This document shows positions 1 through 64,000 of a stretch of 64,000 nucleotides of DNA, piece by piece. A program made the translations under genes and the position numbers. Below the pieces are notes generated by a model that did not search any database, had not been told where the DNA came from, and saw only the letters and a list, made by a program, of their open reading frames with translations. Positions within the stretch are counted from its first letter, which is position 1. Each line of letters starts with the position of its first letter. Source of the stretch: Promicromonospora panici (GTDB lineage: Bacteria > Actinomycetota > Actinomycetes > Actinomycetales > Cellulomonadaceae). The DNA lies in contig NZ_UWYY01000030.1 in NCBI RefSeq assembly GCF_900608595.1, forward strand, positions 1-64,000, written 5' to 3'.

Positions 1-45
1 TCGGGTGCAGCATCGGGGGTAATGGAACCCCTTCTGGAGGAAGTC

Positions 46-936
46 ATGGCCGACCCACACACCACTCGGACCTATCCGCACGGCGTACCCAGCTGGATCG
101 ACCTGGAGACGCACGACGTCGAGGCGGCGCTCGCCTTTTACGGCCACCTGTTCGGCTGGAGGTTCACCGACAAGATGCCGCCCGGGGCGCCGGGGCGCTA
201 CGTCATCGCGTCCCAGGACGGCACCGACGCCACGGCGATCGCCGGGATCGCCACCCCGGACGAGGGCTTCGACGGCGAGGTCGCGTGGCACACCTACCTC
301 GCCGTGGACGACATCGGCGAGACAGCGGCCCGTGTCGCGGGGCTGGGCGGCGTCGTGAGCTCGCGGCCGGAGGCCGTGGGACCGCCGGGGCAGCCCGCGG
401 GCCGGATGGCGCGGATCGTCGACCGCCAGGGAGCACCCAGCCGCCTGTGGCAGGCGGGGACGCGGCCCGGCGCACAGGCCGTCAACGCGCCGGGCACGTG
501 GAACTTCAGCAACCTGCTCACGCCGGACGTGGATGGTGCCCTGCAGTTCTACGGTCCGCTGTTCGGGTGGGAGCGCAGCGACGACCTCGGGGCCGGCATG
601 GCACGGGTCCCCGGTTATGGCGACCACCTGGTCAGCACGTCCGACCCCGGCATCCACGAGCGTCAGGAGTTCGTACCGCCAGGCTTCGCCGACGTCGTCG
701 CCGGGGTGGTGCAGGCCGACGGTCCGGCGCGCTGGTCCGTGGCCTTTGCTGTCGCCGACCGGGACGGTTCCGTGGCGGCGGCGGAGCGCGGAGGCGCGAC
801 GGTGCTGGCGACGGAGGACGGCGAGTGGTCCAAGGAGGCGACGATCCGCGACCCGTTCGGCGCCGAGCTCGTCCTGGCGCAGTTCGACCCGCCGGGGGAG
901 TTTCTCGCGGCCGAGGCACAGGCCGGGAAGGACTGA
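46..936 (+). CDS. VOC (glyoxalase-fold) family protein with two domains
   Basis: The 296-residue product holds two vicinal-oxygen-chelate domains in tandem, near residues 10-140 and 150-285. Both repeat the pattern of a Trp/Phe-rich strand followed by a (A/G)xxFYxxLFGW helix (AALAFYGHLFGW, then GALQFYGPLFGW). This is the actinobacterial CFP30B/hydroxylase-like VOC family, whose substrate is mostly unknown. The start at 46 is preferred over the ATG at 22 because GGAGGA at 36-41 lies just upstream of it. The stop shares one base with the next start (TGATG), so the NUDIX gene is probably translationally coupled. No function beyond the fold can be assigned. Confidence 0.85.
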   Translation: MADPHTTRTYPHGVPSWIDLETHDVEAALAFYGHLFGWRFTDKMPPGAPGRYVIASQDGTDATAIAGIATPDEGFDGEVAWHTYLAVDDIGETAARVAGLGGVVSSRPEAVGPPGQPAGRMARIVDRQGAPSRLWQAGTRPGAQAVNAPGTWNFSNLLTPDVDGALQFYGPLFGWERSDDLGAGMARVPGYGDHLVSTSDPGIHERQEFVPPGFADVVAGVVQADGPARWSVAFAVADRDGSVAAAERGGATVLATEDGEWSKEATIRDPFGAELVLAQFDPPGEFLAAEAQAGKD

Positions 937-1427
937 TGCCGACGACGAGCGCGGGCCTGCTGCCCTACCGACGACTGCCCGGCGCCGGCATCGAGGTTCT
1001 GCTGGGTCACATGGGCGGGCCGTTCTGGGCGCGCAAGGACGAGGGCGCATGGACCCTGCTCAAGGGCGAGCTCGACCCTGACGAAGATCCGCACGTCGCG
1101 GCGCTGCGCGAAGCGAGCGAGGAGCTCGGGATGGCGCTACCGCCGTCCTCGGCCCCGGACATCGAGCTCGGCGAGGTCCGTCAGCGCGCGGGCAAGAAGG
1201 TCCTCGCCTGGGCGCGTGAGTGGCCGCGGCCCGGACCCGACCTGGAGCAGATCAACAGCAACACGGTCGAGATCGAGTGGCCCCCGCGGTCGGGGCGGCG
1301 CATCGAGGTTCCCGAGATCGACCGCGTCGCCTGGCTCGCACCCGACGACGCCCGGCGCCTCGTCGTGAGCGCGCAGGCCGCGTTCGTGGATCGCCTGGAG
1401 GACGCCCTCACGACGACCGGGACGTAG
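936..1427 (+). CDS. NUDIX hydrolase
   Basis: A 163-residue NUDIX-fold protein. The Nudix box GELDPDEDPHVAALREASEE continues into LGM and fits GX5EX7REUXEEXGU, giving the Mg-binding glutamates of a nucleoside-diphosphate-linked-moiety hydrolase. The N-terminus (SAGLLPYRR, then LLGHMGGPFWARKDEGAWTL) resembles the diadenosine-polyphosphate/NTP-pyrophosphohydrolase group often annotated as NUDIX domain-containing DNA mismatch repair protein. The start overlaps the preceding VOC stop by one base. Substrate is not predictable from sequence. Confidence 0.85.
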   Translation: MPTTSAGLLPYRRLPGAGIEVLLGHMGGPFWARKDEGAWTLLKGELDPDEDPHVAALREASEELGMALPPSSAPDIELGEVRQRAGKKVLAWAREWPRPGPDLEQINSNTVEIEWPPRSGRRIEVPEIDRVAWLAPDDARRLVVSAQAAFVDRLEDALTTTGT

Positions 1428-1470
1428 TCAGCCCTGCGCTCTCGAAGCCACGCACCATCGAGGAGGACCC

Positions 1471-1992
1471 ATGACCGAGGAAAGAGTCGTCCTGCTGGGC
1501 GAGGACGGCACGCCGATCGGCTCGGAGCTCAAGCGCCTGGTCCACACCACGGACACACCGCTGCACCTGGCGTTCTCGTGCCACGTGCTGAACGCCGCGG
1601 GTCAGGTGCTGGTCAGCCGGCGTGCCCTGGGCAAGCTCACCTGGCCAGGGGTTTGGACCAACTCCTTCTGCGGCCACCCGCAGCCTGGCGAAGCGATGGA
1701 GGACGCCGTGGTCCGCCGCGCGCACGACGAGCTCGGGCTGTCCGTGCGCCAGGTCCGGGTAGAGCTGCCCGGCTTCCGGTACCGCGCCACCGACGCCTCG
1801 GGAGTCGTGGAGAACGAGGTGTGCCCCGTCTACCTCGCGGTCACCGACGAGGAGCCGCACCCGAACCCGGACGAGGTCATGGACGCCCGCTGGGCCGAGG
1901 CCGGCGCGCTGGGCAGCGCGCTCCGTGCCGCGCCCTGGGCGTTCTCGCCCTGGTTCGTGAGCCAGGCCGCGGAGGTGCCGCTCTACACCTGA
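1471..1992 (+). CDS. idi: Isopentenyl-diphosphate delta-isomerase, type 1
   Basis: Type 1 IPP isomerase (173 aa) interconverts isopentenyl and dimethylallyl diphosphate in the cytoplasm. The two signature active-site blocks are visible: the cysteine in TNSFCGHP (about residues 65-72) and the glutamate in ENEVCPV (about 111-117). A NUDIX-like helix (GEAMEDAVVRRAHDELGL) carries metal ligands. Length matches bacterial Idi enzymes. GAGGA lies upstream of the ATG. It sits behind another NUDIX gene but has no isoprenoid-pathway neighbours here, so it is probably a stand-alone housekeeping gene. Confidence 0.93.
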   Translation: MTEERVVLLGEDGTPIGSELKRLVHTTDTPLHLAFSCHVLNAAGQVLVSRRALGKLTWPGVWTNSFCGHPQPGEAMEDAVVRRAHDELGLSVRQVRVELPGFRYRATDASGVVENEVCPVYLAVTDEEPHPNPDEVMDARWAEAGALGSALRAAPWAFSPWFVSQAAEVPLYT

Positions 1993-2030
1993 CCTCGGGG
2001 TTTGCTCGACGACCCGGCCGTGGCGTAGTT

Positions 2031-2056
2031 TTGTCCGTACTTTCTTGTACTGACAA
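2031..2056. promoter_or_regulatory. Probable operator of the tetronate operon (inverted repeat)
   Basis: TTGTCCGTAC, six bases, then GTACTGACAA: two 10-base arms that are inverted copies at 9 of 10 positions. The site lies 44 bases before the kdgT-like start and overlaps the expected promoter. The last gene of the operon encodes a GntR/UTRA regulator, whose family binds such palindromes. Assignment to that regulator is inference. Confidence 0.6.
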
Positions 2057-2099
2057 CTGCTGTCGCCATCGTCGGCGGCGCACGAGCGAGAGGTTCGCC

Positions 2100-3140
2100 A
2101 TGGATGCCGGGCGCTCACCGAAGTCGACTGTCCCCCTCTACGACTGGATGAACAGGATCCCGGGCGGGCTCATGCTCATCCCGCTCGTCCTTGGTTCGAT
2201 AGTCGGCACGTTCTTCCCGGGCTTCCTGGAGCTGGGCTCCTTCACGACCGCTCTGTTCAAGGACTCGGCCCTACCGCTGATCGCCGTCCTCATCTTCGCC
2301 ACCGGCATGCAGATCACCGCCCGCACCTCCGGGCCGGTCCTGGCCGCGACCGGCACGCTGCTCCTGACCAAGTCGCTGATTCCGGCGGCGCTCGTCGCCC
2401 TGGCGGGCAGCGTCTTCGGCATCGAGGGCTTCCTCGGCGTCTCGATCCTGGCGCTCATGGCCACGGTGGACAACAGCAACGGCGGCCTGTGGCTGGCCTT
2501 CACGGGTAAGTACGGCGACGCACGCGACCGCGGCGCCTACATGGCGTCGGCCCTGAACGACGGCCCGTTCATCTCGATGCTCTTCCTCGGCGCCTCGGGA
2601 CTGGCGGACATCCCCCTGACGGCGTTCCTCGCGGCGATCATTCCGCTGGTGCTCGGCTTCGTCGTCGGCAACCTGGATCCCCGCTGGACCGAGATCATGC
2701 GCCCGGTCCCGAACATCGTCATCCCGTTCTTCGCGTTCGCCCTGGGTACCGGGATCAACCTGCGCGACGTCGTGGCCGGCGGCGCGAGCGGCATCCTCGT
2801 GGGCATCATCGCCGTCGCCCTGACCGCCCTCCTGACCTACTCGGGCTACCGGTTCATCCTGCGGCGCGGCATCAGGTCCGGCGTTGCGATCGCCGCCGCG
2901 ACGACGGCGGGCAACGCCGTCGCCACGCCGGCGATCATCGGCGGGATCGACCCGGCGTTCGAGCCGTACGTCGCCGTGGCCACGGCCCAGGTCGCCTCCG
3001 CGGTCCTGGTCAGTGCGATCCTCGCGCCGCTCCTCGCGACCGTCGTCCTCAAGCGGCAGGGCGGCCTCAGCACCGCGGACGACGCCGAGACCGCGCCCGT
3101 CGCGGCCGGCACCGCGGGCGAGGGACGCGGCGCGGCATGA
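2100..3140 (+). CDS. kdgT: 2-keto-3-deoxygluconate permease family (KdgT) transporter
   Basis: A 346-residue integral membrane protein with about ten hydrophobic helices. KdgT-family features include the opening IPGGLMLIPLVLGSIVGTFF, the central MATVDNSNGGLW, and the late ATTAGNAVATPAI. KdgT proteins carry sugar acids inward with protons. Here the gene is the first of an operon with a four-carbon acid-sugar kinase and PdxA2, so the likely cargo is D-threonate or D-erythronate rather than ketodeoxygluconate (inference). The start at 2100 follows the operator. The stop overlaps the kinase start as ATGA. Confidence 0.85.
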   Translation: MDAGRSPKSTVPLYDWMNRIPGGLMLIPLVLGSIVGTFFPGFLELGSFTTALFKDSALPLIAVLIFATGMQITARTSGPVLAATGTLLLTKSLIPAALVALAGSVFGIEGFLGVSILALMATVDNSNGGLWLAFTGKYGDARDRGAYMASALNDGPFISMLFLGASGLADIPLTAFLAAIIPLVLGFVVGNLDPRWTEIMRPVPNIVIPFFAFALGTGINLRDVVAGGASGILVGIIAVALTALLTYSGYRFILRRGIRSGVAIAAATTAGNAVATPAIIGGIDPAFEPYVAVATAQVASAVLVSAILAPLLATVVLKRQGGLSTADDAETAPVAAGTAGEGRGAA

Positions 3141-4393
3141 GCCAGGACACCAGCCAGAGCACCGTCGGGGTCGTCGCAGACGACCTCACCGGAGCCGGCG
3201 ACTGCGTGGTGCAGTTCGCCCGCGCCGGGTGGACCAGCCATCTGGCGCTCGGCTCGGCGCTGCCCGTCGGCGAGCGGACGGCGGTCGCCGTGGTCACCGA
3301 CGCGCGGCCGCTCGACGACGCCGCCGCCCGAGCGGCCACCGCCGACGCCGTCCGCGCCCTGGTGTCCGCCGGGACGCGCCGGCTCTACGTCAAGATCGAC
3401 TCGACGATGCGCGGCAGCGTCGCGGGGCAGGTCGCCGGGGCGCTGGCCGCCTGGCGCGAGCGGGTCCCCGGCGCGTTCGCCGTCGTCTGCCCGAGCTATC
3501 CGGCGCTGCGGCGGACGGTCAGCGGCGGCGTCCTGCTGGTGGACGGCGCACCCGTCGCCACCACCACTGCCGGCCACGACCCCGTCACACCGGTCCGCGA
3601 CAGCGACCTGACCGCCCTCCTGCCCAGCGCCGTCCGGGTGCCCGCCGACGACGACGCGCGCACCCTCGCGCTCCGCCTCGCCGCGGCCGGGTCGAGCGCG
3701 GGCACGGTGGTGGTCGACGCCGTCGACGACGCCGACCTGGAGCGCCTCGCCGATGCGGTCGCCCTGCTGGGCGCCGACGCCGTCCCGGTCGGCTCGGCCG
3801 GCCTCGCGGCGGCGCTCGCCCCGCGCTGGGGCGGTGCCGCCGCCGTTCCGGAGCCCCCGCGCGTGGCCGTCGAGCGGGCCCTCGTGGTGCTCAGCTCCCT
3901 GAACGAGGTCTCGCTGGAGCAGGCCGACGAGCTCGTCCGCGCCGAGCCGGGCACGCACGTCCTGGTTCCCGACCCCGCCGTAGGGGCGGACCAGGTCGTC
4001 GCCTCGTGGCTGGCGGGTCTCGGGCCGGGGGCGTCGCCCCGGACCGTCCTCGTGCGCACCCCGGAGCCGACCGAGACCGGGCGGGAGCGCGCGGTCCAGG
4101 TGGCGAGCTCCCTGGCCGGGCTGGTCGCCGCGATCGCCGGACGGACCCGCCCGGACGCCATAGTCCTGATCGGCGGGGACGGCAGCCGCGCCGTCCTCGC
4201 CCGCCTCGGCGCCCGCAGCGTACGGGTCGCCGGATCGGTGGCCGAAGGGGTCCCCCTCGGTCACCTCGAGGGCGGGTCGGCCGCCGGCACCGTCGTCGTG
4301 ACCAAGGCCGGCGGCTTCGGCACCGCACGAACCGTCGTCGACGTCCTCACGAACCTGAGGTCGTACTGTTCCCACCAGGAGGTAACCCCTTGA
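3137..4393 (+). CDS. Four-carbon acid sugar kinase (DUF1537; OtnK/DtnK type)
   Basis: A 418-residue kinase of the DUF1537 family, which phosphorylates D-threonate, D-erythronate or related tetronates at the 4-OH with ATP. The N-terminal substrate domain has VADDLTGAGD (about residues 13-22) and YVKIDSTMRGS (about 88-98). The C-terminal nucleotide domain has LIGGDGSRAVL and the final VTKAGGFGT. The start overlaps the permease stop by four bases and the stop overlaps the next start, so the three genes are translationally linked. Its product is the expected substrate of the PdxA2 enzyme that follows. DtnK and OtnK cannot be told apart by eye. Confidence 0.88.
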   Translation: MSQDTSQSTVGVVADDLTGAGDCVVQFARAGWTSHLALGSALPVGERTAVAVVTDARPLDDAAARAATADAVRALVSAGTRRLYVKIDSTMRGSVAGQVAGALAAWRERVPGAFAVVCPSYPALRRTVSGGVLLVDGAPVATTTAGHDPVTPVRDSDLTALLPSAVRVPADDDARTLALRLAAAGSSAGTVVVDAVDDADLERLADAVALLGADAVPVGSAGLAAALAPRWGGAAAVPEPPRVAVERALVVLSSLNEVSLEQADELVRAEPGTHVLVPDPAVGADQVVASWLAGLGPGASPRTVLVRTPEPTETGRERAVQVASSLAGLVAAIAGRTRPDAIVLIGGDGSRAVLARLGARSVRVAGSVAEGVPLGHLEGGSAAGTVVVTKAGGFGTARTVVDVLTNLRSYCSHQEVTP

Positions 4394-5421
4394 GCATCCC
4401 CACCCTCGCGATCACGCTGGGCGACGTCGCGGGCATCGGCCCGGAGATCACGGCCAAGGCGCTGCTCGGCCACGACGACCTGCGCGCGCGGTGCGTTCCG
4501 GTGGTCGTGGGCGACGAGGGCGCGATGCGCCGCGCCGTCTCCGCGCTCGGCGCCGACCCTGCGGCGATCCGCGTGATCGCGTCCCCCGCCGAGGCGGCCA
4601 ACACCCCTGGCACCATCGAACTGCTCCAGACGGGCCCGTCACTCAGGGACGTCCCGATCGGCGAGCTCAGCGCCGCGGCCGGCGACGGCGCCTACCGGTT
4701 CGTCGTCGAGGCCTGCCGCCTGGCGCGCGAGGGCCAGGTCGACGGCATCGTGACGCCGCCGCTGAACAAGGCCGCGATGCATGCCGGCGGGCACAAGTGG
4801 CCCGGGCACACCGAGCTGCTCGCCCACGAGTTCGGCGTCGAGAACTTCAGCCTGGTGCTCTCCGCGGGCGACCTGTACTTCTTCCACCTGACGACGCACG
4901 TCTCCCTGCGGCAGGCGATCGAGGACATCACGCCGGAACGCACGCGCAACGTCCTCGACCTGGCGGGCGCGTTCACCACGGCACTGGGCCGGCCCGACGA
5001 GGCGATCGGGCTCGCCGGCCTCAACCCGCACGCCGGCGAGAACCGCCTGTTCGGCGACGAGGACGCCGACATCCTGGCGCCCGCCGTCGAGCAGGCGCGC
5101 GGCCGCGGTATCAACGCCCACGGCCCGCTGCCCGCCGACGCCCTCATCCCGGCCGCGGTCAAGGGGAAGTGGAACATGGTCATCGCCTGCTACCACGACC
5201 AGGGCCACGCCCCGTTCAAGGCGGTCTACGGTGACGACGGCGTGAACATCACCGTCGGCCTGCCCGTCGTGCGCGTCTCCGTCGACCACGGGACCGCGTT
5301 CGACATCGCCGGCCAGGGCATCGCACGCGAGGCCAGCCTCGTGCTCGCGATCGAGCGAGCCGCCGAGCTCGCGCCCGGCTGGGAGCACGTGTGGCAGACG
5401 GCGCAGAAGACCGCGAGCTGA
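4390..5421 (+). CDS. pdxA2: 4-phospho-D-threonate/erythronate 3-dehydrogenase (PdxA2)
   Basis: A 343-residue PdxA-family enzyme. PdxA2 members oxidise 4-phosphotetronates with NAD and decarboxylate them to dihydroxyacetone phosphate. PdxA hallmarks are LGDVAGIGPEI at the N-terminus, HKWPGHTELLA (metal/substrate histidine), YHDQGHAPFKA and VDHGTAFDIAGQG. The start is a TTG at 4390 overlapping the kinase stop. It is supported by a near-perfect AGGAGGT at 4377-4383 six bases upstream. Pairing with a DUF1537 kinase points to PdxA2 rather than the vitamin B6 enzyme PdxA. Confidence 0.9.
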   Translation: MSIPTLAITLGDVAGIGPEITAKALLGHDDLRARCVPVVVGDEGAMRRAVSALGADPAAIRVIASPAEAANTPGTIELLQTGPSLRDVPIGELSAAAGDGAYRFVVEACRLAREGQVDGIVTPPLNKAAMHAGGHKWPGHTELLAHEFGVENFSLVLSAGDLYFFHLTTHVSLRQAIEDITPERTRNVLDLAGAFTTALGRPDEAIGLAGLNPHAGENRLFGDEDADILAPAVEQARGRGINAHGPLPADALIPAAVKGKWNMVIACYHDQGHAPFKAVYGDDGVNITVGLPVVRVSVDHGTAFDIAGQGIAREASLVLAIERAAELAPGWEHVWQTAQKTAS

Positions 5422-5423
5422 CC

Positions 5424-6380
5424 ATGGCGCTCCCCGGACCCGACGGCACACCGCTGCACCGGCGGCTCAGCAGCGAGCTGCGCGCGCAGATCCTCGGCCG
5501 CGCGCTCGCACCGGGCGCGCACGTGCCCACCGAGGCCGAGCTGCAGGAACGCTACGGGGTGTCCCGCTCGGTGGTCCGGCAGGCGCTGGCCGCGCTGGAG
5601 CAGGAGGGCCTCGTCGAACGGCGCCGCGGGCGGGGCACCACCGTACGCGAGCGCGGCGAGCTCCACCGCCTCGTGCAGCGGGTCCCTGGCCTCTCGACCC
5701 AGGTGGAGGACGGCGGGGTGCATGTCAGCACCCGGGTCCTCGACCTCGGGCCCGAGCCCGCGTCCGAGGCCACCGGCGTGCTGGGCTCCGGCCAGGTGCT
5801 GCGGATGCGCCGCCTGCGCAGCGCCGGCGGGGAGCCGCTCGCCGTCATCGAGACCTGGCTACCCGAGGAGTTCGGCGACCTGACCGCCGAGGAGCTGACC
5901 GACACCTCCCTGCACGCTACGGTCCGACGCCGGTTCGGCACGCAGATCGTGGCGGGCAAGCGCCAGGTCCGGGCCGTCGGGGCCGACACCGAGACCGCCG
6001 AGCTGCTCCAGGTGCCGGTCGGGGCACCAGTGCTCCTGCTGGAGGGCACCAGCACCGACGAGGCAGCACGGCCGGTCGAGGTGTTCCGTACCTGGCACCG
6101 GGCCGACCGGGTGGTCTTCGACATCAACGTGATCCGCGAGCCCGACGCGACAGCGAACCTGGGCGGCGCCGATGTGGGCGGCCCTGACGTGGCCGGCGCC
6201 CACATGGCCGGCGCCGAGCTCCAGGCTCGGCTCAACGCTCTGGGGCGCGAGATGCTCGACCTGGCGCAGCAGCTCGAACGCGCCGGTCGGGCCCCGGGCG
6301 GCACCCAGTCCTCGCCGGCCGGCGCGGCAAGTCCGCGTCCTGGGGAGGATGACCCAGCCCGGTGGGTAACGGAGACGTAG
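5424..6380 (+). CDS. GntR-family transcriptional regulator (UTRA domain) with pentapeptide-like tail
   Basis: A 318-residue GntR/HutC-type regulator. The winged helix-turn-helix is near residues 10-75 (PTEAELQERYGVSRSVVRQA, then EGLVERRRGRGT). A UTRA effector domain follows (about 85-240). Residues 244-268 read ANLGG ADVGG PDVAG AHMAG AELQA, five units like A(D/N)LXX pentapeptide repeats. After this come a short amphipathic helix (LNALGREMLDLAQQLERAG) and a flexible tail. The tail is unusual for the family. The ATG at 5424 lies two bases after the pdxA2 stop; a GTG at 5391 is an alternative. Likely the local repressor acting at 2031-2056. The stop codon sits in a large palindrome. Confidence 0.85.
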   Translation: MALPGPDGTPLHRRLSSELRAQILGRALAPGAHVPTEAELQERYGVSRSVVRQALAALEQEGLVERRRGRGTTVRERGELHRLVQRVPGLSTQVEDGGVHVSTRVLDLGPEPASEATGVLGSGQVLRMRRLRSAGGEPLAVIETWLPEEFGDLTAEELTDTSLHATVRRRFGTQIVAGKRQVRAVGADTETAELLQVPVGAPVLLLEGTSTDEAARPVEVFRTWHRADRVVFDINVIREPDATANLGGADVGGPDVAGAHMAGAELQARLNALGREMLDLAQQLERAGRAPGGTQSSPAGAASPRPGEDDPARWVTET

Positions 6381-6421
6381 CAGTGCTACCTCCCAGTTAC
6401 CTCGTCGGCTGGGTCATCCTT
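6345..6421. terminator. 77-base palindrome carrying both convergent stop codons (bidirectional terminator)
   Basis: A 14-base perfect outer stem (AGGATGACCCAGCC at 6346-6359 against 6407-6420) encloses inner stems GGTAAC/GTTACC, GGAG/CTCC and GTAGCA/TGCTAC around a single central G at 6383. The stop of the GntR gene (TAG, 6378-6380) and that of the facing hydrolase gene (TAG on the minus strand, 6386-6388) are symmetric partners in it. It should fold on either transcript and separate the two genes. Confidence 0.8.
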
Positions 6422-7339
6422 CCCGGGGACGCCGTCCGTCTCGACGAGGCGCCGGGTCTCCTCCGCGACGGTCCGCCAGGCCACGGGCGGCAGGTCGTGG
6501 CCGACGCCGTCGAGCACCACCAGCTTCGCGCCCCGGACCGCCCGCGCCACGGCCCGGGCCGCCGACGTCCGGACGAGGGGGTCGTCCTCGCCGTGCAGCA
6601 CCAGGGTCGGCGTCCGGACCTCGCTCAGTCGCGGGCCGTGCCACCTGGCGTGCATCTGCCGGCTCAGTCCCGCCATGTCGCGCGGCCCGCTCTCGAGACC
6701 GCGCTCGATCCGTGCGCGCGCCGCGGCCTCGTCGCACGGGTTCACCGGCGACGCGAGCCCTTTCGCGACGGCCAGGGACGCCGCGATGTCGCCGTCGCGC
6801 CCCTCGGGATACTTCTTGACGGCGAGCCGCGCGACCAGGCCGAACCGCAGGTAGCGCAAGGCCCTGGGCCCGGACGCGTCGCTCGGCGGGGCGTCGCACG
6901 TGACGAGCCCGCGCACCCGCTCCGGGCGCCGCAGCGCGAGGCGCTGGGCCGCGATGCCGCCCAGGGAGTGCCCGAACACCACCGCACGCTCCCAGCCGAC
7001 GGCGTCCAGCACGGCGACGGCGTCGTCGACCAGGTCCTCGGCCGTGTACCTCGCGGGCCCCGGGCCGAGCAGCATGCTCCAGGGCCCGAGCCGCTTGGAC
7101 TCGCCGAACCGCGTGGAGGACCCGGTGTCGCGCTGGTCGTACCGGACGACGTCGAAGCCTTCGTCCGCCAAGGCCCGGCACAGCCCGTCCGGCCACCAGA
7201 ACCGGGAGATCGCGAGGCCCATCATGAGCAGGAGCGGGGTGCCGCCGCGCTGCCCGAGCCGGTCGTAGGCGAGCTCGACGTCGCCGTTACGTGCGTAGGT
7301 CGTCGGCGACCAGGTGTCGATGTCCGTCACCCCAGCCAT
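6386..7339 (-). CDS. Alpha/beta hydrolase
   Basis: A 317-residue alpha/beta-hydrolase-fold enzyme. It has the nucleophile elbow GHSLGG, the oxyanion region LLMMGLAISRFWW, an acid residue in LHGEDDPLV and the catalytic histidine in DGVGHDLPP, in the family order. The group around it (YDQRDTGSSTRF) is common in actinobacterial esterases and RsbQ/aclacinomycin-methylesterase-like proteins. Substrate unknown. The ATG at 7339 begins MAGVTDIDTW; the frame stays open upstream but has no domain there. Its C-terminus DDPA..VT mirrors that of the convergent GntR protein because both lie in the shared palindrome. Confidence 0.85.
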   Translation of the reverse strand: MAGVTDIDTWSPTTYARNGDVELAYDRLGQRGGTPLLLMMGLAISRFWWPDGLCRALADEGFDVVRYDQRDTGSSTRFGESKRLGPWSMLLGPGPARYTAEDLVDDAVAVLDAVGWERAVVFGHSLGGIAAQRLALRRPERVRGLVTCDAPPSDASGPRALRYLRFGLVARLAVKKYPEGRDGDIAASLAVAKGLASPVNPCDEAAARARIERGLESGPRDMAGLSRQMHARWHGPRLSEVRTPTLVLHGEDDPLVRTSAARAVARAVRGAKLVVLDGVGHDLPPVAWRTVAEETRRLVETDGVPGKDDPADEVTGR

Positions 7340-7414
7340 TGTTGTGCGCCTGAGCGCGTCCCGCCCGGCAGCAGCGTTTTCGGCACCCACCGGACGTGCG
7401 ATAGCCTCCGTGGC

Positions 7415-7873
7415 GTGCGCGTGATCTCGCTCCTCCGCTCGGCTGTCGCCGAGCCCGGGCGACGCCTGAACGGCGCGCTGATGATCCTCACGGTCATCAT
7501 CGGCGTGGTCACCATGCACTCGATGAGCGGGTCCCCGACGTCGCACCAGCACGTGCCCACCGACGGAGAAGTCGTCGCCACGCAGAGCGTGCACGCCGCC
7601 GTTCCGGGCACGCCGCCGACGGTGACACCGACCCCGGTCACCGAGGACCTGACCAAGCCGGCGGGCGACTGCTGCGAGGGGTGCGGCGGGCACGACGCCG
7701 CCATGGCGATGTGCCTCATGATCCTCGTCGCCCTGCTGGCCCTCGTCGTCCCCGCGCGACGTCTCCTGTGGCGTGCCCTGCCCGCGTGGTCGATGCCCCT
7801 GCCGCGGGTGGCGGTCGACCTCCGAGCGCTCGCCGCTCCTTCCCTGCACGAGCTCTGCATCAGTCGGACGTAG
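7415..7873 (+). CDS. Small membrane protein with His/Cys-rich linker (DUF6153-like)
   Basis: A 152-residue protein with a first hydrophobic segment (about 20-36, ALMILTVIIGVVTMHSM), a Pro/Thr-rich extracytoplasmic loop with SHQHVP and CCEGCGGH, and a second hydrophobic helix (about 95-112, MAMCLMILVALLALVVP). This resembles actinobacterial DUF6153 proteins, which sit next to DUF305 and Cop genes. Metal binding by the Cys/His cluster is inferred. The start is a GTG at 7415; a second GTG lies two codons later. It is the first gene of the copper-type cluster. Confidence 0.7.
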   Translation: MRVISLLRSAVAEPGRRLNGALMILTVIIGVVTMHSMSGSPTSHQHVPTDGEVVATQSVHAAVPGTPPTVTPTPVTEDLTKPAGDCCEGCGGHDAAMAMCLMILVALLALVVPARRLLWRALPAWSMPLPRVAVDLRALAAPSLHELCISRT

Positions 7874-7982
7874 ACCCGGCGTCGACGCGACCGGCGTCGA
7901 CCCCACCAGCGCGACCACGCCACCGCGTGGCCGCGCCGATGAGTGCTACCCCGACGAACCAGAAGAGTCAGAGGAAGATTTG

Positions 7983-8570
7983 ATGAAGCGCACCCTGCTG
8001 TCCGCCGTTGTCCTGGCCGGCTCCCTCGCCCTGGCCGGCTGCTCCGGCTCGGAGGAGCCGATGGACCACGACATGTCCACCATGGCCGGCTCGGAGTCCG
8101 GCGACCAGGCGGCCCACAACGAGGCGGACATGATGTTCGCGCAGATGATGATCCCGCACCACGAGCAGGCGGTCGAGATGGCGGACGCCGTCCTGGCCAA
8201 GGACGGAACCAACCCCGAGGTCACGGCACTGGCCACCCAGATCAAGGAGGCCCAGGCCCCCGAGATCGAGCAGCTCGGCCAGTTCCTCGACTCCTGGGGC
8301 GCACCGCGCACCGCGGAGCACGACGGCCACGACGGGATGAGCGGCATGATGACCGAGGAGGACATGCAGGCCCTGGACGGGGCCACTCCCCCCGAGAGCG
8401 ACCGGCTGTTCCTGGAGCAGATGATCGCGCACCACGAGGGCGCCGTGGAGATGGCGCAGACGGAGATCGATGAGGGCAGCGACGCGGCCGCCGTCGAGAT
8501 GGCGCAGACCATCGTCGACACGCAGACGGCCGAGATCGCCACGATGGAGGGCCTGCTCGCCTCGATGTGA
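7983..8570 (+). CDS. DUF305 family lipoprotein
   Basis: A 195-residue secreted lipoprotein with the signal MKRTLLSAVVLAGSLALAGC, whose lipobox cysteine is at 20. A Met/His-rich linker (PMDHDMSTM) and a DUF305 domain follow. The domain contains two HHEQAVEMA/HHEGAVEMA repeats with Met-rich flanks (MMFAQMMIPHHEQ, LFLEQMIAHHEG). DUF305 is a ferritin-like fold often found with copper-handling genes, and these residues suit Cu binding. GAGGAAG precedes the ATG. A 15-bp hairpin follows the stop. Confidence 0.9.
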   Translation: MKRTLLSAVVLAGSLALAGCSGSEEPMDHDMSTMAGSESGDQAAHNEADMMFAQMMIPHHEQAVEMADAVLAKDGTNPEVTALATQIKEAQAPEIEQLGQFLDSWGAPRTAEHDGHDGMSGMMTEEDMQALDGATPPESDRLFLEQMIAHHEGAVEMAQTEIDEGSDAAAVEMAQTIVDTQTAEIATMEGLLASM

Positions 8571-8575
8571 CCACT

Positions 8576-8610
8576 GGGTGGTGCGCCGGCGACGAGCCGG
8601 CGCACCACCC
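8576..8610 (+). terminator. Strong hairpin between the DUF305 and CopCD genes
   Basis: GGGTGGTGCGCCGGC (8576-8590) and its exact reverse complement (8596-8610) form a 15-bp stem with a five-base GACGA loop. There is no T-run. The ribosome binding site of the next gene (GAGGAG) starts just after it. It may be a terminator, an attenuator or a 3'-end stabiliser that lets the DUF305 gene be expressed more than CopCD. Confidence 0.65.
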
Positions 8611-8627
8611 GCTCGTGAGGAGTCTTC

Positions 8628-10085
8628 ATGGTCCGACCCTCCAGGGTCACGCGCGCCTCGACCCGGATGGTGGTCGGTCTGCTCGCGGCGCTCGCGGCGC
8701 TCGTGCTCGCGACATGGTGCGCGCCGTTCGCGTCCGCGCACACCAAGCTCGAGTCGTCGGCGCCCGCCCCCGGCTCGACGTCCGACGCCCCGGTGAACGA
8801 GGTGGCGCTGCGGTTCACGCTCCCGGTGACCGCCCTCGGCGACGGGATAGTCGTCGAAGGTCCGGCCGGCGAGGTGACGGCCGACGTCGCCTCGGCCGAG
8901 GGCGGCCTCGTCCTCGTCGCGACGTTTGCCGAACCGCCGGCCGCCGGCGAGTACACGGTGAGCTGGACCGCGGCCGCCCAGGACGGACACCCGCTGGAGG
9001 GCTCCTTCGGCTTTGCCGTCGCCGGGGCGGACGGCGGGACGAACACCGGGGCTGACGACGAGACGCCCGAGGGCACCGGGGCGTCGGAGGGCACCGGGAG
9101 CGAGCACACCGACGGGCCACACGGCGCCCACGACATGGGCAACATGGACGGGATGGACCACGACGCCGCGGCGATGGACAGCCTCGGGAGCAACGCCACG
9201 GAGGCGGTCGCGCGGCTCGGCAGCGCGGCGGCCCTGTGGGGCGGCCTGGTCGGCACCGGCGCTCTCGTGTTCGCCGGCCTCGTGCTGCGCGGTGAGGACC
9301 GGGAGGACGTACCGGTCGTCCTCCGCGTGGTCCGCTGGACGGGCCTGCTGATCCTGGCCGGCCTCGCGATCCATGTCGCTGCAGGTTCCGTGCACATGGC
9401 GCACGGCGACCTCGCCGCCGCGGTCTCGCCGGCCCGGATCGCGGACTCGCTCACCAGCACCACGCGCTGGGCACTGGGCCTGCAGGCCGTCGGTGCGATC
9501 GCGCTCGCGGCGGGTGCCCGGCGCACCGTGCCCGGCTCGTGGCTCGCGATCCTCGGGAGCGTGCTCGTCGGCGCCGGGCACGTGCTCGGCGGCCACAGCA
9601 ACACCGCCGAGCCGCGCTGGCTGGTCGTGAGCGCCGACGTCGCGCACCTCGCGGCTGCGGCCACGTGGGTGGGCGGCGTCGTCGCGATGGGGATCCTGCT
9701 GCACAGCCGGCGCCGGGACGGACGTGCCCTGGATGCCGCGCTGATCGGCGCCCGGTTCTCCGTCGTCGCGGCCGTGTCCGTCGCCGTGGTGGGCGCTGCC
9801 GGGATCGTGCTGGCGGTCGAGATCCTCGACCGCCCCGCGCAGCTCTGGGAGAGCGACTGGGGGCTCTTCCTGCTCGCGAAGGTCGGCATCGTCGCGGTGG
9901 TCGGGGCGATCGGGACGTACAACCACTTCCGTGTGGTCCCGCGGCTCGAGTCGAGGCGTTTCCGGAAGCGCAGCGCCCGCAAGGCGGGCAACGTGCTGCG
10001 GCGCAGCGCCGCCCGCGAGACGTCGCTGATGGTGGTGATCGTGCTGATCACCGCCTGGCTGGTCGCCGCCTCCGTCGAGGAGTGA
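8628..10085 (+). CDS. CopC-CopD fusion, copper resistance membrane protein
   Basis: A 485-residue protein. A signal peptide (about 1-37) ends at FASAHTKLES, so the mature CopC domain starts with the Cu-binding histidine. The CopC domain ends near DGHPLEGSFGF (about 125-135). A linker rich in His, Met and Asp follows (GPHGAHDMGNMDGMDHD). The CopD-like membrane part has about eight helices (about 190-480), with AHLAAAATWVGGV and YNHFRVVPRL. Such fusions move or buffer copper at the membrane. The ATG at 8628 has GAGGAG upstream. It follows a hairpin, so expression may be reduced relative to the DUF305 gene. Confidence 0.9.
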   Translation: MVRPSRVTRASTRMVVGLLAALAALVLATWCAPFASAHTKLESSAPAPGSTSDAPVNEVALRFTLPVTALGDGIVVEGPAGEVTADVASAEGGLVLVATFAEPPAAGEYTVSWTAAAQDGHPLEGSFGFAVAGADGGTNTGADDETPEGTGASEGTGSEHTDGPHGAHDMGNMDGMDHDAAAMDSLGSNATEAVARLGSAAALWGGLVGTGALVFAGLVLRGEDREDVPVVLRVVRWTGLLILAGLAIHVAAGSVHMAHGDLAAAVSPARIADSLTSTTRWALGLQAVGAIALAAGARRTVPGSWLAILGSVLVGAGHVLGGHSNTAEPRWLVVSADVAHLAAAATWVGGVVAMGILLHSRRRDGRALDAALIGARFSVVAAVSVAVVGAAGIVLAVEILDRPAQLWESDWGLFLLAKVGIVAVVGAIGTYNHFRVVPRLESRRFRKRSARKAGNVLRRSAARETSLMVVIVLITAWLVAASVEE

Positions 10086-10151
10086 GCACCGGCGAGTGTC
10101 CCGCTCCCTCATTAGCATCAAGAAAGGAGTAGTCGCTCTCGAGAGGTGGCA

Positions 10152-11195
10152 ATGCTTGGGAATCAGTACGTAGAGGCATTTCATCAGCTGACGACGGAGG
10201 CCAACGACGCCGGCCTGATGCGCCGTCGATACGGTTTCTACTGGTCGATGATGCTGTTCTGGACGCTGGTGACGGCGGCGGTCCTGGTCGGGGTGGTCCT
10301 GCTGGGAGACACCTGGTTCCAGCTGGTCCTGGCGGCCCTGCTCGGTCTCGCGATGGCGCAGCTCGCGTTCCTGGGGCACGAGGCGGCCCACCAGGAGATC
10401 TTCGCGTCCCAGGGCTGGAACGAGTGGACGGCCCGTGTCATCGCCGGGCTGTTCAACGGAATCAGCTACGGCTGGTGGGCGGACAAGCACAGCCGCCATC
10501 ACGCGAACCCGAACAAGGAGCGAGACGACCCCGACGTCCGGTCCCGGGTGCTGTCCTTCACGCCGGACAACACGGACCGGCGCACCGGCCTGGCCGCGGC
10601 GCTCGCCCGGTACCAGGGGTTCTACTTCCTGCCGCTGCTGCTCTTCGAGGGGTTCTCCCTGCACGTCAGCTCGGTCCGGACCATCCTCACCGGCAAGGAC
10701 GTCGCGCATCGCTGGACGGAGATCCTCTTCGTCGGGATCCGGGTGCTCGGCTACCTCGCCTTCCTGTTCGTCTTTCTCCCGCCCGGGCTGGCGGTCGCCT
10801 TCGTCGCCGTGCAGGTCGCCGTGTTCGGGTTCCTGCTGGGTGGCGCGTTCTCCCCCAACCACATCGGGATGCCCACCGTCCCGCACGACGCCGACATCGA
10901 CTTCCTGCGCCGGCAGATCCACATGTCCCGCAACGTCCGGGGCGGGCCGCTGGTGCACTTCTTCATGGGCGGCCTGGAGTACCAGGTGGAGCACCACCTG
11001 TTCCCGATGGCGCCCCGTCCCAACCTGCCCGCCCTGCGGGACATGGTTCGCAGGTACTGCGCCGAGAACGGCATCCCTTACACGGAGACGTCGCTCGGCG
11101 AAGCATTCCGGACGATCATCGCCTACCTGAACCAGGTCGGGCTGAAGCACCGCGACCCGTACACCTGCCCGCTGGTCCGCCGGTACCGCGGCTGA
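10152..11195 (+). CDS. Membrane fatty acid desaturase
   Basis: A 347-residue di-iron desaturase with the three histidine boxes in order: GHEAAHQE (about 75), DKHSRHHANPN (about 112) and EYQVEHHLFP (about 280). Hydrophobic helices lie between boxes one and two and around 165-215. The QxxHH third box is typical of front-end/acyl-lipid desaturases. An extra GTG at 10146 is in frame; ATG 10152 is chosen because GAGAGGTGG lies just before it. The ferredoxin gene 20 bases downstream is the obvious electron donor. Double-bond position cannot be predicted. Confidence 0.9.
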   Translation: MLGNQYVEAFHQLTTEANDAGLMRRRYGFYWSMMLFWTLVTAAVLVGVVLLGDTWFQLVLAALLGLAMAQLAFLGHEAAHQEIFASQGWNEWTARVIAGLFNGISYGWWADKHSRHHANPNKERDDPDVRSRVLSFTPDNTDRRTGLAAALARYQGFYFLPLLLFEGFSLHVSSVRTILTGKDVAHRWTEILFVGIRVLGYLAFLFVFLPPGLAVAFVAVQVAVFGFLLGGAFSPNHIGMPTVPHDADIDFLRRQIHMSRNVRGGPLVHFFMGGLEYQVEHHLFPMAPRPNLPALRDMVRRYCAENGIPYTETSLGEAFRTIIAYLNQVGLKHRDPYTCPLVRRYRG

Positions 11196-11215
11196 AGCAT
11201 GGAGGACGCATATCA

Positions 11216-11443
11216 ATGAGGGTCACCATCAATCCGACCACCTGTATCGCGTCCGGGAACTGCGGCCGCACGGCACCGCGCGTGTTCGCCAACCGGACCG
11301 AGGACGACGGGTTCGTCAGCCTGATCGACGAGAACCCGCCCGAGGCGGAGTGGGCGTCCACCCGCGAGGCCGAGAACCTCTGCCCGTCGGCGACGATCAG
11401 CATCGAGGAGGACGACGCCGACGAGGTCAGTGGGTCAGCTTGA
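11216..11443 (+). CDS. Ferredoxin, [3Fe-4S] type
   Basis: A 75-residue single-cluster ferredoxin with CIASGNC near the N-terminus and NLCPSATI near the C-terminus. This is the Cx5C...CP pattern of actinobacterial 3Fe-4S ferredoxins that serve P450s and desaturases. GGAGG precedes the ATG. Directly behind the desaturase, it probably passes electrons to it. Its last 17 bases overlap the end of the convergent exporter gene. Confidence 0.88.
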   Translation: MRVTINPTTCIASGNCGRTAPRVFANRTEDDGFVSLIDENPPEAEWASTREAENLCPSATISIEEDDADEVSGSA

Positions 11444-11741
11444 GGCCGATCACGCAGCCGATCAGCCCGAGGATCAGCAACACCCGGACCACCGAGACCG
11501 GTTCGGCGCCGGTCACCATCGCCCAGGCGACGGTGGTCGCGGCTCCGATCCCGACCCAGACGGCGTAGGCGGTCCCGACGGGCAGGTCTCGCATGGCGTA
11601 GGCGAGCCCACCCATGCTCGCGACGAGGGCCGCACCGAAGAGGATGCTCGGGCCGAGGTTGCTGAAGCCTTCGGAGCGGCTGAGGGCCGTGGCCCAGACG
11701 GCCTCGAAAAGGCCGGAGACGACGAGGAAGATCCAGGACAT
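11427..11741 (-). CDS. gdx: SMR-family guanidinium exporter (Gdx/SugE)
   Basis: A 104-residue four-helix small multidrug resistance protein. The essential membrane glutamate is in GLFEAVWA (residue 13 region), and the family signature LPVGTAYAVWVGIG and ending GLKLTH match the SugE/Gdx branch rather than EmrE. Gdx proteins export guanidinium ion in exchange for protons. The assignment is strongly supported by a guanidine-III riboswitch just upstream on the same strand. The Shine-Dalgarno AAGGAG (11748-11753) is six bases from the ATG. No second SMR partner gene is adjacent, so it probably forms a homodimer. Confidence 0.93.
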   Translation of the reverse strand: MSWIFLVVSGLFEAVWATALSRSEGFSNLGPSILFGAALVASMGGLAYAMRDLPVGTAYAVWVGIGAATTVAWAMVTGAEPVSVVRVLLILGLIGCVIGLKLTH

Positions 11742-11756
11742 GGTGTGCTCCTTCGA

Positions 11757-11798
11757 TTGCCGTCTTGTCGCGCACCGGGTACGGCAACCCTCGTCCGG
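11757..11798 (-). promoter_or_regulatory. Guanidine-III riboswitch (ykkC-III, mini-ykkC relative)
   Basis: On the minus strand the element begins CCGGACGAGG, continues with TTGCCGT then ACCCGGT, and ends GACAAGACGGCAA. These are the conserved blocks of the guanidine-III class. The stem TTGCCGT/ACGGCAA keeps pairing although, as I recall it, the Thermobifida fusca example uses GCGCCGT/ACGGCGC, so base pairs covary. CCGG at the 5' end can form the class's pseudoknot with the later CCGG. The gdx ribosome binding site begins three bases after it, which suggests control of translation initiation by guanidinium. Confidence 0.9.
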
Positions 11799-11897
11799 GA
11801 ACCTCTTCAGGCTCTGGATCCAGGTTCGCACATGCGGCAGCGGTGCGGCAGACCGGTACGCGGTGGCGTTGGCCACCCGTGCTGGTTGACTGTGCCC

Positions 11898-12548
11898 ATG
11901 ACGCGGATGCGGCGGGTGAGCCGGGTGCTGGACAGCCCACCCGGGGCACGGATCGGCGCGGCCCTGCTGGTCGGGGTGCTGCTGGGCTGGCTGCTCTCGT
12001 GGAACTCGGTGGTGGCGGCGGTGCTCGGCGGGTGGGCCGGTGCGGGGCTCGTGTTCGTGACCTGGACCGCGCTGGTGATCGTCCCGATGGACCCCGAGGA
12101 GACCAGCGAGCACGCGGTGCGCGAGGAGCCCACGCGCGGCGTCGCGAACGTGATCGTGCTGCTCGCGGCCCTGGCCAGCCTGGCGGCGGTCGCGGTCACC
12201 CTCGTCGGGGGTGTGCTGGGCAACGGCGACGTCACGATGGCCGCCGTCCTCGCAGCGGTGATCGTCTCGTGGGCCTGCGTGCACACCGTGTTCGCGCTCC
12301 ACTACGCCCGCGCCTACTACACGACCCCGGCGGGCGGGATCGACTTCCACCAGACCGAGCCGCCGCGCTACACCGACTTCACGTACCTGGCGATCACCGT
12401 CGGGATGAGCTTCGCCGTCTCGGACACGGACCTGCGCTCGTCGGGCATGCGCCGGGTCGCCCAGGTGCATGCCCTGCTCGCGTACCTGTTCGGCACGGTC
12501 GTGGTGGCGCTGCTGATCAACCTGGTCGCGGGACTGGCCAACACCTGA
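11898..12548 (+). CDS. DUF1345 family membrane protein
   Basis: A 216-residue protein with five likely membrane helices. The motif ALHYARAYY (about 133-141), followed by GIDFHQTEPPRYTDFTYLAITVGMSFAVSDT, is the family core of DUF1345. Function is unknown. The ATG at 11898 is close to the 5' end of the divergent riboswitch transcript. The gene appears monocistronic and ends convergent to a hypothetical gene. Confidence 0.8.
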   Translation: MTRMRRVSRVLDSPPGARIGAALLVGVLLGWLLSWNSVVAAVLGGWAGAGLVFVTWTALVIVPMDPEETSEHAVREEPTRGVANVIVLLAALASLAAVAVTLVGGVLGNGDVTMAAVLAAVIVSWACVHTVFALHYARAYYTTPAGGIDFHQTEPPRYTDFTYLAITVGMSFAVSDTDLRSSGMRRVAQVHALLAYLFGTVVVALLINLVAGLANT

Positions 12549-12570
12549 GCGAGCAGTTGACCGCCGCTCG

Positions 12571-13128
12571 TCACCCGCGGCCCGGCGGACGTCCTTCGGC
12601 GTCGTAGCCGAAGCCCTCAAGGATCTCCTCCATGTTGCGATCCACGCCCATCTCCCGGAGCAGTTCGCGCATCTCGTCGCGATTCGGGGTCTCGTCCACG
12701 TGCTCGAACCCAGACAAGTCCTCCGGAATATCCGGCAGGCTCGGCCACCGTGGCGTCGGGCCAAGACGCAAGCGCTCGCCAGCAAGACCCACGAAGGTCT
12801 GGATGTGCTCGACAGCGAGGTCCGCGAGCGCCTGCGGTTCTCCGGCGCCGAAGGTCGCCGAGTCCACGTCGAGGACGACCTCTACCGTGCGGATGCGACG
12901 TCGGACCCGCGGCTCTGTCTCTGAGTGCGGGGTGAAGAGGGGCAGCAACCAGAGCTCGCGGCGTGGCGAGCGCCACCAGGTGTGCCACGCGGGGTCTGCG
13001 TTCAGTGTGTGGGCGAACGCTCCGCTTGCCCAGGAATATGTCGCGTGATCGGGCGCTCCGAGGTCCCAGCCGTAACCGGTGTGGAGCCAATTGCGAGCAT
13101 GGCCCTTGGTGATGCGATCGTGTGGCAT
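12571..13128 (-). CDS. Hypothetical protein
   Basis: I do not recognise this 185-residue soluble protein. It opens MPHDRITKGHARNWLHTGYG, has an aromatic-rich first half (TYSWASGAF, AWHTWWRS) and a middle beta-rich segment (ELWLLPLFTP, VEVVLDVDSA). It ends acidic with a predicted helix (RDEMRELLREMGVDRNMEEIL). It has no signal peptide or membrane helix. Codon use matches the neighbours, so it is likely a real gene. Confidence 0.6.
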   Translation of the reverse strand: MPHDRITKGHARNWLHTGYGWDLGAPDHATYSWASGAFAHTLNADPAWHTWWRSPRRELWLLPLFTPHSETEPRVRRRIRTVEVVLDVDSATFGAGEPQALADLAVEHIQTFVGLAGERLRLGPTPRWPSLPDIPEDLSGFEHVDETPNRDEMRELLREMGVDRNMEEILEGFGYDAEGRPPGRG

Positions 13129-13173
13129 GGCGGGAGCGTACGGGACGTCACCGACACGCGGGGGTGCCTTCGG

Positions 13174-14307
13174 TTAGGCATTCGAGCGCGCCGCATTCGC
13201 CGTCGACGGAACCGCCATCCGGAGCCTCCGCACCACGGCAGCCGCAGCCTCGCGCCCCGCGCGGTTCGCCCCGACCGTCGACTGCGACGGTCCGAACCCG
13301 ATGAGGTGGACGCGCGGCTCGGTGGCGGCCTGGGTGCCGTTCATCGCGACGCCGCCGAGCTCGTTACGGAGGTGCAGCGGGTCCAGGTGGGCTAGGTCGG
13401 CCTTGAAGCCGGTGGCCCACAGGATCGTGTCGACCGGGGTGAACGAGCCGTCCGCCTCGCGCACGCCCATGGGTTCGATCGTCCGGAACATCGGCCGCCG
13501 CTCGAGCGCGCCGCGCTCCTTCGCCGCGAGCGCGTACGGAGTCCAGGCCAACCCCGTGTACGACACGACGCTGCCGGTGGGGCGGCCCGCCGCGACGTCG
13601 GCCATGACCTTGGCGATGGTCTCGCGGCCCGCGGTCTCGGGCAGGAACCCGTCCTCGCGGAAGACCGGCTCCCGGCGGGTGTACCAGCGGGTGGTCGCCA
13701 CGCGGGAGATCTCCTCCAGGAGCTGGAGCGCGGAGATCCCGCCGCCGACGACCGCCACGCGCTGCCCGGCGAAGTCCGCTGCCCGGACGTAGTCGCGGGT
13801 GTGCAGCTGGCGCCCGACGAAGGTCTCCTGCCCCGGGTAGTGCGGCAGCACGGGGTTGGTCCACGTCCCGGTCGCGTTGATGACCGTACCGGCGGCCCAC
13901 GACCCGCGGTCGCTCGTGACGACGAGGTCACCGTCCGGGTCCTCGTCGGCGCGGCGCACCGCCACGACACGGACCGGGCGCAGGATCGGCAGCGCGAACG
14001 CCCGCTCGTAGCCGGCGAAGTAGCGCGGGACGGCGGCCCGGCTGGCCTCGCTCGTGTCGACGGCGGGCTGCGCGAGGCCGGGGAGGTCGAAGATGCCGTT
14101 GACCGTCGCCATCCGCAGCGACTCCCAGCGGTGCTGCCAGGCACCGCCCGGTGCGGGGTTCGCGTCCAGGACCACGAAGGTGCGTTCGGCGTCCGGCTGC
14201 TCGACGGCGCTCACGAATCCCCTGTGCCGCAGGTGGTACGCCGCCGACAGGCCCGCCTGCCCGGCCCCGATCACGACCACGGTCGCCCGGCGCAGTTCGT
14301 CGCTCAC
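13174..14307 (-). CDS. FAD/NAD(P)-dependent oxidoreductase (flavin monooxygenase-like)
   Basis: A 377-residue flavoprotein with two Rossmann nucleotide motifs: GAGQAGLSAAYHL near the N-terminus (FAD) and VVGGGISALQLLEEI near residue 185 (NADPH). NATGTW in the middle and LWATGFK near residue 305 fit the FMO/CzcO family of NADPH-dependent flavin monooxygenases. A GTG at 14307 is chosen; the frame stays open a few codons upstream to 14334. Neither start has a clear ribosome binding site. The oxidised substrate is unknown. It faces a TetR gene on the same strand upstream. Confidence 0.8.
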   Translation of the reverse strand: MSDELRRATVVVIGAGQAGLSAAYHLRHRGFVSAVEQPDAERTFVVLDANPAPGGAWQHRWESLRMATVNGIFDLPGLAQPAVDTSEASRAAVPRYFAGYERAFALPILRPVRVVAVRRADEDPDGDLVVTSDRGSWAAGTVINATGTWTNPVLPHYPGQETFVGRQLHTRDYVRAADFAGQRVAVVGGGISALQLLEEISRVATTRWYTRREPVFREDGFLPETAGRETIAKVMADVAAGRPTGSVVSYTGLAWTPYALAAKERGALERRPMFRTIEPMGVREADGSFTPVDTILWATGFKADLAHLDPLHLRNELGGVAMNGTQAATEPRVHLIGFGPSQSTVGANRAGREAAAAVVRRLRMAVPSTANAARSNA

Positions 14308-14371
14308 ACCGGGGACAACACCCGGACGGTGCACATGTTTCCCGGCAGTCCGGACGAACGGCTCACACTTC

Positions 14372-14917
14372 TCAGACGCCGGCCGTGATCCGCCGCACCG
14401 CCTCCGTCACGGTCTCGCGTCGCGGCGCCTCGGTGTCCAGCGCGCGGTGGATGGTGAGTCCCTCGATCAGGGCGTCCAGCATCCGCGCGGTGACGGGGTC
14501 GAAGTGCCGCTCCAGGGCCGCTCGGGACTGCGCCATCCATGCGTTGGTCAGCTCTCGGAACGCGGGCTCGCGCGCCGCGAGCGTGTACAGCTCGTGGGTC
14601 AGCACGAGGTCCCGCTGGGTGTCGAACACGTCCTCCGTGATGATCGCGACGACGGCGTCGCGTGCCGTCTCCACGTCGGTGGCCTCGCTCATCCGCTGCT
14701 CGAAGCCGTCGCTGACGCTCCGCGAGAACCGGCCGAACGCCTCACGCAACAGCTCGTCCATCCCGGCGAAGTGGTACGTCATCGACCCGAGCGGCACGTC
14801 GGCCAGGGCCGCGACCTTGCGGTGCGACACCCCCGCGACCCCCACCTCCGCGATCAGGTCGAGGCACGCGTCGATGATCCGGTCCCTGCGGTCGGGGTCG
14901 TGCCGGCGTACGGTCAT
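14372..14917 (-). CDS. TetR-family transcriptional regulator
   Basis: A 181-residue one-domain-plus-ligand-domain regulator. The helix-turn-helix is at about residues 30-55 (GVAGVSHRKVAALADVPLGSMTYHF). The C-terminal region has the TetR_C pattern typical of YbjJ/MFS-linked regulators (ERHFDPVTARMLDALIEGLTIHRAL). It lies 15 bases after an acetyltransferase gene on the same strand, which is itself divergent from an MFS gene. Control of that intergenic region, which has two GTAC-rich palindromes, is likely but inferred. Confidence 0.85.
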   Translation of the reverse strand: MTVRRHDPDRRDRIIDACLDLIAEVGVAGVSHRKVAALADVPLGSMTYHFAGMDELLREAFGRFSRSVSDGFEQRMSEATDVETARDAVVAIITEDVFDTQRDLVLTHELYTLAAREPAFRELTNAWMAQSRAALERHFDPVTARMLDALIEGLTIHRALDTEAPRRETVTEAVRRITAGV

Positions 14918-14932
14918 CTCGCGCCCCGCCCG

Positions 14933-15514
14933 TCAGATCTCGCGGACGACGCGTGCGGGGTTCCCCACGGCGACGACATTCGCCGGCAGGTCCCGGGTGA
15001 CCACCGCGCCGGCCCCGACCACGGTGTTGTCGCCGATGGTCACGCCCGGGCACACGATGACACCACCACCGAGCCAGACGTTGTCACCGATCACTATCGG
15101 CAGCGCCGCCTCGAGCTTGTCCCTGCGGGGCCGCGGATCGACGGGATGGGTGGGTGTCAGCAGCTGGACCCCCGGCCCGATCTGGCAGTCCGCGCCGATG
15201 GTGATGGGCGCGACGTCCAGGGCCGTGAGGTTGTAGTTGGCGAACGTCCGCGGCCCGATGTGCACGTTCTCGCCGTAGTCGACGAACAGCGGCGGCTTGA
15301 CGTATGCGTCGTCGCCCAGCGTGCCGAGCAGCTCGGCCAGGAGCGACCGGGCCCCGGCGTCGTCGGCCACCGTCGCGCGGTGGTAGGCGTCGGCGAGCCG
15401 GACGGCGCGCTGCGCCAGCCGGGCGTTCTCCGGGTCGTCGGCGATGTACAGGTCGCCGGCGAGCATGCGCTCGCGGTTCGTTCGGGGGTCACCGGCGAAG
15501 TAGTCCTCGGTCAT
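14933..15514 (-). CDS. Maltose/galactoside O-acetyltransferase-type enzyme
   Basis: A 193-residue left-handed beta-helix acetyltransferase of the Maa/LacA family. The N-terminal DPRTNRERMLAGDLYIADDPE is the Mac domain. Hexapeptide repeats follow (IGDNVWLGGGVIVCPGVTIG, then DNTVVGAGAVVTRDLP), ending VGNPARVVREI. The usual active-site histidine region is TPTHPVDP. It transfers acetyl from acetyl-CoA to a sugar. The ATG at 15514 is chosen; a GTG three codons upstream is possible. It is divergent from the MFS gene and shares its control region. Confidence 0.85.
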   Translation of the reverse strand: MTEDYFAGDPRTNRERMLAGDLYIADDPENARLAQRAVRLADAYHRATVADDAGARSLLAELLGTLGDDAYVKPPLFVDYGENVHIGPRTFANYNLTALDVAPITIGADCQIGPGVQLLTPTHPVDPRPRRDKLEAALPIVIGDNVWLGGGVIVCPGVTIGDNTVVGAGAVVTRDLPANVVAVGNPARVVREI

Positions 15515-15538
15515 GGAGCACACCCTAGCGGGCGATGT

Positions 15539-15571
15539 GTACGATCGTACGCAGAGTGGGTACGCTCGTAC
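15539..15571. promoter_or_regulatory. Twin palindromic operators upstream of the MFS gene
   Basis: GTACGATCGTAC (15539-15550, perfect) and GTACGCTCGTAC (15560-15571, near perfect) are repeated exactly 21 bases apart, two helical turns. They lie between the acetyltransferase start and the MFS ATG. The geometry fits cooperative binding of two TetR dimers; the TetR gene at 14372-14917 is the nearest candidate. Confidence 0.6.
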
Positions 15572-15573
15572 AC

Positions 15574-16782
15574 ATGGCTTTCAACCCGGGTTCCGGCCCG
15601 CAACCCGCCGACCGGCGTGCCCGCGCCGCCGTAGCCGCCCTGTTCCTGACCAACGGCGCGCTGTTCGCCAACCTGGTCCCGCGCTACCCGGAGATCAAGG
15701 CCGCGCTCGACCTGGACAACACCGTCTACGGTCTGGCCGTCGCCGCGTTCCCGACCGGGGCGATCGTCGCGGGGCTCGGCGCGGGCTTCCTGGTCCGCAA
15801 GCTGGGCTCCGCGCAGGCGGCGGTGGCGGGGACCATCCTCACCGGCCTGGGCGTGCTGGCCGCCGGGCTCGCGCCGTCGTTCGGCCTCCTGGTGGCGGCG
15901 CTGCTCCTGGGCGGGGCCATGGACGCCGTCACCGACGTCGCGCAGAACGCCCACGGCCTGCGGGTACAGCGCCGGTACGGGCGCTCGATCATCAACAGCT
16001 TCCACGCGGTGTGGTCCATCGGTGCCGTGCTGGGCGGGTCCATGGGCGCCGCCGCCATCGCGCTCGGCCTCCCGCTCGGTGCGCACCTCGGCATCTCGAC
16101 GGCGATCTTCGCCACGGTCGCCCTCGTGGCCCTCCGGTTCCGGCTCCCCGGACGAGACGGCGAGGACGCCGCCGCGGCCCACGAGACGCGGGCGGCCGGC
16201 GCGCGGGGCGCCGTCCTGAGCCGGCGCACGGTGCTGATCATCACCGCGCTGGTCCTCATCGCCATCGGCGGCGCCCTCGCGGAGGACGCCGGCAGCTCCT
16301 GGGCGACGCTGTACCTGTCCGGCTCCCTCGGCGCTCCCGCCGCGCTCGCCGCCACGGGCTTCGTCGCGCTCGTGGGCTCCCAGTTCGTCGGGCGTCTGCT
16401 CGGCGACCGCATGGTGGACCGGTTCGGCCAGCGGACGGTCGCCCGGGGCGGCGGCCTCATCATCGCGCTCGGCATGGGGCTGGCGCTGGCCTTCCCGACC
16501 GTGCCCGGCACGATCGCCGGTTTCGCCGCGGTCGGCCTGGGCAGCGCGACCCTGGTTCCGGCCGCCATGCACGAGGCGGACGAGCTGCCGGGCCTGCGCG
16601 CCGGCACCGGCCTGACCATCGTGTCCTGGCTGATGCGGCTGGGCTTCCTGGCCTCCCCACCGCTGGTCGGCATGGTCGCCGACGCCGTCGGCCTGCGCTA
16701 CGGCTTGCTGGTCGTGCCGATCGCCGCCGTTCTGGTCATCCTCCTGGCGGGCGTCCTCCAACCCCGCACCCGGACCCGCTGA
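15574..16782 (+). CDS. MFS transporter (YbjJ-like)
   Basis: A 402-residue, twelve-helix major facilitator. The N-terminal half has FLTNGALFANLVPRYPEIKAAL and the conserved inter-helix loop KLGSAQAAVAG. The second half has VALVGSQFVGRLLGDRMVDRFGQR, the repeated loop motif. The overall pattern resembles the YbjJ/fucose-type group. Cargo is unknown. ATG 15574 follows the two palindromes and gives the canonical N-terminus; upstream in-frame residues run through the operators. It probably forms a regulated pair with the TetR gene. Confidence 0.85.
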   Translation: MAFNPGSGPQPADRRARAAVAALFLTNGALFANLVPRYPEIKAALDLDNTVYGLAVAAFPTGAIVAGLGAGFLVRKLGSAQAAVAGTILTGLGVLAAGLAPSFGLLVAALLLGGAMDAVTDVAQNAHGLRVQRRYGRSIINSFHAVWSIGAVLGGSMGAAAIALGLPLGAHLGISTAIFATVALVALRFRLPGRDGEDAAAAHETRAAGARGAVLSRRTVLIITALVLIAIGGALAEDAGSSWATLYLSGSLGAPAALAATGFVALVGSQFVGRLLGDRMVDRFGQRTVARGGGLIIALGMGLALAFPTVPGTIAGFAAVGLGSATLVPAAMHEADELPGLRAGTGLTIVSWLMRLGFLASPPLVGMVADAVGLRYGLLVVPIAAVLVILLAGVLQPRTRTR

Positions 16783-16788
16783 GTGCTG

Positions 16789-17217
16789 TCAGGAGGTTGC
16801 GCCCTGGCGGAACACGCGCTCATACAGGTCGGCCGCCTCGTCCACCACCGAGCGGTCGATCGAGGCTATCGGGGTGGTGTCGACCAGGAGCGGCTCACAG
16901 TCCGGCCCGCGGCCCGCGATCTCGCCGGTCAGGACCCAGGGATAGCGGTCTGGGGCCAGCAGGTGCGCGTACTGGCACAGCTGCCGTGCGAGCCAGTGCT
17001 CGGGCTGCCGGTCCCACCACGGCTCCGGCGTCAGCGGGTTGACGCTGAGCCCGGGCAGCAGGCACCCGCTCTCGTGGTCCCGGCTCGCCGTGGCGGCGTC
17101 GGCCACCGGGCCGGCGCTGAACCGCACATAGAGCGGTGACAGCGCCTCGACGAGCTGTGCGACATCGGCGAGCGAGCGCAGGTGCGGCACCCCCGGCAGC
17201 ATCCCGGCTTCATCCAC
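16789..17217 (-). CDS. DUF6098 family protein
   Basis: A 142-residue soluble protein with features of DUF6098: LRSLADVAQLVEALSPLYVRFSAGP, then SRDHESGCLLPGLSVNPL, EPWW and GRGPDCEPL. Function unknown. It starts 40 bases after the P450 stop on the same strand. A GTG at 17217 is chosen because AGGAGG (17226-17231) stands eight bases before it. The purine-rich leader repeats GGAGGAGAGAGGAGAGGAGG. Co-transcription with the P450 is likely. Confidence 0.75.
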   Translation of the reverse strand: MDEAGMLPGVPHLRSLADVAQLVEALSPLYVRFSAGPVADAATASRDHESGCLLPGLSVNPLTPEPWWDRQPEHWLARQLCQYAHLLAPDRYPWVLTGEIAGRGPDCEPLLVDTTPIASIDRSVVDEAADLYERVFRQGATS

Positions 17218-17257
17218 GACGCGCGCCTCCTCTCCTCTCTCCTCCACCGCCGCGCAC

Positions 17258-18610
17258 TCAGGCGGTGCCGGCGATCCTGAAACGCAGGCCCAGATGGTCC
17301 ACCGTGGCGGGCAGCGGGTCCCGCGCCAGGTAGCGCCCCCGCTCGACGCGCAGGTCCCGCACGGCCAGCCGCGCCAGCAGGTGGGAGGTGACCAGCAGCA
17401 CGACGTTCCGGCCGGGGCACGCGACCGGCCCGCCACTGAACGGGACCAGCCCCCAGTCGGCGTTGTTACGGCCGTCCAGCCACGCCTCGGGGACGAACGC
17501 GTCGGCATGCTCCAGGCGTCGCTGGTCCCGGTGGAAGAACGAGCTCACGACGACGAACCCCGTGTGGGTGGGCAGGACCCGCTCCCCCCAGCGGGTGGGG
17601 CCGGTCGAGTCCCGCAGCACGGCGAGCGTCGTCGGCCACAGGCGTACCGACTCCAGCACGCAGGCCCGCGCGTAGGGCAGGAGGGCTGGACCCCGCCCCG
17701 CCGTCTGCCAGGGTGACGGGCCGACCGGGTCCGCCTCCTCGAGCACCCGCTCGCGCACCTCGGGGCGGGCCGCGACGATCGCGAGCGCCCGCAGGGTCAC
17801 GGCGCCCGCGGCGTCGAACGCGAACAGCCAGTGCGGCACCTGGCCCACTGCCGTCGCCGGTCCGCGGTCGTACGCCGCCGCGGCGAGCGAACCCGGTTCC
17901 GGGGCGAACAGGTAGGACCCGATCCGGCGCTCCAGCTCCTCCCGGAGCCGCCCCCGCCTCGGGTGCAGCGACGACCAGTTCGCGTCCCGGCGCAGCGCGT
18001 TCAGGTCCGCGATGAGCTCTCGGTCCCCGCGGGCCTTTGGGCCGAGCACGATCTCCAGCACGATGCCCCACCAGACGTCGGCGAAGCTCTCGGCGTCGAG
18101 CAGCCCGGTCGAGTCGAGCTGCCGGGTCAGCGCCGTCATGCCGCGTCGCACGGCGTCGACGAACGCGGCCCCTTCGTCGTGCACGGCCCGGTCCGCCTGC
18201 AGCGCGGCCTCGTTGAACGGCCTGCGGTGCCAGCGCTCGGCGGTGGACGAGATGAGCACGCCCTCGGGCTGGAAGTGCGCGAGCGCGCCGCGCTTCTCCT
18301 TCGTGGCGGGGGTGAAGGGCTCGGGTGAGTTCTCCAGGAGGCGGCGCACGTCGTCGGGCTCCGTGACCACGACGAAGCGCCGCAGCCCGAGCCGCAGCAC
18401 GAGCGGCGCCCCGCCGTGGCGCTCGCGCAGCCCGGTCAGGACGGCGCGCGCCGCGCGGTCGGTCTGGTGCCGCTCCGCCCAGGCGGTCGCCCGCGGTCGG
18501 CGGACTATCACGCCCTGGACGATCAGCGGCGCCAGCACCGTGCGCACGACGCGCGCGGTCTCGGCGGCGGTCAGGTCGACTGGGGTCCGGCCGACGGGCG
18601 CGGGGCTCAT
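17258..18610 (-). CDS. Cytochrome P450
   Basis: A 450-residue heme monooxygenase. The heme-ligand loop is FSGGPVACPGR (cysteine near residue 397). The K-helix ExxR is ESVR near 318. The I-helix has AAGAVT in place of the usual AGxxT oxygen-activation site. The N-terminus lacks a membrane anchor, so it is soluble. No ferredoxin gene is adjacent; the nearest is at 11.2 kb. Its partner gene encodes DUF6098. Substrate unknown. Confidence 0.9.
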   Translation of the reverse strand: MSPAPVGRTPVDLTAAETARVVRTVLAPLIVQGVIVRRPRATAWAERHQTDRAARAVLTGLRERHGGAPLVLRLGLRRFVVVTEPDDVRRLLENSPEPFTPATKEKRGALAHFQPEGVLISSTAERWHRRPFNEAALQADRAVHDEGAAFVDAVRRGMTALTRQLDSTGLLDAESFADVWWGIVLEIVLGPKARGDRELIADLNALRRDANWSSLHPRRGRLREELERRIGSYLFAPEPGSLAAAAYDRGPATAVGQVPHWLFAFDAAGAVTLRALAIVAARPEVRERVLEEADPVGPSPWQTAGRGPALLPYARACVLESVRLWPTTLAVLRDSTGPTRWGERVLPTHTGFVVVSSFFHRDQRRLEHADAFVPEAWLDGRNNADWGLVPFSGGPVACPGRNVVLLVTSHLLARLAVRDLRVERGRYLARDPLPATVDHLGLRFRIAGTA

Positions 18611-18638
18611 GGCGTCTCCTCACCTGTCGGCGGCACGC

Positions 18639-19055
18639 TCAGCGGTTCGGCTCCGCCTCGGAGATGTCCGCGAGCGCGGACGACGGGTCCCGGGTGATCG
18701 CGAGGTCACCGATCGAGACGATCCCGACGGCCACGTCGCCGTCCATCACGGGTACTCGCCGGACGGCGGCGGAGCGCATCACCTCGACGGCGGTCTCGAC
18801 AGGGTCGCTGGGGCCGACGGTGACGAGCTCCTCGCTCGCTACCTGCCTGACGGGCGCCTCGACGCCCAGGCCCTCGGCGAGACCGCGGACCACGAGGTCG
18901 CGGTCGGTGATGATCCCGACGGTCCTGGACTCGGACTGCACGACCAGGGCGCCTACGTCCTGCGAGGCCATTGCCCGTGCGGCGACCTGAATCGTGTCGG
19001 ACAGGTCGACGGCGGTCGGTGCTGGTGTCATGACATCGGCGACGGTCTGAACCAT
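18639..19055 (-). CDS. CBS-domain protein (Hrp1-like), copy 1
   Basis: A 138-residue protein made of two CBS motifs: VADVMTPAPTAV...DVGALVV...GIITDRDLVVRGLA and LVTVGPSDPVETAVEVM...VRRVPVMDGD...GIVSIGDLA. It resembles mycobacterial hypoxic response protein 1. CBS pairs bind adenosyl ligands or metals. A close paralogue is at 21325-21744; by hand count about 100 of 138 positions are identical. It probably belongs to a stress/dormancy group with the flavodoxin-like and Cys-rich proteins nearby. Confidence 0.88.
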   Translation of the reverse strand: MVQTVADVMTPAPTAVDLSDTIQVAARAMASQDVGALVVQSESRTVGIITDRDLVVRGLAEGLGVEAPVRQVASEELVTVGPSDPVETAVEVMRSAAVRRVPVMDGDVAVGIVSIGDLAITRDPSSALADISEAEPNR

Positions 19056-19154
19056 GTCGCTCTCCTTCCACGGTTGAGCCGACGGCGGGCTGCTTCACCG
19101 ACAGATCCACCATGCCCCGGTGGCTGCCCGCTCGCATGCCGGGTATCGCGGTGC

Positions 19155-19397
19155 TCAGACGCCGACGCTGTCGGTGATCCGGGCACCGGTCGTGACCCGT
19201 GCGCAGTGGCTGCAGCAGTAGGTCTTGTCGTCGATTTCGACGCCATGGCCGAGCACCGTGCAGCCGCAGTGGGCGCACCGTGGGGCCATGGCGTGGACTG
19301 CGCACTCGAACGAGTCGAAGGTGCCCTTCGCCCCGTCGTCCTTCGTGATCGTGAACGTGTGGGCGTACTCGTTGCCGCACATGTCGCAGGTGGCCAT
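19155..19397 (-). CDS. Small Cys-rich zinc-ribbon protein (prokaryotic metallothionein-like)
   Basis: An 80-residue protein with three Cys groups: CDMCGNEY at the start, CAHCGCTVLGHGV in the middle and YCCSHCAR near the end. A conserved FDSFECAVHAMAP lies between them. This pattern matches small actinobacterial proteins annotated as metallothionein-like or zinc ribbon; zinc binding is likely. GGAGGAC precedes the ATG. It follows the reductase gene after a tandem 12-base repeat. Confidence 0.75.
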   Translation of the reverse strand: MATCDMCGNEYAHTFTITKDDGAKGTFDSFECAVHAMAPRCAHCGCTVLGHGVEIDDKTYCCSHCARVTTGARITDSVGV

Positions 19398-19413
19398 GTC
19401 GTCCTCCTCTGTT

Positions 19414-19467
19414 GGTTCGGCTGCTGGTTCGGCTGCTGGTTCGGCTGCTGGTTCGGCTGCTGGTTCA
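19414..19467. repeat. Tandem 12-base repeat (four copies plus a part)
   Basis: GGTTCGGCTGCT occurs at 19414, 19426, 19438 and 19450, followed by a partial copy that ends in the stop codon of the reductase gene (19465-19467). It fills most of the 67-base gap before the Cys-rich protein gene. Copies are exact, so the number may vary between strains. Confidence 0.85.
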
Positions 19468-20070
19468 GGTCTTGGGTGGCGGCACCGGCTGGGCCGCGAG
19501 CGCCGACGCCACGGAGTACAGGTTGTGCGCCATGAGCCGGCCGGTGCTGTGCGACCACTCGTGCCCGTGCTCGGTCTGCGGGTAGTCGGCACCCGGACCG
19601 GGGCCCTGGTTCCAGTAGGTCCACGCCTGGCCGGGAACCGTGTACCCGATGTCGCCGAGGGCGCCGCCGATCTCGGAGATCACGTGGTGCGCGCCGTCCT
19701 CGTTGCCGGTCACGACCACACCGGCGACGCGGTTGTACGCGACGGGTGTGCCGTCCTGCGCCGTCTCGGAGAGCATCGCGTCCATGCGTTCGAGCATGCG
19801 CTGCGCGATGGACGAGGGTCGGCCGAGCCAGGTCGGGGTGGCGACGACGAGGATCTCGGCGCCGAGCAGCCGCTCGTGCACGCCCGGCCAGGTGTCGCCG
19901 TCGCCCAGGTCGGTGAGGACTCCGGGCGGGATGTTCAGGTCGGCGAGCCGGAGGTGCTCCACCGTCACGCCGCGCTCGCGGAGGGCGTCGGCGACCACCG
20001 TCGCGAGCGCCTCCGTGTTGGACGGCTCGGGGGACTTCTTGAGCGTGCAGCTGATGAAAAGGGCCTTCAC
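19465..20070 (-). CDS. NADPH-dependent FMN reductase / flavodoxin-fold protein
   Basis: A 201-residue flavodoxin-like protein. It has ALFISCTLKKSPEPSNTEAL (FMN phosphate loop), VVATPTWLGRPSSIAQRMLERMD in the middle and VVVTGNEDGAHHVISEIGGAL later, the NAD(P)H-dependent FMN reductase (WrbA/SsuE-like) order. Likely role: quinone or flavin reduction in the cytoplasm. The start is a GTG at 20070 with AGGTG before it. The stop lies in a 12-base tandem repeat. Confidence 0.82.
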   Translation of the reverse strand: MKALFISCTLKKSPEPSNTEALATVVADALRERGVTVEHLRLADLNIPPGVLTDLGDGDTWPGVHERLLGAEILVVATPTWLGRPSSIAQRMLERMDAMLSETAQDGTPVAYNRVAGVVVTGNEDGAHHVISEIGGALGDIGYTVPGQAWTYWNQGPGPGADYPQTEHGHEWSHSTGRLMAHNLYSVASALAAQPVPPPKT

Positions 20071-20168
20071 GGGGGCACCTCGGCAGGTCTGATCGGCAGC
20101 CGCTTCTCGACCTCTGCCAACGTAACGCCGTCCCGGTCCGGCCGCCGCCCGGCGGTCTGGCGGCGCCG

Positions 20169-21302
20169 TCACGAGCGCAGGGCGTCGGCTCCGCGCGCGA
20201 GGTTCACGATGAGCGCCCCGGCGACGAAGTAGTCCTGGTCCGACGAGCGCCGGGTCGCGCGGACCTGGTCGCGGAGCTCGTCGAGCGACTCGTCGAGCCG
20301 GCGGACGGCGTCGGCGGCCTCCTGCGCGGCACTGCCGGCCTCGTCCGCGTGGGCCGCCTCCCGGGTCTCGGCCGCACGCAGGGCCGAGGCGAACGCCCGG
20401 AGCGTGCCGGCGAACGTGGGCCTGAGCTGCCGGCCGAGGGCGACGTCGTCGCGCCCGTCCCGCTCCCACTCGACGAGCAGGCGCACTATCTCGTCGACCA
20501 CCTCGGCCGACGTGCCCAGCGCTCCGGCGCGGCGCGTCTGGGACGCCACCCAGTACCCGTTGCCGTTGTGCCGCACCCGCAGGTTCGCGCGGGAGGCCTC
20601 GCGTGTCTGGGCGACCGCGGCGCGCGCCCCCTCGATCGTGGGGAAGAGCCGGTGCCGGCGGGCCTCCCACTCGTCGGGCGCCAGTGTCCCCTCGTCCTCG
20701 AGCCAGCCGGCCAGCGCCTCCACCTGTTGGGCGAGCCCGTCGCGCAGCCGGGCCAGCGCGAGCTCGGACGGCGTCAGCGGCAACGGCGGGAGCAGCAGGT
20801 TGACGCCGATCCCGAGCGCCGCACCGACCACGATCAGCCCCGCGTAGGAGCCGATGTACGCGACCCCGTCGCCCTCACCCAGGATGAGCACGAAGATCGC
20901 CGACATGACGGCCCAGTCCCCCATGTCGCCGAGGATGCGCCAGCCCACGCACACCAGCGCGATACCCACGACCGCCGCGATCTCCAGGGGACCGGGCAGC
21001 GGCACGAGGTCCACGACGCGGGCGATGACGGCGCCGAGCAGAACCGCGGCGACGGCCTGGAGGGAGTCGCGCACCGACCGCACGACCGTGCTGGTGGTGG
21101 CGAGCACCGCGCCCAGCGGGGCGTAGTACGGGTACTCGGAGAACGGCGCGGGCACCAGGGTCCCGGCGAACCAGGCGAGAGTTGCTGCCAGCGCCCCCTT
21201 GACCGCCAGCGACCAGCGGGGGTGGCGCACCCAGGTGCGGCGGGCGGCCGCGAGGAAGCCCGCCGGCGGCGCTGCGACGAGTGAGGGCTGGCGAGCAACC
21301 AC
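20169..21302 (-). CDS. FUSC/aromatic acid exporter family membrane protein
   Basis: A 377-residue protein. The N-terminal half has about six membrane helices, including PYYAPLGAVLATTSTVVRSV, the typical ArAE/FUSC segment, and a later repeat VAYIGSYAGLIVVGAALGIGVNLLLPP. The C-terminal half (about 190-370) is a long soluble helical domain. Related proteins export aromatic acids or stabilise membranes. A GTG at 21302 is chosen, 22 bases after the CBS stop on the same strand, so the two are probably co-transcribed. Confidence 0.78.
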   Translation of the reverse strand: MVARQPSLVAAPPAGFLAAARRTWVRHPRWSLAVKGALAATLAWFAGTLVPAPFSEYPYYAPLGAVLATTSTVVRSVRDSLQAVAAVLLGAVIARVVDLVPLPGPLEIAAVVGIALVCVGWRILGDMGDWAVMSAIFVLILGEGDGVAYIGSYAGLIVVGAALGIGVNLLLPPLPLTPSELALARLRDGLAQQVEALAGWLEDEGTLAPDEWEARRHRLFPTIEGARAAVAQTREASRANLRVRHNGNGYWVASQTRRAGALGTSAEVVDEIVRLLVEWERDGRDDVALGRQLRPTFAGTLRAFASALRAAETREAAHADEAGSAAQEAADAVRRLDESLDELRDQVRATRRSSDQDYFVAGALIVNLARGADALRS

Positions 21303-21324
21303 GATCTTCAGTCGTGCGCCAGGC

Positions 21325-21744
21325 TCAGTCGTTGGGCTCGGCCTCGGAGATGTCCGCCAGCGCCGACGCCGGGTCGCGTTCGACGGCGAGGTCACCGATC
21401 GAGACGATGCCCACCACGGTGTCGCCGTCCAGCACGGGAATCCGGCGGACGGCGGCGGCGCGCATCATCTCGACGGCGGTCTCGGCGGCGACGCCTGGGC
21501 CGACCGTGACGATGTCCTCGCTCGCGACCTCGCCGACCATCGCCTCGAGGCCGAGGCCCTCGGCGAGCCCGCGCACCACGATGTCCCGGTCGGTGACGAT
21601 CCCGATCGTCGTGTGCCCGGCCTGCACGACCAGGGCACCCACGTCCTGCGCGGCCATCAGCTGCGCCGCGGTCTGGAGCGTCTCGGACATGCCGATCGTG
21701 GACGGCGCCGGGGTCATGACGTCGGCAACTGTCTGCTGAACCAT
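21325..21744 (-). CDS. CBS-domain protein (Hrp1-like), copy 2
   Basis: A 139-residue paralogue of the 18639-19055 protein with the same two CBS motifs and the identical ending ALADISEAEPN. The duplication includes upstream sequence: both leaders share GCCGACGGCGG and a GCTCGCAT box. Here it precedes a FUSC membrane protein gene and may regulate it, whereas copy 1 follows a Cys-rich protein gene. Confidence 0.88.
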   Translation of the reverse strand: MVQQTVADVMTPAPSTIGMSETLQTAAQLMAAQDVGALVVQAGHTTIGIVTDRDIVVRGLAEGLGLEAMVGEVASEDIVTVGPGVAAETAVEMMRAAAVRRIPVLDGDTVVGIVSIGDLAVERDPASALADISEAEPND

Positions 21745-21852
21745 GGAGCGCTCCTTTCCTGGTGCGGCTCGCCTGCGGCAGGGCCGACGGCGGACGCCCC
21801 GCCGTGGCTTCCACCGTGCCGCGCGGGGGTACCGCTCGCATCCTGTCGGGGT

Positions 21853-22731
21853 TCAGATCAGGGACTTCTCGAAGAACACCTCGTCGTACGGGCTGTCCAC
21901 GAGGTACGGCCCGATCTCGCGGTAGCCGACCCGCCCGTACATCGCCAATGCCTCGGTGAGCACGCTGTTGGTGCCGAGCACGGCTCGCGCGTAGCCGAGG
22001 CGGCGCGCCTCGTCCTCCAGGCGCCGCAGCAGTCGCGCGCCCAGGCCCGCGCCCCGCCAGTCCGGCGCGACCCACATGCGCTTGATCTCGCCCGTGGAGT
22101 CGTCGAGGCGCCGCACTCCGCCGCAGGCCACGGGGGCGCCGTCGCTGGCCGCCACCACGAACGCGCCGCTCGGCGCGCGGAGCGCGGCCGCGCCGTCGTC
22201 CCGCGGTTCGGGCACGAAACCGCTGGGGAAGCGCCGGTCGAGCTCGGCGTAGTACTCCCCCAGCGCCGTCCTGGCCGCGTCGGTCACGGGGTCCACCACG
22301 CGCAGGTGCACGGTCGCCGCGCGGATCAGCAGGTCGGCGGTGCCGAGCGCCTCGTCCAGCCGGGCGCGCTGCCGCTCGGTGAGCGGTTCGAGCAGCCCGC
22401 GCGCCTTGCTGTCGGAGCGCTCGTTCAGCTCGCGGTAGGCGGCTTGTCCGTCGGGAGTGAGCGTCACGAGCCGACGACGCCCGTCGGCCGGGTCGGGCCT
22501 TACCTCGACCAGCCCGTCGTCGGCCAGCCTGGACAGGAGCCGGGTCAGGTAGCCCGAGTCGAGGTCGAGCCGCTCGCGCAGGTCCCGGACCGCCGCGCCG
22601 TCGGGCCCCACCTCGAAGAGGAGGCGCGACGCGCCGAGCGGCCGGCCCGTGCCGAGGAACGACTCCTCCAGGGCGCCGATGCGCTGGGTATAGCTGCGGT
22701 TGAAACGACGGACCGTGTCGACGAGCGTCAT
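21853..22731 (-). CDS. MarR-GNAT fusion: transcription regulator with acetyltransferase domain
   Basis: A 292-residue two-domain protein. Residues about 1-140 are a MarR winged helix (LDLDSGYLTRLLSRLADDGLVEV, then DGRRRLVTLT). Residues about 150-290 are a GNAT domain with the acetyl-CoA loop WRGAGLGARLL and ending GYREIGPYL...EVFFEKSL. Such fusions sense or acetylate small molecules and regulate nearby genes. The ATG at 22731 is three bases from an 18-bp palindrome, so autoregulation is likely. The MDR reductase gene is divergent. Confidence 0.85.
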   Translation of the reverse strand: MTLVDTVRRFNRSYTQRIGALEESFLGTGRPLGASRLLFEVGPDGAAVRDLRERLDLDSGYLTRLLSRLADDGLVEVRPDPADGRRRLVTLTPDGQAAYRELNERSDSKARGLLEPLTERQRARLDEALGTADLLIRAATVHLRVVDPVTDAARTALGEYYAELDRRFPSGFVPEPRDDGAAALRAPSGAFVVAASDGAPVACGGVRRLDDSTGEIKRMWVAPDWRGAGLGARLLRRLEDEARRLGYARAVLGTNSVLTEALAMYGRVGYREIGPYLVDSPYDEVFFEKSLI

Positions 22732-22733
22732 AT

Positions 22734-22751
22734 CTCTGACTTTAGTCAGAG
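22734..22751. promoter_or_regulatory. MarR-type operator
   Basis: CTCTGACT, two bases, AGTCAGAG: perfect 8-bp arms placed immediately upstream of the MarR-GNAT start codon. Binding there would block its own translation start region and promoter. Whether it also controls the divergent reductase gene (190 bases away) is unknown. Confidence 0.7.
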
Positions 22752-22924
22752 ACTTCCGGAAGCGGAAGCCTCGTGCGGGACAACTTCCCGGCGTCGCCCT
22801 GAGCATGTGAGTGCGGCATGTGGAGCAATGGAGCGGCCGGGACTCTCACTTCGCATAAGTGGACGCAGGCGTCCGTTAGCGTCGCCGCCGAACGCCAACC
22901 GCGGCAACACAACGGAGACGAATG

Positions 22925-23884
22925 ATGCGAGCAGTGACGATCGAGCGATTCGGTGACCCCAGCGGCATGGTGGTGACCGACGCCCCGGCGCCGATTCCCG
23001 AACCCGGGCAGCTCGTGATCGAGACCGAGGCGATCGGGGTGGGCGGGGTCGATGCCGTGATCCGTCGCGGGACCATCAGCGGATACGGCTTCACCACCGG
23101 GTTGATCCCGGGCAGCGAGGTGGCCGGGACGGTGACCGCGGTGGGTGCGGACGTCGACGCATCGTGGCTGGGCCGCCGGGTGTGGGCGTTCACGCGCACC
23201 GGCGGGTACGCCGAGCGGGCGCTCGCGCAGGTGGGCGACGTCGTCGCGCTTGCCGACGGCCTGTCGTCGATCGACGCGGTGACCTTCGGCAGTTCGGCGA
23301 CCGTCGCGCACTTCGGGCTCGCGCACGCGCACTTCACGTCCGGGGAGTCCGTGCTGGTGCGCGGTGCGGCGGGAAGCATCGGCATCGCTGCGGTCGAGCT
23401 CGCGGCCCGCGGCGGCGCGAGCGCGGTTGCGGTGACGACGTCGTCGGCCCAGCGCGGCAGCCGGTTGCGCGATCTCGGGGCGACACATGTGCTCGACCGC
23501 TCTGGCGACGGCGACTCGAACGCTCCGGAGTCGTACGACGTGATCATCGATATCGTCGGCGGGCCGGACACCGCCGCGTTCGTCGACCGGCTCGCACCGA
23601 ACGGACGGCTGGTCGTCGTCGGCGCGGTCGCCGGGATGCCGCCCGCCGACTTCGGCAAGCAGCTCATCAGCACCTTCCAGCAGTCCCGCTCTGTCGCGAC
23701 GTTCAGCCTCGACACCATCCCCACGCCGGCCAGGGACGCCGTCCGGGCCGAGCTGTTCGCCGCCGCGACACGGGGCGAGCTGCATGCCGTCGTGCACGAC
23801 GTACTGCCGCTGGACCAGGCCGCCGAGGCACACCGGCTGATGGACGGCGGCTCGGTGTTCGGGCGGATCGTGCTCGTGCCGTAG
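22925..23884 (+). CDS. Zinc-independent MDR oxidoreductase (quinone reductase type)
   Basis: A 319-residue medium-chain dehydrogenase/reductase. It has a GroES-like N-terminal domain (GLIPGSEVAGTVTAVGADV) and a Rossmann domain with VRGAAGSIGIAAVELAA near residue 145. Zinc ligands are absent, as in NADPH:quinone reductases. Ends EAHRLMDGGSVFGRIVLVP. Two ATGs stand in a row; the second (22925) is better spaced from GGAG at 22914. It is divergent from the MarR-GNAT gene. Confidence 0.85.
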   Translation: MRAVTIERFGDPSGMVVTDAPAPIPEPGQLVIETEAIGVGGVDAVIRRGTISGYGFTTGLIPGSEVAGTVTAVGADVDASWLGRRVWAFTRTGGYAERALAQVGDVVALADGLSSIDAVTFGSSATVAHFGLAHAHFTSGESVLVRGAAGSIGIAAVELAARGGASAVAVTTSSAQRGSRLRDLGATHVLDRSGDGDSNAPESYDVIIDIVGGPDTAAFVDRLAPNGRLVVVGAVAGMPPADFGKQLISTFQQSRSVATFSLDTIPTPARDAVRAELFAAATRGELHAVVHDVLPLDQAAEAHRLMDGGSVFGRIVLVP

Positions 23885-23918
23885 CGCTTGACCGTGTGCA
23901 GGAACACGGCTTCAACCG

Positions 23919-24412
23919 ATGTCATCGGAAGACACGACGGACGTCAATCCGAAGACCGCGCTGCCTGGCTGGCCCGAGACAGTGGCCGGGATCGTCGCGA
24001 TGGCCGCGGTCGGGTTCGGGCTCCCGATCGTTGCCTCGAACCAGCTCGACCTGACCAGCCCCCTGGGTGGTGCCTTCCTGGCGTGCCTCTCAGGTGTGGC
24101 GGGGCTCGCCGGATTTGCCGCTGCGGCGGCTCTGCGGCGGCGCTCGTGGCAGTCCTTCGGCATCCACAGGACCACTGCCCGCTGGCTCTGGCTGGGCGTC
24201 GGTACGGGCCGGTGATCGCGACCCTGGGCAGCGCGGTGATCTTCGCGCTCCTTCACGGGATCAATGTCGTGCTGCCGGCCGCCCTGATCGTCGGCATCAT
24301 CACCGCCGAGCTGCGCCGGCGCAGCGATTCGGTGCGGCCGGGCGTGGTCGTGCACGCCTTCAACAACTCGATCACGGTGGTGGCGTACGCACTGGTTCCG
24401 GGCATCGGGTAA
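23919..24412 (+). pseudogene. Broken CPBP-family intramembrane protease gene
   Basis: Two reading frames together make a shortened CPBP (CAAX-protease/bacteriocin-processing) protein. The first frame (23919-24215) gives the N-terminal two helices up to ARWLWLGVGTGR and stops. The second frame continues from about 24205 with YGPVIATLGSAVIFALLHGI and HAFNNSITVV, the third and fourth CPBP motifs. The piece that should lie between, including the EExxR catalytic motif and neighbouring helices, is missing. This is best explained by an internal deletion that also shifted frame. No functional product is expected. Confidence 0.75.
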
Positions 24413-24462
24413 CCGGGCATGCCGGTGGCCGCCGCGAGGGTCAGCTCGCGCCGGTCGCCGGT

Positions 24463-26181
24463 TCAGCGGGTATGTGCCCCGGGTGGGTGTGCCCAGGCGA
24501 GGTCGGGTCGGGACCGTCGCCGGCGCCCGGGACCGACCTGCTCACGCCGCCCGGGCGGGCGGTACGCGATCGCGCCACGGTCGCGTCTGGTGTGGCAGCC
24601 GATGCTGTACCGGCTACGCGGGATACGCCCCGGCGCCGGGCCGGACATGCCGACCGCGGGGGTCCAGGGCGGTGTCGATTGCCCGGCACCGTCCTTGGCG
24701 TCCCCACTGACCGGGTCCGGCTCTGTCGCCGGAGTTGGCCCGCTGACCAGGTTCGGCTCGCTGACGGGATCGGGCCCCGGGTACGCCTGCCCGGTGGGCA
24801 CGACCGGCCGCGGCGGTGCGGGCGCGACAAACACAGACGTGTGCCCCGTCGGCATCGTGGTCTGCACCGCGTGCCGGCCGTCGACCTCGGTGACCTGCTG
24901 CGACCAGCCCGGTGCCTGCTTCGCGTGATTGCACCGGGCACACAACCCCTGCCCGTTGTCCAGACTCGTCGCACCGCCCTCCGCGTGCGGGGTGATGTGG
25001 TCGATGTGCCGTACCGGCGCGTCGCACCACGACGACCCACACACCCCCTGCTCCCGCGCCCGCAACAACCGCGCCAAACCGGCCGGGTGGAACCGGGACG
25101 TCGACGTCGTGGCCAGCAACCGGCCCCGCGGGTCGACATAGACCGCACGCAACCACGCCGCGTCCGCGTCCAGCCCGTGCGCGACCAGGTTCCGCGCCAC
25201 CGGCCCCGGCACGCTACCCACACCCGCGGCCGTGCCCTCCACCACCACGGCAGACTGGTCACCACCGGCCAGCAACGTCTGATCCGAGACCAGCAGGTTG
25301 ATCGTGACCGGCACCTCATCAGCCTTGCCGGGCTCACGGCCGGTGACCCGCTCGATCAGGGTGTCCGCCATGATCTGCCCGGCACCCCGCCCGTCCCCCG
25401 TCGCCTTGGCCGCGTCGGCGTGGGCCTTGAGCTGGGCGTAGGCCTGCACCCCCTGTCGCATCGGGACCAACGCGGTCAGATACACCATCAGATCCGGTGC
25501 CGGACGCACCGAGACACACCGCTGCGCCTCGGCCCTCGCGTTCCGCTTCACACACGCGTGCACGTCCAACTGACCGGCGAGCTCCTTGATCCGGGCGACC
25601 AGCCGCCTGGTCCCCAGCCGGGACAGCCCTGCCAGGTTTCCCGGGCCGCAGATCTCCTCATCGATCCGCGCCCGATCCTCGACTGACAGGTGAGACGTCT
25701 CCCGCACCATCAACGTCGCCCGCCACGAGGACAGCACCCCCGTGCGCAGCGCATCCAACGTGTGCGGCATCTGCGTGACCCACACCCGCGCCGTACCCAG
25801 GAACGACGCACCCGCGTGCGGGCTGGCCTGCAACGCCGCACCGACCTGGTTCGGCAGCCCACGACCCTGCCGCTCGGCCCGGACACCCTGAACGGCCTCG
25901 TCCGCCTTCGTGGCCTCCTCCAGCGCGACAGCCAGCCTCGCCTGGGTCGCGGTCACCGTGTTCTTCACCGCCTCCAGCTCACTGAGCAGGTCCACCCACT
26001 GCGCCTGCACCCGCTTCGAGACAGACGACGCCGTGTCAGTACCGCCTGGCAGGATCACGCCGGCCAGCAGCTCACGCACCATCCGCACACCAGCCGCATC
26101 GGTGGTCACGCCACCGTCCGCGGGCAGCACGGACCCGGGAGGCTGCTCGCCCGCCCCAGGTGCACCGTCCACTGATCTCAT
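24463..26181 (-). CDS. DUF222-HNH endonuclease domain protein (13E12 family), copy 1
   Basis: A 572-residue protein. An N-terminal helical DUF222 region (about 30-380) is followed by an HNH domain with SSWCDAP, HIDHITPHAEGG, the asparagine in TSLDNGQGLC and CARCNHAKQ, so zinc-binding cysteines and catalytic histidines are present. The last 120 residues are Pro-rich and low complexity. Such proteins are multi-copy in actinomycetes, with unproven nuclease and mobile-element-related roles. A second, divergent copy is at 57192-59069. The ATG at 26181 gives MRSVDGAPGAG. Confidence 0.85.
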   Translation of the reverse strand: MRSVDGAPGAGEQPPGSVLPADGGVTTDAAGVRMVRELLAGVILPGGTDTASSVSKRVQAQWVDLLSELEAVKNTVTATQARLAVALEEATKADEAVQGVRAERQGRGLPNQVGAALQASPHAGASFLGTARVWVTQMPHTLDALRTGVLSSWRATLMVRETSHLSVEDRARIDEEICGPGNLAGLSRLGTRRLVARIKELAGQLDVHACVKRNARAEAQRCVSVRPAPDLMVYLTALVPMRQGVQAYAQLKAHADAAKATGDGRGAGQIMADTLIERVTGREPGKADEVPVTINLLVSDQTLLAGGDQSAVVVEGTAAGVGSVPGPVARNLVAHGLDADAAWLRAVYVDPRGRLLATTSTSRFHPAGLARLLRAREQGVCGSSWCDAPVRHIDHITPHAEGGATSLDNGQGLCARCNHAKQAPGWSQQVTEVDGRHAVQTTMPTGHTSVFVAPAPPRPVVPTGQAYPGPDPVSEPNLVSGPTPATEPDPVSGDAKDGAGQSTPPWTPAVGMSGPAPGRIPRSRYSIGCHTRRDRGAIAYRPPGRREQVGPGRRRRSRPDLAWAHPPGAHTR

Positions 26182-26327
26182 GCCACCAACATATGGCACA
26201 CCCGTTCGTACCGCTCGACGAGCGAACCTCGATCTGCCCACAGCAGAACCAGCAGTCCCGGCCGGACACCCGAGGCAGCCTGCGCACCGCCGTCGTGCAC
26301 CGTGCGGACGACCAAAGCTGCCCGGCG

Positions 26328-26912
26328 CTACAACCGCAACATCTCCTCCGACACCACGGCCCGCGAAGCAGCCTCGGCCACGATCAGGTCGGCGGTCTCC
26401 TCCGGCGTCTGCTCCCCGGAGTCGAGCCACCAGCCGACGTCGCCCAACTCTCGCCGCTGGTTCCGCGCCAAGGGGGCGAAGTCGTAGTCCACCTGCGTCT
26501 CGGGCGCCCGCGTCGCGTTGCGTTGGCGTGCCACGTCCAAGGGCGGGCACAGCATCACCAGCATGAGCGGCCGTGCCCGCAGCCGCCCCGCGATGAAGCG
26601 CAGCTCCTCCCGCGTCTCGACGACGGAGTCCGCGACCGGCGTGAACCCGGCCTCGGCGAAGTTGTCCGCCACCGAGCACAGGTTCACCATCCGGAGTCGC
26701 AACTGGCGTTGCCCCTCGGGCCCGGGATTCCAGTGCCCGTCCGCGTCGAGCATGTTCGCCCCGCCGCTGACGAGCATGATCCCGAACACGTCCCCGTCGA
26801 CCTGCGCGGAACGCGGCAGCCGCTCGGCCACGAGCCGCGACACCGTCGTCTTGCCCGCCCCCGGGGTCCCGGTGATCAGGAGGCAACCGGCCAGAGTTTC
26901 TCGATCAGTCAC
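26328..26912 (-). CDS. P-loop kinase/phosphotransferase (AAA family)
   Basis: A 194-residue P-loop protein with Walker A GTPGAGKTTVSRLVAERL at about residues 15-32, a VDGDVFG region after it, and RQRNATRAPETQVDYD late, resembling gluconate-kinase or chloramphenicol-phosphotransferase-like small kinases. Substrate unknown. It lies just downstream of the LacI-controlled operon end, separated by a short hairpin, so it may be an independent unit. Confidence 0.75.
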   Translation of the reverse strand: MTDRETLAGCLLITGTPGAGKTTVSRLVAERLPRSAQVDGDVFGIMLVSGGANMLDADGHWNPGPEGQRQLRLRMVNLCSVADNFAEAGFTPVADSVVETREELRFIAGRLRARPLMLVMLCPPLDVARQRNATRAPETQVDYDFAPLARNQRRELGDVGWWLDSGEQTPEETADLIVAEAASRAVVSEEMLRL

Positions 26913-26928
26913 CCCGTCACCCTTGCAT

Positions 26929-26953
26929 CACGCGGCAAGCCTTTAACCGCGTG
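26929..26953. terminator. Possible terminator at the end of the LacI operon
   Basis: CACGCGG (26929-26935) and CCGCGTG (26947-26953) form a 7-bp GC-rich stem with an 11-base loop, seven bases beyond the stop of the PEP-mutase-like gene. There is a short A/T stretch in the loop but no T-run. Modest support only. Confidence 0.4.
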
Positions 26954-26959
26954 CCGGTG

Positions 26960-27742
26960 TCAGGGACGCACCCGCCGCGCGTACCGCTCCAGCCTCGCCT
27001 GCGCCTCCGGGTAGGGCGTCGCCGACGGAACGTCCCTCTCGTCCCGGACGGCGGTCACGACGGCGACGGCCGCGTCGATCGCCGCGCGGTAGGGCAGCGA
27101 TCCAGTGCTGATCCGACGGACGCCGAGGTCGCCGAGCTCTCCCACGGTGAGCCCAGGAACGGCGAGAACGTTCAACGGCAGCGGCAGTGCGCTCGCGAGA
27201 CGTTCGAGCACGGCCGGCTCCGCCGCGGCCGGGACGAAGATGCCGTCGGCCCCGGCGTCGACGTAGGCGCGGGCCCGGTCGAGGGTGGCCTCGACGGTCG
27301 CGTCCTTGTTCAGCCAGTACGTCTCGACGCGCGCGTTGACGAACACCTCGGGTGCGGCCGCCTTGATCGCCGCCACCTTCGCGGCGTGCGCGGCCGGATC
27401 GACGAGTTCCCCGAAGGTGGAGTCCTCGATGTTCACGCCCGCGAGCCCGACGTCGGCAAGGGCCACGACGAGATCGGCGACCTCGAGTGGGTCGTCGCCG
27501 TAGCCGTCCTCGATATCGGCGGTGAGGTACGCGGGCAGCGCCCGCAAGCGGTGGACCAGCTCCTCGGTGGCCGGCCGGCTCGTCCGTCCGGCGTCGGGCG
27601 TGCCGAGGGCTGCGCTGACGCCGAAGCTCGTGGTGCCGATCGCCGGGAACCCGGCCTCGGCGAACGCGAGGGCCGAGGCGACGTCCCAGGCGTTGGGCAG
27701 GACGAGGGGCCGGGAGCCGTGATGCAGGTCTGCGAAGGTCAT
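26960..27742 (-). CDS. Isocitrate lyase / PEP mutase family protein
   Basis: A 260-residue alpha/beta-barrel of the PEPM/ICL superfamily. The N-terminus LVLPNAWDVASALAFAEAGF is diagnostic of the 2-methylisocitrate-lyase-like/oxaloacetate-hydrolase-like branch. EDGYGDDP (about 95) and NIEDS (about 118) supply the metal-binding acidic residues. The KKCGH catalytic loop of true isocitrate lyases is not present, so a different C-C or C-P bond reaction is likely. It is the last gene of the operon; its start overlaps the CitE-like stop by one base. Likely a late step cleaving an organic acid. Confidence 0.8.
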   Translation of the reverse strand: MTFADLHHGSRPLVLPNAWDVASALAFAEAGFPAIGTTSFGVSAALGTPDAGRTSRPATEELVHRLRALPAYLTADIEDGYGDDPLEVADLVVALADVGLAGVNIEDSTFGELVDPAAHAAKVAAIKAAAPEVFVNARVETYWLNKDATVEATLDRARAYVDAGADGIFVPAAAEPAVLERLASALPLPLNVLAVPGLTVGELGDLGVRRISTGSLPYRAAIDAAVAVVTAVRDERDVPSATPYPEAQARLERYARRVRP

Positions 27743-28581
27743 CAACGAGCAGTCTCCACCACCCACCGAGCCCGCTCCACCATCGCGGCGTCGAGGAACG
27801 TCCCGTCCTCCAGAGCGACAGCACCCACGCCCTCGACGGCGGCACCCTGGACTCGCTCCAGCACCTCCCGCGCCGCGGCGACCTCGGCCGCAGACGGCAG
27901 AAAAGCGCCCCGGATCGTGTCGAGGTGCGCCGGGTGGATCGCCGTCCGGCCGCAGAACCCCAGCGCCCGGCCGGCCCGGCACGACGCCGCCAGCCCGTCC
28001 AGGTCCCGCACGTTCGTGTAGGCCGACATCACCGGCGGGGGCAGCCGCGCCGCCCGCGCAGCGACGATGACGCGGCTCCGTGCCCAGGTGAGCCCGTCGT
28101 CGCCGTCGAGCCGCAGGTCGGAGCGCAGGTCCGCCTCCCCCAGGCCGATCGACGCGACCTGCGGCGACGCCGTCGCCAGCTCGAAGGCGCGCTCGACGCC
28201 GAGCGCCGACTCGACCAGCAGGTGCAGCGCCCGGCCGGGCAGCGCGGCGGCGAGCGCCCGCACCTCGTCGGCGGACTCGGCCTTGGGGATCCGTGCCCCG
28301 ACGCCGGCGGGCAGCGCCGCGACCATCGCGGCGTCGTCGGCGTGCCACGGCGTGCTCGGATGGTTGATCCGCACCTGGACGGCGCGGTCCGCGGGCACGC
28401 CCGCGAGCAGATCCGCCGCGTTCGACCGCGCCTCATCCTTGCGCGACGGCGCGACGGCGTCCTCCAGGTCCACCAGCACCACGTCGGCGGGCGAGGACAG
28501 CGCCTTGGCGACCCGGTCGGGCCGGTCGGCGGGCACGTACAGCAGCGTCAGCGGCGTGCCGCCGCCAGCCGAGCCCGTCAT
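27742..28581 (-). CDS. CoA ester lyase (CitE-like, HpcH/HpaI aldolase family)
   Basis: A 279-residue CitE/citramalyl-CoA-lyase-type protein. It has PLTLLYVPADRPDRVAKALSS, VVLVDLEDAVAPSRKDEAR (Mg ligand region), RIPKAESADEV, LLVESALGVERA and GLGEADLRSDL, and ends with IHPAHLDTI. Family members cleave malyl-, citramalyl- or methylmalyl-CoA to acetyl-CoA or similar plus a keto acid. It directly follows the CoA-transferase gene with overlap at the start, so it probably cleaves the CoA thioester that enzyme makes. Confidence 0.85.
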   Translation of the reverse strand: MTGSAGGGTPLTLLYVPADRPDRVAKALSSPADVVLVDLEDAVAPSRKDEARSNAADLLAGVPADRAVQVRINHPSTPWHADDAAMVAALPAGVGARIPKAESADEVRALAAALPGRALHLLVESALGVERAFELATASPQVASIGLGEADLRSDLRLDGDDGLTWARSRVIVAARAARLPPPVMSAYTNVRDLDGLAASCRAGRALGFCGRTAIHPAHLDTIRGAFLPSAAEVAAAREVLERVQGAAVEGVGAVALEDGTFLDAAMVERARWVVETAR

Positions 28582-29786
28582 ACCGCCCCCTCCTCCCGCA
28601 GCTCCGCGACCCGCTCGGGCGAGAACCCGAGCTCTCCGAGCACCTCGTCGGTGTCGGCCCCGTGCGCTCGCCCCGTGAACTGGATGACGCCGTGGTACTC
28701 CGAGAGCCGGAACAGCGGCCCCTGCATCAGCATCGGCCCGAGCTCGGGGTCCTCGATCTCGTGGATGGTGCCCAGCGCCCGAAACTGCGGGTCCTCGACG
28801 ATGTCGCGCGCGTCGTAGACCGGGGCCACCGCGGCCTGCGCCTCCTCGAACGCCGCCACCACCTCCTCCCGCGTCCGAAGCCCGATCCACCTGCCCACGG
28901 CCTCGTCCAGCTCGTCCGCGTGCCGCGCCCGGTCGACGCCGCGCGCGAACCACGGCTCGTCGACCAGGTCCGGCCGGTCCACAAGCCGCACCACCCGCTC
29001 GGCGATCGACTGGGCCGACGTCGACACGGCCACCCAGTGCCCGTCGCTCGTACGGTAGGTGTTGCGCGGCGCGTTGTTGCTGGACCGGTTGCCCGTGCGG
29101 GGCTGCGTCGTGTGCAGCTGGTCCCATCGGGTGATCTGCGGTCCGAGCATCGCCAGGATCGGCTCCACGATGGCGGTGTCCACGACCTGCCCGTGGCCGG
29201 TCCGGTCACGCGCCGAGAGCGCCGTCATGATCGCGAACGCGGTGGCGAGCGACGCGACGCCGTCGGCCAGGCCGAACGGTGGCAGCGTGGGCGGACCGTC
29301 CGGCTCGCCGGTCATCGCCGCGAACCCGCTCATCGCCTCGGCGAGCGTCCCGAATCCCGGCCGCGTGCGGTAGGGCCCGGTCTGGCCGAACCCCGTGACC
29401 CGCGCGAGCACGAGGCGCGGGTTGCGGGCCGACAGCTCCTCGTAGCCCAGTCCCCAGCGTTCGAGCGTGCCGGGCCGGAAGTTCTCGATCACGACGTCGG
29501 CCCGCGCGGCCAGCTCGAGGAAGACCTCGCGCCCGCCCGGCGAGCCGAGGTTCGCCGTCACCGCGCGCTTGTTGCGGCCCAGGGTCTTCCACCAGAGGTT
29601 GACGCCGTCCTTCGCGGCGCCGTGCGTGCGCGACGGGTCGGGCCGCTCGGGGTGCTCGACCTTCACCACGGAAGCGCCGAGGTCGCCCAGATGCATGGCC
29701 GCCATCGGCCCGGCGAACAGGGTGGACGCGTCCACGACGCGCAGCCCGGCCAGGGCGCCGTCGGCGGGGTCGCGGGAGACGGTCAT
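28578..29786 (-). CDS. CaiB/BaiF family (class III) CoA-transferase
   Basis: A 402-residue class III CoA-transferase. It has LRVVDASTLFAGPMAAMHLGDLGASVVKVEHPE, KRAVTANLGSPGGREVFLELAARADVVIENFRPGTLERWGL in segments, and GPYRTRPGFGTLAEAMSGFAAMTG, as in formyl-CoA or itaconate/citramalate CoA-transferases. Members move CoA between carboxylic acids. Start and stop both overlap neighbours by four bases. In this operon it should activate an organic acid for the CitE-like lyase. Confidence 0.9.
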   Translation of the reverse strand: MTVSRDPADGALAGLRVVDASTLFAGPMAAMHLGDLGASVVKVEHPERPDPSRTHGAAKDGVNLWWKTLGRNKRAVTANLGSPGGREVFLELAARADVVIENFRPGTLERWGLGYEELSARNPRLVLARVTGFGQTGPYRTRPGFGTLAEAMSGFAAMTGEPDGPPTLPPFGLADGVASLATAFAIMTALSARDRTGHGQVVDTAIVEPILAMLGPQITRWDQLHTTQPRTGNRSSNNAPRNTYRTSDGHWVAVSTSAQSIAERVVRLVDRPDLVDEPWFARGVDRARHADELDEAVGRWIGLRTREEVVAAFEEAQAAVAPVYDARDIVEDPQFRALGTIHEIEDPELGPMLMQGPLFRLSEYHGVIQFTGRAHGADTDEVLGELGFSPERVAELREEGAV

Positions 29787-31897
29787 GCGATCGCCTCCGC
29801 CCGCATGTCCGACGGCGCGGGCAGGTCCCACGCGCACCGGAACCCGACGGTCGCGCTCCGGGCCAGCCCGAGGCCCGGGAGCAGCAGCTTCACGGAGTAG
29901 TCGGGCGCGTGCCGACCGCCCTCGACGTACCAGTCGGAACCCTCGGCGCGGTAGTCGCTGCCGCCCTTGAGCACAACGAAGCGGGTTCGGCCGTCGCTGT
30001 GCTCGCTCTCGGTCCAGCTCCAGACTGCGGGGCCGGAGCGGTCCGCCCCGAACAGCACGGGGCGCGCCTCACCCGCGAGCTGCCACTCGTCCTCCGTGGG
30101 CAGCCGGCCGCCGCGCCACGCGCAGTAGGCGCGGGCGTCGTCGAGGTCGACGAAGGTCACCGGGTGGTGCTCGGTTCCGGTCGCCGGGCGGCCGTCGTCC
30201 CAGTGCGCCAGGAACCGGTGCGGCTCGGCGGGCGCGTAGCCTTCTGCGTCGAGGAATGCGGCGAACTGGGCGTTCGTCACCTCGGTCGCCGCCACGGCGA
30301 CCGGCGCGGCGAGCACGCCGTCGCGCTGCAGCGTCCGGGCGTCGTGCAGGCGCGGCGGGAGCGGCTTCCACTCGTCCACGTACGGCGCGCCCTGGTACAT
30401 GCCGGTCTCCCGCGCGCGGTAACGCACGGTCAGCACGTAGGGACCTTGCGGCACGACGACGGCGTCCGGGGGCAGCAACCTGTCAGACGCTGAGGTCACC
30501 CGGGTGACCTGGGTTTCTGACACGTCGGAGGGGCCGACCCGGCGGGCGAGCCGGTGCGGGAACCGCGCATCGACGTCGTGCGGCATGTCCGCCAGAGCAT
30601 CGAGCAGGCCTGGCAGCCAGGTGGGCTCCGCGGTGTCCGCTCCGACGTGCACGAGCGCGGCGATCCCCCGCCCGGGCACCACGACCTCGGAGTTGTCAGA
30701 CGCGTGGGTCACCCCGGTGACCTGTGTTTCTGACACGTCGGTGAGCGCAAGCAACCGCCCGGCCCCGCGTTCTGCGGCGCCGGGGGCCAGTACCGGGCCC
30801 TTGTAGTCGGCCTCGCCCCGGTTCACCAGCGTCCAGAGCGTGACGCCGCCCAGCTCCCAGCGCGACGCGTACACCCCCGCGGCCTCCGCCTCCGGGGCCA
30901 GCGGGGCCAGGGGCGTCCACTCACCGTCGAGCAGCAGGTCGCCCGCGGCGCGCTGGACGGTGACCATGCGGCGCACCGTCGCGGCGTCGCGCGCCGACCA
31001 GCCCACCCAGACGCCGAACACGACCTCCCAGACCATCGCGCCCACGCCGTTGAGCCACGCCGACTGCAGCTCCTCGGAGTGGTCGCGGTGCCAGCGCCGC
31101 ACGTGGTGCTGCATGTGCCGGCGCTCGTACCAGTGCGCCCGGAGCACACCCGGCACGGGCGAGTCGGCGAAGAACTGCGCCCAGGACGACGAGTGGTCCT
31201 CGATGCGCTCGACCGGCAGCTTCGACTCGCCCTCCAGGACGATCCCGGGCCGCGCCGCCTCCAGACGCGCGACCAGCTCCGGCTCGGCCTTCTTGAGAGT
31301 GTCCAGGAAGACGCCGTCCGCCTTGAGCTCGCGCACCACCGCCGCGAGCTCGGTGAGGTCGTCGGCGCCGCGCCGCGTGCCGACGTCCCAGGGGTTGTAG
31401 TCGACGAACACGTGCAGCCCGGCGTCGTGCAGCGCCTTCACCAGCCCCGCGAGCCCGGGCACGTCCCGGTAGAAGTCCCACTGGTTGCGGTCGTCCAGCC
31501 CGATCACGGGGTAGGCGTGCCACAGCACGACCGCGTCCAGGCCGCCGAACCGCTGGTCCGCGTCCGCCAGGAACCGCTCGGGAGTGAACCGGCTCTCCTC
31601 GAACGAGTACAGCAGCTCGTCCCACAGCCAGACCTGCGCGACCGTGCGGCAGCGCGCCGCCCACGCCGCCTCGGGCCGGCCGTACGCGGCACCGGTGTAG
31701 GCGTGCCGTGCCCGGGAGTCGTCCCGCCAGACGCGGAGCATCTCGCGCCAGGCGGGCCGGTCGGCGGGGTCCGCGGGCCCGGAGAAGATCTTCGCCTCGT
31801 CGAGGGCCGCGCTCCGCTCGGCGGTCAGCGGCCCGACGACGACCTCGGTGGGCCGGTCGATCGGCCGCGGGACGAGGGGGTCGAAGGTGTAGCTCAT
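29783..31897 (-). CDS. Glycoside-hydrolase-like protein fused to a SUMF1 (FGE-sulfatase) domain
   Basis: A 704-residue protein. The first half (about 60-380) reads as a TIM-barrel glycosidase-like enzyme: VWLWDELLYSFEESRF, VVLWHAYPVIG, LHVFVDYNPWDVG, DGVFLDTL and VLEGES. A beta-rich part follows. The C-terminal part (about 510-690) is SUMF1-like: VTNAQFAAFLDAEGY, RAYCAWRGGRLPTEDEWQ, VVLKGGSDYR and GFRCAWD. The C-terminal cysteine pair of an active formylglycine enzyme is not evident, so it may bind a sugar or be structural. Two 42-bp palindromes lie in the linkers. No signal peptide, so it acts in the cytoplasm. Confidence 0.75.
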   Translation of the reverse strand: MSYTFDPLVPRPIDRPTEVVVGPLTAERSAALDEAKIFSGPADPADRPAWREMLRVWRDDSRARHAYTGAAYGRPEAAWAARCRTVAQVWLWDELLYSFEESRFTPERFLADADQRFGGLDAVVLWHAYPVIGLDDRNQWDFYRDVPGLAGLVKALHDAGLHVFVDYNPWDVGTRRGADDLTELAAVVRELKADGVFLDTLKKAEPELVARLEAARPGIVLEGESKLPVERIEDHSSSWAQFFADSPVPGVLRAHWYERRHMQHHVRRWHRDHSEELQSAWLNGVGAMVWEVVFGVWVGWSARDAATVRRMVTVQRAAGDLLLDGEWTPLAPLAPEAEAAGVYASRWELGGVTLWTLVNRGEADYKGPVLAPGAAERGAGRLLALTDVSETQVTGVTHASDNSEVVVPGRGIAALVHVGADTAEPTWLPGLLDALADMPHDVDARFPHRLARRVGPSDVSETQVTRVTSASDRLLPPDAVVVPQGPYVLTVRYRARETGMYQGAPYVDEWKPLPPRLHDARTLQRDGVLAAPVAVAATEVTNAQFAAFLDAEGYAPAEPHRFLAHWDDGRPATGTEHHPVTFVDLDDARAYCAWRGGRLPTEDEWQLAGEARPVLFGADRSGPAVWSWTESEHSDGRTRFVVLKGGSDYRAEGSDWYVEGGRHAPDYSVKLLLPGLGLARSATVGFRCAWDLPAPSDMRAEAIA
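30481..30522. repeat. 42-bp palindromic element, copy A (inside a coding region)
   Basis: TGTCAGA, five bases, AGGTCAC, CCGG, GTGACCT, five bases, TCTGACA. All four 7-base arms are exact inverted partners; the core is an 18-bp perfect palindrome. It lies in frame in the glycosidase-SUMF1 gene, near residues 459-472 (local peptide SDVSETQVTRVTSASD). Confidence 0.9.
30694..30735. repeat. 42-bp palindromic element, copy B (inside a coding region)
   Basis: Same spacing 7-5-7-4-7-5-7 as copy A: TGTCAGA, CGCGT, GGGTCAC, CCCG, GTGACCT, GTGTT, TCTGACA. It is in frame near residues 388-401 of the same protein, giving TDVSETQVTGVTHASD. Variable positions differ from copy A mainly in the spacers, whereas the arms are kept. 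Confidence 0.9.
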
Positions 31898-32823
31898 GAG
31901 GCCTCTTTCAGTTCTTCGGCCAGCACGGCCACGGCGTCGGCGTCGGGCACGGCGTCCTGCGCCCCGACCCGGGTGACGGCGAGCGCGCCGGCCGCCCCGG
32001 CCAGCCGGGCGGCGCCGGACAGCTCTCTTGAGCGGGCGAGGGCGGCGGCCAGGACGCCGCAGTAGGTGTCGCCCGCGCCCGTCGTGTCGACCGCCGTGAC
32101 GCGTGCGGCGGGGACGCGGACCGGCGGGACGTCGCGCTCGGCCACGAGGCTGCCCTCGGCGCCGAGCGTGACGACGACCACCGGCACGCGCTCCAGCAAC
32201 GCGGCCGCGAGCGCCTCGGGCGTCGCCGCGCCGGACGGCTCCGGCCCGTCCACCAGGTCGGCGGCCTCGTGCTCGTTGACCACCAGCACGTCGAGCTGTT
32301 CCCACAGCTCGTCGGGCAGGTCGCGCGACGGCGCGGCGTTGAGCACAAAAAGCGCACCCTCCCGGCGCGCCCGGGCGGCCGCGAGCACAGTGTCGAGCGG
32401 GATCTCGAGCTGCGCCAGGACGACGTCGGCGGCGGCGATCCGGTCGGCCTGCGCCGGGCCCACGCGCACCCGCGAGTTCGCGCCGGGCGCGACGACTATC
32501 GTGTTCTCGCCGTCGGGCGACACCGTGATCAGCGCGGTGCCGGACGGCGCGTCGACCCGCTCCACGACGTCGGTCCGCACGCCCGCCCCGTCGAGCGACG
32601 CGAGCAGCAGCCCGGCCGACTCGTCCCGGCCGAGAGCGCCCACGAATGTCGTGTCCGCTCCCCCGGCCTGCGCCGCCGCGACCGCCTGGTTCGCCCCCTT
32701 GCCGCCCGGCGTGCGGCGCAGGTCGCCGCCGAGGATCGTCTCCCCGCCCGCGGGATGCCGGGGCACGTCGACGACGAGGTCGACGTTCGCCGACCCGACG
32801 ACCACGACCCGGCCGCCGCTCAT
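31894..32823 (-). CDS. Ribokinase-type PfkB sugar kinase
   Basis: A 309-residue PfkB kinase close to ribokinase. It has VVGSANVDLVVDVPRHPAGGETI, GGKGANQAVAAAQAG (sugar site) and DTTGAGDTYCGVLAAAL (anion hole and catalytic aspartate), and NEHEA in the middle. It phosphorylates ribose or a similar pentose with ATP. Start overlaps the upstream ADP-ribosylglycohydrolase-like stop by four bases. In the operon it probably phosphorylates the sugar released by those hydrolases. Confidence 0.9.
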   Translation of the reverse strand: MSGGRVVVVGSANVDLVVDVPRHPAGGETILGGDLRRTPGGKGANQAVAAAQAGGADTTFVGALGRDESAGLLLASLDGAGVRTDVVERVDAPSGTALITVSPDGENTIVVAPGANSRVRVGPAQADRIAAADVVLAQLEIPLDTVLAAARARREGALFVLNAAPSRDLPDELWEQLDVLVVNEHEAADLVDGPEPSGAATPEALAAALLERVPVVVVTLGAEGSLVAERDVPPVRVPAARVTAVDTTGAGDTYCGVLAAALARSRELSGAARLAGAAGALAVTRVGAQDAVPDADAVAVLAEELKEAS

Positions 32824-34199
32824 TCGGCACCCCCGGCCGGCCGCGCGAGCGCGACCGTGCGTGCCGCGAGGTCCGCGATCCGCTGCTCCCCGCCCGGCAG
32901 CGACGTTGCGATCCGCCCGTCGAGCGGCGCGGTCCACCGCTCCCCGATGTCCCCGGCGCGCAGCGCCCCCACGACGCCGCCCACGGTCGCCGCGGCCGAG
33001 TCGGTGTCCCACCCGGCGGTCACGGCGATCGAGACGGACGGACCGAACTCGCCCCGGCCCGTGGTGAGCGCGAAGGCGATGACCGCCGCGTTGTTCAGCA
33101 CGTGTACCCAGTGCAGGTGCCCGTACTCGGCGTGGATCCGGTCCAGGCCGGCCCGCACGCCCGCCTCGCTCCCGTCGCACTCGCGCCCCAGCGAGCGCCC
33201 GAGCCGCACGGCGGCGGCCAGCCGGCTGTCCGGCGGCACGACGGCGTCCGCGGCGTCGAGCACCTCCTCCACGCCGTCGCACACCATCGCGGCCGCGCCG
33301 AGCGCCGCGGCCCACGCCGCCCCGTACACCCCGTTGCGGGTGTGGCTGAGCCGGGCGTCCGCCCAGGCCAGCCGGGCCGCCTCGCGGACGTCGCCGGGCG
33401 AGACCCAGCCGAGCAGGTCGGTGCGGATGAGCGCGCCGATCCACTCACGGAAGGGGTTGTGATGCGTGGCGGTCTCAGGCACGGGGCGCGCGTCCAGGAT
33501 GTTGCGGTACGCGGCGCGCTCCGCCGTGAAGGTGCGCCCGGCGGGCAGGTTGTCGAGCCAGAGCTGCGCGACGTCGTCGGTGGTGAACCCGCGGCCGTGC
33601 CGCTCCAGGAGCTCAAGGGCGAGGATCGGGTAGTTCAGGTCGTCGTCCTCGGGCATGCCGTGGATGTTCTCCTCCAGCGACGTCGGCGCCGACCGGCGGT
33701 TCCAGGGCCACCGGGCCGCGACGTCGTCGGGCAGGCCTGCCGCGGTGAAGTAGCGGTCCAGCGGCCACCGGCCGGTGGACCGCAGGATCTCCTCTATGCC
33801 CGCCCGGGGGATCTTCTCCACGGGCTTGCCGAGCAGGCAGCCGGCCGCGCGGCCGGTCCAGGCGCCGAGCACCCGGTCGGCGTACGCGGCGTCAGGCCCG
33901 GACGGCCGCCGCGGCAGATCGGGCGCGGGCGGCAGCAGCGCCTCGATCCGGTCCCACTCGTCCGGCTCCTCGGGGGCCGACGGCGCGGGCCGCGCGTCCA
34001 GCTCGTCCAGCAGCACCCGCGCCACCGCGCGGAGCTGGGGGGTCGCGGGCGCCGGTCCGGCGCCGCTCACCGCCGGCGTCGGATCCCCGCCGACGGCGAC
34101 CCAGCGGTGGCGGACGTCGGTCACGTCCTTGCCCTCGTCCGCCGACTGCACGAGCTCGTGCGTCAGCAGGTCCTCCGGCTGGGCCCAGGTCAGCCTCAC
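32820..34199 (-). CDS. ADP-ribosylglycohydrolase (ARH)-like protein 2
   Basis: A 459-residue ARH-fold protein with an unusual extra N-terminal part of about 100 residues. Family features are RVLGAWTGRAAGCLLGKPVEKI, ENIHGMPEDDDLNYPILALELL and the late Mg/substrate loop VTAGWDTDSAAATVGGVVGAL. ARH enzymes hydrolyse N- or O-glycosidic bonds to ribose-type sugars with two Mg ions. The first acidic cluster reads EDDD rather than TDDT, but the WDTDS loop is intact. Starts with GTG overlapping the first ARH stop. Probably cleaves a riboside-like substrate. Confidence 0.82.
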   Translation of the reverse strand: MRLTWAQPEDLLTHELVQSADEGKDVTDVRHRWVAVGGDPTPAVSGAGPAPATPQLRAVARVLLDELDARPAPSAPEEPDEWDRIEALLPPAPDLPRRPSGPDAAYADRVLGAWTGRAAGCLLGKPVEKIPRAGIEEILRSTGRWPLDRYFTAAGLPDDVAARWPWNRRSAPTSLEENIHGMPEDDDLNYPILALELLERHGRGFTTDDVAQLWLDNLPAGRTFTAERAAYRNILDARPVPETATHHNPFREWIGALIRTDLLGWVSPGDVREAARLAWADARLSHTRNGVYGAAWAAALGAAAMVCDGVEEVLDAADAVVPPDSRLAAAVRLGRSLGRECDGSEAGVRAGLDRIHAEYGHLHWVHVLNNAAVIAFALTTGRGEFGPSVSIAVTAGWDTDSAAATVGGVVGALRAGDIGERWTAPLDGRIATSLPGGEQRIADLAARTVALARPAGGAE

Positions 34200-35398
34200 G
34201 CGGGCTCACCCACCGTCGCCACGTCGGCTGCATCGACCGCGTCGAGCGCCGTCAGCCGGGTCAGGGCCCGCTCGCGGTCCGCGCGGAGGATGTCCGCCGC
34301 GGCGGAGGCCATGAGCCGGCCGGTCTCCCGGACGTCCATCTTGCTGGCCGACTCGATCTCGTCGAGCCAGTCGGTCGGCACGACGCCGCTCCCGCCCAGC
34401 CCGGCGCAGATCGCGCCGGCCATGACGGCTATCGAGTCGGCGTCGCGTCCGTAGTTCACCGCGGCGAGCACAGAGCCACGGTAGTCACCCCGGTGGCCGA
34501 GCAGCAGCCCGAGCGCGGCGGGCAGCTCCTCGATCGACTTGGTCCGCGACGGACGGCGGGCGTCCATCGACATGTGCCGGTATTCCGGCCCCACCGAGTC
34601 GTACGGGGCGACGGCCTCCCGGACGGCGCGCGCGAGCTCGCGCTCCTCGTCGTCGGTTGCGGGCACCCCGCCGGCGCCCGAGCCGGACCACCCGCCGACG
34701 GCGTCCACCACGGCGCGGAGGGCAGCTGCGGTCCCGTCGTGCGCGACGTCGAACGCCGCCACCACGACGTCGTCGAGCGTGGCCCTCGGGGCGACGGACG
34801 CCGCGACCATCGCCGCGAAGACCCCCGCCGCCTCCCGCCCATAGCTGGACTGGTGGGCGCCCGTGAGGTCGATCGCCTCTGCGTAGGCGCCCCGCGGGTC
34901 GCCCGCGTTCACCAGCCCGACCGGCGCCGCGTACATCGCGGCCCCGCAGTTCACGACGTTGCCCACACCGGCCTCGCGCGGGTCGACGTGCCCGTAGTGC
35001 AGCCGCGCCACCAGCCACTTCTCGGCGAGGAACACCCGCTGGAGCAGCAGCGCCGTCGACTCGAGCTCGGGGATCCAGCGGGGCTCGCCGATCATCAGCG
35101 GCACCAGGTCCTCGGCCATCGCGTACGCGTCGAGGTGCTCGCGCCGCTTCGCGTACACCTCCACCAGTGCCCTGGTCATGAGGGTGTCGTCGGTGATGTG
35201 CCCGTCGCCCTTGTGGTACGGCGCGATGGGGCGCGCGTCCTGCCAGTTCGGGTACCAGGGCCCGACGATCCCGCGGACGCGGCCCCCGTGCCGCTCCTCG
35301 ATCTGCGCGGGTGTCCAGCCCTCGGTGGCGCCGCCGAGGGCGTCCCCGACGGCGGCACCGGTGATCACGGCCACCGACCGGTCCTCTAACCAGCTCAC
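34196..35398 (-). CDS. ADP-ribosylglycohydrolase (ARH)-like protein 1
   Basis: A 400-residue ARH-family protein with both metal clusters: AAVGDALGGATEGW, GDGHITDDTLMTRALVEVY (first pair) and VNYGRDADSIAVMAGAICAGLGGS (second pair). It is more canonical than its neighbour. A GTG at 35398 is chosen because AGGAG at 35406-35410 is properly spaced; another GTG at 35404 is too close. It follows the substrate-binding protein by 47 bases. Confidence 0.85.
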   Translation of the reverse strand: MSWLEDRSVAVITGAAVGDALGGATEGWTPAQIEERHGGRVRGIVGPWYPNWQDARPIAPYHKGDGHITDDTLMTRALVEVYAKRREHLDAYAMAEDLVPLMIGEPRWIPELESTALLLQRVFLAEKWLVARLHYGHVDPREAGVGNVVNCGAAMYAAPVGLVNAGDPRGAYAEAIDLTGAHQSSYGREAAGVFAAMVAASVAPRATLDDVVVAAFDVAHDGTAAALRAVVDAVGGWSGSGAGGVPATDDEERELARAVREAVAPYDSVGPEYRHMSMDARRPSRTKSIEELPAALGLLLGHRGDYRGSVLAAVNYGRDADSIAVMAGAICAGLGGSGVVPTDWLDEIESASKMDVRETGRLMASAAADILRADRERALTRLTALDAVDAADVATVGEPA

Positions 35399-35445
35399 GG
35401 TCACGCTCCTTACGTAGTGTCGTTCTCCAGCCCACAACCAAGCAG

Positions 35446-36720
35446 TTACTGGGTGATCTCGGTCCAGCCACTCGTGAGCTGGTCCGCGAGCTCCGTCTCG
35501 TCGGTCTCCTGCGCCAGGTAGCGCTGGTAGGCCGGCGTCGCCACCGTGTCCTTCCACTGCGCGTAGGAGTCCGCGAACAGGTACGGGGCGGAGACGAAGT
35601 TCTGGCCCCCGGCCAGGATCGTGCTCCAGCCGTTCTCGTCGCCCAGCTTCTCGGTCAGGCTCTCCTGCGCCGACGTCGTCGCCGGGATCAGCGCGTCCGC
35701 CTCGTTGAGCGCCGCGAGGTTCTCCGTCTGGGTGAAGAACTCGATGAACTCCGCCGACTCCTCGACGTGCTCGGAGTCGATGTTGACCGACAGCGTCTGC
35801 GGGTTGGCGGCCTGCTGCGGCCCCTCGGGCCCGGCCAGGGGCGGCAGCGCCACCCAGTCGAGGTCCTTGGGCGCGTCCTTCGCGATGTTCGCGGCCTGGT
35901 AGGAGCCCTGCACGGTCATCGCGGTCTGGCCCGCGTAGAACGAGGCGATGGCCTCCGACCCCGACTGAGTCATGGTGACCGGGAGGATCGACTCGTCCTC
36001 GTACGCCATGTCGTGCACCAGCTCGGGCAGGGCCATCTCGCCCTCGCCGATGGTCAGGGTGGCGTCCTCGCCGGTGCCCTCCAGGTAGGTACCGCCGAAC
36101 CCGGGCGCCAGCGACATGAACGTCGCCGTCGGGCTCGACAGGCCCCAGCCGAGGCCGTACACGTCACCCTTCGTGGTCGCCTTCGCGATCTCGCGCAGCT
36201 CGTCCCACGTCATCGTGTCACCCGTGGGGATCTCCACGCCGGCGTCCTCCAGGAGCGTCCGGTTGGCGAAGGCGACGTACGACTGCAGCTCGGTCGGGTA
36301 GGCGATGACCTGGTCGTCGACAGTCACCGAGTCGAGGATGCCCTCGGGGATGTCCGCGCGGCGCTCGTCCGACATGAGGTCGGTGAGGTCCGCGAGGTAG
36401 CCGTCGCGGGCGAAGGACACGATGCTCGCGGCCTCGAAGTGGATGATGTCGGGCGCGGCGCCGCCGTTGAACTGGGTGATCAGCTTGTCGTAGACGCCGT
36501 CCCAGCCCGCCGGGACGATCTCGACCTGGATGTCGGGGTTCTCGGTGTTCCAGTCCTCGACTATCGACTCCGTCGCGGCGATGGCCGCGGGCTGGTCGGA
36601 CAGGGCCTGGAACTTCAGCGTCACCGGGCCGTCGTCGCCGGCGTCCCCGCTCCCGCAGGACGCGAGCAGCGCGGTGGTGATCGTGAGGCATGCGGCGATG
36701 GACACTCCACGGGTCTTCAT
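35446..36720 (-). CDS. ABC sugar importer, substrate-binding lipoprotein
   Basis: A 424-residue family 1 solute-binding protein. The lipoprotein signal ends LLASCGSG (cysteine near 22). TLKFQALSDQPAAIAATESIVEDWNTENPDIQVEIV and GAAPDIIHFEA are the usual sugar-SBP N-lobe. Ends with SGWTEITQ. It captures the imported substrate outside the membrane. Gene order LacI, permease, permease, SBP is reversed from the usual SBP-first order, and SBP is followed by the catabolic genes. Confidence 0.9.
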   Translation of the reverse strand: MKTRGVSIAACLTITTALLASCGSGDAGDDGPVTLKFQALSDQPAAIAATESIVEDWNTENPDIQVEIVPAGWDGVYDKLITQFNGGAAPDIIHFEAASIVSFARDGYLADLTDLMSDERRADIPEGILDSVTVDDQVIAYPTELQSYVAFANRTLLEDAGVEIPTGDTMTWDELREIAKATTKGDVYGLGWGLSSPTATFMSLAPGFGGTYLEGTGEDATLTIGEGEMALPELVHDMAYEDESILPVTMTQSGSEAIASFYAGQTAMTVQGSYQAANIAKDAPKDLDWVALPPLAGPEGPQQAANPQTLSVNIDSEHVEESAEFIEFFTQTENLAALNEADALIPATTSAQESLTEKLGDENGWSTILAGGQNFVSAPYLFADSYAQWKDTVATPAYQRYLAQETDETELADQLTSGWTEITQ

Positions 36721-36748
36721 GGGTCTACCTTTCCGATGGGGTGGGCGG

Positions 36749-37588
36749 TCATCCCTTGACCGCCCCGGCCATGAGGCCGCCGGTGAGCTTCTTCTGCATG
36801 ATGGAGAAGAAGACGATGCTGGGGATCGCGGCGAGCACGGAGCCCGCGGCGAGGGGTCCGAGCGCGACCTTGCCCTCGCCGCCGATGAACGTCGACAGGG
36901 TGATGGGCAGGGTGTAGTTCTCGGGCGACTGGAGCAGGACGAGGGCGAAGAAGAACTCGTTCCACGACGAGACGAAGCTGAACATCGCCGTCGCCACGAC
37001 ACCCGGGGCGAGCAGCGGGAAGACGATCCGGCGCAGCACGACCAGGCGGTTGCCGCCGTCCACCGCCCCGGCCTCCTCGAGGTCGACCGGGATCGCGGCG
37101 ACGTAGCCCTGCAGCATCCACAGCGCGAACGGCATCGTGTACGTGGTGTGCACGAGGATGAGGCCGACGAGGCTGTCCGTCAGGCCGATCGTCCGCAGGA
37201 TCAGGAAAAGCGGCAGCACCACGAGGATCACGGGGAACACCTGGCTCACCAGGATCCAGCCGACGCCGGCCGCGCGGATCGCACCCTTGAGCCGGGCCAG
37301 CACGTAGGACGCCGGCAGCGCGATCAGGATGACGAGCGCGGTGGACGCCAGCGCCACGATCGCGCTGTTGCCGGCCGAGCTCACGAGGCCCTGGCGGGCG
37401 AGCGCGTCGGCGTAGTTCGCCCAGTGCCACTCCTGCGGCAGCAGGCTCACTACGAGCGAGTTGAGCTCGGCGGACGACTTCACCGACGCGGAGATCAGCC
37501 ACAGCAGCGGGAAGCCGAGGAAGACGATGTAACCGGCCAGCGCCACGTACTGGGCGGGGCGGACCAGCTGCTGGGCAAAGACGCGCAT
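36749..37588 (-). CDS. ABC sugar importer permease (MalG type)
   Basis: A 279-residue inner-membrane permease with six helices. The EAA loop, where the ATPase docks, is EEAGAVDGGNRLVVLRRIVF followed by PLLAPG, near residue 180. The C-terminus MQKKLTGGLMAGAVKG is the usual MalG ending. Starts five bases after the first permease stop. No ATPase gene lies in the operon; a shared MsiK-type ATPase elsewhere is likely. Confidence 0.9.
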   Translation of the reverse strand: MRVFAQQLVRPAQYVALAGYIVFLGFPLLWLISASVKSSAELNSLVVSLLPQEWHWANYADALARQGLVSSAGNSAIVALASTALVILIALPASYVLARLKGAIRAAGVGWILVSQVFPVILVVLPLFLILRTIGLTDSLVGLILVHTTYTMPFALWMLQGYVAAIPVDLEEAGAVDGGNRLVVLRRIVFPLLAPGVVATAMFSFVSSWNEFFFALVLLQSPENYTLPITLSTFIGGEGKVALGPLAAGSVLAAIPSIVFFSIMQKKLTGGLMAGAVKG

Positions 37589-37592
37589 CAGC

Positions 37593-38561
37593 TCAGCCCT
37601 CCTTCTTTTTCGTCTCGACGCGGTCGTCGCGGAACTGCGACCGCAGGTAGACCGTCAGCAGGAGCACGACCACGACGACGAGCACGACACCCATCGCCGC
37701 CGCGTACCCGATGTTGCGGTTCTTGAACGCCTCCAGGTAGGTGAACAGCATCGGCAGCATGGTGCGGCCGCCGGGGCCGCCCTCGGTCAGCACGTAGACC
37801 AGGGAGAACGAGTTGAAGTTCCAGATGAAGTTCAGCGACGTGATCGACGTGACGATGGGCCGCAGGCTCGGCAGCGTCACGGCCGTGAACCGGCGCCACG
37901 CCCCGGCGCCGTCCATCGAGGCGGCCTCGTTCAGCTCGGGCGGGATCTGCTGCAGGCCGGCCAGCAGCGTCACCGTCGTCTGCGGCATGCCCACCCAGAC
38001 GCCGACGACGATGACGGCGGGCAGCGCGGTCGAGAAGTCGGCGAGCCAGTTGATGTCGTCCGGCAGGCCCAGCGAGCCGAGGAACGCGTTGAGCGGCCCG
38101 GCGTTGGGCGAGTAGATCATCCGCCACATGATCGCGACGACGACGGGCGGCATCGCCCACGGGATGAGCGCCAGCACCCGCGTGAGCGACTGGAGCCGCA
38201 GCCCGGAGTTGAGCAGCAGCGCGAGCCCGAGCGCGGCGACGAGCTGGAGCAGCGTCACCGCGACCGCCCAGATCATGCCGATGCGGAACGAGTCCCAGAA
38301 GAACGAGTTGCCCGCCAGCCGCGTGAAGTTGTCGATGCCGACGAACTGGTAGTCGGGACGGCGCACCAGCTCGGCGTCGGTGAACGCCAGGAGCACGCCC
38401 ATCAGGAGCGGCGCCACGGACAGCACCAGGATGGGCAGCAGCGACGGCATCACCAGCGCCGCCGCCTCGCGACGCCGGGCCCGGTCCAGGCCGCTCGGGG
38501 CGCGACGGCGTCCGGGCCGGGGCGTCCGCGCCGGCGGCCGGGAGGTGGTGGGGGCGGTCAT
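37593..38561 (-). CDS. ABC sugar importer permease (MalF type)
   Basis: A 322-residue permease with a positively charged N-terminal tail (residues 1-35) and six helices. The EAA loop ELNEAASMDGAGAWRRFTAV continues with TLPSLRP near residue 215. WNFNSFSLVYVLTEGGPGGRT is the signature after helix five. Start overlaps the LacI stop by four bases, so the repressor gene leads its own operon. Confidence 0.9.
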   Translation of the reverse strand: MTAPTTSRPPARTPRPGRRRAPSGLDRARRREAAALVMPSLLPILVLSVAPLLMGVLLAFTDAELVRRPDYQFVGIDNFTRLAGNSFFWDSFRIGMIWAVAVTLLQLVAALGLALLLNSGLRLQSLTRVLALIPWAMPPVVVAIMWRMIYSPNAGPLNAFLGSLGLPDDINWLADFSTALPAVIVVGVWVGMPQTTVTLLAGLQQIPPELNEAASMDGAGAWRRFTAVTLPSLRPIVTSITSLNFIWNFNSFSLVYVLTEGGPGGRTMLPMLFTYLEAFKNRNIGYAAAMGVVLVVVVVLLLTVYLRSQFRDDRVETKKKEG

Positions 38562-39613
38562 CGTGCGCTCTTCTCCTTCGAAGCGGGCAGTTCGGTGGGC
38601 GGGGCGGTGGACTCGCGCACGACGAGGTGCGGCCCGATGGCGATCTGCTGGGCGGGCTCGACGACGTCGCCGACCCGGTCCAGCACGAGCTGCGCCGCGG
38701 CGCGGCCACGCTCGGCCGACCCGAGGGACACGCTGGTCAGGCTCGGCTGGAAGACCTTGCCGATCTCGGTGTCGTCCATCCCGGTCACCGCGAGCTCGCC
38801 GGGCACCGACAGCCCCAGCTCCCCCGCGGCCCGGATGACGCCGATGGCGAGCAGGTCGTTGGCGGCGACGACGGCGTCGAACGGGCCGGACGCCGGGGTT
38901 CGGCTGAGCAGGCGGCGCGCGGCGGCGAGCCCCGCGGCGACCGTGAAGTTCTCCGCCCGCTCGGTCTCGGCGTGGTTCCCGGCGAACGCCGGGGCGCTCG
39001 TGGCGGCGTCGAAACCGCGCTGACGGGCGGCACCCGGCGTGGTGTCCAGCGGGCCGTTGACGAAGCCGATCCGGCGTCGCCCGATCTTTACGAGGTGCGC
39101 GACAGCCTGGCCGATGCCGGCCGCCGAGTCGGTCGAGACCGAGTCGATGCCCTGCTTCTCGAGCGACCGGCCGATGACGACGACCGGCACGGGCGCCTGC
39201 CGGATCGCCTCGACGAGCGCGTCGTCGGTGCGCAGCGGGCTCACGATCAGGCCGTCGACGAACCCGCTGCCGAGGCTGCGGACCAGGTCCACGGTGGAGG
39301 CGACGGTGTGCCCGGTGGACATGACGACCACGCGGTACCCGTGCGGCGCCAGCACCTCGTGGATGGCGGTCAGCATCTCGACGTAGACGGGGTTGCCGAT
39401 GTCGGCGACGGCGAACGCGACCTGGAAGGTGCGCTTCATCCGCAGGGACCGGCCGATCGCGTCCGGGCTGTAGCCGAGCTCGGCGGCCGCGGCGCGGACC
39501 CGGTCCACCATGGCCTGGCTCGCTCCGGTGCCGTGCAGCGCCCGCGAGGTCGACGCGAGCGACACCCCGGCGCGCTCCGCCACCTGCATCAGGGTGGCGC
39601 GTGATGACGACAC
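38558..39613 (-). CDS. LacI-family transcriptional regulator
   Basis: A 351-residue LacI repressor. The helix-turn-helix is TLMQVAERAGVSLASTSRAL (about residues 6-25) and the hinge helix region is YSPDAIGRSLRMKRT. The effector domain ends VVRESTAPP. The GTG at 39613 is chosen because GTGGAG lies six bases upstream; GTG 39625 is possible. Two GGAAACGTTTCC operators lie 40-90 bases upstream, so it almost certainly represses its own operon and is released by the imported sugar or a derivative. Confidence 0.88.
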   Translation of the reverse strand: MSSSRATLMQVAERAGVSLASTSRALHGTGASQAMVDRVRAAAAELGYSPDAIGRSLRMKRTFQVAFAVADIGNPVYVEMLTAIHEVLAPHGYRVVVMSTGHTVASTVDLVRSLGSGFVDGLIVSPLRTDDALVEAIRQAPVPVVVIGRSLEKQGIDSVSTDSAAGIGQAVAHLVKIGRRRIGFVNGPLDTTPGAARQRGFDAATSAPAFAGNHAETERAENFTVAAGLAAARRLLSRTPASGPFDAVVAANDLLAIGVIRAAGELGLSVPGELAVTGMDDTEIGKVFQPSLTSVSLGSAERGRAAAQLVLDRVGDVVEPAQQIAIGPHLVVRESTAPPTELPASKEKSAR

Positions 39614-39654
39614 TGTCGGCTCCACTTCGTCGTGAGGTCTTGCGGTGGCTCGGT

Positions 39655-39703
39655 TGGAAACGTTTCCAGGTTCCAGGGTTGATCGGCCTGGAAACGTTTC
39701 CGG
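39655..39703. promoter_or_regulatory. Twin LacI operators
   Basis: TGGAAACGTTTCCA (39655-39668) and CTGGAAACGTTTCCGG (39688-39703) are palindromes of the LacI/CcpA cre type with the central CG. Their centres are 34 bases apart. They lie just upstream of the LacI start and downstream of the MFS gene, at the promoter of the eleven-gene operon. Confidence 0.85.
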
Positions 39704-39740
39704 TGATGTCGACGAGTGTGGCACCGCCCTGGACGGGACG

Positions 39741-40946
39741 TCAAGCGGCGCGGGCGGGGGCCACCAGGGCGACCACGGCGATCAGCACGCACAGCACGGC
39801 GGTGGTCGCCAGACCGACGGAGAAGCTCGTCCCCGCGGCGATGAAGCCGACAACGAGCGAGCCGAGGCCGGTGCCGGTGTCGAACCCGATGTTCCAGACC
39901 GCGCTCGCGACGCTGCGGTCCCGGTCGGGCACGGCGGCGAAGGCGCTGACCAGGGTCAGGTTCTGCAGGCTGCCGTAAGCGACACCGACGACGGTCATTC
40001 CCACCGCCAGCACGCCGGCGCCCGGGCCGGTCTCGGCGAGCGACCAGGCGCACAGCACCAGGCCTCCGGCGCTGAGCACGAGCAGCGGCGGGACGAACCG
40101 GCGCGGCCCGAACCGGTCGGCCGGCGCGCCGATGAGCAGGCGGGACAGGGCCGCCGCCGCGGTGAAGCCCAGCAGGCCGAGCACCGCGACCTGAGCGCCG
40201 TGCCGGAACTGCGGGGCGAAGGTGAGCAGCGCCCCGCCCGGGGTGGTGACCGCGAGCAGGACGAGCGAGGGCAGGACCAGCGCCAGGAGCACCCGCCCCC
40301 GCGTGTGCCGCGGCTCGTCACCGGCGTCGCGGCTGACGGCTTCAGCACGGCGGGTGATCTCGTCCAGACGACGACCAAGGGCCGCCGCGAACGGCACCGC
40401 GAGCGCCGGCAGCGCGCCGACCACGAACACCACCCGGAAGTCCACCGACTCGGCGATCCAGGCGGCGCTCGGCACGAGGACCAGCTGCGGCCCGGCGACC
40501 GCGAGCCCGTAGACGCCGATCGCCCGCCCCCGCCGGGCGGCGTCGACCAGCTCGGCGATGGCGCTCGCGCCGCAGACTGTCACGATCGCGAACCCGGCGC
40601 CGCGCACGGCGGACACGGCCAGGATCCCGGCGAGCTGATCGGTGAGCACGAGCGCGAACGAGGGCAGACCGAGCAGCAGCACCCCGATGACGAGCGTGGT
40701 GCGCCAGCCCCACCGGCGCAGCGCCCACGGCACCGTCGTCTGAAAGGCGACGGTTGCGAGCATCAGGACGGCGTTGACCAGGCCCGCACCGCCCTCGTCG
40801 GCGCCGCGGCGCGTGGCCCACAGGGGCGCTGTCGGGAGCAGGAGCGCGTAGCCGGCGAAGCCGAGCAGCGACACGCCGAGCAGCGCACGCATCCCGGGGA
40901 CACGCAGGATGGGTGGGTTCTGCTGGTCGGTCGACGTGCTGCTCAC
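39741..40946 (-). CDS. MFS transporter
   Basis: A 401-residue twelve-helix major facilitator. Features are ALLGVSLLGFAGYALLLPTAPLWATRRGADEGGAGLVNAVLMLATVAFQ in pieces, a central charged loop near 190-215, and LLIGAPADRFGPRRFVPPLL in the second half. Drug-efflux-like, cargo unknown. Start is a GTG at 40946. It is on the same strand as the zinc GTPase gene upstream (32 bases apart), so the two may be co-transcribed from the Zur-box promoter. Confidence 0.83.
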   Translation of the reverse strand: MSSTSTDQQNPPILRVPGMRALLGVSLLGFAGYALLLPTAPLWATRRGADEGGAGLVNAVLMLATVAFQTTVPWALRRWGWRTTLVIGVLLLGLPSFALVLTDQLAGILAVSAVRGAGFAIVTVCGASAIAELVDAARRGRAIGVYGLAVAGPQLVLVPSAAWIAESVDFRVVFVVGALPALAVPFAAALGRRLDEITRRAEAVSRDAGDEPRHTRGRVLLALVLPSLVLLAVTTPGGALLTFAPQFRHGAQVAVLGLLGFTAAAALSRLLIGAPADRFGPRRFVPPLLVLSAGGLVLCAWSLAETGPGAGVLAVGMTVVGVAYGSLQNLTLVSAFAAVPDRDRSVASAVWNIGFDTGTGLGSLVVGFIAAGTSFSVGLATTAVLCVLIAVVALVAPARAA

Positions 40947-40978
40947 GTGAACTCACCCTACGAGGTCGGCGGAGGCCG

Positions 40979-42022
40979 TCAGTCGCTCAGCCGCCGGTAG
41001 CGCTGCAGGCGGGCGAAGCCCCCGGCGTCGGGCCGCTCGGCCGGCGCCAGCGCATGCTCCAGCCGCTCGCGGACGTGTCCCACGTCGAGGTGCATGCCGA
41101 TCGCGACCAGCTCACCGGTGCCGCCTGCCGCACCCGCCGACCCGTCGACCCTGCGGCTGCTCACGTGCACCGACCGCCCCACGACGTTGACGACGTATCC
41201 CCGCAGGCTGCGTCCGGTGTCGACAACCACCCTGCCCTTGATCCGGTACGCGCCCGGCGGCGGCTCCTCCAGGAGATCGACCAGCCGCCCCGGAGCGACC
41301 GGCCCGGGCGCTGTGACCGTGACGGCGTCGGCGTGCTCGTGGTCGTGCTCGCGGCCGTCGCGCAGCAGGGCGGCGAGCGGGAGCTGGTCGGGCGGGTCCT
41401 CGGCGGACGCGGCGTCGTACACGAGAGCGGGGTCCACGCGGCCGTGCGAGGTGCGCACGACCTGCGCCGCGGGGTTGCGCTCGCGGACGCGGGCCTCGAT
41501 GCGCGCGAGCGTCCGCTCGGCCTCCCCGGCCGGGAGTCGGTCGGTCTTGTTCACGACGACGAGCGACGTCACCGCGTACCGCGCGGGCGCCTCGCCGCCG
41601 TGGTCGACGGTGCCGAACTGCTCGGCGGCGTCGACGACGTCGACCACTCCCCCGGGCCGCACGCGTTCGACGCCGCTGAACCGGATCATGCGGGACAGCG
41701 TCACCGGGTCGGCGATGCCGCTGGCCTCCACGATGACGACGTCCAGCCCGAGCCGCGGGTGGGTGAGCTTCTCGAGCGCGTCGTCGAGGCCACCGGCGTC
41801 GGGCAGGCAGCACAGGCAGCCACCGGCAATAGACGCCGGCTCGTCGATCTGCCCGGTGACGAGGCCGGCGTCGACGTTGACGTCGCCGAAGTCGTTGACC
41901 ACCACGCCGACCCGCGCGCCGGGCTGCTGGAGCAGGTGGTTGAGCAGCGTCGTCTTGCCGGCGCCGAGGTGCCCGGTCAGTGTCACCACGGGCACGCGCC
42001 CACTCGCGGCAGCCCTGCTCAT
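40979..42022 (-). CDS. CobW/G3E-family zinc metallochaperone GTPase (COG0523)
   Basis: A 347-residue G3E GTPase. Walker A is GHLGAGKTTLLNHLL (about 16-30). The metal-binding CxCC is GGCLCCLPD (about 67-75), the switch/Mg region is EASGIADP, and NKTD (about 160) gives guanine specificity. A His-rich loop HDHEHAD lies near residue 232, and the C-terminal domain has KGRVVVDTG. COG0523 proteins of this type deliver zinc during starvation. A Zur box 59 bases upstream strongly supports that role. The long upstream open frame lacks homology and is not included. Confidence 0.88.
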   Translation of the reverse strand: MSRAAASGRVPVVTLTGHLGAGKTTLLNHLLQQPGARVGVVVNDFGDVNVDAGLVTGQIDEPASIAGGCLCCLPDAGGLDDALEKLTHPRLGLDVVIVEASGIADPVTLSRMIRFSGVERVRPGGVVDVVDAAEQFGTVDHGGEAPARYAVTSLVVVNKTDRLPAGEAERTLARIEARVRERNPAAQVVRTSHGRVDPALVYDAASAEDPPDQLPLAALLRDGREHDHEHADAVTVTAPGPVAPGRLVDLLEEPPPGAYRIKGRVVVDTGRSLRGYVVNVVGRSVHVSSRRVDGSAGAAGGTGELVAIGMHLDVGHVRERLEHALAPAERPDAGGFARLQRYRRLSD

Positions 42023-42080
42023 CGTGCCTCTCTCCCGGGTTCGACGGCGGTCCGGCGGCGTCCGCTCGTCGCCGGGTAGA

Positions 42081-42095
42081 TGATAACCGTTCTCA
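42081..42095. promoter_or_regulatory. Zur box
   Basis: TGATAACCGTTCTCA fits the Zur palindrome TGANAACNGTTNTCA with every symmetric position matching. It lies in the promoter region of the CobW/G3E gene, so zinc-dependent repression is expected. The MFS gene may be co-regulated. Confidence 0.75.
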
Positions 42096-42170
42096 GTACG
42101 AGGTTCGCCCCACGGAACCCTTGTCGCCCACGGCCAAACCGTGTAAACCGGGCACCACATCGGCCCGACG

Positions 42171-42212
42171 AGTCAGATCCGCAGGTCACAGGAGTGACCT
42201 GCGCGTCTGACA
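42171..42212. repeat. 42-bp palindromic element, copy C (between genes)
   Basis: AGTCAGA, TCCGC, AGGTCAC, AGGA, GTGACCT, GCGCG, TCTGACA: the same 7-5-7-4-7-5-7 architecture as the two intragenic copies at 30.5 and 30.7 kb. It lies between the divergent zinc GTPase and MDR reductase genes, 27 bases before the latter's ATG. Confidence 0.9.
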
Positions 42213-42238
42213 GCAGCCGAGATCGACAGGAGACCGGG

Positions 42239-43210
42239 ATGCGGGCAGTCGTGTACGACGCGTACGGGCCACCGGACGTGCTGCGGGTCGAGGAGATGCC
42301 GAAGCCGGCTCCGGGACCGGACCAGGTGCTGGTCGAGGTCGCCGCTGCGTCGGTCAACCTCTCCGACTGGGAGGGCCTGCACGGGACGCCGGCCTACGCC
42401 CGGTTCGGCGGGCTGTTCCGGCCGGGCCGGCGGGTGCTCGGCTCGGACATCGCCGGCTGGGTCGACGCCGTCGGCTCGGAGGTCACGCGGTTCCGGCCCG
42501 GCGACGCGGTGTACGGCGACATCCTCACGCTCATGGGCGGATTCGCCGAGTACGCGGTCGCGCCCGAGTCGGCCCTCGCGCACAAGCCGGCGTCGTTGAC
42601 GTTCGCCGAGGCGTCGACGCTGCCGCAGGCCGGCCCGATCGCGCTCCAGGGCACCGCCGCGGCGGACCTGGGCCGGCGGGTACTGGTCAACGGCGGCGGG
42701 GGCGGTTCGGGATCCTTCGCGATCCAGCTCGCCAAGCAGGCAGGCGCCCACGTGACCGCCGTGGACAACGCCGGCAAGCTCGACTACATGCGCTCCCTCG
42801 GCGCCGACGAGGTCATCGACTACCGCACCGAGGACTACACCAGGACCGGGCCGTACGACCTGATCCTCGACCTCGTCGCCCGCCGGTCCGTGTTCGCCTA
42901 CTGCCGCGCGCTCGCGCGCGGCGGTAGGTACCTGTGCGTCGGCGGGCCGGTGCCGCGGGTGCTGGCAGTCCTGATCGGCGGCGCCGTCGTGGGCGGGCTG
43001 AGCGGACGCCGGATCGGGCTGCTGCTCGTGCGCCCGGGACCCCGGTACTTCGAGCAGCTGGCCGACCGGTGCCTCGCCGGGGAGATCGACATCCACATCG
43101 ACCGCACGTTCCCGCTCGACGAGGTACCCGAGGCGCTGGCCGTCCACGGCGAGGGGCACGCCCTCGGCAAGGTGGTCATCGACATCGCCGGCCGCGCGCG
43201 GGAGGCGTGA
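42239..43210 (+). CDS. MDR oxidoreductase (NAD(P)-dependent alcohol dehydrogenase-like)
   Basis: A 323-residue medium-chain reductase without structural zinc cysteines. It has RAVVYDAYGPPDVLRVEEMP at the N-terminus, VLGSDIAGWVDAVGSEVTRFRPGDAVYGD, and the Rossmann glycines in VLVNGGGGGSGSFAIQLAKQAGA. A likely function is reduction of quinones or enones. AGGAGA (42228-42233) is well placed for the ATG. Copy C of the palindromic element sits in its leader. Confidence 0.85.
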   Translation: MRAVVYDAYGPPDVLRVEEMPKPAPGPDQVLVEVAAASVNLSDWEGLHGTPAYARFGGLFRPGRRVLGSDIAGWVDAVGSEVTRFRPGDAVYGDILTLMGGFAEYAVAPESALAHKPASLTFAEASTLPQAGPIALQGTAAADLGRRVLVNGGGGGSGSFAIQLAKQAGAHVTAVDNAGKLDYMRSLGADEVIDYRTEDYTRTGPYDLILDLVARRSVFAYCRALARGGRYLCVGGPVPRVLAVLIGGAVVGGLSGRRIGLLLVRPGPRYFEQLADRCLAGEIDIHIDRTFPLDEVPEALAVHGEGHALGKVVIDIAGRAREA

Positions 43211-43214
43211 GCGG

Positions 43215-43685
43215 TCAGCCTCGGCGCGCCAGCCGCGGCAGCAGCACGTGGTCGACGCTCAGCCTGCCCGCGCCGGTACCCAGCAGGCACAGCGAGATCG
43301 CGAACATGGCGAGCGCGAATCCCGCGCCGCTGCCGTCGGGCGCCATGACGAGCGGCTCGCCGGGATGCACGAAGACCAGGGCGCCCGCCATGACGACCGC
43401 GAGGCCGGCCGCGGCCACCGGGGTGAGCACACCCAGGACGAGCAGGCCGCCGCCGATGAGCTGCATATAGGCGCCGAACCACGCGCTCAGCTCGGCCAGC
43501 GGGATGCCGGCGTCCCGATAGTTGACGATGTTGGCGCCCGCGCCGCCGTCCTGCGACGCGTCGCCCCAGCCGTGGGCGATGAAGATCGCGCCGGCCGCGA
43601 GCCGGAGCACGAGCAGGCCGATGTCGGACGCGGTGCGACGCGTGCCCTCGCCGAGGAGGACCGCGTTCTGCTGGAGATCTGTCAT
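43215..43685 (-). CDS. DoxX family membrane protein
   Basis: A 156-residue four-helix DoxX protein: LLVLRLAAGAIFIAHGWGD, WFGAYMQLIGGGLLVLGVLT and PVAAAGLAVVMAGALVFVHPGEPL. DoxX proteins contribute to redox and respiratory functions that are only partly known. Its stop is five bases from the convergent reductase end, and a LysR gene diverges upstream with a palindrome between. Confidence 0.85.
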   Translation of the reverse strand: MTDLQQNAVLLGEGTRRTASDIGLLVLRLAAGAIFIAHGWGDASQDGGAGANIVNYRDAGIPLAELSAWFGAYMQLIGGGLLVLGVLTPVAAAGLAVVMAGALVFVHPGEPLVMAPDGSGAGFALAMFAISLCLLGTGAGRLSVDHVLLPRLARRG

Positions 43686-43731
43686 GCGCCCATCGCAGCA
43701 CCGGGGGTACCGAGAGCGGAAAGACCGCCTT

Positions 43732-43746
43732 GATATGACTCATATC
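43732..43746. promoter_or_regulatory. LysR-type palindrome between DoxX and LysR genes
   Basis: GATATGA, one base, TCATATC is a perfect 7-bp inverted repeat, and the internal T-N11-A spacing fits a LysR recognition site. It is eight bases from the LysR start and 46 bases from the DoxX start, so it can serve both divergent promoters. Confidence 0.65.
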
Positions 43747-43754
43747 CTGGGGGT

Positions 43755-44648
43755 ATGGAGGACCTCGACGTGCGTCAGCTGCGCTACTTCGTCGCGGTCG
43801 CGGAGGAGCTCAGCTTCTCGCGCGCGGCCGAGCGGCTGAACATGGCGCAGCCGCCGCTCTCACCCGCCATCCGACAGATCGAGCGGCGGGTCGGGGCGGA
43901 CCTCTTCCGCCGGGACACCCGCCACGTCGCCCTGACCGACGCCGGTCAGGCCCTGCTCGACGACGCGCGTCCGGCCCTCGACGTCGTCTCCGGCGTCTCC
44001 CGCCGTGCCCGGCGCGCCGCGACGACGGCCCCCACCCTGCTGACGACCGCCAAGCCCGGCATCGCGACCGGCATGCTGCAGCGCATAGTGGCCGCGTACG
44101 CGGCCCAGGACGCCGCCCAGGCGACGGTGCTCGTCAGCGGCTTCCGCGATCAGGCGGACATGGTGCGGGACGGCCGAGCGGACGTCGCCCTGCTGGGCTC
44201 CTGGTTCGACCGGCGCGGGCTCGACGTCGAGCCCCTGACCTCGGGTCCCCGGGTGGCCGCCCTGCCGGCGGAACACCCGCTCGCCCGGCGCGACACCCTG
44301 CGGTGCCACGACCTGCGCGACGAGCCGGTACCCGTGTGGCCCGGGACCACGCCCGCCGAGCACGCCTACTGGTCGGGCGCCGACGCCGACCCGGCGGAGC
44401 CGCGCGTCACACGCCGCCCCGGCCCGGCAGTCGCGGACCCCGGCCAGCTCCTCGAAGTGGTGGCGCTCGGGCAGGCCGTTGCGCTGGTTCCCGAGTCGCT
44501 GGCGCTGAGCAACCCGCGCGCCGACGTCGCGTACCGCCGCGTCACCGACGCGACGCCGTACACCGTGGTGATCGCCTGGCCCGAGGGTTCTCGCTCGCCG
44601 CACGTCGCCCGGTTCGTCCGGACGGCGACGAGCCTCTACGCGCAGTAG
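43755..44648 (+). CDS. LysR-family transcriptional regulator
   Basis: A 297-residue LysR protein. The helix-turn-helix is LDVRQLRYFVAVAEELSFSRAAERLNMAQPPLSPAIRQIE (about residues 3-43), and a LysR substrate-binding domain follows from about 90. The family usually controls the divergent gene, here DoxX. Ends in RFVRTATSLYAQ. Confidence 0.88.
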   Translation: MEDLDVRQLRYFVAVAEELSFSRAAERLNMAQPPLSPAIRQIERRVGADLFRRDTRHVALTDAGQALLDDARPALDVVSGVSRRARRAATTAPTLLTTAKPGIATGMLQRIVAAYAAQDAAQATVLVSGFRDQADMVRDGRADVALLGSWFDRRGLDVEPLTSGPRVAALPAEHPLARRDTLRCHDLRDEPVPVWPGTTPAEHAYWSGADADPAEPRVTRRPGPAVADPGQLLEVVALGQAVALVPESLALSNPRADVAYRRVTDATPYTVVIAWPEGSRSPHVARFVRTATSLYAQ

Positions 44649-44666
44649 GCCGACGCTCGCGGACGG

Positions 44667-45425
44667 TCAGGTGGGAACGCGCGCCACGGCCCAGCGATAG
44701 GCGTTCATGAGCCGGTACGTGCCGTCCGGCCTGCGGAACGGCGCGGCGGCGTCGAGCACGACGGGCGCGAGGTCCGCGATCGTCGAATCCGCCTCGCCGA
44801 AGAGGATCCCGCGCACCAGGTCGGTGTCGCCGCGTGCGGTCCACGCCACGGGCACGACGCCGTCGTCGAGCACGTCCCAGCCCGCGCCCCGCAGCACGTC
44901 GGCGAGCCCGCCCTCGACGCGCAACGGACCGTCCTCGGGCGGTTCGTCGTCGTCGACCTCCGCGAGCGCGACGTTGATCGCGTCGAGGTCGTTCCGCGCA
45001 CGTTCGGCCCACCCGGCCAGGCCGACGACTCCGCCGGGCACCAGCACGCGGCCGGCCTCGGCCAGCGCGGCGTCCTGGTCCTCGGCGAACTGGAGCGCGT
45101 TCACGGCGAGCAGCGCGTCGAACGCGCCGTCGCCGAACGGGAGCCGCTCGAAGTCACCGAGCCGCACGTCCACGCCGATCGCGCGAGCCTGGGCGAGCTC
45201 GGCCATCCGGGACGACGGGTCGACGCCGCTGGGCACCGCGCCTCGGTCCTGGAGGTGTTCGAGCAGCTCGCCGCTGCCGCAGCCGACGTCGAGCACCCGG
45301 GTGCCACGCCCGATCCGGGCGGTGCGCAGCAGCGGCTCCCAGACCGGTTGCGCGAACGTGCCCCAGTACCGCCCCCAGTCGTCGGCGACGGCGGACCAGG
45401 GGTCGTCCGGGCTGGTCGTCGGCAT
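44667..45425 (-). CDS. SAM-dependent methyltransferase
   Basis: A 252-residue class I methyltransferase. Motif I is RVLDVGCGSGELLEHL (about 43-58), the acidic motif II is PSGVDPSSRMAEL, and the next strand has RLPFGDGAFDALLAVNALQF. A small-molecule methyltransferase; substrate unknown. It ends convergent to the LysR gene and starts 24 bases after another LysR gene's stop. Confidence 0.85.
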   Translation of the reverse strand: MPTTSPDDPWSAVADDWGRYWGTFAQPVWEPLLRTARIGRGTRVLDVGCGSGELLEHLQDRGAVPSGVDPSSRMAELAQARAIGVDVRLGDFERLPFGDGAFDALLAVNALQFAEDQDAALAEAGRVLVPGGVVGLAGWAERARNDLDAINVALAEVDDDEPPEDGPLRVEGGLADVLRGAGWDVLDDGVVPVAWTARGDTDLVRGILFGEADSTIADLAPVVLDAAAPFRRPDGTYRLMNAYRWAVARVPT

Positions 45426-45448
45426 GCGCCGAGATTAACGGAACGGGC

Positions 45449-46348
45449 TCAGCGCAGCTCCTGCGCCACGTCCCGGAGCACCGCCAGCACGGCTTCCACG
45501 CTCGCGGCGCGCTCCGGCCGCGTGACCGCGACCGCCGCGCGGCCGAGCCAGGCCGGGTCGTCCACGCGGACCGTCACGACGTCGGCGGGCATCGCGGGCG
45601 CGGCTATCTCGGGCAGCGTGGTGATGCCGAGCCCTGCGGCGACCAGACCGAGCCGCGAGTGCCACTCACGGGCGGTGTGCGCCACCTTCGGCTCGAGCAG
45701 GGTGGGCCACGCCCCGAACTGCGGTTCGCCCCGCAGCCCCTTGCCGACTATCCACTCCTCCTCGGCCAGCTCCGTCACCGGGACCTGACCGCGGCCGGCG
45801 AAGCGGTGCTCCTTCGACACCGCCACGAGGGAGCGGCCGTCCAGGAGGTGCTCGCGCCGCAGCCCGTCCAGGTCGTACGCGGGCAGGTCCGCGCCCACGC
45901 CGATCACGGCGACGTCGATACGCCCTGCCCGGAGCTGACGGAGCTGCGCGGGAGAGGACGCCTCCTGCAGGTCGACCGTCAGGCCAGGATGCCGCCCCCG
46001 CACGGCCGCGACCGCCCGTGGCGCGAGCACCCACATCGCCGTCGGGAACGCGCCGAGCACCACCCGGCCGCCGAGCCGGTCGGCCAGCCCCGCGAGGTCC
46101 TTGCCGACGGCGTCCAGCTCGGCGAGCACCGTCGCGGCGCGGCGGGCGACCAGCGCCCCGGCCGGCGTCGGCACGACGCCGCGCGCCCCGCGCACGAACA
46201 GCGGCACGCCCGCCGCGGACTCCGCCGCCGCCACCTGACGGGAGACGGCCGACTGGGTGTACCCCAGCAGGTCCGCCGTCGCGGTGAAGGACCCCGTGCC
46301 GACGACGGCGTGCACGACCCGCAGAGCGGTGACGGTGAGCTCAGCCAT
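45449..46348 (-). CDS. LysR-family transcriptional regulator
   Basis: A 299-residue LysR regulator: LTVTALRVVHAVVGTGSFTATADLLGYTQSAVSRQVAAAE at the N-terminus and the effector domain from about 90 (GRVVLGAFPTAMWVLAPRAV). ATG 46348 gives MAELTVTALRV; two further ATGs lie upstream at 46357 and 46360. A palindrome in the divergent gap suggests control of the adjacent short-chain dehydrogenase gene. Confidence 0.85.
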   Translation of the reverse strand: MAELTVTALRVVHAVVGTGSFTATADLLGYTQSAVSRQVAAAESAAGVPLFVRGARGVVPTPAGALVARRAATVLAELDAVGKDLAGLADRLGGRVVLGAFPTAMWVLAPRAVAAVRGRHPGLTVDLQEASSPAQLRQLRAGRIDVAVIGVGADLPAYDLDGLRREHLLDGRSLVAVSKEHRFAGRGQVPVTELAEEEWIVGKGLRGEPQFGAWPTLLEPKVAHTAREWHSRLGLVAAGLGITTLPEIAAPAMPADVVTVRVDDPAWLGRAAVAVTRPERAASVEAVLAVLRDVAQELR

Positions 46349-46358
46349 ACGGCCCATC

Positions 46359-46380
46359 ATGAGTCATGCGACAGACTCAT
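46359..46380. promoter_or_regulatory. Inverted repeat in the LysR/SDR divergent region
   Basis: ATGAGTC (46359-46365) and GACTCAT (46374-46380) are exact inverted arms with eight bases between, overlapping the 5' end of the LysR frame. This fits a LysR site controlling both promoters. Confidence 0.6.
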
Positions 46381-46437
46381 GTCTGGTGTGCGAAAGAGTC
46401 GCTGGTGGAATGGCTCGCGGCATCGCACGCTGGCGGT

Positions 46438-47241
46438 ATGCAGAAGACATGGCTCATCACCGGAACATCAACCGGCCTCGGCCGCGAGTGGGCCGAGGCA
46501 GCACTCGAACGCGGCGACCGCGTCGCCGCCACCGCCCGCGACACCAGCACGCTGGAGCCGCTCACCAGCAAGTACGGCGACGCCGTCCTGCCGATCGCCC
46601 TCGACGTCACGGACCGCGCCGCCGTGTTCGACGCCGTCGCGCGCGCCGCCGAGCGCCTCGGCCGGCTCGACGTGGTCGTCAACAGCGCGGGGTACGGGCA
46701 CCTCGGCATGGTCGAGGAGGTCACCGAGCGCGAGCTGCGTGCCCAGCTCGAGACCAACTTCTTCGGCACGGTCTGGGTCACCCAGGCGGTCCTGCCGGTC
46801 ATGCGCGCGCAGAGGGCCGGGCGAATCCTCCAGGTCACGAGCGAGGGCGGCGTCCGGGCCTACCCCGGCTTCGGCGCGTACCACGCGTCCAAGTGGGCGG
46901 TGGAGGGCCTGACCGAGTCGCTCGCGCAGGAGGTGGCGGCGTTCGGCATCCACGTCACTGACGTCGAGCCCGGCCCTTACGCCACGGGGTTCGCCACCGC
47001 CGCGCACGTCAGCGACCCGAGCCCGGACTACGACAAGGTGCGCGAGGCGACGGCCCCCGACTTCCAGATCGGCGACCCGCACGCGACCCGCGCGGCCCTC
47101 CTCCGGATCGCCGACGCCGAGCAGCCCCCGCTGCACGTCTTTCTCGGCAGGCCCTTCGCCGAGGTCGAGCAGATCTATGCCGAGCGCCTGCGCACGTGGC
47201 GCGAGTGGGAGCCCGTCGCGCTGGATGCGTTCGGGGCCTGA
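46438..47241 (+). CDS. Short-chain dehydrogenase/reductase
   Basis: A 267-residue SDR. The nucleotide loop is WLITGTSTGLGREWAEAAL, NSAGYGHLGMVEE follows, and the catalytic YHASKWAVEG (Y/K pair) lies near residue 150. The C-terminal part includes ATAPDFQIGDPHATRAALLRI, typical of the family with oxidoreductase function on aldehydes/ketones. It is divergent from a LysR gene, its probable regulator. A hairpin follows the stop. Confidence 0.87.
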   Translation: MQKTWLITGTSTGLGREWAEAALERGDRVAATARDTSTLEPLTSKYGDAVLPIALDVTDRAAVFDAVARAAERLGRLDVVVNSAGYGHLGMVEEVTERELRAQLETNFFGTVWVTQAVLPVMRAQRAGRILQVTSEGGVRAYPGFGAYHASKWAVEGLTESLAQEVAAFGIHVTDVEPGPYATGFATAAHVSDPSPDYDKVREATAPDFQIGDPHATRAALLRIADAEQPPLHVFLGRPFAEVEQIYAERLRTWREWEPVALDAFGA

Positions 47242-47250
47242 GCCGTGACC

Positions 47251-47279
47251 GGGGCCGGCCCTCCTAAGACGCCGGCCCC
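47251..47279. terminator. Bidirectional hairpin terminator
   Basis: GGGGCCGGC (47251-47259) pairs exactly with GCCGGCCCC (47271-47279) over an 11-base loop. It lies between the convergent SDR and NADPH reductase genes. Confidence 0.65.
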
Positions 47280-47287
47280 GCGGCGGA

Positions 47288-47929
47288 TCAGATGACGCGC
47301 TGCGCCCGGGCCAGGTTCGCCTCGAGCTGCTCGGCGTTCTGGCGCGCCCCGTAGGCCGGCCGGTCGCGCTCGGCGCGCCAGGACTCGCTGAGCGGCCCCA
47401 CGCTGACGGTGTCGAAACCGGCCCCGTCGTAGAGTCGCGTGACGAGCTCGATGGCCTCCGGGTAGTCGCTCGCCGTCACGAGCGCCCGGCGGTTCTCCGT
47501 CCCCGCAGGGGTGCCGTCGGTCGTGATGCTCGGGGCGGTGATGTGGTTGAACGCCTTGACGACCTTCGAGGTCGGCAGGTGCTCCTGCAACAGGCCGGAC
47601 ACCGTCGCCTCGCCGCGGTCGAGCGCTTCGACGTGACCGTCGCGCTCCCAGTAGTAGTTGTTCGTGTCGAGCACGATCTTCCCCGCCAGCGGCTCGACCG
47701 GGATGTCGCGGTACGCCCTGAGCGGCACCGACACGACGGCGACGTCGGCCGCCGCTGCAGCCTCCTCGGCCGTTGCCGCCCGAGCCTTCGGCCCGAGCTC
47801 CGCGACCAGGTCCGCGAGGGTCTCGGGACCGCGCGAGTTGGCGATCACCACCTCGTTGCCCTGCGCGATCGCCACGCGGGCCACCTGGCTGCCGATGTTC
47901 CCTGCTCCGATGATGCCGAATGTGCTCAT
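47288..47929 (-). CDS. NADP oxidoreductase (F420-dependent type), FNO-like
   Basis: A 213-residue Rossmann protein: FGIIGAGNIGSQVARVAIAQGNEVVIANSRGPETL, VAVVSVPLRAYRDI, LDTNNYYWERDGH and KAFNHITAPSI. This is the NADPH-dependent F420 reductase/FNO-like family (COG2085). Its role here is unknown. A TetR gene starts divergently, with three CGTACG boxes in the gap. Confidence 0.85.
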   Translation of the reverse strand: MSTFGIIGAGNIGSQVARVAIAQGNEVVIANSRGPETLADLVAELGPKARAATAEEAAAAADVAVVSVPLRAYRDIPVEPLAGKIVLDTNNYYWERDGHVEALDRGEATVSGLLQEHLPTSKVVKAFNHITAPSITTDGTPAGTENRRALVTASDYPEAIELVTRLYDGAGFDTVSVGPLSESWRAERDRPAYGARQNAEQLEANLARAQRVI

Positions 47930-47963
47930 ACGCTCGGCAACCTACGGGGCGCGAGACGCATTC

Positions 47964-48001
47964 CGTACGCGCGAGCGCCGTACGTCACAGGCATTCGTAC
48001 G
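47964..48001. promoter_or_regulatory. Three CGTACG boxes between the TetR gene and the NADP reductase gene
   Basis: CGTACG occurs at 47964, 47979 and 47996. Two copies sit in near-repeats GCATTCCGTACG and GCATTCGTACG. The third directly precedes an ATG. The arrangement is consistent with TetR autoregulation and control of the reductase. Confidence 0.5.
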
Positions 48002-48010
48002 ATGACCCCC

Positions 48011-48658
48011 ATGGCGAACGGCGATGCGGGATCCCACGAACGGTCCTACCGGAAAGGGCCCGAGCGGCGCGCGCAGATCCTCCTCAGCGCCTTGGAGCTG
48101 TTCGCCGAGCGCGGTGTGGGTGCTTCGCTGCGCGCGATCGGCGAGGCGATCGGCGTCTCGCACGCCGCTCTGCGCTACTACTTCGCGAACCGCGACGAGC
48201 TGCTCGTCGAGGTCTACCGGACGCACGAGGCCCGGGTGCACCAGGCACAGGCGGACGAGCGTTCTGCGGGCAGCGAGGTCTCGGCGGTGGCGATGATGGA
48301 GAACAGCGCCGAACGGAACCGCTCGATCCCCGGCCTCGTGGAGCTGTACGCGACGCTGACGACGGACGCCCTCCAGGGTCAGCAGCACCCGGGGACACGC
48401 GAGTTCGTGCACACGCGGTACCGGCGCGTGCGGTCGGACCTCGCCGAGCGGGTCCGGGCCGGGCAGCGCTCCGGCGCGATAGCCGCCGACGTCGACCCGG
48501 ACGACGCCGCTGCGCTGGTCGTCGCCGCGTCCGACGGACTGCAGCTGCAGTGGCTGCTCGACCCCGACAACGTCGACGTCCGCCGCTCGCTGGCGCTGCT
48601 GGAGCGGCTCCTGCCCGGTGCCGAAGGGACCAGCACCGGGCCGGAGCCACGCCGGTAG
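48011..48658 (+). CDS. TetR-family transcriptional regulator
   Basis: A 215-residue TetR protein. The helix-turn-helix is GVGASLRAIGEAIGVSHAALRYYFANRDELL at about residues 35-65. The ligand domain follows, ending ALLERLLPGAEG. An ATG at 48002 is also possible; neither start has a clear ribosome binding site, so the mRNA may be almost leaderless. The stop TAG lies in a 12-bp palindrome with the stop of the facing gene. Confidence 0.82.
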   Translation: MANGDAGSHERSYRKGPERRAQILLSALELFAERGVGASLRAIGEAIGVSHAALRYYFANRDELLVEVYRTHEARVHQAQADERSAGSEVSAVAMMENSAERNRSIPGLVELYATLTTDALQGQQHPGTREFVHTRYRRVRSDLAERVRAGQRSGAIAADVDPDDAAALVVAASDGLQLQWLLDPDNVDVRRSLALLERLLPGAEGTSTGPEPRR

Positions 48659-48660
48659 CG

Positions 48661-49770
48661 CTACCCCACCGACGCGACGGTCGGGTCCCAGCCGTCCGGC
48701 AACGGCTCGACCGGCCCCACCGAAGAGTCGATCTCCACGGGCTTCTCGCCGTCCGCCGCGTCCCGGACGGCGAGCAGGATGTCCAGCACGTGCGCGGCGA
48801 CCGCACCCGACGCACGCTCGCTGCCGCCGTCCCGGACCGAGCGGACCAGGTCGACCACCCCGGCGCCGCGGCCGAGCTCGGGGCCGACGGCGGGGAGCGT
48901 GGTGGGCTCGTCCTGCCCGTACCGCCACAGGCTGGAGTCTCCGCCGAAGGTGTTCGGGTCGGGCAGGACGATCGTGCCCTCGGTGCCGTTGATCTCCACG
49001 AGCCCGTTCCGGGGCAGGGCGTGCTGGAACGAGAACGTCGACTGCGCCGAGCGCCCGGGCCCGAACTCGATCAGCGCGGCGTGGTGCGTCGGCACGAGCA
49101 CGTCGAACACCTCGCCGGCCCGGGGGCCGCTGCCGATGGTGCGGGTCGGGCGGGAGGTAGAGGCCACGGCCTGGACCCGCGTCGCGGACCCGAAGACGTG
49201 CACGAGCGTGGTCACGTAGTACGGGCCCATGTCGAACAGCGGACCCGCGCCGACCGCGAACAGGAAGTCGGGGCTCGGGTGCCACGCCTCCGGACCGGGT
49301 ACGTGGAACATCGTGGTCGCGGTCAGCGGCTCCCCGATGTCGCCGCGCGCGATCGCCCGGAGCGCCGTCTGGATGCCCGCGCCCAGCACCGTGTCGGGTG
49401 CGCACGCGACCCGCAGGCCGCGCGCCTCGGCGTCGGCCAGCAGGGCGGAGGCCGCGGCCCGGTCGAGGGCGAGCGGCTTCTCGCTCCAGACGTGCTTCCC
49501 GGCCGCGAGGATGCGGTGCCCGACATCGGTATGCACCGCCGGGACGGTGAGGTTCACGACCACCTCGATGTCCTCGCGGGCCAGCAGCTCGTCCACGCTC
49601 CCCGAGCCGGGCACGCCGTACGCCTCCGCCCGGGCGGAGGCGCGCGCCTGGTCGAGGTCCGCGACGAACCGGACCTCGACGTCGGGGAAGCGGGTCAGGT
49701 TCTCCAGGTACTGGGTCGAGATGTTGCCCGCGCCGATGATGCCGACGCCCGCCGCACCGGGCCGGGTCAT
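48661..49770 (-). CDS. Gfo/Idh/MocA-family oxidoreductase
   Basis: A 369-residue sugar/polyol dehydrogenase-like protein. It has the Rossmann start VGIIGAGNISTQYLENL, the conserved EKPLA (here WSEKPLALDRAAA) and a C-terminal catalytic domain with GPLFDMGPYYVTTLVHVFG. It oxidises or epimerises cyclitols or sugars with NAD(P). Its start overlaps the stop of the TIM-barrel isomerase gene, so they form a pair. Confidence 0.88.
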   Translation of the reverse strand: MTRPGAAGVGIIGAGNISTQYLENLTRFPDVEVRFVADLDQARASARAEAYGVPGSGSVDELLAREDIEVVVNLTVPAVHTDVGHRILAAGKHVWSEKPLALDRAAASALLADAEARGLRVACAPDTVLGAGIQTALRAIARGDIGEPLTATTMFHVPGPEAWHPSPDFLFAVGAGPLFDMGPYYVTTLVHVFGSATRVQAVASTSRPTRTIGSGPRAGEVFDVLVPTHHAALIEFGPGRSAQSTFSFQHALPRNGLVEINGTEGTIVLPDPNTFGGDSSLWRYGQDEPTTLPAVGPELGRGAGVVDLVRSVRDGGSERASGAVAAHVLDILLAVRDAADGEKPVEIDSSVGPVEPLPDGWDPTVASVG

Positions 49771-50504
49771 CGGTCGTTCTCCGTCAGCCAGGCGAACGAC
49801 TGCGCGATGCCGGCGAACACGTCGCCCGCGTACGCGTCGAACTCGATCACGCGGGTCGCCTGGGGGGCCGCCGCCAGGATCGCCGGCACGCCCACGTCGC
49901 CCGAGCCGGCCGGCCGCTGCTTGTCGACGTCGCCGTCCAGCGTGCCGTCCTTGACGTGGATGAGCCGTACGCGGTCGCCGAGCGCGGCCAGCAGCGCCGG
50001 GGTGTCGGCGCCGCCGACACCGGCCCAGTAGGTGTCGATCTCCAGCACCACGCCGGGCGCCAGGTGCCCGACGAACAGCTCCAGCGCGTGCCGACCGTCG
50101 ATCCGGGTGCTCAGCTCCCAGGCGTGGTTGTGGTACCCGAACTCGAGGCCCCGTTCCGTGGCCAGCGTGGCGAGCCGGTTCACGCGCTCGGCGAGCTCGG
50201 CCACCTGGTCCGCCGTCTGCCAGTGCTCGGCGGGGACGAACGGGTCGATCACGGTGGTCATCCCCAGCGCGGCGGCGGCGTCGAAGATCGCCTCGGGCTT
50301 CTCCGACGCCAGGACGGGCGCATGCCCGGAGGGCGCCGTCAGCCCCGTGGTCGCGAACGCGCGCCGATACTCCTCGGTGCGCTCGTGAAAGGCGTACGGC
50401 TCGACGTGCTCGAGCCCGATCTCGGCCAGGCGCGCCACGGCGCCGTCCAGGTCTTCAGCAACCGCGTCTCGGACCGAGTAGAGCTGTACGGATGTCGTCG
50501 GCAT
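49767..50504 (-). CDS. Xylose-isomerase-like TIM-barrel sugar isomerase/epimerase
   Basis: A 245-residue AP-endonuclease-2/xylose-isomerase-like protein. It has SVQLYSVRDAVAEDL, FGYHNHAWEL (metal histidine region), VLEIDTYWAGVGG and RLIHVKDG. This family includes sugar epimerases and inosose enzymes. ATG 50504 has AAGGGG six bases upstream. It overlaps the Gfo/Idh gene by four bases. Together they may process the sugar imported by the upstream ABC locus. Confidence 0.83.
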   Translation of the reverse strand: MPTTSVQLYSVRDAVAEDLDGAVARLAEIGLEHVEPYAFHERTEEYRRAFATTGLTAPSGHAPVLASEKPEAIFDAAAALGMTTVIDPFVPAEHWQTADQVAELAERVNRLATLATERGLEFGYHNHAWELSTRIDGRHALELFVGHLAPGVVLEIDTYWAGVGGADTPALLAALGDRVRLIHVKDGTLDGDVDKQRPAGSGDVGVPAILAAAPQATRVIEFDAYAGDVFAGIAQSFAWLTENDR

Positions 50505-50727
50505 GGGGAACCCCTTCATTCGGCACGGCCCTCTCCACAGCCACCCCGTTGCAGCTGCATCCTCGAGTACCGCGACCGATCGTACCCAAAAATTCTTACA
50601 GTGGAAGATTCTGGGCGGGATGTAGCGTGCCCGTCATGCTCTTCGTCCTTGCCGCGACCGTCCTGCAGGGCACGGTGGCCGCGCTCCTGGGGGAATCCGG
50701 TTCGCTCGGCGTCCGGCCCGGGGCAGC

Positions 50728-51933
50728 TCAGGCCGGTGCGGAATCCGCGCCCAGGGCCAGGGCCGCGATGAAGCCGCCGACGAAGGTGTCACCGAGCCCG
50801 ATCGTGGTCGGGGTAGGCGTCGTCAGGGCGAGAGCGGGCCGGCACGCGAGCCGGGCACCGAACCGGCGCTCGAGCTCCTGCGCGAAGTCGGCGCCGCGCG
50901 CGGGCGGATCCAGCGCGGCGGTGCGGGCGTAGTCGTCGGCCGTCTGGCCGTCGCCCACGAGGTAGCGCGTGCTCGCCATCAGGATTCCGCCGCGGACAGC
51001 GCCGGCGAGCTCCTGGGCGCGCTCGCCCAGGGCCAGGGCCCAGTACTTCGTGTGGATCACGAGGCAGCGCGCCGGGATCAGTGTCGCGATGTCGTGCAGG
51101 CCCTGCTCGACGGCGTCGGCATCGAGGAGATCGAACCGGCGGCCGAGGTAGGCGAACAGCTCGTCCTCGTTGAGCGAGTACACGCTGACGGCAGGTGCCA
51201 TCGCCGCGCGGGCGCGGAGGCTGAACGCCGGCTCGTGGTAGCCGGCGTCCTCGAAGATCGAGACCCCGCCGGCCGGGACGGCCTTGAGCAGCCGCTCGAT
51301 GTGCCGGAGGCGGTCCTCGAGCAGGACCGGGTCCTGGATCGTGTTGAATCCCGACACCAGGAACACCCCGGCATCCGGCACGAGCGTGTCGAGCTCGTCG
51401 CTCAGCACGAGCTCCCGGTTGGGCCTGTCGTTGACGTAGATCAGGCGGTTCGGGTGCTCGGTGATGATCTCGGCGTCACCCACGCGGATCGTCGCGCCCG
51501 CCGGGTACTGCACGATCAGGTGCGGCTCGGTCGAGTCCTGGTCGGCGCTGCACACGTACGAGACGCCGTCGGGCAGCAGCCGGCGCACGTGATCGTCGAT
51601 GCTGACCAGGTGCACGAGCGAGCCGACGCCGAGCGAGCGCATGGCGATCGCCGCCCGCACGCACGTGCCGCCCAGGGTCACCCGGGTGTCGAACCGGGCG
51701 GCGAACGCGTCGAGGATCGCCGAGCTCGCGACGAAGCGTTCCCCGCCGACGCCGTCCCGCAGGTAGCCGAGGATCGAGACGACGAGGCTGCGCTCGTCGA
51801 CCACCGGGATCGTGGCATCCAGCTCGGATGCCACGATCCCGTGGTGCGCCGCGAGCGACTCGAGCACCCGGGCGTCCCAGGTGAGCTCGTAGTCGACGGT
51901 CCCGCCGAGGCCCAGCACTATCGAGTCGCTCAT
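50728..51933 (-). CDS. ADP-dependent phosphofructokinase/glucokinase-family sugar kinase
   Basis: A 401-residue protein of the ADP-dependent kinase family (ADP-PFK/GK), a ribokinase-fold family best known in archaea. Evidence is the catalytic C-terminal GLGDTFVGGFIAAL, VFLVSGFNTIQD in the centre, LGGTCVRAAIAMRSLGVGSL, and the long size compared with usual PfkB. It lies nine bases before an aldolase gene's stop on the same strand in a sugar-import locus. Phosphoryl donor and substrate are not proven; its donor could be ADP or ATP. Confidence 0.72.
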   Translation of the reverse strand: MSDSIVLGLGGTVDYELTWDARVLESLAAHHGIVASELDATIPVVDERSLVVSILGYLRDGVGGERFVASSAILDAFAARFDTRVTLGGTCVRAAIAMRSLGVGSLVHLVSIDDHVRRLLPDGVSYVCSADQDSTEPHLIVQYPAGATIRVGDAEIITEHPNRLIYVNDRPNRELVLSDELDTLVPDAGVFLVSGFNTIQDPVLLEDRLRHIERLLKAVPAGGVSIFEDAGYHEPAFSLRARAAMAPAVSVYSLNEDELFAYLGRRFDLLDADAVEQGLHDIATLIPARCLVIHTKYWALALGERAQELAGAVRGGILMASTRYLVGDGQTADDYARTAALDPPARGADFAQELERRFGARLACRPALALTTPTPTTIGLGDTFVGGFIAALALGADSAPA

Positions 51934-51942
51934 GTACGGCTT

Positions 51943-52806
51943 TCAGTAGAGGGTTGCCTGGCCCGCGGCGTCGAAGAGGTGGATCTTCTGGGCGGCGGTG
52001 ACCTTGAGGGCGGCGATCGGCTCGGGCTGGATCGCGTTGGGCTCGCGTAGCTTGCGGTCGGTGCCGAGGACCTCGCGCATGCGCTCGTGATAGGCCACCT
52101 TGATGTCGCTCGAGATGTTGATCTTGTTGACGCCGAGCTTGACGGACTGGCCGATCTCCTCGTCCGGGTTGGACGAGCCGCCGTGCAGCACCAGGGGGAT
52201 GCCGACGACGCCCTTGATCTCGCGCAGCAGGTCGAGCTTGAGCTCCGGACTCTTCTCCGCCGGGTAGAGGCCGTGCGACGTGCCGATCGCGATCGCGAGG
52301 CTGTCGACGCCGGTCTCCTGCACGAAGCGCAGGGCGTCGGCGGGGTCGGTGTAGGTGATCTCGGCGGCGCCGGCCTCGCCGTAGCTGTCGTTGGCGCCGA
52401 TCGTGCCGAGCTCGCCCTCGACCGACACCCCCACGACGTGGGCGGTGTCGACGACCCTCTTCGTGATCGCCACGTTCTCCTCGAACGGCAGCAGCGACGC
52501 GTCGATCATGACCGACGTGAAGCCGGCCTGGATCGCGACGAGCATCTGCTCGTACGTACCGCCGTGGTCCCAGTGGATGACGACGGGCACCCGCGAGCGG
52601 TGCGCCCGCGAGCGGATGGCCTGGATCAGGTCCGTCGTCACGTGGCTCACCTCGTCGGGATGTATCGCGATGATGACGGGAGCCTCGAGCTCCTCGCTGA
52701 TGTCCATGATTCCGGTGAACATGGCCCAGTCGCTGATGTTGAACGCCGGGACCGCGAAGTTGTTCGCGTTGGCGACGTCGAGCAGAGCCTTACCGTTGAT
52801 GAGCAC
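51943..52806 (-). CDS. Class II ketose-bisphosphate aldolase (GatY/KbaY/Fba type)
   Basis: A 287-residue zinc aldolase. Zinc-binding and catalytic motifs are NISDWAMFTGI at the start, VIHWDHGG (about 80, zinc histidine), GELGTIGANDSY and VLHGGSSNPDEEIGQSVKLGVNKINISSDI. Members cleave tagatose- or fructose-1,6-bisphosphate to DHAP and glyceraldehyde 3-phosphate. It follows the importer permeases and precedes the ADP-type kinase gene, so the two may act in sequence on the imported sugar. Confidence 0.9.
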   Translation of the reverse strand: MLINGKALLDVANANNFAVPAFNISDWAMFTGIMDISEELEAPVIIAIHPDEVSHVTTDLIQAIRSRAHRSRVPVVIHWDHGGTYEQMLVAIQAGFTSVMIDASLLPFEENVAITKRVVDTAHVVGVSVEGELGTIGANDSYGEAGAAEITYTDPADALRFVQETGVDSLAIAIGTSHGLYPAEKSPELKLDLLREIKGVVGIPLVLHGGSSNPDEEIGQSVKLGVNKINISSDIKVAYHERMREVLGTDRKLREPNAIQPEPIAALKVTAAQKIHLFDAAGQATLY

Positions 52807-52852
52807 TGTGTGTTCTCCGATGCTTGTTTCCGGGGATGGGTCGAGGGGCCGG

Positions 52853-53707
52853 TCAGCTCTTCACCGATCCGGAGGTGAGGCCGCTGATGAAGTAGCGCTG
52901 GAAGAAGAGGAAGAGGACGAGCACCGGGATCGACCCGAGGATGCTCATCGCCATGAGCTCGTTCCACTCGTACGAGTGCTGGCCCATGAGCAGCTGGATG
53001 CCGATCGGAACCGTGCGCATGTCCTGCGTGCGGGTCAGCGTGAGCGCGAACAGGTACTCGTTCCACGCGATCATGAACGTGTAGACGCCGACCGAGACGA
53101 TCCCGGGCACCGACACCGGCACGAGCACGCGCCACAGGGCCGTCATCGACCCCGCGCCGTCCATACGGACGGCCTCGTCCAGCTCCTTGGGGATCGTGTT
53201 GAGGTAGCCGGTCATCATGACGATGGCGTACGGCAGCGTGAACACCATGTAGGTGAGGATCAGCCCGGGATACGTGTTGTACAGGCCGAGCGCGACCACG
53301 ATGCCGAAGTACGGGATCAGCAGCGTGATCGGCGGGACCGCCTGCACGCTGACGATCACCATGTTGATCGGCCTCTTGCCCGCGAAGTCGAACCGGCTGA
53401 AGGCGTAGGCCGCGTGGATCGCCACCAGCAGCGTGAGCACCGTGACCGACAATGACACCACGTAGCTGTTGACGAAGAACCGCACCTTCTCGGGATCGCT
53501 GAAGATCGCGGCGTAGGCGTCGAACGAGAAGCCGTCGGTGATCAGCCGGGGCGGGAGCTCGAAGATCTCAGTGTTCGACTTGAACGAGCTCGCGAGCATC
53601 CACAGCACGGGTGCCGCGGCGAAGATCGCCCCGAGCACGAGGCCGATGACGACACCGACCCGCTGGCGCGACCGCCGGCGCTCCATCGTGGTCCTGGTCT
53701 CGGACAT
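52853..53707 (-). CDS. ABC sugar importer permease (MalG type)
   Basis: A 284-residue permease with six helices. The EAA loop is ELDEAVRMDGAGSMTALWRVL, near residue 185, and the C-terminus FQRYFISGLTSGSVKS is typical. The start MSETRTTMERRRSRQ is two bases after the first permease stop. There is no ATPase gene in the locus. Confidence 0.9.
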   Translation of the reverse strand: MSETRTTMERRRSRQRVGVVIGLVLGAIFAAAPVLWMLASSFKSNTEIFELPPRLITDGFSFDAYAAIFSDPEKVRFFVNSYVVSLSVTVLTLLVAIHAAYAFSRFDFAGKRPINMVIVSVQAVPPITLLIPYFGIVVALGLYNTYPGLILTYMVFTLPYAIVMMTGYLNTIPKELDEAVRMDGAGSMTALWRVLVPVSVPGIVSVGVYTFMIAWNEYLFALTLTRTQDMRTVPIGIQLLMGQHSYEWNELMAMSILGSIPVLVLFLFFQRYFISGLTSGSVKS

Positions 53708-53709
53708 GG

Positions 53710-54630
53710 TCAGTCCCCCGCCCTCTGGTGACGCACGTAGAAGAACGCGAGCACCATCGACATGAGCAGCACCAGCACCGCGCTCGTGGACGCGAGCGAG
53801 AACTCGTAGCGGCTGAACGCGAGCTTGTAGGTGTACGTGCTGAGCATCTCGGTCACGTTGACGGGCCCGCCGCCTGTCGTCATCCAGATCAGCGCGAACT
53901 GCTGCGAGGTCCAGATGAGGTCGAGCAGCGTCAGGCTGATGATGATCGGCCTGAGCTGAGGGATCGTCACGTTCCAGAACCGCTGCCAGGCGCTGGCGCC
54001 GTCCACCGTCGCCGCCTCGTGCAGCTGGGCGGGGACGCCCTGGAGACCCGCGAGCAGGCTCACCATGAAGAACGGGTAGCCGGCCCAGATGTTGATGAAC
54101 GTGACGGTGCCGAGCGCGAGGGCCGGCGAGGCGAGCCATTCGACATCAGTGCTCAGCAGGTAGTTGATGACGCCGTTGGGGGCGAGCAGCATCCGCCACA
54201 GCACTGCGATCACGGCCGCAGTGAACAGCCACGGAAGGATGTACAGGGCGCGGAAGATCGCACGCGGGATGTTGCCGATGAGCGGGCTGTTGAGCAGCAT
54301 CGCGAAGCAGAGGCCGATCACGAGGTGTGCGGCGACGCTGCCGACCGTGAAGAAGAGGGTGTTGCCGGTCGCGGTCAGGAACACGCTGTCGGTGAGGACC
54401 GTGACGAAGTTGTCGACGCCGACGAGCTCCGGCGTCGCGTTCAGGATCACGTTGTCCATGAACGAGTAGCCGACGACGAGGACGACCGGGATGATCATCA
54501 GTACGAACATCAGGGCGAGGGTCGGCGCCAGGAACCCGTACGGCTCGGCGGTCCTGCTCAGCGGCCGGCGCCTGCGCGGCGGCTCTGGGGTCGCGGCCTG
54601 CGGGGCGGGCGCGACGATCACGTCTTGCAT
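53710..54630 (-). CDS. ABC sugar importer permease (MalF type)
   Basis: A 306-residue permease with a charged, Pro-rich N-terminal tail and six helices. The EAA loop QLHEAATVDGASAWQRFWNV runs into TIPQLRP, near residue 205, followed by FALIWMTTGGGPVNVTE. A GC-rich hairpin separates it from the binding-protein gene upstream, consistent with lower expression of the membrane part. Confidence 0.9.
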   Translation of the reverse strand: MQDVIVAPAPQAATPEPPRRRRPLSRTAEPYGFLAPTLALMFVLMIIPVVLVVGYSFMDNVILNATPELVGVDNFVTVLTDSVFLTATGNTLFFTVGSVAAHLVIGLCFAMLLNSPLIGNIPRAIFRALYILPWLFTAAVIAVLWRMLLAPNGVINYLLSTDVEWLASPALALGTVTFINIWAGYPFFMVSLLAGLQGVPAQLHEAATVDGASAWQRFWNVTIPQLRPIIISLTLLDLIWTSQQFALIWMTTGGGPVNVTEMLSTYTYKLAFSRYEFSLASTSAVLVLLMSMVLAFFYVRHQRAGD

Positions 54631-54653
54631 AGCTCGCTGCTCCTCCTGTGAGG

Positions 54654-54686
54654 CGCCGTGCCGCGGTCGAGGGCCGCGGCACGGCG
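54654..54686 (-). terminator. Hairpin between binding-protein and permease genes
   Basis: A perfect 13-bp stem (CGCCGTGCCGCGG at 54654-54666 with 54674-54686) and a seven-base loop, in the 72-base gap after the binding-protein stop. No T-run. It probably acts as a partial terminator or mRNA stabiliser that raises binding-protein expression over that of the permeases. Confidence 0.65.
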
Positions 54687-54702
54687 TGGAATCGCCGGGG
54701 AC

Positions 54703-55995
54703 CTAGAACTCCGCTTCCCACGCGGCCTGGGTCTTGTCCAGCATTTCCTCGGTCGTCTGTCCGCCGTCCAGGAGGACCTGGAACTGCTCGCCGAAGAGGC
54801 GCATCAGCTGCTCGGCGACGGGCAGCCCCGTGAACTCGTTGGCGGGGTAGCCGGCCTGGTAGATCTCGAACGCGTCGGCGAAGAGCTCGTCGTCGGCCAC
54901 GAAGTCCGGCGTCGAGGTCTTGTTGCCCGGGAACGCGCCCGCGATCGAGGACAGCTCCGCGTTGGTCTCCTGGCTCATCAGGAACTCGATCAGCTTGAAG
55001 GCCTCCTCCGGGTGCTCCGAGCTCTCGGCGACGCCGATGCCCCAGGACGCGTAGGGGATGCCGCGCTCGCCCTCGTAGCCGTCCTCGGCGGGGACCGCCG
55101 AGACCGAGAACTCGAGGTCGGGGTTGGCCTCGCGGATGAGGTTGATGTGCGCCAGCGAGTCGATCATCATGCCGACGCGACCGTTCGTGAACTCCTCGAC
55201 CTTGTCCTGCTCCTTCATCGTGAAGGAGCCGGGGGCGATGACGCCGTCGTCCCACAGGCCCTGTACGAAGTCGACCGTGGACGCGACGTCGTCGTTCGTG
55301 ACGTCAGGCCCGCCGTCGGCGAGCATCGTGCCGCCCGAGGCCCAGGTCCAGGACATGACGTCGTTCTGGATGCCGTTGGGGGTCTCGAGCGAGAGCGGGA
55401 GGATCCAGCCGGACGTGTCGTCACCGAGGTCGGTGACCGCGGCTGCCGCCTCCGCGAACTCCGTGCGGTTCTTCGGGGGTGCCTTCACGCCGGCGTCCGC
55501 CAGGAGGGCGTCGTTGGTGAACATGGGGTAGACGAAGTTGACGACCGGGATCATGTAGGTGGAGCCGTCGACCTGGACCTGGCTGGCCAGCTCGCTGTCG
55601 TCGTACCCGGCCTCCTCCATGAGCGCGGACAGGTCCGTGATGACGCCCTGCGACGCGAAGTCGCTGACCCAGGCCCCGTCGAGACCGACGACGTCGGGCA
55701 TCGTGCGCGAGGCGGCGCCCGCGAAGAGCTGCTCCTTGGTGGCGGCGTAGGGCCCGCTGATCAGCTCGACCTTGATGCCGGGGTTCTGCTTCTCGAACTC
55801 GTCCATGAGGGCCCGGAACTCGCCGTCGGGCAGCTCGGGCTCCCACCACTGGGCGAACTCGATGGTGACGTCGCCGCCCGATTCGCCGCTGTCGCCTCCG
55901 CCTGCGCATCCGGCCACGGCGAGCAGTCCGAACGTGGCGGCGGTGACACCGGCGGCCTGGACGATGCGACGCCTGACTTGAGCTTCGTTGCTCAT
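54703..55995 (-). CDS. ABC sugar importer, substrate-binding lipoprotein
   Basis: A 430-residue family 1 solute-binding lipoprotein. A twin-Arg-like start (MSNEAQVRRRIVQAAG) is followed by a hydrophobic run and a lipobox GLLAVAGC (cysteine near 28). The N-lobe has TIEFAQWWEPELPDGEFRALMDEF and MPDVVGLDGAWVSDFA. The C-terminus ends TQAAWEAEF. The ATG at 55995 has GAGGAG in front; an ATG four codons upstream is less likely. A DeoR gene diverges. Confidence 0.9.
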   Translation of the reverse strand: MSNEAQVRRRIVQAAGVTAATFGLLAVAGCAGGGDSGESGGDVTIEFAQWWEPELPDGEFRALMDEFEKQNPGIKVELISGPYAATKEQLFAGAASRTMPDVVGLDGAWVSDFASQGVITDLSALMEEAGYDDSELASQVQVDGSTYMIPVVNFVYPMFTNDALLADAGVKAPPKNRTEFAEAAAAVTDLGDDTSGWILPLSLETPNGIQNDVMSWTWASGGTMLADGGPDVTNDDVASTVDFVQGLWDDGVIAPGSFTMKEQDKVEEFTNGRVGMMIDSLAHINLIREANPDLEFSVSAVPAEDGYEGERGIPYASWGIGVAESSEHPEEAFKLIEFLMSQETNAELSSIAGAFPGNKTSTPDFVADDELFADAFEIYQAGYPANEFTGLPVAEQLMRLFGEQFQVLLDGGQTTEEMLDKTQAAWEAEF

Positions 55996-56043
55996 CTCAC
56001 TCCTCATTCCGATCCGTGCTGTTCTGCGCTGTTCTTTGCGCGT

Positions 56044-56065
56044 TACTGCAACTTTTGAGACAGTA
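56044..56065. promoter_or_regulatory. Possible DeoR operator between the SBP and DeoR genes
   Basis: TACTG (56044-56048) and CAGTA (56061-56065) are inverted with 12 bases between, containing CTTTTGA. A second short palindrome, AGAAATTTCT (56195-56204), lies just before the DeoR ATG. The 211-base divergent gap is relatively A/T rich here. Which site DeoR binds is not known. Confidence 0.4.
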
Positions 56066-56206
56066 GCCCCGGCAGGCACGGAGGTCAAGGTTCGACGTCG
56101 ATCGGCTCTATCTCGGGGTTCTACTGCCTATGTGTCCATTTCCGGGGTTGCCGTTTCCTGCGGCGGAAGTCGCGTCCCGGTGCCGTCATATGCTAGAAAT
56201 TTCTGC

Positions 56207-57019
56207 ATGAGCAACAGCGACGACGCGGGAGAACGGGCGCGTCAGCTGCCCGCGGGACGGCGCGCCGCCCTCGCCGACTACGTCGGACGGCACGGCCAGG
56301 TCACCGTCGCGCAGCTCGCCGAGCGCTTCGACGTGTCGATCGACACCGTGCGTCGCGACCTCGACCAGCTCGACACCGAGGGCCTGCTGATCCGCACCCA
56401 CGGCGGCGCGGTGAGCGTGTCGTCCACGGCCCCGAAGGACAGCGGCCTCGACGTCCGGCTGCGTATGCAGGTCGAGGAGAAGGAGGCGATCGCGCGCCGC
56501 GCGGTCGAGATCGTCTCCGACGGTTCGGTGGTGATGCTCAACGGCGGCACCACCAACCTGGCGGTCGCTCGCAACCTGCGTAACCACCGCGACCTGACGA
56601 TCGCCACGAACAACCTACGGCTCCCCGCGGAGATCCCGCCGAAGGCATACCGCGACCTCTACGTGTTCGGCGGCTCCGTGCGCTCGATCACGCAGACGAC
56701 CACCGGTCCGGTGAGCTTCCAGGTCGACGAGAACGGCGAGCAGATCGCGGTGCAGGCGGATCTCGCCCTGATCGCCGTCGGCGCCGTGTCGACCGCGGGG
56801 TACTCGACGAGCAACCTCGGCGACGCCGCGATGATGGCGGCCATGATGGACCACGCGACCAAGGTCGCCGTCCTCGCCGACTCGACCAAGCTCGGACGCC
56901 GGCTGTTCGCCAAGGTCGCGGACCTAGGCCGCGCCGACTACTTCATCTGCGACACCCGGCCGCCGGACGACATCGCCGACGCGCTCAAGTCCGGTGAGGT
57001 GGAGATCCTCACGCCGTGA
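56207..57019 (+). CDS. DeoR/GlpR-family transcriptional regulator
   Basis: A 270-residue DeoR protein. The helix-turn-helix VTVAQLAERFDVSIDTVRRDLDQLDTEGLLIRTHGG is at about residues 27-62. The DeoR effector domain follows, with LNGGTTNLAVARNL and VLADSTKLGRRLFAKVADL (sugar-phosphate binding). It diverges from the sugar-import operon and probably represses it, released by a phosphorylated sugar intermediate. Confidence 0.88.
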   Translation: MSNSDDAGERARQLPAGRRAALADYVGRHGQVTVAQLAERFDVSIDTVRRDLDQLDTEGLLIRTHGGAVSVSSTAPKDSGLDVRLRMQVEEKEAIARRAVEIVSDGSVVMLNGGTTNLAVARNLRNHRDLTIATNNLRLPAEIPPKAYRDLYVFGGSVRSITQTTTGPVSFQVDENGEQIAVQADLALIAVGAVSTAGYSTSNLGDAAMMAAMMDHATKVAVLADSTKLGRRLFAKVADLGRADYFICDTRPPDDIADALKSGEVEILTP

Positions 57020-57191
57020 CGGCACGGCGGCCGCGACCGCCCGCTCCAGCCGGTGCCACGGTTGTACGCGGATGGCAGAAAGGCGCGCGGAGTCCAGCGA
57101 GAAGACATAAAATCGAACAAACGTCCGCAGCAGTGGCGTGGTTGATCATCTTGGTTGGCGAATGCCTGAGTGAAGTGAGGAGTGTGCCCGT

Positions 57192-59069
57192 ATGTATCAA
57201 GCGCTGTCTGATGACGGCAGAGTCGGCGCCCTCCTGGACGCGGGGACCCCGCATGACGGAATCCCGGGCGAGCTGGTCATGCATGACGGGCGGCTGGTGC
57301 GTCTCGTCCCCGACGACGCAGTCCCTGACGTACCTGACGACGTGCTGCCGTACGACGTCATGCCCGACTGCCCGCCCGACGAAACCGGCGCGCCAGACTG
57401 GCCACCAGACGTGGTGCCGGTGGTGTTCTGGCCGGTCGAGCTGCTGCGCCAGGCACTGGCCAGTGCGCCGGGCACGCGGCTGGCCCAGGTCGTCGCCGAC
57501 GTTGTCGACGAGGACGCCGGTCTGGTGGCCGACCTACCCGATGACGCACTGGGCGACCTGTCCGTCGCGTGCGGTCGCCTGCAGTCGTGGGCAGCGGGTG
57601 TCCAGGCGCAGGTCGTAGCCGAACGCGCCAGGAGAGAAACCCACCCGTTGGCGCACAGCTCGCTGGTCGGGCAGGTCACCGCCGAGCTGGTCGTGACCGA
57701 GCCCGAGGGCACCGAGGTCGTGGTCCGGGCAGAGTCCGGCGCCCAGCACCCGAGCGTGATCCAGGCCCTGGTCGCGGGCCGGATCGACGTACGCAAGGCG
57801 CACACCCTGCTGCGGTCCGCGTCCCAGCTGACCGTCGCCGAGCGCGCCGAGGCGATCCGCCGGTACCTGCCCCACGCGCCACGACGGACGTGGAAGTGGC
57901 TGCAGCGCAAGATGCTCGCGTTCGCGAAGAACCGGCACGGCGCCGCCCAGACTGCGAAAGCCGAGGCGGCCCGACGGTCCGTGCACGTGGACCGGGCGGA
58001 GAACGACATGGGCTGGCTGTCCGCCTACCTGCCCGCGACCGACGCCGCAGCCGTCTGGGGCGTCGTGGACGACATGGCCCACCAGCTCCGCCACGCCACC
58101 GGCGAGGACCGCACCCTGGGACAACTGCGCGCCGACTCCCTGACCGGCATCATCACCGGCCGCCTCCTACCCGCCGACCGCTTCACCCACACCGACACCG
58201 ACACCGACGAAGAGACCGACACCGACACCGCTGGCACCGACGCGGACGGCGCTACCCAGGCGCCGGTGTGCACCTGCGGCGGCAAGACACCCGTCCAACA
58301 AGTCGTCGTGCAGGAAATCGTGCAACCCGTCCGGATCACACCGACCCGCCCCGTCATCCGGGTCACCATCCCGGCCAGCACCCTCCTCGGCCTGAACGAC
58401 GCCCCAGGCGACCTGACCGGATACGGACCCATCCCCGCCGAGACCGCTGCAGCCATCGCCCAGGACGCGACCTGGCAACGCCTGCTCACCGACCCCGTCA
58501 CCGGGATCCTGACCGACTACTCCACCACCACCTACCAACCCGGCACAGTCCTACGCGCAGCCGTCGAAGCCCGCGACAAGACCTGCACCTTCGGCTGGTG
58601 CGACACCACGGCCAGCCAATGCGACCTGGACCACATCCAACCCTTCAACCACGACCACAACAACGACCAGACCACGACCACGCACACGCACACGCACACG
58701 AACACGAACGAGAACACGAGCAAGAACAGGAGCAAGGACGCCGGGCAGGAACAGACCCGCGCCCACAACCTCCACCCCCTGTGCCGCAAGCACCACCTGC
58801 TCAAAACCCACGCCGGCTGGGGCATCGTCCGCGACCCCGACACCGGGATCACCACCTGGACCACCCCCACCGGACGGGCCTATACCCGCCCACCCACCGT
58901 CCTGGACACCCACATCGACCTCGACGACATCGACCCCGACACCAGCCACGACCTCACCCTCCGAGCACTCACCGGGCAGCGCCTTCCCCGCACCTACCTG
59001 ACCACCGAACCAGGAGCTGTACCCACCGCTCCGATCAGCCCTCCTGCCCCCGGGCAACCGCCCTTCTGA
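57192..59069 (+). CDS. DUF222-HNH endonuclease domain protein (13E12 family), copy 2
   Basis: A 625-residue protein. Residues about 70-300 are DUF222 (VFWPVELLRQALASAPG, AHTLLRSASQLTVAERAEAI). The HNH domain (about 460-545) has CTFGWCDTT, QCDLDHIQPFNHDH, the HNLHPLCRKHH pair and a Thr/Asn-rich insert between them. A Thr-Asp repeat lies near 335-350. GAGGAG is ten bases before the ATG. Its last 35 bases overlap the end of the convergent epimerase-like gene. Role unproven, nuclease-like. Confidence 0.85.
   Translation: MYQALSDDGRVGALLDAGTPHDGIPGELVMHDGRLVRLVPDDAVPDVPDDVLPYDVMPDCPPDETGAPDWPPDVVPVVFWPVELLRQALASAPGTRLAQVVADVVDEDAGLVADLPDDALGDLSVACGRLQSWAAGVQAQVVAERARRETHPLAHSSLVGQVTAELVVTEPEGTEVVVRAESGAQHPSVIQALVAGRIDVRKAHTLLRSASQLTVAERAEAIRRYLPHAPRRTWKWLQRKMLAFAKNRHGAAQTAKAEAARRSVHVDRAENDMGWLSAYLPATDAAAVWGVVDDMAHQLRHATGEDRTLGQLRADSLTGIITGRLLPADRFTHTDTDTDEETDTDTAGTDADGATQAPVCTCGGKTPVQQVVVQEIVQPVRITPTRPVIRVTIPASTLLGLNDAPGDLTGYGPIPAETAAAIAQDATWQRLLTDPVTGILTDYSTTTYQPGTVLRAAVEARDKTCTFGWCDTTASQCDLDHIQPFNHDHNNDQTTTTHTHTHTNTNENTSKNRSKDAGQEQTRAHNLHPLCRKHHLLKTHAGWGIVRDPDTGITTWTTPTGRAYTRPPTVLDTHIDLDDIDPDTSHDLTLRALTGQRLPRTYLTTEPGAVPTAPISPPAPGQPPF
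58675..58735 (+). repeat. Microsatellite-like CAC/ACG tract inside the HNH domain
   Basis: A run of CACGCACACGCACACG followed by AACACGAACGAGAACACGAG encodes a Thr/His then Thr/Asn/Glu-rich loop inserted between the HNH histidine and asparagine motifs. A similar ACCGAC tract lies at about 58188-58235. Slippage-prone sequence; length may vary among strains. Confidence 0.7.
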
Positions 59070-59895
59070 TCCGCGCGGCCCGAACTTCCAGCCACCAGCC
59101 GATCCGCCCGCCCGCATCCAGGTGGGCCAGTCGGTCCGGCGCGGCCCGGTCGAGGTTCGACTCCGCGCCCAACAGCGGTTCGACGCCGATCGAGCGGTAT
59201 GGCGCGCCCTTCGGCCAGCCGCCAAGGTTGCGCCACACGACGAACGACACCGGCGCCGCATATCCGGGCTCGACGCCCCAGCTGAGCGAGAGCCGGTCGG
59301 CACCGTCCACGACGTCGACCTGGTCGGTCGCCACGACGGCGCAGCGGGCGGTCCCGTCGTCAGGGCCGAGGACGTCGAGGGGCACCCCGTCGCCGTCGGG
59401 CCAGGTGGACGGCACCGTGCGGCCCCGCTCGGGCCACTCGACCACCAGCAGGTCCGGCCGCCCGGGCGCCTCCAGGCGCGCGCCGGGACCGACGTCGAGC
59501 AGCATGTGAACGGCGTGCAGGACGGCGGCGCCCGGTGGGCCGTCGATCGTGTAGGCCGCGCGCACGACGCCGTCGTCGGTGGTCAGGCGACGGCGGAGGT
59601 TGAGGTCGCCCGCTTTGACCCGCGCCGCGCCAGCGCCGTCGGCGGACCACGGCTGGGACCAGACTTCCCCGTGGTCGCTCGGGCCGTTGAGCGTCGGGAA
59701 GCACTCCTCGCCGCCGCCCGCGTCGACGAACGCGTCGCCCGGCACGACGGCGGCCCGCTCGGCGTCGGGAATCCGCGGGTTGCGCCAGAGCCACTCGCGC
59801 TCGGGCGTGGCGAGCGAGGTCCAGCGCCCGCCGAGCGCGAGGTCGGTCCGTACGGTCAGGGGGCGTCCGGCATCCGCCGGTCCCGCCACGGTCAC
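59035..59895 (-). CDS. Aldose-1-epimerase-like protein
   Basis: A 286-residue beta-rich protein resembling the aldose-epimerase (galactose mutarotase) superfamily. It has PLTVRTDLALGGRWTSLATPEREWLWRNPR, GGEECFPTLNGPSDHGEVW (usual His/substrate region), AVHMLLDVGPGARLE and GVEPLLGAESNLDR. A GTG at 59895 overlaps the GH36 stop by four bases. It should act on the sugar released by the alpha-galactosidase. Exact catalytic residues are not certain. Confidence 0.72.
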   Translation of the reverse strand: MTVAGPADAGRPLTVRTDLALGGRWTSLATPEREWLWRNPRIPDAERAAVVPGDAFVDAGGGEECFPTLNGPSDHGEVWSQPWSADGAGAARVKAGDLNLRRRLTTDDGVVRAAYTIDGPPGAAVLHAVHMLLDVGPGARLEAPGRPDLLVVEWPERGRTVPSTWPDGDGVPLDVLGPDDGTARCAVVATDQVDVVDGADRLSLSWGVEPGYAAPVSFVVWRNLGGWPKGAPYRSIGVEPLLGAESNLDRAAPDRLAHLDAGGRIGWWLEVRAARIRRAVARGQEG

Positions 59896-61994
59896 ACGCG
59901 GTCCAGGATCATGGCGTCACAGTCCCCCCAGGCCCAGCCGATCGCAATCCCGTCTGTGATCAGCTGCTTGCCCGTGAATGTGCTGGTCCCGACGTCGGAA
60001 CCGCGCAGGCGGTACCGCGCGTCCGGGTCCAGGTCGCGGAGGTGCACCGTGAGGCGCCCGGCCGCCGTCCTCTGGGCGGCGGGCCGCCGCCACGCCAGGA
60101 CGACCACCGTGCCCACGTCCGCGCCCGCCTCATCGCCACCCGTGTACTGCACCGCGCACGCCCCGTCCGCAGGCGAACCGTGCCGCCGCACCCGCCCCGT
60201 GTGCACCACGGACCGGATCGACCGATACAGGTCCACAAACGAAGAAGCCCGCTCCCGCATCGCCTCGTCCCAGGCCAGGATGTCGGCGCCGATGCCGAGC
60301 ACCCCCGCCATCGCGACCACGAACCGGAAGTCCAGGCTCGGCGGCTCGCCGTCACGGTCGCGGTCGAGCAGGTCCGGCAGGTCGGTGACCCACGAGCTCA
60401 TGGTCCAGGCGGGCAGCACACCCAGGAAACCGTGCTGGATCGCCAGCCGGTCCCGCGGCCCGGTCTCGTCACTCGGCCAGACGACGTCGGTCCGCGCGAG
60501 CACCGCGTGGTCGATCCGCCCGCCGCCGCCCGCGCACGCCTCGACCGTGACCTGCGGGAACTCGGCGCGCAGGCCGTCGAGGATCCGGTAGTACGCCTGG
60601 GTATGCCGCCAGGACCAGTCGTCGCCGCCGAGCACGCTCTGCCCGCCGTCGGCGATCGAGCGGTTCATGTCCCACTTGAGGTAGGTGATGTCGGTGTCGC
60701 CCAGCAGGCGGCGCAGCGTGCCCAGCACCCACTCCTCCACCTCGGGCCAGCCGAGGTTCAGCACGTACTGGTTGCGCAACGTCTCCAGGGGGCGGCCGGC
60801 CACCTGGTGCGCCCACTCGGGGTGCGCGCGGTACAGGTTGCTGTCGGGGCTCACGGCCTCGGGCTCGACCCACAGGCCGAACCGCATACCGAGCCGGCGG
60901 ACGCCGTCGGCGAGCGGGCCGAGCCCGCCCGGGATCCGGTGCAGGTCCGCCTCCCAGTCACCGAGCGCGGCCCGGTCACTCGTGCGCCCGCGGAACCAGC
61001 CGTCGTCGACCACGAAGACTTCGGCGCCCACCTCGGCCGCGGCCGCCGCGAGCTCGAGCTGGTGCTCCACGCGGACGTCGAAGGTCGTGGCGAACCACGA
61101 GTTGTAGACGATCGGCCGGTGCTCGGGGCCGCGCGTGCGGGCCAGCGTCGCCTGATAGGCGTGCCAGGCCTGCGCCAGGTCGTCGGCATCGCCCTCGACG
61201 CGCACGCCGGCCAGTACGGGCGTGGTCAGCCCGGCGCTTGGTTCGAGGGTGAGGATGCCCGACTCGTCGTCGGGCCCGGCGGCGATCCGGAGGTGGTCGG
61301 CGAAGGGCACGGCGTCCAGGGTCATCCGCCAGGACCCGCTCCAAGCGAGGGCGACGCCGTACCGCGGTCCGGGCTCGCCGGACGGCGTCACCGAAACCAC
61401 CGGCGCGTACGTGTGCGACGTGATGCCTTGCCGGCTGCCGAGGCTCAGCGTCCCCGCACGGAGCTCCACCTCGAACGGCGTGAACTCGCGCGACCACGCG
61501 CCACCGAGCAGGCCCACCGACGCTCCGGCTTCGGCAGGAACCGTGAACACCCCGCCCCAGGCCCGGAGCAGCTCGACCGGCTGCGCCGAGTCGTTGCGCA
61601 GCTCGGCCCACTTCTCCACGACGTCGTGGCCGGGGTGGGTCCGGAGGTGCAGGCGCACGCTCAGGCCGAGCACGTCGTCGGCCAGCGGGCAGACGAGGTG
61701 CGTCGCGCCGTCGTCGTCCCGGCCGACAGTGACCTCGCCCGCGGCGGCGAGCCGCGCCCCCCGGAGGCCGTCCGCGCGCCGGACCACCAGCTCGGCGCCG
61801 TGCACGTTGCGCGTGCCGAGCGCCGTCGCCTCCATCGGGAGCAGGTCCAGGTCCGCCTCGAACGACGACGTCGCCGCCGCCGGCGGGCGCGCCTCGCCGC
61901 CGTCGGGCCCCCAGGAGACCGCGACCAGCCCGGCCCCGCGCGGCGCCGGGTCCACGACGTACCGGCCCGACCGGGTCGGCAGGATCCAGGTCAC
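59892..61994 (-). CDS. GH36 alpha-galactosidase
   Basis: A 700-residue GH36 enzyme. A beta-sandwich N-terminal domain precedes the (beta/alpha)8 barrel: EVFVVDDGWFRGR, FGLWVEPEAVSPDSNLYR, YLKWDMNRSI with the nucleophile aspartate (near residue 438), and WPSDETGPRDRLAIQHGFLG with the acid/base aspartate (near 506). It releases terminal alpha-galactose from oligosaccharides in the cytoplasm. A GTG at 61994 overlaps the permease stop as GTGA; the longer open frame upstream is a shadow. It follows the importer and is followed by the epimerase-like gene. Confidence 0.93.
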   Translation of the reverse strand: MTWILPTRSGRYVVDPAPRGAGLVAVSWGPDGGEARPPAAATSSFEADLDLLPMEATALGTRNVHGAELVVRRADGLRGARLAAAGEVTVGRDDDGATHLVCPLADDVLGLSVRLHLRTHPGHDVVEKWAELRNDSAQPVELLRAWGGVFTVPAEAGASVGLLGGAWSREFTPFEVELRAGTLSLGSRQGITSHTYAPVVSVTPSGEPGPRYGVALAWSGSWRMTLDAVPFADHLRIAAGPDDESGILTLEPSAGLTTPVLAGVRVEGDADDLAQAWHAYQATLARTRGPEHRPIVYNSWFATTFDVRVEHQLELAAAAAEVGAEVFVVDDGWFRGRTSDRAALGDWEADLHRIPGGLGPLADGVRRLGMRFGLWVEPEAVSPDSNLYRAHPEWAHQVAGRPLETLRNQYVLNLGWPEVEEWVLGTLRRLLGDTDITYLKWDMNRSIADGGQSVLGGDDWSWRHTQAYYRILDGLRAEFPQVTVEACAGGGGRIDHAVLARTDVVWPSDETGPRDRLAIQHGFLGVLPAWTMSSWVTDLPDLLDRDRDGEPPSLDFRFVVAMAGVLGIGADILAWDEAMRERASSFVDLYRSIRSVVHTGRVRRHGSPADGACAVQYTGGDEAGADVGTVVVLAWRRPAAQRTAAGRLTVHLRDLDPDARYRLRGSDVGTSTFTGKQLITDGIAIGWAWGDCDAMILDRV

Positions 61995-62875
61995 TTGTTG
62001 GCCCCCACGAGTAGTCCGGACACGAACTGCTTCTGGAACATGAAGAACACGATCGCCGTCGGGATCGCAGCTATCAGCGATCCTGCCGCGACCACGTTCC
62101 ACGCGCTCGCGAAGCCACCCTGGAGGTTGAGCAGGGCGGCGGTGATCGGGAACTTCGACTCGGTGCGCAGCACGGTCATCGCCCAGATCAGGTCGTTGAA
62201 GATCCACGTGGTCGCCAGCGCCGCGAGCGCCGCCAGCGACGGCCGGGACAGGGGCAGCACGATGCGCCAGAAGATGCCGCCGGGGCCGGCGCCGTCGAGC
62301 CGCGCGGCCTCGAAGACCTCGGTGGGCAGACTGCGCATGAAGCCGTGCAGCACGAACGTGTAGAAGCCGATGCCGAACCCGACCTGGACGATGACGAGGG
62401 CGGTGCGGGTGTCGGCGATGCCGATGGCCTCGGTGATGGCAGCTACCGGGACGAGCAGGATCTGCGGGGGCAGGAGGTTCCCGGCGAGCATGGTGAGCAG
62501 GATGGTGCGGCGGCCGGGAATCGCGAACCGGCTGAGTGCGTAGGCGGCAACGGACGACAGCGCCAGGGAGAGGAACACCGCCCACGCGGTGACGACGACG
62601 CTGTTGCCGAGCGCCTCGAGCACGCCGCCGTCGGTGAGCGCGGTGGCGAAGCCGTCGGTGCTGAACGATGCCGGGAGGGCACCGAGGCCGCGGGCCGCGA
62701 TGTCGTCGTAGGAGCGGATCGCGACGAACAGGACGAACACGATGGGGCTGAGCCACAGAAGCGTGACCGGGATCATCGCGACGTGCAGCCACGGGGAGCG
62801 GGCTGCCCGGGGCCGGCGGCGCCGGTTTCGGCGGGCCGCGACGGACGGGGTGACGGGTGGGGCGAGCGTTGTCAT
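61991..62875 (-). CDS. ABC sugar importer permease (MalG type)
   Basis: A 294-residue permease with an Arg-rich N-terminal tail and six helices. The EAA loop VFEAARLDGAGPGGIFWRIV runs into LPLSRPS, near residue 205. Ends FQKQFVSGLLVGANK. It starts one base after the first permease. Part of the alpha-galactosidase operon; no ATPase gene is present. Confidence 0.9.
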   Translation of the reverse strand: MTTLAPPVTPSVAARRNRRRRPRAARSPWLHVAMIPVTLLWLSPIVFVLFVAIRSYDDIAARGLGALPASFSTDGFATALTDGGVLEALGNSVVVTAWAVFLSLALSSVAAYALSRFAIPGRRTILLTMLAGNLLPPQILLVPVAAITEAIGIADTRTALVIVQVGFGIGFYTFVLHGFMRSLPTEVFEAARLDGAGPGGIFWRIVLPLSRPSLAALAALATTWIFNDLIWAMTVLRTESKFPITAALLNLQGGFASAWNVVAAGSLIAAIPTAIVFFMFQKQFVSGLLVGANK

Positions 62876-62876
62876 G

Positions 62877-63785
62877 TCAGTCCTCCGTCCGGGCCTGGCG
62901 GGCGAGGTAGGTGATGATGAAGCCGATCGCCAGGGCGAAGATGACCACGGCGATGGCCGAGGCGTAGCCGAGGTTCCCCGTGGTGAAGGCCTGCTGGAAC
63001 ATGTAGGTGCTCAGCAGCTGGGTCTCGTTGTACGGGCCGCCGCGGGTCATGGCCCAGACGATGTCGAAGGTGCGCAACGAGTCGATGACGGTGACGGCGA
63101 AGACGACGGTGTTCACGCCGCGCAGCTGCGGCATGACGATGCGCCAGAACCGCTGCCACGCGTTCGCGCCGTCGACGGCGGCGGCCTCCTCGAGCGTCGG
63201 GTCGGTGCCCTTAAGCCCGGCCAGGTAGAGCACCATGATGTAGCCGACCTGGCGCCAGACGGCGGCGATGAGCACGGCCCACAGGGCGACGGCGGGGTCG
63301 GCGAGCCACTGGCGTTCCAGGGACTCGAGCCCGAGCAGGCCGAGGGTGCCGTTGATCGGCCCTTCGGGCGCGTACATGACGCGCCAGAACAGGCCGCTCA
63401 CGGCGAGCGAGACGACCATGGGCAGGTAGATGGCGCTGCGGTACAGGCCGACCAGGGGGCCTGGCTTGTTCAGGGTGACCGCGAGCACGAGCCCGCCCAC
63501 CACCGACAGGCCGCCGAACCCGAACACCCAGATCACGTTGTTCCGCAGCGCGGTCAGGAAGATCGGGTCGGCGGCCAGGTCGCGAAAGTTCTGCAGGCCC
63601 ACGGGCTCGGCCAGGGTGATCCCGTCCCACCGGGTGAGCGACAGCGAGAACGAGTTGGCGGCCGGCCAGAACACCCAGAACAGCTCGATCACGAACGGGA
63701 CCAGCAGGAACACCCAGACGAGCAGCGGGACGCGCGCGAGCCGGGAGCGGCGCTCCCGTGCGGGGGCGGACGGCTGCGCGCTCAC
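62877..63785 (-). CDS. ABC sugar importer permease (MalF type)
   Basis: A 302-residue permease with six helices. The EAA loop TLEEAAAVDGANAWQRFWRI leads into VMPQLRG near residue 215, and FDIVWAMTRGGPYNETQ follows helix five. The GTG at 63785 overlaps the binding-protein stop as GTGA, so it is translationally coupled. Confidence 0.9.
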   Translation of the reverse strand: MSAQPSAPARERRSRLARVPLLVWVFLLVPFVIELFWVFWPAANSFSLSLTRWDGITLAEPVGLQNFRDLAADPIFLTALRNNVIWVFGFGGLSVVGGLVLAVTLNKPGPLVGLYRSAIYLPMVVSLAVSGLFWRVMYAPEGPINGTLGLLGLESLERQWLADPAVALWAVLIAAVWRQVGYIMVLYLAGLKGTDPTLEEAAAVDGANAWQRFWRIVMPQLRGVNTVVFAVTVIDSLRTFDIVWAMTRGGPYNETQLLSTYMFQQAFTTGNLGYASAIAVVIFALAIGFIITYLARQARTED

Positions 63786-64000
63786 GACGCGAAGACCCCC
63801 TCGGCCGCCGTCTGCCACTCGTCGAGGATGCTCTTCATGTTCTCGGGCTCGGCGAGGAACCGGGTCAGGGCGGTGTCGGCGGTGGCCTGCAGGGCGTCGG
63901 AGGAGTCGCGGTTGAAGAACTGCGTGATCTCCTCGGTGTTGCTCAGCAGCTCGATGCCCTTCTGCACCAGCGGGCTGAAGGAGGACGTGTCGACGTCGGG
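63782..64000 (-). CDS. ABC sugar importer substrate-binding protein, C-terminal part (cut by window edge)
   Basis: The last 72 or so residues of a solute-binding protein: FSPLVQKGIELLSNTEEITQFFNRDS, then ALTRFLAEPENMKSILDEWQ and ending AEGVFAS. The rest lies beyond position 64000. It is the first gene seen of the alpha-galactosidase operon and probably binds an alpha-galactoside such as raffinose or melibiose (inference). Confidence 0.8.
   Translation of the reverse strand, partial: PDVDTSSFSPLVQKGIELLSNTEEITQFFNRDSSDALQATADTALTRFLAEPENMKSILDEWQTAAEGVFAS

Follow-up and report, generated by a model that had tools for sequence, protein, structure and literature searches.

Guanidine-III riboswitches and Gdx exporters

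The ligand, fold, and ON direction of guanidine-III riboswitches, as well as their link to Gdx, have been published (PMC5696562, PMC7695847, PMC12186494). Guanidinium contacts two guanines and one cytidine of the pseudoknot core, stabilizing a triplex (PMC5696562, PMC12186494), and the core nucleotides CCGGACGA, GUACCCGG, and GACAAGAC are >97% conserved across the class (PMC5696562). In the class literature, ligand binding switches expression ON by making the ribosome binding site accessible; protection of the mRNA from RNase E was reported later (PMC5696562, PMC12186494). Gdx (SugE) proteins are guanidinium/H+ antiporters. They conserve W16, a site held by Gly or Ala in Qac proteins, and their substrates include hydrophobic substituted guanidinyl compounds as well (PMC7695847).

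The 64-kb stretch of Promicromonospora panici DNA analysed here (the window) carries an element closely resembling the Thermobifida fusca guanidine-III riboswitch (RF01763; PDB 5NWQ; RNA sequence taken as printed in PMC5696562). The blocks CCGGACGAGG, GCCGUACCCGGU, and GACAAGACGG are common to both RNAs, as are both helices and a position 5' of a guanidine-related gene. The outer P2 pairs G12-C41 and C13-G40 of T. fusca are both U-A in the window element, a compensating change, and position 11 is U in T. fusca and G in the window. The strand connecting P1 and P2 is one base longer in the window element, and the Shine-Dalgarno (SD) sequence lies 3 nt away, compared with a published 16 nt in T. 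fusca (PMC5696562). The protein encoded downstream shares its length, E13, W16, S42, Y59, W62, and a start-to-end alignment with Gdx-Clo and other riboswitch-linked Gdx antiporters, although its sequence has diverged from theirs, as an actinobacterial orthologue.

The riboswitch upstream of gdx

The original prediction called a guanidine-III riboswitch on the minus strand and proposed a covariance search with RF01763. That search (Rfam 15) returns a match at window positions 11754-11817 (minus strand) that is complete over model positions 1-67 and scores 56.5 bits (E 5.1e-9) against a gathering score of 36 bits. It is the sole Rfam match at the gathering threshold when the whole window is searched. 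A search of the 6.58-Mb genome finds only this copy of RF01763, which lies directly 5' of the only SMR gene in the genome, gdx. The core nucleotides of the class are all present, and so are the blocks CCGGACGAGG, CCGTACCCGGT, and GACAAGACGG named in the prediction.

The Rfam alignment includes an optional 5' hairpin, AGCCU-GAAG-AGGUU (11800-11813, minus strand), and similar hairpins are seen in the leaders of many relatives. Downstream of it, the pseudoknot helix P1 (in Lilley naming) spans 11775-11798 on the minus strand, pairing CCGG at 11798-11795 with CCGG at 11778-11775, according to the sequence and the published fold (PMC5696562). The strand ACGAGGG (11794-11788, minus strand) runs between the two helices and corresponds to the strand with a ligand-binding role in PMC5696562. 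Helix P2 (11757-11787, minus strand) pairs UUGCCGU at 11787-11781 with ACGGCAA at 11763-11757, an assignment supported by covariation of the inner pairs. The SD sequence AAGGAG (11748-11753, minus strand) begins 3 nt past P2, with exactly UCG between the seventh T. fusca-equivalent pair (11757) and position 11753.

The element had been correctly recognized and its 3-base gap to the SD correctly read, but the interval first assigned to it, 11741-11800, cuts off the 5' hairpin and at its other end runs on through the SD and the spacer to the A of the start codon ATG (11741). Similarly, the compensating changes relative to T. fusca are real but had been placed in P1; the stem concerned is named P2 in PMC5696562.

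Predicted transcription start and control of gdx expression

Little of the gdx leader appears to lie outside the aptamer. A candidate extended -10 element, TGCGAACCT, is found at 11822-11830 (minus strand) and conforms to a TG..A...T-type motif that recurs about 31-37 nt (~33 nt) upstream of CCGGACGA in most homologous leaders, about 100 in number. No conservation or information was found for a -35 box in these leaders. Given the position of the extended -10-like motif, the gdx transcript is predicted to start at about 11815, near the 5'-most base of the aptamer. The guanidine-III riboswitch very probably makes up nearly the whole gdx 5' leader and acts as a guanidine-responsive ON switch for the Gdx exporter, with ligand, ON direction, and pseudoknot fold presumed to be those of the class. 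Guanidinium at micromolar levels would bind the H-type pseudoknot core and lock the third strand into a P2 triplex. This locking would turn gdx expression on at the level of translation and/or mRNA stability, and Gdx would then export guanidinium in exchange for protons.

Two output steps have precedents in the class literature, translation and stability. Folding gave no support for SD sequestration by a conserved upstream anti-SD. When 106 leaders were folded with a nearest-neighbour model, each at four 3' lengths and with the aptamer enforced or not, no conserved SD-blocking partner and no consistent SD release emerged, the method leaving pseudoknot and triplex unscored. In these calculations, which lack pseudoknot and triplex terms, formation of the aptamer does not make the SD any more accessible: its mean unpaired value is 0.48 with the aptamer formed versus 0.63 without it, and values are similar with longer 3' ends. 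With these two features unscored, the result does not refute switching, but it gives no support to simple SD release either; the output step may lie in translation or in stability control.

Alternatively, the aptamer may mainly protect gdx mRNA, with the bound pseudoknot at the 5' end blocking RNase E scanning and exerting little direct effect on the SD. Richards and Belasco (2021), as summarized in PMC12186494, describe such protection for guanidine-III riboswitches, and both the predicted transcript start near the first base of the aptamer and the folding result on the anti-SD fit this proposal. On the other hand, almost all of the 106 homologues have an SD-like motif 0-5 nt past the seventh pair of P2, suggesting a constraint tied to ribosome loading. 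Protection as the main output is a tentative reading, less likely than not.

The transporter encoded by gdx

The gdx gene (11427-11741, minus strand) encodes a predicted SMR-family guanidinium exporter of 104 amino acids, as judged by its match to PF00893 (SMR; 71.9 bits), its similarity to Gdx-Clo, and its marker residues. At lower window coordinates lie genes for a fatty acid desaturase (10146-11195, plus strand) and a small 4Fe-4S ferredoxin (11204-11443, plus strand), possibly an electron-donor pair; the 3' end of the ferredoxin gene overlaps that of the convergent gdx.

A genuine riboswitch could in principle place a Qac-type multidrug exporter under guanidine control. SMR family names are unreliable, and the gdx product scores 96 bits with the SugE model NF008512, under NCBI's curated cut-off of 126. 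The protein is thus not assigned to the NF008512 equivalog, which is narrower than the Gdx subtype. The closest solved relatives in the PDB are Gdx-Clo chains (E 4e-20), with EmrE far weaker (E about 1e-6), and the Gdx markers E13, W16, S42, Y59, and W62 are all present. Moreover, W16 is found in 80 of 80 gdx orthologues, whereas Ala occupies this site in both of the same-genus SMRs that lack the riboswitch and could be aligned there (in genomes G001 and G003). On the evidence of W16 and the nearest relatives, a Qac-type pump is rejected as highly improbable, and the Gdx assignment is preferred.

That the SMR gene encodes a guanidinium exporter is supported, and the protein contributes as much to this as the RNA does. 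The further claim, that substrate specificity is fixed by the riboswitch beyond the information in the protein sequence, is overstated and not supported, since the five marker residues already identify the Gdx subtype and Gdx proteins carry substituted guanidinyl compounds in addition (PMC7695847). In addition, a search of 119 relatives under stricter filters yielded no RF01763 match in the genomes of seven W16-type SMRs (47-56% identical) that belong to the same family or order. The riboswitch strongly supports a function related to guanidine, yet it is not needed to recognize a Gdx protein. It indicates the inducer of gdx, not the full substrate range of the pump.

The window gdx stands as a single gene, unlike the paired SMR genes of several other genomes of the order. 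Two adjacent SMR genes lie 3' of the riboswitch in G023, G026, G042, G082, G084, and others, an arrangement that suggests heteromeric Gdx pairs. Three genomes (G003, G005, and G038), two of the same genus and one of the same family, have no riboswitch, and their only SMR genes are paired. Among these three, only G003 could be aligned at site 16, where it has Ala, consistent with joint loss of gdx and the riboswitch.

Distribution and covariation

Of 119 relatives, 66 carry RF01763, 64 of them with a score above the cut-off. Weak matches in G017 (contig 23), G048, and G073 fall below the family cut-off, have no intact core blocks, and were taken as chance. By a route independent of the riboswitch, 80 gdx orthologues were fetched from 84,980 species genomes by protein similarity alone. 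The arrangement CCGGACGA...TACCCGG...GACAAGA lies directly upstream of 71 of these genes, and eight of the other nine have an RF01763 match above threshold that ends 12-20 nt before the start codon. In total, 79 of the 80 orthologues are directly preceded by an RF01763 or core-pattern match.

Evidence for helix P2 comes from 106 distinct aptamers, collected with the CCGGACGA pattern and hence fixed in that stretch. The inner variable pairs 2, 3, and 4, counted from the loop, show standard pairing in 106, 104, and 101 of the 106 aptamers, compared with shuffle maxima of 78, 93, and 78. Covariation in P2 is far above these shuffles; they do not keep relatedness, which overstates the significance, yet each position shows more than one or two kinds of base pair. 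P1 is CCGG/CCCGG in 105 of 106 aptamers, only its 3' side being free to vary given the collection pattern. It is invariant save in one sequence and hence uninformative on covariation.

Taken together, the covariance score, the covariation, and the consistent gene context support the guanidine-III identity. A chance match or a decayed riboswitch remnant is ruled out by the E value of 5e-9, the complete model, the conserved core, and the compensated P2. The window holds an intact and genuine guanidine-III riboswitch paired with gdx in the ordinary way; both the riboswitch and its pairing with the Gdx pump are already well known and widespread in relatives.

A possible second guanidine-III target

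Four genomes of the same family (G024, G045, G062, and G071, the last only 81% complete) have RF01763 above the cut-off but no SMR gene was found in them. In all four, the riboswitch precedes the same kind of ∼85-amino acid membrane protein, two tested members of which match NCBIfam NF047864, 'CBU_0592 family membrane protein'. These genomes hold the four best matches to the CBU_0592-family protein among the 119 relatives. RF01763 elements 5' of the CBU_0592-family gene are located at L113:501-566, L114:2564-2624 (minus strand), L115:494-554, and L116:2021-2087 (minus strand). The wider class adds eight homologues (L149, L151-L154, L160, L162, and L166) that are immediately preceded by an RF01763 match above threshold, and two others (L156 and L157) whose upstream match scores just below it. 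Some of the wider-class genomes with a riboswitch-linked CBU_0592 gene additionally carry an SMR gene that lacks an RF01763 match.

At least 12 genomes from several families thus have the riboswitch immediately 5' of a CBU_0592-family gene. These arrangements suggest, with about even chances, that the actinobacterial guanidine-III regulon reaches a second, unrelated protein of non-SMR type, which may serve in guanidine export or tolerance. It may be able to replace Gdx, given the several genomes with CBU_0592-linked riboswitches in which no SMR gene was found. A literature search, incomplete in its coverage, found no paper joining the CBU_0592 family name with guanidine.

Implications

For the organism, the analysis provides a firm annotation: its single SMR gene most likely encodes a Gdx that is inducible by guanidine rather than a general multidrug pump. 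For the field, the locus adds one more case of an established riboswitch class and its gene pairing. The comparison also turned up a riboswitch-linked, non-SMR membrane protein that is directly testable for guanidine export.
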